Virus record (IMG/VR): IMGVR_UViG_3300045425_000037
Coordinates: 1 to 20,336 of that record
DNA from: a virus
Direction: 5' to 3' (one strand)
Length of the DNA stretch: 20,336 nt
Below, one piece after another: positions 1 to 20,336 of the stretch; the first letter of the stretch is position 1, and every line of letters begins with the position of its first letter. The notes beneath the pieces are model-generated. The model did not search any database, was not told the origin of the DNA, and worked only from the letters and a program-made list of their open reading frames with translations. A program made the position numbers and the translations under genes.

Positions 1-1
1 C

Positions 2-211
2 TTCGTCACCGCCGACCTGCCGAACCCGCCTGCGTCCTACGGCGTGGACTCCGCGTCTGCCACCTACCAGGGCATCACGCTGCGTTTCCAGCAGGGGTTC
101 AACATGGTCAACGACGAGTTCATGTCGCGGTTTGACATCGTATGGGGCGGCGGCATTTTGCGTCCCGAGCTCGCCGTTCGCATCCCCGCAACCATCACCC
201 CCGGATTCTAA
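2..211 (+). CDS. Major capsid (coat) protein, P22 coat-like family, C-terminal end only
   Basis: The frame is open from the left edge and gives 69 residues before TAA at 209-211; the 5' part lies outside the window. The visible tail contains FVTADLPNPP, then a GITLRF stretch, an FMSRFDIVWGG stretch and ILRPELAVRIP. Many relatives of the P22 coat end in this way (…TADL…GISLR…RFDVLYG…RPELACR…), in the part of the HK97-fold shell protein close to the C-terminus. Position supports the call: the P22-type gp4 and gp10 homologues follow on the same strand. A strong ribosome site (AAGGAG) for the next gene starts at the stop codon. The assignment rests on recalled family pattern plus synteny; another HK97-fold coat family is possible. 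Confidence 0.72.
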   Translation, partial: FVTADLPNPPASYGVDSASATYQGITLRFQQGFNMVNDEFMSRFDIVWGGGILRPELAVRIPATITPGF

Positions 212-223
212 GGAGAAACCGAC

Positions 224-439
224 ATGACCGTACTTGCAGTAGATACCCAGCCGTCCGTTTGGGCGGCTGCACCTGGCACCGACGAGGGCGCGCTCCTCGG
301 TCGGAATTCCACGTCGAAGATCGGCTTCTTCGGCACCACCCCCGTTGTCCGGGGCGCGGTGTTCGACCTGTCGAGTGGCACCGTGGCCGAACTGGCCGCT
401 ATCCTCGCTGCCTACGGCCTCATCACGACCCAGGCTTAA
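224..439 (+). CDS. Small phage protein downstream of the coat gene (possible capsid accessory protein)
   Basis: This is a 71-aa protein with an ATG start 8 bases after an AAGGAG ribosome site. It contains the segment SKIGFFGTTPVV near residues 31-42 and a short C-terminal helix ending LAAYGLITT. Short proteins with a K-I-G-F-(F/Y)-G-x-T-P-V-V segment are commonly found next to phage capsid genes and are sometimes labelled head-fibre or capsid accessory proteins. I recognise that pattern but cannot assign a proven function. There is no signal peptide or membrane segment. It lies 12 bases after the coat stop and 10 bases before the next gene, so it is presumably co-expressed with the shell protein. 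Confidence 0.72.
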   Translation: MTVLAVDTQPSVWAAAPGTDEGALLGRNSTSKIGFFGTTPVVRGAVFDLSSGTVAELAAILAAYGLITTQA

Positions 440-449
440 GGAGGGCGAC

Positions 450-686
450 ATGGCTACCGAAAAGAAGCATGCGCTCTACCTGATGCCGCTCAAGGACGGG
501 CAATATGGGCCGGTCGAGCTGATCGCTGCCGATGAAGTCGAGGCCAAGCGGGCCGAAGGCTACGTTGACCCGATCGGCAAGAAGGCCAACGGCGAGGAGT
601 GGAATGCGGAAGCTGACCTCTCCGGACAGGACGCCGCGTCGGGAGCGGGCAGGCGGAAAGAGCCTGCAGCCAAGGCGAAAAAGTAA
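450..686 (+). CDS. Hypothetical 78-aa protein with Lys/Ala-rich tail
   Basis: The ATG at 450 is preceded by AAGGAGGG, a near-perfect ribosome site, which decides this start over an upstream in-frame ATG at 345 that lies inside the preceding gene. The protein begins MATEKKHALYLMPLKDGQ, has a mixed alpha/beta-looking middle and ends in a charged low-complexity tail (GRRKEPAAKAKK). I do not recognise the family. Its place between the coat gene and the gp4-like adaptor suggests a head-related or accessory role, but nothing in the sequence proves it. A hairpin terminator follows its stop codon after 7 bases. Confidence 0.7.
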   Translation: MATEKKHALYLMPLKDGQYGPVELIAADEVEAKRAEGYVDPIGKKANGEEWNAEADLSGQDAASGAGRRKEPAAKAKK

Positions 687-693
687 GACAATG

Positions 694-720
694 GCGGGGC
701 CGGGAATCGGCCCCGCTTTC
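694..720 (+). terminator. Rho-independent terminator after the capsid block
   Basis: The eight-base stem GCGGGGCC (694-701) pairs perfectly with GGCCCCGC (709-716) around a seven-base loop and is followed by TTTC. The U-tract is short, so termination is probably partial. It sits in the 47-base gap between the 78-aa gene and the gp4-like gene, where it could lower transcription of tail genes relative to the coat gene. Confidence 0.72.
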
Positions 721-733
721 TACGAGGTGATCC

Positions 734-1153
734 ATGACCACCGCATCCGAAATTATCACCGACGCCTTCCTGCTGATCCGATCGAACGATCCGGGCGAGG
801 CGCTGGAAGAATACGACTTTGCCCAAGGCAAGCGCGTCTTGAACCGCATGCTACGGCGCTGGGAGGCCAACGGCATTTCGATTGGCTGGCAGGACATCGA
901 ATTACCAACTGACGCTATCCCGGCGCCTCCCGAGTCCGAGGAAGCGATCATCTACAACCTGGCCGTCAAGCTGCGTGCAATCTACGGTGCCACGCTGGAG
1001 GAGGATGTCATCTCTCTGGCCCGCAACGGTTATGCGCAACTGCTGCGCGATGTGTTCACTGCGGCGCCGCCCATTCAGATCACGTCCGCCCCCTGCCCGA
1101 GCAACGGTATTGCTGGCGTCCGCTGGAATATCTACAGCGATAGCCCGTACTGA
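734..1153 (+). CDS. P22 gp4-like head-tail adaptor (tail accessory factor)
   Basis: This 139-aa protein starts at ATG 734 behind GAGGTGA. It opens with an ASEIITDAFLLIRSNDPGE stretch, followed by residues giving 'LNRMLRRWEANGISIGW' and later 'EEAIIYNLAVKLRAIYG'. This helical arrangement is typical of the P22 gp4 family, whose members form a ring beneath the portal, close the DNA-filled head and give the tail its docking site. P22 gp4 is 166 aa, so this copy is slightly short. Its stop shares a base with the start of the gp10-like gene (TGATG), as expected for a co-translated pair. The call rests on N-terminal pattern, size and order. Confidence 0.85.
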   Translation: MTTASEIITDAFLLIRSNDPGEALEEYDFAQGKRVLNRMLRRWEANGISIGWQDIELPTDAIPAPPESEEAIIYNLAVKLRAIYGATLEEDVISLARNGYAQLLRDVFTAAPPIQITSAPCPSNGIAGVRWNIYSDSPY

Positions 1154-3570
1154 TGCGCTACACACCTCTTGACTTGCTGGGCGGCTCCAACGTTGACGAC
1201 AACGTGGCGTGGTCGCGCGAGGACACGATCAATTACATCCCGCAGAAGGCGTCCTCCAGTGGCGCGCGTACTGAGCATGAGTTCCGCGATGCGCCGGGCT
1301 TGAAGCCGTTTGTCATGGGACCGACGGGCGCCGGACCGGTACGCGGCTCACACGACTGCGAGGGAAAGCATTTCGTGGTCATGGGATCGACCTTCTACCA
1401 GATCACCACTGCGGGCGTCGCCATTCCGATTGGCACGATTCCCGGCACGCAGCGGGTCAATATCGCGCACAACCAGATCGTAGGTGGGAACGAGGTCATC
1501 ATCTCGACCGGAACGCCTAATGGGTACGTGTACAACACGGTGACGCAGGTTTTTGGCCGCATCACTGACCCCGGCTATCCTGGCGGCGGATCGGTCGATT
1601 ACATTGACACGTATCTCGTTTCCGTCGAGCCCTATGGCCGGTACTGGTTCTGGTCGGATCAGGCCAACGCGACCAGCTACAACACGCTCAACCGCACCGA
1701 GGCCGAGTCTGATCCAGACTCCATCGTCGGGCTTGCCGTCAATTCGTTCGAGGTCGTGGTGTTCGGCCAGAATACCGTGGAGTTCTTCTACAACGCAGGC
1801 GGCATCAACGGATCCACTTTCCGATCCAAAAAGGTCATGAACAACCACGGTTGCGCGGCGCGAGACAGCATCGTGAAGCTGGATAACAGCCTGTTCTGGC
1901 TGGGCGTAGATGGCATCCTGTACCGGCTCAATGGCTATCAAGCCATGCCTATCTCAAGTCCGCAGTTCACGCAGCGCATTGCTGGCCTGAACTGGGCCAA
2001 GGCGTTCGCGTTCGCCTACGAGGACCAGGGCCACGTCATCTACTACATCACGTTCCCGGATGGGCAAACCTTCGGCTATGACGTGACCACCGGGCTGATG
2101 GTTCGCCGCGAGTCCTATGGCCTGAATCGGTGGCGGCTTAACACGCTGACCAAGGTGGGCCGAAAGTGGATCGGTGGCGATTTTCAGTCGGGCTTGTTGT
2201 ACGAGGTCGATTGGAATTACCCGATGGAGGGCGAGGGCACTCCGCTGGTGCGTGAGCGCATTGGCGGGTGCGTGGCCAACAACCAGAACAAGATCGAGGT
2301 GCCGCTGGTTGAGTTGCTGTTTCAGACGGGGACCCAGGAGGTTGATCCGGTTATGTTTTCTGATCAGCCGGAAGGTCCGACGATTACCGGCGATGCGCCA
2401 GATAGTCAGGCAGGAGCCGCGTACACCTACACCTATACTGTAACTTCTGGCGACGCGCCCATTGTCCGCACCGTGATTTTCTCCGGCTCGCTGCCTCCTG
2501 GAGCCTCGTGGGATGAGGCGACGGCGACGATCACCGGACCGCTTACCACGCCGGGCAGTTACAGCTTCACCGTACAGGCCATTGACGAGAATGGCTTGAG
2601 CGCAACGGTTACTGACACGATTGAGGTAGGGGTCGTGCTGATGGGTATCGGCAGCACCGCTATTTCTACGTATCGGACGGTATTTAGCTCAGAAGGTGAC
2701 GTGTGGGCCATCACCGCGGCTGACCCTGGATTCAGTGCGGGGCTGCTCTGTCCGGTATCTGGAACGCGCTTCGTGGCGTTCAATGGCACAGGCGGCGCGG
2801 TGTCCTATACGGACAACTTTGGCGTCACGTGGGTTCCTTCGACGGGAACCTTTGCGGGTGGCGCTTGCCCTGGCAGCGATGCGCGCAACGGTGTTGTTCT
2901 AATTGGTGCAAAGACGGCGGAAAAGGTCTACCGAAGTACAGACTCCGGCGTCTCGTTTGCACCGATCACCACGACAAACTACTGGCCGAATATGCCGTTG
3001 TTCCTGACAAACAACGACGTGCTGCTCCGCGAAGACAAGACCCGAAACTACCTGATAAGCACGGACGCATTTGCGACGTTCTCGGTCGGCATGGTGTCGG
3101 ACATTGCCATCTCTGCGCGCAATGTCGGGTTCGTACATAACGGCGTTGGCGTGTTCTTGGGTCGCTCCAGCGCAATCGCAAAGCCCGCCATTGCCAAGTC
3201 AACGACAGGGGCAAGCGAGACGGTGTTCGCGTTCACCGATACCGTTGCGAACCATATTTCCGCAGGCTGCACCAATGGCAGCGTCAGTAGCCCAATGTGG
3301 GTCGTTGGCACCAGCGATGGTGAGCTCTACTGGTCGGACGACTTAGGTGTCTCGTGGACGAAATCAACCTATGTCACGCCGAGCGGCGTTGCGGTGTCAG
3401 CCCTGTGCTGGAACGGCGTCCGCTTCGTGGCCGGCACTGGCGTCAACCTCGTGCAACTGACCGCGCTGGTGCTGAACAGCGACCTTGGCAAAGACAACTG
3501 GGACGCCGTAACAAACCCCCTCGCCGCTGACGTATTCGACATTGCCTGCCTACAGCTGGTGTCCGCATGA
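1153..3570 (+). CDS. P22 gp10-like tail hub protein carrying an inserted Ig-like domain and Asp-box beta-propeller
   Basis: This is an 805-aa chimera. Residues 1-399 look like the packaged-DNA stabilisation protein gp10 of P22-like phages: an N-terminal LLGGSNVDDN, a VDYIDTYLV/YWFWSDQ region, 'SIVGLAVNSFEVVVFGQNTVEFFY', and a propeller-like series up to VELLFQTGTQEVDP. In P22 this protein forms the tail hub below gp4. Instead of the final hub strand, residues about 405-495 form an Ig-like module (AYTYTYTV, GSLPPGASWD, PGSYSFTVQAIDENG), resembling He_PIG/cadherin-like domains. Residues about 500-805 resemble an Asp-box/BNR propeller, with repeats TDNFGVTW, STDSGVSF and SDDLGVSW. The missing hub C-terminus is encoded by the next gene, which begins in the ATGA overlap. 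P22 gp10 is 472 aa, so about 400 extra residues sit here. The role of the insert is unknown; carbohydrate binding is one possibility. Confidence 0.85.
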   Translation: MRYTPLDLLGGSNVDDNVAWSREDTINYIPQKASSSGARTEHEFRDAPGLKPFVMGPTGAGPVRGSHDCEGKHFVVMGSTFYQITTAGVAIPIGTIPGTQRVNIAHNQIVGGNEVIISTGTPNGYVYNTVTQVFGRITDPGYPGGGSVDYIDTYLVSVEPYGRYWFWSDQANATSYNTLNRTEAESDPDSIVGLAVNSFEVVVFGQNTVEFFYNAGGINGSTFRSKKVMNNHGCAARDSIVKLDNSLFWLGVDGILYRLNGYQAMPISSPQFTQRIAGLNWAKAFAFAYEDQGHVIYYITFPDGQTFGYDVTTGLMVRRESYGLNRWRLNTLTKVGRKWIGGDFQSGLLYEVDWNYPMEGEGTPLVRERIGGCVANNQNKIEVPLVELLFQTGTQEVDPVMFSDQPEGPTITGDAPDSQAGAAYTYTYTVTSGDAPIVRTVIFSGSLPPGASWDEATATITGPLTTPGSYSFTVQAIDENGLSATVTDTIEVGVVLMGIGSTAISTYRTVFSSEGDVWAITAADPGFSAGLLCPVSGTRFVAFNGTGGAVSYTDNFGVTWVPSTGTFAGGACPGSDARNGVVLIGAKTAEKVYRSTDSGVSFAPITTTNYWPNMPLFLTNNDVLLREDKTRNYLISTDAFATFSVGMVSDIAISARNVGFVHNGVGVFLGRSSAIAKPAIAKSTTGASETVFAFTDTVANHISAGCTNGSVSSPMWVVGTSDGELYWSDDLGVSWTKSTYVTPSGVAVSALCWNGVRFVAGTGVNLVQLTALVLNSDLGKDNWDAVTNPLAADVFDIACLQLVSA

Positions 3571-3794
3571 GTGACCGATACATCGAATTCTGCTACTCAA
3601 AAGACGGCGGCCATACCTGGTCCAACTGGAAGCGCCGCAGCCTTGGCGAGCAGGGCGAGTACGCCGACCGCACCCGGATCCGGTTCAAGCAGCTAGGCCA
3701 ATCTCGGCAGTGGATATTCCGCTGGAGGGTATCTTCGCCTATCCTAGCGTCGTGCATGGGCGGGGTGGCTAACATGAAGGGGCTGGACGCATGA
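3567..3794 (+). CDS. Detached C-terminal segment of the gp10-like hub protein
   Basis: This 75-aa protein starts at ATG 3567 inside the ATGA overlap with the chimeric hub gene. Its core (CYSKDGGHTWSNWKRRSLG, then GEYADRTRIRFKQLGQSR and WIFRWRVSSPI) matches the C-terminal pattern of P22 gp10-family proteins: a strand pair followed by R-hydrophobic-x-(W/F)-K-x-(L/V)-G-x-x-R. In P22 gp10 the corresponding end runs YDKRVLWKRVGRIR and continues to the C-terminus. The 399 upstream hub residues plus these 75 give 474, almost the full length of P22 gp10 (472). I infer that an insertion moved the last propeller strand into a separate, translationally coupled polypeptide. There is no strong ribosome site, so expression probably depends on reinitiation. 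Confidence 0.8.
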   Translation: MSDRYIEFCYSKDGGHTWSNWKRRSLGEQGEYADRTRIRFKQLGQSRQWIFRWRVSSPILASCMGGVANMKGLDA

Positions 3795-4399
3795 GTTACT
3801 TGGTCATAGACGATTTCTGCGACGACCCTGAGCGCGTGCGAAAGTCCGCCTTCGCTGCTGGCTTCGATACGTGGAACCCGAACAAGGGGAGGGTCGGAAG
3901 TTCGGTGTACGAGGGCATGGGATTCTGGGGCGACCACGCGCTGATGCTGCGGGCGCTGATCCGTTCCGTCGGCGGTGTCGTGATCCCGAACAGCATGTTC
4001 TTCCGCGTGACGAACGTGGGCATGGAGCGGGCGTACATTCATTCGGATCGAGAGGCCGGGAACCATACCTGCATCTGCTACCTGACCGAGCATGACGAGC
4101 AGAGCGGCACGGCGTTCTACCGACACAAACGCACCGGCCTTGACGAGATGCCGTCATTTGCGCAGATGCAGGAGGACGGTATAGACGAGGAGCTGAAGGC
4201 CGATATGGTGTCCCGCGACCCTGCCAAGTGGGAGCAGACCGACTACGTGCGCGGCGCTTATAACCGGGCGCTGGTGTTCAAGGCCCCACTGTTCCACTCG
4301 CGGTTCCCACTGGAAGGCATCGGCGACAGTTTCGACAACGGGCGCTTGGTTTGGGCGAGTCATTTTTACAAGCTGGGTAATGCGGGTGAGTTGGTGTGA
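3791..4399 (+). CDS. 2-oxoglutarate/Fe(II)-dependent oxygenase-like protein (DUF6445-like)
   Basis: This 202-aa protein starts in an ATGA overlap with the detached hub segment. It shows a likely iron-binding triad: H84-S-D86 in AYIHSDREAG, and a distal H169 in PLFHSRFP followed by basic residues. The strands between them (HTCICYLTE, SGTAFYRHK, YNRALVFKAP) suit a double-stranded beta-helix fold. The arrangement recalls phage DUF6445-type oxygenases related to prolyl hydroxylases. Such enzymes oxidise protein or small-molecule substrates using 2-oxoglutarate and O2; the substrate here is unknown. It is followed through a GTGA overlap by a SET-domain gene, so the two are probably made together. 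Fold and metal site are inferred from motif spacing, not from a search. Confidence 0.75.
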   Translation: MSYLVIDDFCDDPERVRKSAFAAGFDTWNPNKGRVGSSVYEGMGFWGDHALMLRALIRSVGGVVIPNSMFFRVTNVGMERAYIHSDREAGNHTCICYLTEHDEQSGTAFYRHKRTGLDEMPSFAQMQEDGIDEELKADMVSRDPAKWEQTDYVRGAYNRALVFKAPLFHSRFPLEGIGDSFDNGRLVWASHFYKLGNAGELV

Positions 4400-4758
4400 G
4401 CGACTTCTCCGCCTTCCTTGAAGAAATCGGACTGACGCAAGCGCAGATGGATGCGGCGGCGGCTTCCATGCCTCGCCCGTTATCGCGCATGGAGGACGAG
4501 GATTATTTCGTTTCGCAGTCTGAAATCAACGGATTCGGCTGCTTCGCCTTGGAGGACATCGACGGCTTGATCGCAAGGCTTCGCACTGGCGACGACTGGC
4601 ACGAGGCTGGGCGGTTTATCAACCACTCGGCCACGCCAAACGCCGTAGCTTCAATGCAGGATGGCAACATGGTCGCGCACGGCAAGGTCGCCCGAGGCGA
4701 TGAAATCACACTGGATTACCGGCAGGTCCGGGATTGCGTATTTGGAGGCTCGAAATGA
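4396..4758 (+). CDS. Minimal SET-domain protein (candidate protein-lysine methyltransferase)
   Basis: This 120-aa protein begins with GTG in a GTGA overlap with the oxygenase-like gene. SET signatures are clear: INGFGCFA (residues 44-51, the SET-N glycine turn), GRFINHSATPNA (72-83, containing the NHS S-adenosylmethionine/pseudoknot motif) and GDEITLDY (101-108, with the likely catalytic Tyr108). The segment between the first and second motif is very short. The size is close to the 119-aa chlorella virus enzyme vSET, a functional minimal SET methyltransferase. Residues 1-40 are helical and could contact a partner or substrate. SET enzymes methylate lysines in proteins; the substrate here could be a virion protein or a host factor. 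There is no pre-SET or post-SET cysteine cluster. Confidence 0.85.
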   Translation: MSDFSAFLEEIGLTQAQMDAAAASMPRPLSRMEDEDYFVSQSEINGFGCFALEDIDGLIARLRTGDDWHEAGRFINHSATPNAVASMQDGNMVAHGKVARGDEITLDYRQVRDCVFGGSK

Positions 4759-4784
4759 AAACGACGATGAACGGCCATCGCTGA
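4755..4784 (+). other. Nine-codon ORF with a strong ribosome site at the broken start of the first ejection gene
   Basis: GGAGG at 4744-4748 lies six bases before ATG 4755, the best initiation site in the area, but that frame encodes only MKTTMNGHR before TGA (4782-4784). The ejection-protein frame is one base ahead (+1) and has no ATG, GTG or TTG upstream of codon 4939. Possible explanations are a one-base insertion, a programmed +1 shift at CGC-TGA, or a non-canonical start. Removing one base near 4769-4772 would make ATG-ACG-GCC-ATC continuous with the ejection frame. Confidence 0.5.
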
Positions 4785-5403
4785 AGTATGGGTAGCAGGC
4801 GCAACGCTCGCCGTAGGAGCCTACAGCGCGTATTCGTCCTCACAGGCGGGAAAAGACGCGGCCAACGCAGCCGGTGACGCCAGCGCGGCGCAGATTGCCG
4901 AGAATCGCAGGCAGTACGACCAAAGCCGTACGGACCAGATGCCGTTCTTGGAGGCTGGCTACGACGCCATCGGTCGCCAGCGCGCAGTCTTGGAAGGCGA
5001 CACGTCCGGATTCGATCAGTCCGCCGATTACCTGTTCCGGCGCGATCAAGGGTTCCGGGGGCTCAACGCGGGGCTTGCCGCAGAGGGCTCGGCTGGGCCA
5101 GGCGGGTTCTCAGGCGGAGCTGACGCAGACCGCATCGCGCTCGGGCAGGGATTGGCCGGTCAGGCGATCGACAGCTATTGGGCCCGGCTGGCCGGAATGG
5201 CGGGGCAAGGACAGACTGGCGCGACCAACCTCGGAGCACTCGGCGCAGGGTATGCTGGCAGCACAGGTCGAGCCTTGCAGAGTGCGGCTGATGCTCGTGG
5301 ATCGGCGTACCAGAACACCGCAAATGCGTGGAACCAGTTTGGCACTCAGGCAATCAGCACGCTAGGCGACTGGAACGAACAGAGGATTGCAGGCAATGGT
5401 TGA
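4771..5403 (+). CDS. Ejection / DNA transfer protein, P22 gp7-like position; start codon unresolved
   Basis: The frame is open from just after an in-frame TGA (4768-4770) to TGA 5401-5403, about 210 codons; P22 gp7 is 229 aa. The upstream part encodes a hydrophobic, alanine-rich start (VAGATLAVGAYSAYSSSQAG) and then AANAAGDASAAQIAENRRQYDQ. This is a common N-terminus of podovirus internal proteins that enter the cell with the DNA, so I extend the gene beyond the first in-frame ATG (4939, which would give only 154 aa). The C-terminal half is Gly/Ala/Gln-rich. The next gene begins inside it, eight bases before its end. Either the start is unusual or a frameshift separates it from the strong initiation site at 4755. 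Confidence 0.62.
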   Translation, partial: TAIAEVWVAGATLAVGAYSAYSSSQAGKDAANAAGDASAAQIAENRRQYDQSRTDQMPFLEAGYDAIGRQRAVLEGDTSGFDQSADYLFRRDQGFRGLNAGLAAEGSAGPGGFSGGADADRIALGQGLAGQAIDSYWARLAGMAGQGQTGATNLGALGAGYAGSTGRALQSAADARGSAYQNTANAWNQFGTQAISTLGDWNEQRIAGNG

Positions 5404-6988
5404 CATCCGAGTGGACGTGCCCGACTTCTTCGGCGCAATGCAGCGCGGCATTGCCTCTGGCCGCGCGACCAACGAATACGTTCGTGGAAATAAAACGCGC
5501 GAGGAAGTGGACGCGCTGGCACCCAGCATCATGGGTGGCGACACGGCGGCCTACGAGCGGGCCGCAGTTATCGACAAGCCACGCGCCGATGAGTACCAGA
5601 GCGAACACGTCAAGCGGCTGAAGCAGCTGGATGCTGGAATAACATACATGGAAGAAGCTCTGGCGAGCAAAGACCCGCTACGCATAGCTGCCGCATGGTC
5701 AGGCGGTACCCGCCCACTTTTGGCTACGATCATCAAGGACAAGCCTATTCCGGAGGAATGGAGCGACGACATGATTCCTGCGATGATGAAGGCGAAGGCG
5801 ATGGTGCAAGGGGTTCAGGCTGACGATAAGGGTCCCGGCGGTCGAGTGCAGTCCCGGTTCACCAATGACAAGGGCGAAGTGATGCTCGTCATGGGCGACA
5901 ATCGCATTGTGCCGACCGGGCAGTTTGCCGCCCCGAACATCAAGATTCTGGAGCAGGAAGGGCAGGTTCCGACCGGATACGTCACCAGTGGCGGGCAGGC
6001 GGGCGCTCAGGTTCCTCTTGGCGCTGGCGGCGCTCCTGCGCCCGCCGCTGTGGATTCGCCGATGGCTCCCGGGCGGATAGGAGCTGTATCCGACAGTGAT
6101 CCGGTGGCCGCGCGCCTTCAGGCATTTAGCGCCCGCCTGCAGGCCATGGGTTTGCCGCCAGCTCAGCAGCAAGAGCTGATGACTGCGTTTGAGCAGCAGC
6201 AGGACGTGGTACCGACGCCGGATACAGGATCGCCGCCCCCCGCCCCCCAAATCGTTACCGGTGGCCCAGCACGCACACCCACCAGCGCGGAGAAAAAGGC
6301 TGCGGAGACTGCGGCCACCGGTACGATGCGGACTCTTACTCCGGATGAGGTTGCCTCTCAGGGCCTCCCGGAAGGCACGTTTGCGCAGGTAAACGCACTG
6401 ACGGGCGAGGTGAAGGTTGGCGGGAATAATGCGCAGCGCCAGCCGGGTGAACTCACGGCTGCGCAGAAGTTGAAGCTGAAGAAGGATGGCGCAAAGGCAA
6501 AGGGCGCGCTCGCAGGGACCATGATCGACCTTGATCGCATGGCAGACGCCGTGCGCGACCTGAAAACGAAGAAGGAAGGGCTGCGCCGCATCACAGGAAT
6601 CTACAGCATGTTCCCGAATGCGCCTGAAATTCCTGGGCTGACGAAGGGCGCGGCAGCCAATGCGCAAGCCGACCTTGATGCCCTAAAGAGCCAAATAGGC
6701 TTTGCCGTGCTCCAGAACATGCGCCTAATGTCGCCAACCGGCGGATCGCTCGGCAACGTGTCGAACGAGGAGGGCGCACGTCTGGAACGCAACTTGGCGT
6801 CTCTGGACACTGCCCAGTCTTACGAGCAGTTGCAGGAACGACTTGACAAAATAATCGAGTACGTCACCGACTCAAAGGCGCGGTTAAATACAGCCTACGA
6901 CGAGCAGTTCGGAGAGGCCGAGAACTACGAGCCAGAAGCTGAGGCCTCGACTGCCCCCGGCGGCTGGTCTATGCAGAGGGTAGATTAA
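5396..6988 (+). CDS. Internal virion / ejection protein, P22 gp20-like position
   Basis: This is a 530-aa protein (P22 gp20 is 471 aa). I chose ATG 5396, nine bases after AGAGGA; an in-frame TTG at 5387 is the alternative. The N-terminal half is helical and charged. The middle (about residues 190-320) is rich in Pro, Ala and Gln, with several short C-runs in the DNA. The C-terminal part carries LKSQIGFAVLQNMRLMSPTG, followed by GSLGNVSNEEG and a helical ERLDKIIEYV stretch. This LK-x-x-x-(F)-x-x-LQ-x-M-R…SPTGG-x-LGNVS signature recurs in podovirus internal proteins. In P22 the ejection proteins leave the particle with the genome and help it across the envelope. It overlaps both neighbours by a few bases (TAATG with the next). 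Confidence 0.68.
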   Translation: MVDIRVDVPDFFGAMQRGIASGRATNEYVRGNKTREEVDALAPSIMGGDTAAYERAAVIDKPRADEYQSEHVKRLKQLDAGITYMEEALASKDPLRIAAAWSGGTRPLLATIIKDKPIPEEWSDDMIPAMMKAKAMVQGVQADDKGPGGRVQSRFTNDKGEVMLVMGDNRIVPTGQFAAPNIKILEQEGQVPTGYVTSGGQAGAQVPLGAGGAPAPAAVDSPMAPGRIGAVSDSDPVAARLQAFSARLQAMGLPPAQQQELMTAFEQQQDVVPTPDTGSPPPAPQIVTGGPARTPTSAEKKAAETAATGTMRTLTPDEVASQGLPEGTFAQVNALTGEVKVGGNNAQRQPGELTAAQKLKLKKDGAKAKGALAGTMIDLDRMADAVRDLKTKKEGLRRITGIYSMFPNAPEIPGLTKGAAANAQADLDALKSQIGFAVLQNMRLMSPTGGSLGNVSNEEGARLERNLASLDTAQSYEQLQERLDKIIEYVTDSKARLNTAYDEQFGEAENYEPEAEASTAPGGWSMQRVD

Positions 6989-8796
6989 TGCCGAAGTACC
7001 GCATCACCGGCCCGGATGGCGGAACCTACGAGGTCAATGCGCCGGAAGGAGCAACCGAGGCGCAAGTGATGGCGTATGCGCAGGCGAATTACAAGCCGAA
7101 GGCTGAGGCCGAGCCACTCACTCCGGGATCGCCGGAGGATGATGCCCAGCGCCGAGCGCGCGGGGTTCCGACCGATGCGGAATATTCCGCAAGCATCCAG
7201 CGCATGAACTCGGAAGATCCGTTGGCCGACGAAAATCCGTTTGTGATTCAGGGCATCGCGCTGAACAACAGCCTGCGTAATACCGGAATGGGGTTGCTTC
7301 AGGCCAACGCCGAGGGCACTGCCGCGATGGTGGATAACCCGATTACTCGCGGAGTGGCTGGCGCTATCGGCCTGGGCGACGAGCAGCGCGCGCTGGCTTC
7401 CGTCACTCAGGGGCGGGCGGATCAGCTTCGTCAGGGGCAGGAGGATTACGAGCGGGTCACCGAATCCCGTCTGCAGAACAATCCGGTTTTCCGCCAGTCC
7501 GACACGACTTTCGACGTGGCGCAAGCCGTGGTTCCGGGAATGGGCGCGGCAAGGGCTACGCAGGGAGCGTCGCTTCTAGGCAGGCTTGGCGCCGACGCAG
7601 CGGTAGGCGGACTACAGGCGGGCACCACGGCGCTTGGAGAGGGCGAGAGCCGCGCTGGTGAGGCTGGCGTAGGTGCTGGGCTTGGCGCGCTTGGAACAGC
7701 CGCTGGCGCCGCCATAGGACGGGGTGCGGCCGGACTGTCCGACCAAATTCGCCCCGCCGTGCGTGAAATGTACGACGCAGTGCGGGCGCGGGGTATCCAG
7801 CCGTCCATCTCCGGACTGCTGGATGATGGGGCGCTTAAGACCACGGCCGAGTTCCTGCAAGCGCTTCCGTTCGCCGGCGGTGCTCGTGCGATCAATCGGG
7901 AGTTGGGCGAGTTCACCAATGCGGTCGGCCGAACCTTTGGCCTGAACGAGCGCGAGCTTTCCAGGGCTGCGATGGACCGAGCCGAGAACGCCCTGTCAAG
8001 TCAGTACGATGCCACCCTGCAGGGCCGTGACGTGATGCTGGATACGGACTTCGTGCGCCGAGCATCGCAGATTCTGAGAGACGCCCCGCAGTCGATCGAC
8101 GCACCGCAGCGAGCGATCCTCAACCAGAACGTGATGCGCTTGATAAATGCGGCGCAGACCGGCGCCATGCCTGCAACGCTGTATCAGGAGCTTCGTGGCG
8201 TTCTGGCTCAGAATGCGCGGCGCACTGGCGCTCAGGGAGTATCCGATCACATTCTCGACCTGCGGCGCGCGCTAGACGATGCTGCGGTGCGCTCAATCGC
8301 CCGTATCGACCCGACTGCCGCCAATGCGCTGATGGGCCTGAACCGCGCATGGGCGAACATGACGAAGGCTCAGGAGATGCTTTCCACCACTGGCGGCAAG
8401 GCGGGCATCGTCTCGCCAAAGACTGCGGCGTCAGCGACCAAGCCCAGCACGTCGGCCACCGCAGGCCCACGCTCGACCACCAGCATGCGCAATCTTGCTG
8501 AGGCCGCCGAGCGCACTGGCGTCGGATCTGGCAGCCGGGAGTTGCCGTGGTGGCAGAAGCTTACTGCGGGCGGCGCTGCTGCTGCGGGCGGCGTGGCATC
8601 ACTTCCGGTGGCCGCTGCGGCATCCTTGGGCGGGATTGGCGCCGGTCGCGCGCTGAACTCCCGCGCCGGAAGTCGCTACCTGGCTGAAGGCTTGCCCCCT
8701 GCCGCTCGCGCCCTCGCCGAACGCCTTGGCCTCCTCGCCCGCGCTGCACCCGCCGCCACCACTCGCGCGAAGAAGCGCAAGGAACTGAAAAAATGA
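6988..8796 (+). CDS. Large ejection / internal virion protein, P22 gp16-like position
   Basis: This 602-aa protein is nearly the length of P22 gp16 (609 aa) and has the same place, third in the ejection block. It opens with the small domain MPKYRITGPDGGTYEVNAPE, a recurrent N-terminus of phage internal proteins. A Gly/Ala-rich hydrophobic region (about residues 190-250, GVGAGLGALGTAAGAAIG) and a second one near residues 520-555 (GGAAAAGGVASLPVAAAAS) could insert in membranes. Between them lie long amphipathic helices. The tail is strongly basic (TRAKKRKELKK). These properties fit a protein that is ejected and interacts with the inner membrane. No lytic transglycosylase motif is visible. Start ATG 6988 overlaps the upstream stop. 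Confidence 0.7.
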   Translation: MPKYRITGPDGGTYEVNAPEGATEAQVMAYAQANYKPKAEAEPLTPGSPEDDAQRRARGVPTDAEYSASIQRMNSEDPLADENPFVIQGIALNNSLRNTGMGLLQANAEGTAAMVDNPITRGVAGAIGLGDEQRALASVTQGRADQLRQGQEDYERVTESRLQNNPVFRQSDTTFDVAQAVVPGMGAARATQGASLLGRLGADAAVGGLQAGTTALGEGESRAGEAGVGAGLGALGTAAGAAIGRGAAGLSDQIRPAVREMYDAVRARGIQPSISGLLDDGALKTTAEFLQALPFAGGARAINRELGEFTNAVGRTFGLNERELSRAAMDRAENALSSQYDATLQGRDVMLDTDFVRRASQILRDAPQSIDAPQRAILNQNVMRLINAAQTGAMPATLYQELRGVLAQNARRTGAQGVSDHILDLRRALDDAAVRSIARIDPTAANALMGLNRAWANMTKAQEMLSTTGGKAGIVSPKTAASATKPSTSATAGPRSTTSMRNLAEAAERTGVGSGSRELPWWQKLTAGGAAAAGGVASLPVAAAASLGGIGAGRALNSRAGSRYLAEGLPPAARALAERLGLLARAAPAATTRAKKRKELKK

Positions 8797-9632
8797 GCGC
8801 CTTCCAATTCGTAAACCCGGCCCCGCTGTTCTTCAACATCCCCGGCACAGCGCCGATAGGGACGGGCGGGAACCTGTATTTCTTCGATGAGGGAACGACC
8901 AATCCGCGCGATACCTGGTCGGACCCGGATCTGGACATATCGCACCTGAATCCTAATCCAGTCCCGCTGGATGCAAGCGGTCGGTCAACGGTGGCGATCT
9001 GGCTGGATGGCGATTACACCGTCGTTCTTCGTGACTCTTTGGGCGATCTTGTGTGGTCTCGTCCGGTTCGATCCGACGTTATCGCAGGCCTGTCGATCCC
9101 TACGCTGGTTGCCGATTACATCCTGAGCAACGACGGGTCAAATCTGGCATGGGTCAATCCGATTGGCGCGCTATTCCCTGATCCCTCTGGATCGGCAGGG
9201 TATGTTCTTGGAACCGATGGGAGCAATATTTTCTGGACGCCACAGACGGAGATTCCTGAGCCTGCCACTCCCGATATTGTCATCACCTCGTCTCCGAAGT
9301 CGGTGCGCATTGGAGTGTCAGACGACACGACGAAGTTTCTGATGAAGTTCGGTAGCGATACCGTAGGTCCTTCCGGAACTAAGACGGTTACCAAGTCAAT
9401 AGTTTTTGATGTGGCATTTTCTGCGACGCCGTGGTTCATCGGCATAAGCGTGATCAGTGGTGCGGCTACTACCTCCGGCGCGTGGCCTACTTGGGCAGTC
9501 ACATCCAGCTCGACCACCGGCTTCACCGTCACTTTCAACATCCCCGATGATGACAGCCGCAGCCAGTGGCAGATAGGAAACACGATCAACTTCAACTGGA
9601 AGGCTGAAGGTCCGCTGGTAGTGACTCCGTAA
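8793..9632 (+). CDS. Tail fibre/appendage protein with particle-anchoring N-terminus and gp53-like C-terminal domain
   Basis: This 279-aa protein starts in an ATGA overlap. Residues 1-95 (NPAPLFFNIPGTAPIGTGG, NLYFFDEGTTNPRDTWSD, PNPVPLDASGRSTVAIW, GDYTVVLRDSLG) follow the pattern shared by many podovirus appendage proteins: a short beta domain that binds the tail or capsid. The linker contains two similar units, ILSNDGSNLAWV and VLGTDGSNIFWT. The last 95 residues (FSATPWFIGISV, TTGFTVTFNIPD, INFNWKAEG) resemble the small C-terminal beta-sandwich typified by phage fibre protein gp53, a trimerising or receptor-binding tip. It is followed by another fibre gene through a TAATG overlap. No enzymatic tailspike helix is present. 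Confidence 0.78.
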   Translation: MSAFQFVNPAPLFFNIPGTAPIGTGGNLYFFDEGTTNPRDTWSDPDLDISHLNPNPVPLDASGRSTVAIWLDGDYTVVLRDSLGDLVWSRPVRSDVIAGLSIPTLVADYILSNDGSNLAWVNPIGALFPDPSGSAGYVLGTDGSNIFWTPQTEIPEPATPDIVITSSPKSVRIGVSDDTTKFLMKFGSDTVGPSGTKTVTKSIVFDVAFSATPWFIGISVISGAATTSGAWPTWAVTSSSTTGFTVTFNIPDDDSRSQWQIGNTINFNWKAEGPLVVTP

Positions 9633-10876
9633 TGGCAATAAACCCCGGCCTTCTTCCTAACGACGGCGCCCCTATCGCTGGCCCCAGCGGCCTGGCAACT
9701 CAGGAATGGCGAGATTTTTTTCTTCTCCTAGCTTCGGGCGCGGAAAGCTCGGACTTGGCTGATGGGTATCTTGCGCTTGCCGAGCGCGTGTCAGCTCTTG
9801 AGTCTGATTCGGATGTGGCTACTATTTTGGGGCGAGACTCGGTTTTAGTGATCGGCTCTCTGGCAGACGGAACTGTGATTATTACGCTTCGCGGAGATAA
9901 TCCAAATGCTGGCCCAACGTGGTACTACGGCACAGGCCCAGATGGAGTTCGCGGCTTCCTGAGACTTGCCGATGCGTTCTCCGCAGGCGTCGGAATCGTC
10001 AAGACCGAAAGCGGTTATGTAGTGCTGGGCGAAGTCGATACGGTTGCAGACCTTCCGGGAACTGGAAATCCCGGCGAGGCTTGGCGCGTAGTGGCCGCAG
10101 GAGAGGATGGGTTGTACGCATGGGATGGCGCTGCGTTCACGCTTGATCCGGCTGCCGATGGAATTGTTGGGTTCAGGCTTGCCGAACTCCCCGACACCGG
10201 CATCGGCGCCGCCCTAGTCAAGACCACACGAGACGCCTATGGGCGCGTGGAGGGAACAGAAGCCGCCACCACCGACGACCTGGCCGAGGGCGCGACGAAT
10301 CTCTACTTCCCCGAAGCGCCGATAGACGGTACGCCGTATGCTAGGCAGGATGCGGGGTGGGTTCCGGCTGGCGGCGGGGGAATGACAAATCCCATGACCA
10401 CGCTGGGCGATATTATCACCGCAGACACGGGTGGAGTTCCGAAGCGGATTCCGGTGGGCGCAAATGGCAAGGTTCTGACGGTTGTGTCCGGCGAGCCTGC
10501 ATGGGCAACAGGTGGCGCATCCGGCAACGGCGCTGTGGGCGCGACCTTCGACGGCGGCGGCGCAGCACTCACTCCCGGCGTGTTCACCGACGTATTCGTC
10601 CCGTTCAACTGCACCATCGTCGGCGCAACTCTGCTCGCTGACACAACCGGCAACCTTGTCGTCTCGGTACTCGCTGACCCATACGCGAGCTTTCCGCCTA
10701 CGACCGACCTTGCGCCGACTACGCCGCCAACCATATCCGGTTCTGACAAATCACAGGACGCCACGCTTAGCGGTTGGTCTACGGCCATCACTGCGGGCGA
10801 CGTAGTGCGCCTCGGCGTCGTGTCCTGCTCATCCATCACCCGCGCAACGCTCTCTCTGGAAGTGACCAAGCCATGA
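9632..10876 (+). CDS. Second fibre/appendage structural protein
   Basis: This is a 414-aa protein starting at ATG 9632. A short N-terminal segment (MAINPGLLPNDGAPIAGPSG, then TQEWRDFFLLLAS) resembles attachment segments of other phage appendage genes. It is followed by a short coiled-coil-like stretch (YLALAERVSALESD). The middle holds GEAWRVVAAGEDGLYAWDGAAF-type carbohydrate- or collar-like repeats. A fibre signature follows at about residues 250-295 (TNPMTTLGDIITADTGG, GANGKVLTVVSGEPAW). The C-terminal 115 residues form a beta-rich module (FDGGGAALTPGVFTDVFVPF, CTIVGATLLAD) common at the ends of phage fibres and baseplate appendages. The role is most likely receptor binding or structural; no catalytic motif is visible. 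It ends in ATGA with the following gene. Confidence 0.72.
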   Translation: MAINPGLLPNDGAPIAGPSGLATQEWRDFFLLLASGAESSDLADGYLALAERVSALESDSDVATILGRDSVLVIGSLADGTVIITLRGDNPNAGPTWYYGTGPDGVRGFLRLADAFSAGVGIVKTESGYVVLGEVDTVADLPGTGNPGEAWRVVAAGEDGLYAWDGAAFTLDPAADGIVGFRLAELPDTGIGAALVKTTRDAYGRVEGTEAATTDDLAEGATNLYFPEAPIDGTPYARQDAGWVPAGGGGMTNPMTTLGDIITADTGGVPKRIPVGANGKVLTVVSGEPAWATGGASGNGAVGATFDGGGAALTPGVFTDVFVPFNCTIVGATLLADTTGNLVVSVLADPYASFPPTTDLAPTTPPTISGSDKSQDATLSGWSTAITAGDVVRLGVVSCSSITRATLSLEVTKP

Positions 10877-11745
10877 CCACCGTAGTCACCACGACTCCAA
10901 TTGAACATACTAGCGACGCCACATTCCGTGTGTGGGCAGCGGAGGTCATCGCGCAACTGCTCGCAGTGGGCATCACGCAGACGGCGGACACGGGGCAGAT
11001 CAATACCGGCACCGTTGTACGGCCCGGAACGAATACGAACGCCGGTTATGCCATCTTCCGCTTCAACGATTCAATGCAGGGAACGGCTCCTATATTCTTC
11101 CGCATCGACTTCGGTACGGGCGGCGTCGCAACCGGCCCGCGTATGCGGCTCACGGTTGGCACGGGATCGAATGGCAGCGGCACGATAACTGGCATTGGCC
11201 TCGCCGCAACCACTATCGGTGGCGGCTCTACGCCCGCCAGCACCGTGACCAACTACGGATTTCGCATCTGCTACGTGGATGGATTCATTGGGTTTATGTG
11301 GAAACTTGGCGCCACGTTAGGAACGAACGTAGCGCTCGGGTTCTTTGCAATCGAAAGAAGCGTAGACAGCTCCGGCTCGGCAACTGCGGAAGCTGCGAAA
11401 ATTTATACTGGCGTAAACAATCCGGCAGTTCAGCAGGTTCGCTACGCGCTGGGCACGTCTGTCACCTTTGCGTCTGGCTCTTACTCGCTCATCCACGGCG
11501 GTTTCACGACCTCGCTCACGGGCGGCGCAGCACAGGTATTCAGGCACTATCAGGCGCTACCAAAGGTCGTTCCAAGCAAGTACCTGATGACCGTCCTGAG
11601 TGCCGAAATAGGTAATAACACCACGTTCACCGCGCAACCGATTGACGCGACCTCACACACCTTTATCTCCGGTGGCAGCAACGGCGTGCAGCAGGTCGGC
11701 CTTCCGGCTGCGGCGGGCCAAGTCATTGCGATGATCTGGGAGTGA
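10873..11745 (+). CDS. Putative virion appendage protein, beta-rich
   Basis: This 290-aa protein starts at ATG 10873, inside the ATGA overlap with the fibre gene. It begins MTTVVTTTPIEHTSDATFRV with a helix (WAAEVIAQLLAVGI), then a long Gly/Thr/Ser-rich beta pattern with few charged residues, for example FRIDFGTGG, MRLTVGTGSNGSG and GFFAIERSVDSSG. This composition and the position suit a structural appendage, possibly the outer part of a fibre or a virion-associated decoration. I do not recognise a specific named family. It is not an obvious hydrolase. Its stop is followed three bases later by a small reading frame. Confidence 0.65.
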   Translation: MTTVVTTTPIEHTSDATFRVWAAEVIAQLLAVGITQTADTGQINTGTVVRPGTNTNAGYAIFRFNDSMQGTAPIFFRIDFGTGGVATGPRMRLTVGTGSNGSGTITGIGLAATTIGGGSTPASTVTNYGFRICYVDGFIGFMWKLGATLGTNVALGFFAIERSVDSSGSATAEAAKIYTGVNNPAVQQVRYALGTSVTFASGSYSLIHGGFTTSLTGGAAQVFRHYQALPKVVPSKYLMTVLSAEIGNNTTFTAQPIDATSHTFISGGSNGVQQVGLPAAAGQVIAMIWE

Positions 11746-11748
11746 TGT

Positions 11749-11919
11749 ATGGCTGACCAACCCGTAGCCCCTGACGAGCCATTCGACAAGGCGGGCGCGA
11801 ACCCAACCACGTTGGCGGGAGACAACCTTGCGATTGCCATCGCCATCCTCACCGCTCCGGAAGTGCCTACGGGCGGTGGTGGCACGGGCGGAACTACAGC
11901 GCATGGATTTGTGACTTGA
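11749..11919 (+). CDS. Small 56-aa protein at the end of the fibre block
   Basis: ATG 11749 follows the appendage gene stop by three bases and the frame runs to TGA 11917-11919. The product starts MADQPVAPDEPFDKAG, has a short hydrophobic stretch (LAIAIAILTAPE) and ends in a Gly/Thr-rich tail (TGGGGTGGTTAHGF). The ribosome site is weak (GGGAGTGAT). Short proteins of this composition often accompany fibre genes, but no function can be given. It is the last gene before the 43-base gap preceding the endolysin. Confidence 0.5.
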   Translation: MADQPVAPDEPFDKAGANPTTLAGDNLAIAIAILTAPEVPTGGGGTGGTTAHGFVT

Positions 11920-11962
11920 GCAAGCCCCTACACCCCAGCGCGGCAAACCAAAGGATAGACAG

Positions 11963-12484
11963 ATGACCACCGTATTCGACAAATCCATGTCCCGCCTGCT
12001 GCCGATAGAGGGTGGCTTTTCTGAGGACCGCAAGGATCCTGGCAACTGGACGGGCGGCAAGGTCGGCGTCGGCAAGCTGCTCGGAACGAAATATGGCATT
12101 GCAGCAAATACCTACCCGAACGAGGACATCCGCAACCTTACGTGGGATCGGGCGAAATTCCTCTACAAGCGCGACTTTTGGGATGCCGTGCATGCCGACG
12201 AACTACCCGGCGCAGTCGCCTACAACGCTCTGGACGGAGCGATCAATAGCGGTGCCTCCCGGTCGATTCAATGGCTCCAGAAGTCCGCCGGGGTGGCGGA
12301 TGACGGGCGCTGGGGGCCGGTGACGCAGGCGGCTATCACGAAGGCCGACCCTAACGACCTCGTTTTGCGATACTGCGCATACCGCCTAGACTTCATGACG
12401 CGGCTTTCATCCTGGCCTACGTACGGTAAGGGCTGGGCGCGTAGAATCGCGCATAACCTGATCGTAGGGTCTGAGGACAACTAA
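11963..12484 (+). CDS. Endolysin: glycoside hydrolase family 108 (N-acetylmuramidase) with peptidoglycan-binding C-terminus
   Basis: This 173-aa protein starts at ATG 11963 after AAGGATAG. The N-terminal half shows the GH108 pattern: the catalytic Glu16 in the EGGF motif, DPGNWTGGKVG, GTKYGIAANTYP, then NLTWDRAKFLYKRDFWD and YNALDGAINSG. The C-terminal half (IQWLQKSAGVADDGRWGP and onward) is the PG_binding_3-type domain usual for this family. The enzyme cuts the glycan backbone of the cell wall at the end of infection. There is no N-terminal signal-anchor segment, so release presumably depends on a holin from the same cluster. Length matches family members of about 170-190 aa. It opens a tightly packed lysis cassette. 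Confidence 0.92.
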   Translation: MTTVFDKSMSRLLPIEGGFSEDRKDPGNWTGGKVGVGKLLGTKYGIAANTYPNEDIRNLTWDRAKFLYKRDFWDAVHADELPGAVAYNALDGAINSGASRSIQWLQKSAGVADDGRWGPVTQAAITKADPNDLVLRYCAYRLDFMTRLSSWPTYGKGWARRIAHNLIVGSEDN

Positions 12485-12744
12485 TGGACTTCTCATCGTG
12501 GGTCTATGCAGCGTTCTCCGCAGCCGTCATTGGCCTAGCGGTCGATCACTTTCGCGTGCGATCGGAGTTGTCCGGGGCCAAGGTTGACCTCGCCAATTTG
12601 CGGACTCACGTCGCAGAACACTACATCCGCGGGCCGGAAATGGAGCGGCTGGAGAAGGCCATTGCCGAACAGGGCGCACAATTGCAGCAATTGGTCGCCC
12701 TTGTCCACGAGCTAAAGGGCGCCCTTCACCAGACACGAGGGTAG
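12484..12744 (+). CDS. Small membrane protein with coiled coil (lysis cassette)
   Basis: This 86-aa protein starts at ATG 12484, overlapping the endolysin stop by one base. A hydrophobic N-terminal segment (WVYAAFSAAVIGLAV, about residues 6-20) is followed by a long charged helix with heptad-like repeats (LEKAIAEQGAQLQQLVALVHELKGAL). The topology resembles small phage lysis-region proteins with one membrane anchor and a coiled-coil tail. Whether it is an antiholin, a holin partner or something unrelated cannot be decided. Confidence 0.68.
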   Translation: MDFSSWVYAAFSAAVIGLAVDHFRVRSELSGAKVDLANLRTHVAEHYIRGPEMERLEKAIAEQGAQLQQLVALVHELKGALHQTRG

Positions 12745-12749
12745 GAGTT

Positions 12750-13028
12750 TTGGAAAATCAGGGGGCGGAATCCTCGCTTGAAAAAGTGAGGCGAGACTTG
12801 GATGCGCTGTTGCCAACAAGGAACAACAATACGACGAAGATAATGCTTTCTGGAGGCGGGTATGGCGTATGGGTTGCGCTGGCCTTATTCGCTTTCATGG
12901 TCGGATTGAATTGGTCTCTGAATACCCAGCTTAGCGACCAGGAACGGAAGATAGAGAGACTTGAAGATTACCTGTCGGCAATCTATCGGCAGGCACCCCA
13001 ACTGAAGCCACAGGATTACATGAAATGA
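12750..13028 (+). CDS. Single-span membrane protein, probable TTG start (lysis cassette)
   Basis: The 92-aa reading frame begins at TTG 12750, close behind TAGGAG. That spacing is unusually short, so GTG 12786 or ATG 12843 are alternative starts. The N-terminus is charged (ESSLEKVRRDLDALLP), followed by one membrane segment (GVWVALALFAFMVGLNWSL, about residues 38-56) and a polar helix ending KPQDYMK. One-span proteins with this layout occur in lysis clusters, but I do not recognise a family. It ends in ATGA with the proline-rich mini-gene. Confidence 0.62.
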   Translation: MENQGAESSLEKVRRDLDALLPTRNNNTTKIMLSGGGYGVWVALALFAFMVGLNWSLNTQLSDQERKIERLEDYLSAIYRQAPQLKPQDYMK

Positions 13029-13138
13029 GTACCCCGATTATCATCACTCCGCCACCACCGCCGCCACCGCCGCCACAACCGGGCGCTCCACAGTGTCCAG
13101 CACCGCCTCCACCGCCACCGAAAAAGCAGGAGAATTGA
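13025..13138 (+). CDS. Proline-rich 37-aa mini-protein
   Basis: ATG 13025 lies in an ATGA overlap with the previous membrane-protein gene, and TGA is at 13136-13138. The product starts MSTPIIITP and continues with nine consecutive prolines, a short QPGAPQCPAP segment containing a single cysteine, six more prolines and KKQEN. Together 19 of its 37 residues are proline. The strict four-base overlap and the good AGGAG at 13128-13132 serving the next gene suggest it is a real translated gene. The function is unknown; polyproline helices are rigid and bind partner proteins. It is too short to rely on homology. Confidence 0.5.
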   Translation: MSTPIIITPPPPPPPPPQPGAPQCPAPPPPPPKKQEN

Positions 13139-13139
13139 C

Positions 13140-13265
13140 ATGATCGAGTTCATCCTTGGCGCCGCTTCGGCGTCCGTGCTTTATTTCGCCTTCCCGGCGC
13201 TCGCGGTATGGGTTAACGGGAAGATCGCCCAAGCATGGGCGGTCATCAACAAGCCGAGGGAGTGA
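13140..13265 (+). CDS. Small hydrophobic 41-aa membrane protein (lysis cassette)
   Basis: ATG 13140 is eight bases after AGGAG at 13128-13132 and the frame ends at TGA 13263-13265. The peptide MIEFILGAASASVLYFAFPA continues with LAVWVNGKIAQAWAVINKPRE, giving one hydrophobic segment and a short amphipathic tail. Its placement between a proline-rich mini-gene and the holin candidate, two bases before the latter's start, suggests a lysis-related membrane peptide. No family recognised. Confidence 0.6.
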   Translation: MIEFILGAASASVLYFAFPALAVWVNGKIAQAWAVINKPRE

Positions 13266-13267
13266 AT

Positions 13268-13591
13268 ATGGGCGCTGACAAGAGATTCGACTTCACTTCC
13301 GTCATGGCAAGGGCATCGACATGGCTTGGCGTCATTGCAGCATCCGCCGCGGGTGGACTTCTGTTCTACGCCACCATGCCAGAGCGAGTGCAGAACCTAA
13401 TGCCGGACTGGACGCTGCTGGCACTCGGCGGAATCGGCATGGTGTGCGGTATCGCCACGCCGTTTGCGACCAGCTTCAAGCAGCGCAACCTGGGCCGCGC
13501 AACACAAGTTACCGTGACCACCGAGACAAAGGTGGAGGGCGACGTTACGCCGGAGGATGCAACCCGCATCGCTGAAAACGCGCAGCCATGA
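13268..13591 (+). CDS. Holin candidate with two membrane segments
   Basis: This 107-aa protein begins at ATG 13268; an upstream in-frame ATG at 13235 lies inside the previous gene and is less likely. Two membrane segments are visible (WLGVIAASAAGGLLFYA, residues about 19-35, and LLALGGIGMVCGIATPFATS, about 50-69), joined by a short loop containing MPERVQNLMPDW. The C-terminal tail is charged and hydrophilic. This is the class II holin layout. Holins form inner-membrane lesions that release the endolysin. The adjacent GH108 endolysin and Rz/Rz1 support the call. It overlaps Rz by ATGA. Confidence 0.75.
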   Translation: MGADKRFDFTSVMARASTWLGVIAASAAGGLLFYATMPERVQNLMPDWTLLALGGIGMVCGIATPFATSFKQRNLGRATQVTVTTETKVEGDVTPEDATRIAENAQP

Positions 13592-14112
13592 TCGCCGCCC
13601 TCCTGCTGAAATACTGGCGCTGGCTCGCGCTTATTGCATTGATCGCCGGAGTGTGGGCCTCGCTCTCCTACTGGGGCCACACGAAGTACCGCGATGGCGT
13701 GGCGTACCAGAAGGCGAAAGACAAGGCCGTATTCGATAAGCTCGCCGACCTGACCGCACGCACGAAAACCGCCGTCACCAACCGGGAGACCGAAATCAAG
13801 GGTCTGCTGGACTCATCCAACAAAGCCCGCGAGGAGGGTATCGCTCATGCAGTGGAAGAACAGCAACGCATTGTGGCTGGTGTTCGTGATGGGAGTCTCC
13901 GGTTGCGCGAGCAATGGCGTGGTTGTGAGGCCGCCCTTGCAGTGTCCGGTGATTCCTCCGCCGTCGGAACAAGCGATGACGCCGCCGACTTACGGGCAAC
14001 AGGGGCGGGCGATCTTATTCGAACCCTCGATGACGCCGATGTCCAAGTCGCCGAACTCCAGCGGTACGCCGTAGCTTGTCAGCGCGCCTTGCGACCGCTT
14101 GACATTCCGTAA
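13588..14112 (+). CDS. Rz: Inner-membrane spanin subunit (i-spanin, Rz-like)
   Basis: This 174-aa protein starts in the ATGA overlap with the holin candidate. A single N-terminal membrane segment (WLALIALIAGVWASLSYWG, residues about 12-30) is followed by a long, charged, helical periplasmic part (KAKDKAVFDKLADLTARTK, later HAVEEQQRIVAGV). A second frame inside it encodes a lipoprotein. This is the classic Rz/Rz1 arrangement, in which the pair spans the periplasm and fuses inner and outer membranes in the last step of Gram-negative lysis. The last 34 bases also encode the end of an opposite-strand gene. Confidence 0.85.
   Translation: MIAALLLKYWRWLALIALIAGVWASLSYWGHTKYRDGVAYQKAKDKAVFDKLADLTARTKTAVTNRETEIKGLLDSSNKAREEGIAHAVEEQQRIVAGVRDGSLRLREQWRGCEAALAVSGDSSAVGTSDDAADLRATGAGDLIRTLDDADVQVAELQRYAVACQRALRPLDIP
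13847..14074 (+). CDS. Rz1: Outer-membrane spanin lipoprotein (o-spanin, Rz1-like), nested within Rz
   Basis: This 75-aa product lies wholly inside the Rz gene in another frame. Its ATG 13847 sits eight bases after GGAGGG. The first 19 residues form a lipoprotein signal (MQWKNSNALWLVFVMGVSG), with C20 as the lipidated cysteine in a V-S-G-C lipobox. The mature part is rich in proline (RPPLQCPVIPPPSEQ), as usual for Rz1. It would be anchored in the outer membrane and bind the periplasmic end of Rz. Nesting within Rz is well known from lambda-like phages and makes the assignment firm. Confidence 0.85.
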   Translation: MQWKNSNALWLVFVMGVSGCASNGVVVRPPLQCPVIPPPSEQAMTPPTYGQQGRAILFEPSMTPMSKSPNSSGTP

Positions 14113-14414
14113 GAAGAAATCATTCGGAAGTAGTTGGTGCATCTGTCGGCTGCCAGCCGGTTCATGTAATTCGACATTGGCGCCTGCCCATCCTGCTCAC
14201 TCCGGCAGTACGAGCAGATGCGCCTGGATGCGTGCGTGACGAATTGACGGGAGCCGCAGCAGGGGCATTTTGCGGAAGTGGCTTCGGCTTTCGGTGTGGC
14301 CGACATAAGCAACGCCCTGCGCTCCAACTTCCTTCGCTCGGCGGCCTCTTGGCGCTTGTACATCTCTAGCGCGTATGCACCTGATGCGGCAATGGCGGGG
14401 GAGGTGAATGGCAT
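14079..14414 (-). CDS. Zinc-ribbon protein of unknown role, convergent with the lysis cassette
   Basis: This is a 111-aa protein on the minus strand. An N-terminal segment with a charged helix (EMYKRQEAAERRKLERRALL) is followed by four cysteines in two C-x2-C pairs (C50/C53 in KCPCCGS and C67/C70 in RICSYCRS), typical of a zinc ribbon. Such ribbons often bind nucleic acid or recruit protein partners. Its end overlaps the Rz coding region by 34 bases on the opposite strand. The most upstream start, ATG 14414, has only a weak ribosome site; ATG at residue 37 is an alternative. A tRNA gene lies 17 bases upstream on the same strand. Confidence 0.65.
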   Translation of the reverse strand: MPFTSPAIAASGAYALEMYKRQEAAERRKLERRALLMSATPKAEATSAKCPCCGSRQFVTHASRRICSYCRSEQDGQAPMSNYMNRLAADRCTNYFRMISSYGMSSGRKAR

Positions 14415-14431
14415 TATTTATCCCCGTGTTG

Positions 14432-14507
14432 TGGAGCAGGCTGTCGGGATCGAACCGACGACATCGAACTTGGAAGGATCGCGCTCTACCGGCTGAGCTA
14501 AGCCTGC
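14432..14507 (-). tRNA. tRNA-Gly, anticodon TCC
   Basis: The minus strand folds as a complete cloverleaf of 76 bases including encoded CCA. The acceptor GCAGGCT pairs with AGCCTGC over all seven positions, followed by discriminator T and CCA. The D-arm is GCTC/GAGC with loop AGCCGGTA. The anticodon loop is CTTCCAA, giving TCC, which reads GGA glycine codons. The T-arm is GTCGG/CCGAC with loop TTCGATC. The anticodon stem has one T-T mismatch (CGATC against GTTCG). Discriminator U is normal for bacterial glycine tRNAs. The mismatch may lower efficiency but does not disrupt the fold. Confidence 0.85.
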
Positions 14508-14770
14508 ATTGGAGGAGAGTTAGCAGAATCGAACTGCCGACCGCTTGTGCGTTATCCGGATTGGCGCATTAGCAGACACCCATGAAACCCCATAACACCC
14601 GGACTCACACGCCGGGCACCGCGGTCAGCTCACTCGGGGCTTAGGACCGGCGCTGTCGAGGAGCCGCCGCCTGCCACGCAGGAAACCCAATCACTGACTG
14701 CCGATCATTTTCATGAAACCGGGTGGTGTCGGCAAGCCCGGTGCGGTTGCCCGCTTGCAAGGGTGGTATA
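14508..14770. other. Non-coding stretch of about 260 bases with small hairpins
   Basis: No convincing protein gene is seen between tRNA-Gly and the 103-aa minus-strand gene. The stretch holds the tRNA-like remnant, a CCCGG/CCGGG hairpin (14598-14602 with 14612-14616) and a second hairpin ACCGGG/CCCGGT (14718-14723 with 14737-14742). Read on the minus strand, the latter is followed by TTTCATG, so it might act as a weak terminator of the recombination operon before the tRNA. No promoter stands out. Confidence 0.45.
14510..14585 (-). other. tRNA-like 3' half, possibly a decayed tRNA
   Basis: Just upstream of tRNA-Gly on the minus strand is a T-arm-like element, GGCAG-TTCGATT-CTGCT, followed by AACTCTCC and TCCA. 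I found no matching 5' acceptor (GGAGAGT or similar) within 130 bases and no convincing D-arm. It is therefore not annotated as a working tRNA. It may be a remnant of a second tRNA or a chance resemblance. Confidence 0.3.
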
Positions 14771-15082
14771 TCAGAGGTCGAGTCGGTTGAGCAAGTCGCC
14801 GATCTGACTGCTCAGCGAATCGGCGCGCGCCCGGATGTTGCGAAACTCGTAGGCGGCCGGCGACATGATCGAACTATCCACTGCTGTTGGAACCGCGCCT
14901 GGCTTCAATGTTTCCGGCCGCAGAACCGGGTCCAGCCTGTTCCGCAGCGATGAAATCAGGTCGATCGCCGTTTCCACGGTGTTCAACGCCATCCTTGCCT
15001 CGCCCTGGATGTTTGATTCCGGAGCCGCACATTCCGCCGTGCCAGCGCCGCTCATTTTTGCATTACAGCTTTGATCGTACAT
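14771..15082 (-). CDS. Hypothetical 103-aa protein
   Basis: The minus-strand gene starts at ATG 15082, seven bases after GAGGAGAAG, a strong ribosome site. The N-terminus has two cysteines and is polar (MYDQSCNAKMSGAGTAECAA). From about residue 31 the sequence is helical (LNTVETAIDLISSLRNRLDP), and the C-terminus is another heptad-like helix (RARADSLSSQIGDLLNRLDL). I do not recognise it. It is 20 bases downstream of the annealing-protein gene and probably in the same transcript as the RecE-like pair, so a recombination-accessory role is possible but unproven. Confidence 0.65.
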   Translation of the reverse strand: MYDQSCNAKMSGAGTAECAAPESNIQGEARMALNTVETAIDLISSLRNRLDPVLRPETLKPGAVPTAVDSSIMSPAAYEFRNIRARADSLSSQIGDLLNRLDL

Positions 15083-15102
15083 TTCACTTCTCCTCGGTTA
15101 AA

Positions 15103-16053
15103 TCACATGTTCGGGTTGTCGTCTTCCGCCGGCTGGGTGGTCACCTCGCCCGTACCGGTGTCGATATGCTCCTGTACGGCCGCTGGCGCCTCGGCAGGCT
15201 TCCCGGCGGCCCCCGCGTTCACGATAGCCGCCGTCGGCGACTGTGCGGCCGCTCCGGACTGATCGCCGAACCAGTCGGCCACCTTGCTGATGCCGTCGCG
15301 GATGCCCTTGTACACGGCGCCCAGGTCCACCAGATCGTCCGGAGTCAGCTCGGCCGTCGGCTTCTTCATCCGCTTCTCGATCAGGTTCGGACCGACACCC
15401 AGCTTGCCGAACTCGGTGACCAGCGCGCGGATGCGATCGACCATTGGCTTGTCCGAGCGGCCGGCCAGCGTCTCGCGGCACTTGGCGACCGCGGCGTCCA
15501 CCACGTCGCCGGGGATGACAGCCAGGATGCGGGCGCGCATGCGGCGGGCGCCCATGTTCGCCCCGATTTCGTAGATGTCCCGCTCGTCGGTCAGTACCTT
15601 GGCGCCGCCCTGCTTGTCCCGCAGGTGCTTCACGGTGAACTTCTGGGCGCTGTAAACGTTGGTCTCCAGATCCCAGCAGTACGCCTCCATCTCGGTCTCG
15701 CCATCGCGCCGGGACAGCTCCTTCATGCCGTAGTCGATGTTGCCCCAGCAGCGGGCCAGTTCCTCGGCCAGGCGAATCGAGGGGCCGCTGACGGTCTGCC
15801 CGCCGCGGGGGTAGGCATACAGCGCCTCATCGGCCAGTCCGGGTCGTGAGCAGGCTTCCATGACGCGCTGGAAGGCGATGGCCTGGTCGCGGGGGAACCG
15901 CTTGGCGATGACCAGCTTGCCCTGCGCCTCAGCGATTGCGCGCTCTTGCTCGATGGCGACGGCGCCGGCCGAGACGTGGGTTTGCAGGCCAGTACCGACC
16001 CGTGCGAAGGGATTGGCCGTAGCCGGTGCAGTGGTGGTGATTTCGTTGCTCAT
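15103..16053 (-). CDS. Probable single-strand annealing (recombination) protein paired with RecE-like exonuclease
   Basis: This is a minus-strand protein of 316 aa from ATG 16053 (GGAAG eight bases upstream). GTG 16059, overlapping the upstream TGA, would add two residues. Conserved-looking stretches include GKLVIAKRFPRDQAIAFQRV, the segment AYPRGGQTVSGPSIRLAEEL, MEAYCWDLETN, then DIYEIGANMGARRMRARI and LAVIPGDVVDAAV. This pattern belongs to a widespread phage family found next to RecE-type exonucleases, which makes a RecT-like annealing function the best reading. The C-terminus is a flexible acidic tail (PAEDDNPNM), as in other DNA-annealing proteins that contact partners. The function is inferred mainly from the neighbour and remembered family pattern; I cannot identify canonical RecT or Erf motifs by eye. 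Confidence 0.68.
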   Translation of the reverse strand: MSNEITTTAPATANPFARVGTGLQTHVSAGAVAIEQERAIAEAQGKLVIAKRFPRDQAIAFQRVMEACSRPGLADEALYAYPRGGQTVSGPSIRLAEELARCWGNIDYGMKELSRRDGETEMEAYCWDLETNVYSAQKFTVKHLRDKQGGAKVLTDERDIYEIGANMGARRMRARILAVIPGDVVDAAVAKCRETLAGRSDKPMVDRIRALVTEFGKLGVGPNLIEKRMKKPTAELTPDDLVDLGAVYKGIRDGISKVADWFGDQSGAAAQSPTAAIVNAGAAGKPAEAPAAVQEHIDTGTGEVTTQPAEDDNPNM

Positions 16054-16055
16054 GG

Positions 16056-16847
16056 TCACTTCTTCCGGTAGGGTCGTTGAACGAGTTGGATGCCTGGGAA
16101 CTCCTGTCGGACCTTGGCATCGTGGTAGGCGTCCAGCAGGCGGCGGAACTCTGCCTTACCGGCGGCTTTATCTTCCGGCACCAGTTCCATCACGGTGCAG
16201 GGGTAGCGGTTGAGCGAGCGGGTGGTCTGGATGACGAGGAACAGGAACCCCGGCGTTTCGCCGAATTGATCCTCGTAGCCTTCGGTGTACATGCCGTCCT
16301 GGAGCCAGTAGCCATAGTCCTCGATGGCGCGGCTGAACCGGCCAATCTCGTCACACGACTTGGCGTCCACCAGCACCGGGTAGTTTTCCAGTCGTTTGTC
16401 CCGGCGGTTCTTGCACAGCTCGCCGGTTTGCTTGTCTATCCAGAAATAGGACTCCTCGATCGCGCCAGCCTGTTCCAGCAACCAGCGGGCCGTCGGGTGC
16501 GCCATCGCTGAGCCGTGCATAAGCTCCAGCTTCTTCGCATCGTCGGCGTCCAGAACGATTTTGCCCTTGTTTTCGGCATCGAACTCTGCGGACGCTTCCT
16601 TCCCCTTGGTCGTGCGCCGGTCGAACTTCGGGGCAGCGACATACTCGCGCTGGAAGCGATCAGGCTCCAGCAGGCGGGCATGCAGCGCGTCTCCGAAATC
16701 AGCCGCCATTACCTCGTCATCTTCCGGGCAGTTGCGCGACCATTCGAGCAGAGCTGGGGATTCTTTGAATAGTTCCAGACCGGACTTTGAAATACCCGGC
16801 GCGGCATGGTATTCGGAATTGGTCATCTCATGTACGCCGGGCTGCAT
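16056..16847 (-). CDS. RecE-like 5'-3' exonuclease (exodeoxyribonuclease VIII C-terminal type, PDDEXK)
   Basis: This is a minus-strand protein of 263 aa; ATG 16847 is preceded by AGGAG with six bases spacing. The N-terminal NSEYHAAPGISKSGLELF segment and FGDALHARLLEPDRF are signatures of the RecE nuclease domain. The catalytic region shows E-E-S-Y-F-W, NRRDKR and VDAKS, corresponding to the E, D and D-x-K of this PDDEXK family. YWLQDGMYTEGYEDQFG and FLFLVIQTT complete the fold. RecE degrades the 5' strand of double-stranded DNA ends to leave single strands for annealing. It lacks the long N-terminal part of E. coli RecE, as is normal in phages. It is followed by the annealing-protein gene. 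Confidence 0.88.
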   Translation of the reverse strand: MQPGVHEMTNSEYHAAPGISKSGLELFKESPALLEWSRNCPEDDEVMAADFGDALHARLLEPDRFQREYVAAPKFDRRTTKGKEASAEFDAENKGKIVLDADDAKKLELMHGSAMAHPTARWLLEQAGAIEESYFWIDKQTGELCKNRRDKRLENYPVLVDAKSCDEIGRFSRAIEDYGYWLQDGMYTEGYEDQFGETPGFLFLVIQTTRSLNRYPCTVMELVPEDKAAGKAEFRRLLDAYHDAKVRQEFPGIQLVQRPYRKK

Positions 16848-16850
16848 GGC

Positions 16851-17081
16851 TTACTCCTGACCCGGCGCCGGGATCGGCAAATCCTGCTGATCCGGATCGA
16901 CAACTTGCGATTTCGGATTCAGGATTTCGATGCCCTTTGCGTACAGATCCATGACCTCCTCGGTGGTCAGGCGCTCGACTTCGATCTGGTTGGAAACCGT
17001 CTTGCGGGCGTCGGACTTGCTGTCGGCCAGGACGAAGGTTTCTGGTTTCTTCGGGGTGACGCGGTAAACGTATGCGGCCAT
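16851..17081 (-). CDS. Small hypothetical protein, first gene of the minus-strand recombination operon
   Basis: I place the start at ATG 17081, six bases after GGAGA, giving 76 aa (MAAYVYRVTPKKPETFVLAD, and so on). A longer frame from ATG 17147 would begin inside the divergent control region and lacks a ribosome site. The product looks like a small alpha/beta protein with a Pro-rich tail (PDQQDLPIPAPGQE). Its stop is three bases from the RecE-like start and its last codon region supplies that gene's ribosome site, so the two are tightly coupled. No family recognised. Confidence 0.68.
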   Translation of the reverse strand: MAAYVYRVTPKKPETFVLADSKSDARKTVSNQIEVERLTTEEVMDLYAKGIEILNPKSQVVDPDQQDLPIPAPGQE

Positions 17082-17141
17082 GTTTGTCTCCGGTTGGTGG
17101 GATGGGTTGTGAGGGGACATCGTTTCATACCCGAAACCCAT

Positions 17142-17157
17142 TGTCAACAGTTTGACA
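17142..17157. promoter_or_regulatory. Operator-like inverted repeat TGTCAA-N4-TTGACA overlapping the promoter
   Basis: TGTCAA (17142-17147) and TTGACA (17152-17157) are exact reverse complements separated by CAGT. The right arm is the -35 box of the plus-strand promoter. The left arm read on the minus strand is also TTGACA and could serve as a divergent -35, although the minus -10 (AACGAT near 17119-17124) is poor. A dimeric regulator or symmetric divergent promoter is plausible. Confidence 0.5.
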
Positions 17158-17179
17158 GCGGAAAGTTAACCCCTATAAT
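17152..17179 (+). promoter_or_regulatory. Consensus sigma70-type promoter for the right-hand plus-strand operon
   Basis: TTGACA (17152-17157) and TATAAT (17174-17179) match both consensus hexamers exactly with 16 bases between them. Transcription would start near 17186, about 20 bases before the HTH gene at 17207. It faces away from the minus-strand recombination genes and would drive the helicase/nuclease operon in early infection without a phage factor. Confidence 0.85.
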
Positions 17180-17206
17180 CGGCCCAATCCACAAAAGGCG
17201 GCAGGC

Positions 17207-17362
17207 ATGACCCCACTAAAGAAACAACGTGAGCAGCGCAGGAAGAAGGTCGTTGCATTGTGGCGTCGCGGATTCTCGCACGCTGAGATTGGCAATCTGC
17301 TGACTCCGAAGGTATCCAGGCAGCGGATATTTGCCATCTTGAAGGCGGAAGGAGTTATCTGA
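17207..17362 (+). CDS. 51-aa helix-turn-helix mini-protein
   Basis: ATG 17207 to TGA 17360-17362; a moderate ribosome site (AGGCGG) precedes it. The N-terminus is very basic (MTPLKKQREQRRKKVVALW). It is followed by a helix-turn-helix-like segment: RRGFSHAEIGNLL as the first helices, and TPKVSRQRIFAILKAEGVI as turn plus recognition helix. This resembles sigma-70 region 4 or small phage regulators that recognise DNA by one HTH. It is the first gene after the strong promoter and immediately precedes the helicase (TGAATG junction). It could bind the inverted repeat upstream and autoregulate, or help recruit the helicase; neither is shown. Confidence 0.66.
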   Translation: MTPLKKQREQRRKKVVALWRRGFSHAEIGNLLTPKVSRQRIFAILKAEGVI

Positions 17363-18847
17363 ATGCAGTTGCGCCCCTATCAACAGGAGCTAGTTCAAGC
17401 GGCACGTCGTGAGTTCGCTGCTGGAAAGCGCCGTGTGATCCTGCAAATGGCGACCGGTGGCGGGAAAACCCCTGTCGGGTGTTCGATCATCCAGGCTGCT
17501 GCCAACAAAGGCCACGAAGTATGGATGGGGTGCCACAAGAATTTCCTTGTGGAACAGGCTAGCGAAAAGTTGAAGCAGTTCGGCGTTTACCACGGCGTTG
17601 TGTCCTCCAGTAGCAAATACAACGCCAGACAGAAAGTCCATGTCTGCGGCCTGGGCGTACTGAAGAACCGCATGCACGCAATGCGGGAGCCGTCCATATT
17701 CGTATGGGACGAATGTCACCACATAGGTGCCCGGACGTGGGTTGAAATAATGGAAGCGTTCCCGAACACTTTCCATCTCGGCCTCACAGCCACGCCAACC
17801 CGACCTTCTGGCGCCGGCCTTGGCCAGTGGTTCGACTCGCTTATTATCGGGCCATCGGTGGCCGACCTGATCGCATGGGGAAAGATGCATCCTGGCGAGG
17901 GACTATGCGACTACCGCCTGTTCAGCGCCAAGAATTCCGTGCCTGCGGAGGGGCTACATTCTCGCGGCGGCGACTTTGTAGCCGAGGAGCTTGGCGAGCT
18001 TATGGATACAAAAGCTATCATCGGCGACGCGGTGGACGAGTTCAAGAAGCACGCCAGCGACCGTAAATTTCTCACATTCAGCCCAACGATCAAATTCAGC
18101 GAACACATCGCAGAAAGCTATCGGGATGCCGGCGTGAACTGCGCCCACTTGGACGGCAGCACGGACAAGAAAACTATTCGCCATGCCGTGCGTGACCTCG
18201 TGGACGGGAAGATACAGGGAATCACGTCGGTAGCGATATTCCTAGAGGGACTAGACGCCCCTGCGGTGAATTGCGTTCAGTGGTTGCGGCATACGAAAAG
18301 CGTAGTCGTGAAGATGCAGGGCGATGGTCGCGGGATGCGCAACGAGCGCAGCAAGGATCATCTGGTGATATTGGATCACGTCCAGAACTGGAAGCGTTTT
18401 GGTCTTCCTGACGATCCTATCGACTGGAGCCTGGAGGGCAAAACAAAAGCGAAGGCGCCCGGCGAAACGTCTATGACTCGGGAATGCGAGCACTGTTATT
18501 GCCGCTACAGGCTGTCGTCTCTGCAATGTCCTGAGTGCGGGCACAAGGTCGTATTCAAAGAGCGGGTTATCGAGCAGGAAGATGGCGAGTTGGTGGAAGT
18601 CGATCTGTCCGACCGCAAGCCTGTCGAGCTTTCGCCTGAACGCAAGGCGCAGGCGATGGCAAAGTCAATCGCCGACCTAATCGCTCTCGGTCACTCCGAA
18701 GGCCGCGCCCGCCACATCATCGAGGCTCGCAATGAGAAAAAGGCGATGCAGGACGAGTTAATTGCATCCGGCTGGAAACGGTCGGAAGTGTGGGCAATGA
18801 AACCGAAACAATTGAAGGAGGCGCTGAATGTCGCACAAATTCCCTGA
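17363..18847 (+). CDS. DEAD/DEAH-like superfamily 2 helicase with C-terminal zinc ribbon
   Basis: This 494-aa protein starts at ATG 17363 directly behind the HTH gene. Motifs appear in order: Q-motif-like RPYQQELVQAA (residues 4-14), Walker A ATGGGKT (30-36), Walker B DECH (116-119), motif III-like LTATPTR (about 138-144), motif V region (SVAIFLEGLDAPAVN) and motif VI QGDGRGMR. Such enzymes use ATP to unwind or remodel nucleic acid. After the helicase core, cysteine pairs C-x2-C and C-x2-C (ECEHCYCR and QCPECGHK) form a zinc ribbon, and a helical tail ends the protein. It resembles phage helicases that act in replication or recombination. Its 3' end overlaps the next gene by 20 bases. Confidence 0.92.
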   Translation: MQLRPYQQELVQAARREFAAGKRRVILQMATGGGKTPVGCSIIQAAANKGHEVWMGCHKNFLVEQASEKLKQFGVYHGVVSSSSKYNARQKVHVCGLGVLKNRMHAMREPSIFVWDECHHIGARTWVEIMEAFPNTFHLGLTATPTRPSGAGLGQWFDSLIIGPSVADLIAWGKMHPGEGLCDYRLFSAKNSVPAEGLHSRGGDFVAEELGELMDTKAIIGDAVDEFKKHASDRKFLTFSPTIKFSEHIAESYRDAGVNCAHLDGSTDKKTIRHAVRDLVDGKIQGITSVAIFLEGLDAPAVNCVQWLRHTKSVVVKMQGDGRGMRNERSKDHLVILDHVQNWKRFGLPDDPIDWSLEGKTKAKAPGETSMTRECEHCYCRYRLSSLQCPECGHKVVFKERVIEQEDGELVEVDLSDRKPVELSPERKAQAMAKSIADLIALGHSEGRARHIIEARNEKKAMQDELIASGWKRSEVWAMKPKQLKEALNVAQIP

Positions 18848-19058
18848 GATGGTAGAAATCTGGAAAGCCAACCGCGAACACTGCACAGCGGCGGCGATCA
18901 TCGAGGAAGGAGAGGTCGTGTCCGGATCCATGCCTGGCGACGACTACAAGCTCGCATGGATCGACGCCGATAACTATCTCGCGATGCCCGCGCTGAAAAA
19001 GCATTTCGATGCCGTAGCTAAAACAACTCCTAAATCATGGATTAAGCAAGTACGATGA
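18828..19058 (+). CDS. Hypothetical 76-aa protein
   Basis: ATG 18828 lies within the end of the helicase gene, eight bases after AAGGAGG. The product (MSHKFPEMVEIWKANREHCT, then AAIIEEGEVVSGSMPGDDYK and a C-terminal helix) looks like a small alpha/beta protein. I recognise no domain. The tight overlap with both neighbours (ATGA into the next gene) places it in the helicase/nuclease operon. Its role could be as an accessory factor; nothing in the sequence tells which. Confidence 0.68.
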   Translation: MSHKFPEMVEIWKANREHCTAAAIIEEGEVVSGSMPGDDYKLAWIDADNYLAMPALKKHFDAVAKTTPKSWIKQVR

Positions 19059-19195
19059 TTATCTTGAAGCCAACCGACACGTCACTGGCCGCGATCGAGG
19101 AACATGTCGCACGACAACTCGCTCGCGCCGATGTCGTCACGTTAACTCGCGCACAGATTCTCGCGCTTCTGGAGGCCGTCCGTGTCGGAGGGTAA
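19055..19195 (+). CDS. Hypothetical 46-aa protein
   Basis: ATG 19055 sits in an ATGA overlap with the preceding gene and the frame ends at TAA 19193-19195. The peptide MIILKPTDTSLAAIEEHVAR is followed by a helix-rich tail (LTRAQILALLEAVRVGG). The frame is supported by overlap structure and by the VRR-NUC ribosome site lying inside its end. No function can be given. Confidence 0.55.
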   Translation: MIILKPTDTSLAAIEEHVARQLARADVVTLTRAQILALLEAVRVGG

Positions 19196-19631
19196 AATCT
19201 GGCGCGACATACGCGACAAGCTGTCGCACGGCCCTGCGCGATGGTTCAGGAACGAAGTTGGCAACGGTGTAGCAGTGCGCCACAAGCACCCGTACACCCG
19301 GCAGGCGATCATCACCGCCTGCATCGAACTGGCCGCGAAGATGGGCGGATCGGCAGCGCGGATACACTTCGGCCTGACCGTTGGCTCCGGCGACCTAATC
19401 GGACTGGAGACGGTCGTGGTGACTCAGGCGATGGTAGGCCGAAAAGTAGCCGTTTTCACGTCCTGCGAGACAAAAACGGCGACCGGAAAGGTTCGGGAGG
19501 AGCAGTCGAATTGGCAGAATTTCGTTAATTCAGCAGGCGGGATAGCGGTCATCGCCAGGTCGGTCGAGGACGCTGAAAAAAAGATTGCCGAAAGTGTTGA
19601 CAAGCTGTTGCGAGGCGGGGATGATCGCTGA
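19182..19631 (+). CDS. VRR-NUC domain nuclease (PD-(D/E)XK family)
   Basis: This 149-aa protein starts with GTG 19182, six bases after GGAGG, which decides the start. The catalytic core is visible: GSGDLIGL with D71, CETKTATGK with E96 and K98 (the E-x-K), and Q108 in EEQSNWQNF. It is followed by GGIAVIARSVEDA. VRR-NUC domains occur in FAN1 and in stand-alone phage nucleases that cut branched DNA or Holliday junctions. Here a junction-resolving or end-processing role alongside the helicase and the RecE/annealing pair is likely. The N-terminal 45 residues are basic (DIRDKLSHGPARWFRNEV) and may contact DNA. Confidence 0.88.
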   Translation: MSEGKIWRDIRDKLSHGPARWFRNEVGNGVAVRHKHPYTRQAIITACIELAAKMGGSAARIHFGLTVGSGDLIGLETVVVTQAMVGRKVAVFTSCETKTATGKVREEQSNWQNFVNSAGGIAVIARSVEDAEKKIAESVDKLLRGGDDR

Positions 19632-19652
19632 CACACCAACCGAGGACGTAAA

Positions 19653-19766
19653 ATGAAACGCTACGACGACCCCGTAAACCCCTGGCTCCGCGAGTTCCGC
19701 AAAGACGTGAACCGGGTGATTTTGGCCTGGTGCAATTTCTGTCGGTGGATGCGGGGTGGGAAATGA
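19653..19766 (+). CDS. Hypothetical 37-aa protein
   Basis: ATG 19653 to TGA 19764-19766, ending in an ATGA overlap with the next gene; a weak GAGGA site is nine bases upstream. The product MKRYDDPVNPWLREFRKDVN has an aromatic, basic tail containing two cysteines (WCNFCRW). It is too short to assign. The overlap supports translation. Confidence 0.5.
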   Translation: MKRYDDPVNPWLREFRKDVNRVILAWCNFCRWMRGGK

Positions 19767-20212
19767 GTATTGACACCCCCGACCTACAGGCGTTGATTGA
19801 TCTGAGTAAAGTGTTGGCCCACGACTTCGTTGAATGGGTAGATGGCCGTATGTCGCAGACGCAGTTTGTTTTCGATATGGCCCAGCACCTTGTTGACCTG
19901 AAACGCATCGTAGAAGCCGCCCCCACGCTGCCCGGCGCTGGTGGTGGGGATGAGTTTCCGCATTGGGCTTCCGTAAAGCCAACCTGCTCCGGCGTCTACG
20001 GTGTGCGCGGCTATCAGCCTGGAGTAAGTAAGGCTGACCAATTCGAGGCCGCCGTCCTTGTGCGCGAATACGAGGGTGAGCTTGTCTGCAATCTTCACGA
20101 ATCCACAAGCGAGGATAACCTTGATCGCTGGGCGCCCCTTTCGGAAATCAGCGACAAGTTCGAGTGGCTGAAATTCGACTACGCCGCCCTACCCCCGCAG
20201 CAGGGAGGTTGA
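19763..20212 (+). CDS. Hypothetical 149-aa phage protein
   Basis: ATG 19763 lies in the ATGA overlap; a TTG/ATG-less extension to 19730 is less likely. The N-terminal part is helical (DLQALIDLSKVLAHDFVEWV). The C-terminal 75 residues show a pattern seen in many phage early proteins: PTCSGVYGVRGYQ, an AAVLVREYEGELVCNLHES segment and WAPLSEISDKFEWLKF. That domain looks like a small beta-rich fold of unknown function (similar in style to DUF551-type proteins). It is probably part of the early operon. No catalytic motif is visible. Confidence 0.68.
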   Translation: MSIDTPDLQALIDLSKVLAHDFVEWVDGRMSQTQFVFDMAQHLVDLKRIVEAAPTLPGAGGGDEFPHWASVKPTCSGVYGVRGYQPGVSKADQFEAAVLVREYEGELVCNLHESTSEDNLDRWAPLSEISDKFEWLKFDYAALPPQQGG

Positions 20213-20214
20213 GG

Positions 20215-20336
20215 ATGGACGCTAAGTCTTTGGGAAATGAGCCCGCGTTCCCGGTGATTCCACCAGTCGGCGATTCAGCGGGCTACCCGTACCCATCCAG
20301 CGGCATCACCCTCCGCCAGCACTACGCTGGGTTGGC
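20215..20336 (+). CDS. Hypothetical phage protein, 5' part only
   Basis: ATG 20215 follows a GGAGG (20204-20208) and the frame is open to the right edge (40 codons plus two bases). It starts MDAKSLGNEPAFPVIPPVGD and reaches SGITLRQHYAGL. The (G/S)-(M/I/L)-T-x-R-(Q/E)-x-(F/Y)-A motif is frequent in small phage proteins of unknown function. The end of the gene is outside the window. Confidence 0.65.
   Translation, partial: MDAKSLGNEPAFPVIPPVGDSAGYPYPSSGITLRQHYAGL

Follow-up and report, generated by a model that had tools for sequence, protein, structure and literature searches.

An inverted repeat built into the -35 box of a consensus promoter, at a point where two operons diverge, raises the question of whether the repeat is an operator through which one regulator controls both directions, as an earlier note on this DNA had proposed, or whether it arises from something else. 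The window, that is, the whole stretch of DNA analyzed here, is a virus record of 20,336 bases, and the junction between its divergent genes spans 125 bp (17082-17206). Inspection of the plus strand at 17142-17179 gave the sequence TGTCAA-CAGT-TTGACA-16 nt-TATAAT, in which the left arm of the dyad (17142-17147), the CAGT loop (17148-17151) and the right arm (17152-17157) are followed by a 16-nt spacer (17158-17173) and by TATAAT (17174-17179). The right arm is at the same time the -35 box of a rightward promoter, on the plus strand, with TATAAT as its -10 box. The promoter, the repeat TGTCAA-N4-TTGACA over its -35 box and the divergence of the operons had all been correctly described in the earlier note.

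The hexamers of the rightward promoter match the sigma70 consensus at 12 of 12 positions and their 16-nt separation falls within the 16-18 nt of sigma70-type promoters. Transcription would start near 17186, around 21 nt ahead of the ATG at 17207. A promoter scan of positions 11000-20336 returned this site as the sole 12/12 match, and it was also the single match to TTGACA-16-TATAAT in the entire record when up to two mismatches were allowed. Likewise, the exact dyad TGTCAA-N4-TTGACA occurs once in the record. As a null model, we shuffled the 125-bp junction 2000 times with its dinucleotide composition preserved, and none of the resulting sequences (0/2000) reached the rightward score of 12/12. 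Both TTGACA and TGTCAA were present in 0.1% of these shuffles, and in 0.2% of those made from the related junction of virus record L003 (see below), whereas some perfect 6-bp inverted repeat, with a loop of 0-20 nt, appeared in 47% of the shuffles of the window junction. The promoter is far above chance expectation and the 6-bp dyad per se is not, the unusual part being that both arms match the -35 consensus. Because 6-bp repeats are so common in shuffled sequence, the dyad alone is weak evidence for an operator.

The two operons run away from the junction with the exonuclease VIII side leftward and the helicase side rightward. The first gene of the leftward operon, on the minus strand, is an ORF of 76 aa (16851-17081) whose product has counterparts at two homologous junctions (34-37% identity in L003, 25% in L009) and had no match in Pfam or PHROG. 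It is followed by an exonuclease VIII, or RecE-like PD-(D/E)XK nuclease (16056-16847, minus strand; phrog_412, E 4.2e-74; DUF3799, E 2.2e-15), and further downstream by a phrog_3657 protein (15103-16059, minus strand; E 2.6e-101), which is of unknown function in PHROGs and has certain Gordonia phage relatives annotated as ssDNA binding protein. The rightward operon, on the plus strand, starts with the gene for a small basic protein of 51 aa (17207-17362), a candidate HTH protein with an HTH_23 match below the cut-off, and continues with a superfamily II (SF2) DNA helicase (17363-18847; phrog_16, E 4.7e-68; Pfam ResIII, E 1.1e-26). Past the helicase lies a VRR-NUC or Holliday junction resolvase-like gene (19182-19631, plus strand; phrog_93, E 5e-11; phrog_5702, E 3e-9), and on the other side of the junction a 111-aa ORF (14079-14414, minus strand) weakly matched the cysteine-rich CPCC family (E 0.00067), below the cut-off.

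Read on the minus strand, the left arm of the dyad (17142-17147) is also TTGACA, and could serve as the -35 box of a leftward promoter, with a candidate -10 box, AACGAT (17119-17124, minus strand), at a 17-nt spacing. This -10 is weak, matching the consensus at 3/6 positions, and, given the -35, its score was equaled by 7% of shuffles (P 0.07); a TG at 17127-17126 on the same strand would make it an extended -10. The best minus-strand score was as high as that of the window in 1.7% of the shuffled junctions. The leftward transcript would start near 17112 and have a leader of around 31 nt, with a GGAG, ahead of the ATG at 17081. Since its -10 is poor, the leftward promoter is only plausible when judged from the window alone. 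A scan of the window record for TTGACA-17-TATAAT with up to two mismatches gave a sole match at 19597, off the junction, and misses the junction because the leftward -10 has three mismatches.

We found two homologous junctions, in a metagenome virus record of 41,773 bases (L003) and in a record of 31,335 bases (L009). The gene order of L003 is that of the window, with a 76-aa-like protein and the exonuclease leftward and, in the equivalent position on the other side, a 51-aa-like protein (61% identical to that of the window) and the helicase rightward. Leftward, L009 codes for a 76-aa-like protein and an exonuclease 45% identical to that of L003, and its diverging gene specifies a 78-aa protein with 33% identity to the 51-aa one. 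At all three junctions, the rightward side opens with a small gene for a candidate HTH protein. Exonuclease alignments against viral contigs yielded L003/L008/L079 (one contig), L009/L080 (one contig), L010 and L081-L084; in L010 and L081-L084, whose ORF lists were glanced over, a matching divergent small-gene junction was not seen, and they were not used. The window exonuclease alone gave no match in viral contigs, and exonuclease searches of genomes gave none. The helicase retrieved from viral contigs only L002, a partial and distant match that was not used, and searches for homologues of the 76-aa protein, including those with the L009 version, produced no matches.

The L003 junction contains a rightward promoter, TTGACA-16-CATAAT (3923-3950), and a leftward promoter, TTGACA-17-TTTACT with a TG (3940-3912; P 0.0008 in shuffles), both of them strong and interlocked, with their arms in the opposite order to those of the window. 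With up to two mismatches, the whole L003 record holds a single 16-spaced and a single 17-spaced site, and these are the two junction promoters, in a junction whose 93 bases make up 0.2% of the record. In L009, an exo-side promoter, TTGACA-17-CCTAAT (3659-3687; P 0.05 in shuffles), is the one match of the 17-spaced scan of the record with up to two mismatches, and the one match of the 16-spaced scan lies away from the junction. No good promoter was found on the HTH side of the L009 junction, where the best score of 7 was reached by 84% of shuffles, and there is no dyad over the exo-side -35 of L009.

Comparison of the three junctions indicates that the consensus -35 of the exo side and its 17-nt spacer are conserved in all of them (3/3), the rightward consensus promoter in 2/3 and the dyad geometry of the window in 1/3. 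Paired promoters are present in 2/3 junctions, since both recur in L003 and the exo-side one alone in L009. A dyad that works as an operator should keep a fixed spacing and orientation among relatives; in the two relatives available, it is swapped in L003 and absent from L009. The earlier note, which had named the loss of the second arm in relatives among the outcomes that would speak against a single regulator for both operons, is supported in part at most: the sequence of the second arm is kept in both relatives, the junction is divergent and the element plausibly serves both directions, but the dyad is not kept as a unit.

Because the exo-side TTGACA with its 17-nt spacer recurs and the dyad does not, two -35 boxes fit these data better than a dyad operator. 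From the comparison of sequences, we consider it fairly probable that the dyad consists of two -35 boxes, one on each strand with four bases between them, which belong to a back-to-back pair of sigma70-type promoters. Its right arm would start the rightward operon, for the 51-aa protein and the helicase, and the left arm the leftward operon, for the 76-aa protein, exonuclease VIII and the phrog_3657 protein, through a leftward promoter that is predicted to fire. The putative starts are separated by around 74 bp in the window and, in L003, by around 52 bp. Given the length of DNA covered by a bound RNA polymerase, two of them would hardly fit, if at all, suggesting that two bound polymerases would hinder each other. 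The promoter pair might then tip expression toward one operon or the other like a see-saw, and a regulator could possibly tune it.

We also examined unrelated viral loci with the same dyad promoter. Its exact 18 fixed bases occurred in 61 stretches of viral contigs, from 22 context families, a count that comes from this one arm spacing and is not a measure of dyad enrichment. Including the window (62 rows), the layouts were 34 tandem rightward, 12 inside an ORF, six divergent, four with both genes leftward and six at contig ends, as assigned by a crude gene caller that labeled the window itself as 'inside' by way of a spurious 134-aa ORF. Most unrelated loci are tandem and the leftward -35 has no obvious gene there, indicating that the dyad also arises in other ways. 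An opposite-strand -10 matching at least 5/6 positions was found in 4/6 divergent loci and in 8/52 of the others (P 0.014), or, by family, in 4/6 versus 3/14 (P 0.078), comparisons that omit the window and, because they lack upstream sequence, three loci (L039, L046 and L051) in the former and two families in the latter. This excess leans toward a reading as two promoters at the divergent junctions.

Several of these unrelated loci have features of their own. In the family of L022, L026, L031 and L066, the arms of the core lengthen to 11 bp in L022 (2260-2310) and L031, with matched changes on both sides (GAGG..CCTC versus GACC..GGTC), and these two are likely to represent a true palindromic site over a -35; the L022 site is located downstream of an Hsp20-like gene (phrog_432). 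In the families of L058 (3938-4030) and L036 (1210-1327), the dyad promoter immediately precedes genes for late sigma factors (phrog_234). The family of L033, L044 and L058 carries several copies of TGTCAA plus a perfect opposite-strand TTGACA-17-TATAAT.

Alternatively, the dyad may be an operator whose two arms are bound by a dimeric regulator, perhaps the 51-aa protein, that blocks sigma70 at the rightward -35 and at any leftward one in a Cro-like autoregulation, a possibility that we regard as rather unlikely. Consistent with an operator, the arms are one helical turn (10 bp) apart, the small candidate HTH gene comes first on the rightward side of all three junctions, and L003 contains a longer palindrome, TTGACAAG-GG-CTTGTCAA, with 8-bp arms and a 2-nt loop. 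Additionally, the 14-mer GGGCTTGTCAATAG, which spans the exo-side -35, is identical in L003 (3930-3943) and L009, while their -10 boxes and the other junction sequence differ; the window has a run of TTGTCAA in common with L009 and the pattern TTGTCAAYAG in common with both relatives. Since 14 conserved bases exceed what a -35 box needs, a protein site over the exo-side -35 is possible, and the 11-bp arms of the unrelated L022 and L031 suggest that operators of this kind probably exist. However, as described above, the window and L003 do not agree in the order and spacing of the arms, and the dyad is missing at this place in L009. Moreover, the 6-bp dyad of the window is no longer than a -35 box, a size of repeat held by nearly half of the shuffles, and ends exactly at the edges of the hexamers, with not one further base pair gained upon extension. 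No second copy of the dyad within two mismatches was found in the window, and the exact CTTGTCAATAG occurs once in the record of each relative, indicating that it is not a repeated site in them.

The lack of a significant family or fold match for the 51-aa protein also counts against the operator. Its HTH_23 match (E 0.018, 15.3 bits) is under the curated cut-off of 24.6, and all its other HTH matches in Pfam were under every curated cut-off as well. AlphaFold2 predicted helices at residues 3-20, 25-32 and 38-48 (pLDDT 81, pTM 0.47), and a PDB fold search with this model returned nothing significant (best Z 3.1), the first Foldseek match being the DNA-binding domain of GcrA (E 0.64). The last helix gave a by-eye impression of likeness to sigma70 region 4, which we regard as no more than a lead: Sigma70_r4_2 matched 1/3 members (E 0.038), and there were no sigma factors among the 35 Foldseek matches. 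Low E-values to BURRH repeats and designed repeat proteins were discounted, as they arose by adding up weak matches to repeats. Homologues of the 51-aa protein were found in viral contigs in L003 only, and none in phages (E up to 0.1), plasmids or bacterial and archaeal genomes. Against phages, the L003 version had no matches and the L009 version just two, in rIIB genes (E 3 and 4). The protein could be a DNA-binding protein, and its sole tie to the dyad site is its position. The earlier proposal of this protein as the junction regulator is backed by its location, but not by its sub-cut-off HTH matches or by any significant PDB fold.

A narrower version of this idea, quite unlikely in our estimation, would cast the 51-aa protein as a minimal repressor of the Cro type that uses the very -35 consensus as its half-site (in the form TTGTCAAYAG at the exo side). 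Such a repressor would compete with sigma70 region 4 for both -35 boxes and flip the phage between the recombination and helicase operons, and, because the half-site would double as the -35, the site could move and swap its arms from one relative to another with its function kept.

It is very unlikely that the second arm is there by chance, with the rightward promoter alone being real and the leftward operon using another or weaker promoter. The weak leftward -10 of the window and the abundance of 6-bp dyads in shuffles would agree with this, but both hexamers rarely coincide in the shuffles of either the window or L003 junctions, and both relatives again carry the exo-side TTGACA, at an identical 17-nt spacing. 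Finally, a symmetric bidirectional promoter with one -10 common to both directions is almost certainly not what this junction holds, as, even if transcription in two directions would leave one short stretch, the -10 candidates at 17119-17124 and 17174-17179 are around 50 bp apart and have nothing in common.

Returning to the pair of back-to-back promoters, an inverted repeat over a -35 box at a divergent junction need not mean an operator; a consensus -35 box on each strand gives the identical pattern, and it is the comparison of relatives that separates both readings. Should the pair indeed keep two polymerases from binding together, it would provide a very compact balance of the recombination operon versus the helicase operon, and the 51-aa protein would be a small and easily tested candidate to tilt it.

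Divergence of exonuclease VIII and helicase genes also occurs in phages PY223, MQ-4, PPpW-3, KLEP18-1, Mano, Mica, Persinger, Arya, KA2-1 and PT1, with the nuclease of PPpW-3, PT1 and PY223 being assigned by place, homology or a PD-(D/E)XK label and not by an exonuclease VIII label; phages phiV10, phiARM81mr, Edno5, YenM_29.18, BUCT006 and IFTN2 have other gene layouts. As in the window, exonuclease VIII is leftward and the SF2 helicase rightward in Arya, Mano, Persinger and Paracoccus phage KLEP18-1. In several of the exonuclease/helicase phages a regulator is predicted at the junction or close to it, which in Arya and Mano is on the exonuclease side, unlike the 51-aa gene of the window. The junction sequences are dissimilar. 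By eye, the junction of KLEP18-1 resembles that of the window in having opposed TTGAC-type hexamers (TTGACC-16-TATGTT leftward, TTGACG rightward), and its regulator did not align with the 51-aa protein. With the exception of KLEP18-1, opposed and adjacent strong promoters were not seen at the distant-phage junctions scanned, indicating that the paired promoter is not general to this layout. The divergent layout is ordinary for phages, and the back-to-back pair of -35 boxes is a local solution.

A limited search of the literature found no promoter switch for phage exonuclease and helicase operons, which does not prove its absence in print. In the divergent cI/cro switch of phage lambda, the gene for a small DNA-binding protein is first behind one of the divergent promoters. 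The window is alike in that a candidate gene of this kind comes first, and differs in that we recognized no repressor gene on the opposite side and no second dyad. In Escherichia coli, symmetric bidirectional promoters have starts flanking, or inside, a shared -10 (PMC12825309). They resemble the window in the divergent transcription from one short region and the possible competition of polymerases, and differ in that they share one -10, whereas the candidate -10 boxes of the window are far apart and its -35 boxes adjacent.

Among published systems, the Pc/Pr pair of the conjugative plasmid pLS20 comes closest in kind, with a strong consensus promoter and an opposed one that overlap where a regulator gene begins (PMC4207663). 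Its authors discuss that the pair is occupied by only one polymerase, and polymerase competition and the regulator RcoLS20, which binds operators and loops the DNA, together make a switch (PMC4207663). The reading favored by its authors is that the -35 of one promoter coincides with the -10 of the other (PMC4207663), whereas the window would have back-to-back -35 boxes, and the regulator of the window is hypothetical. The probable arrangement in the window is compact yet of a familiar kind.
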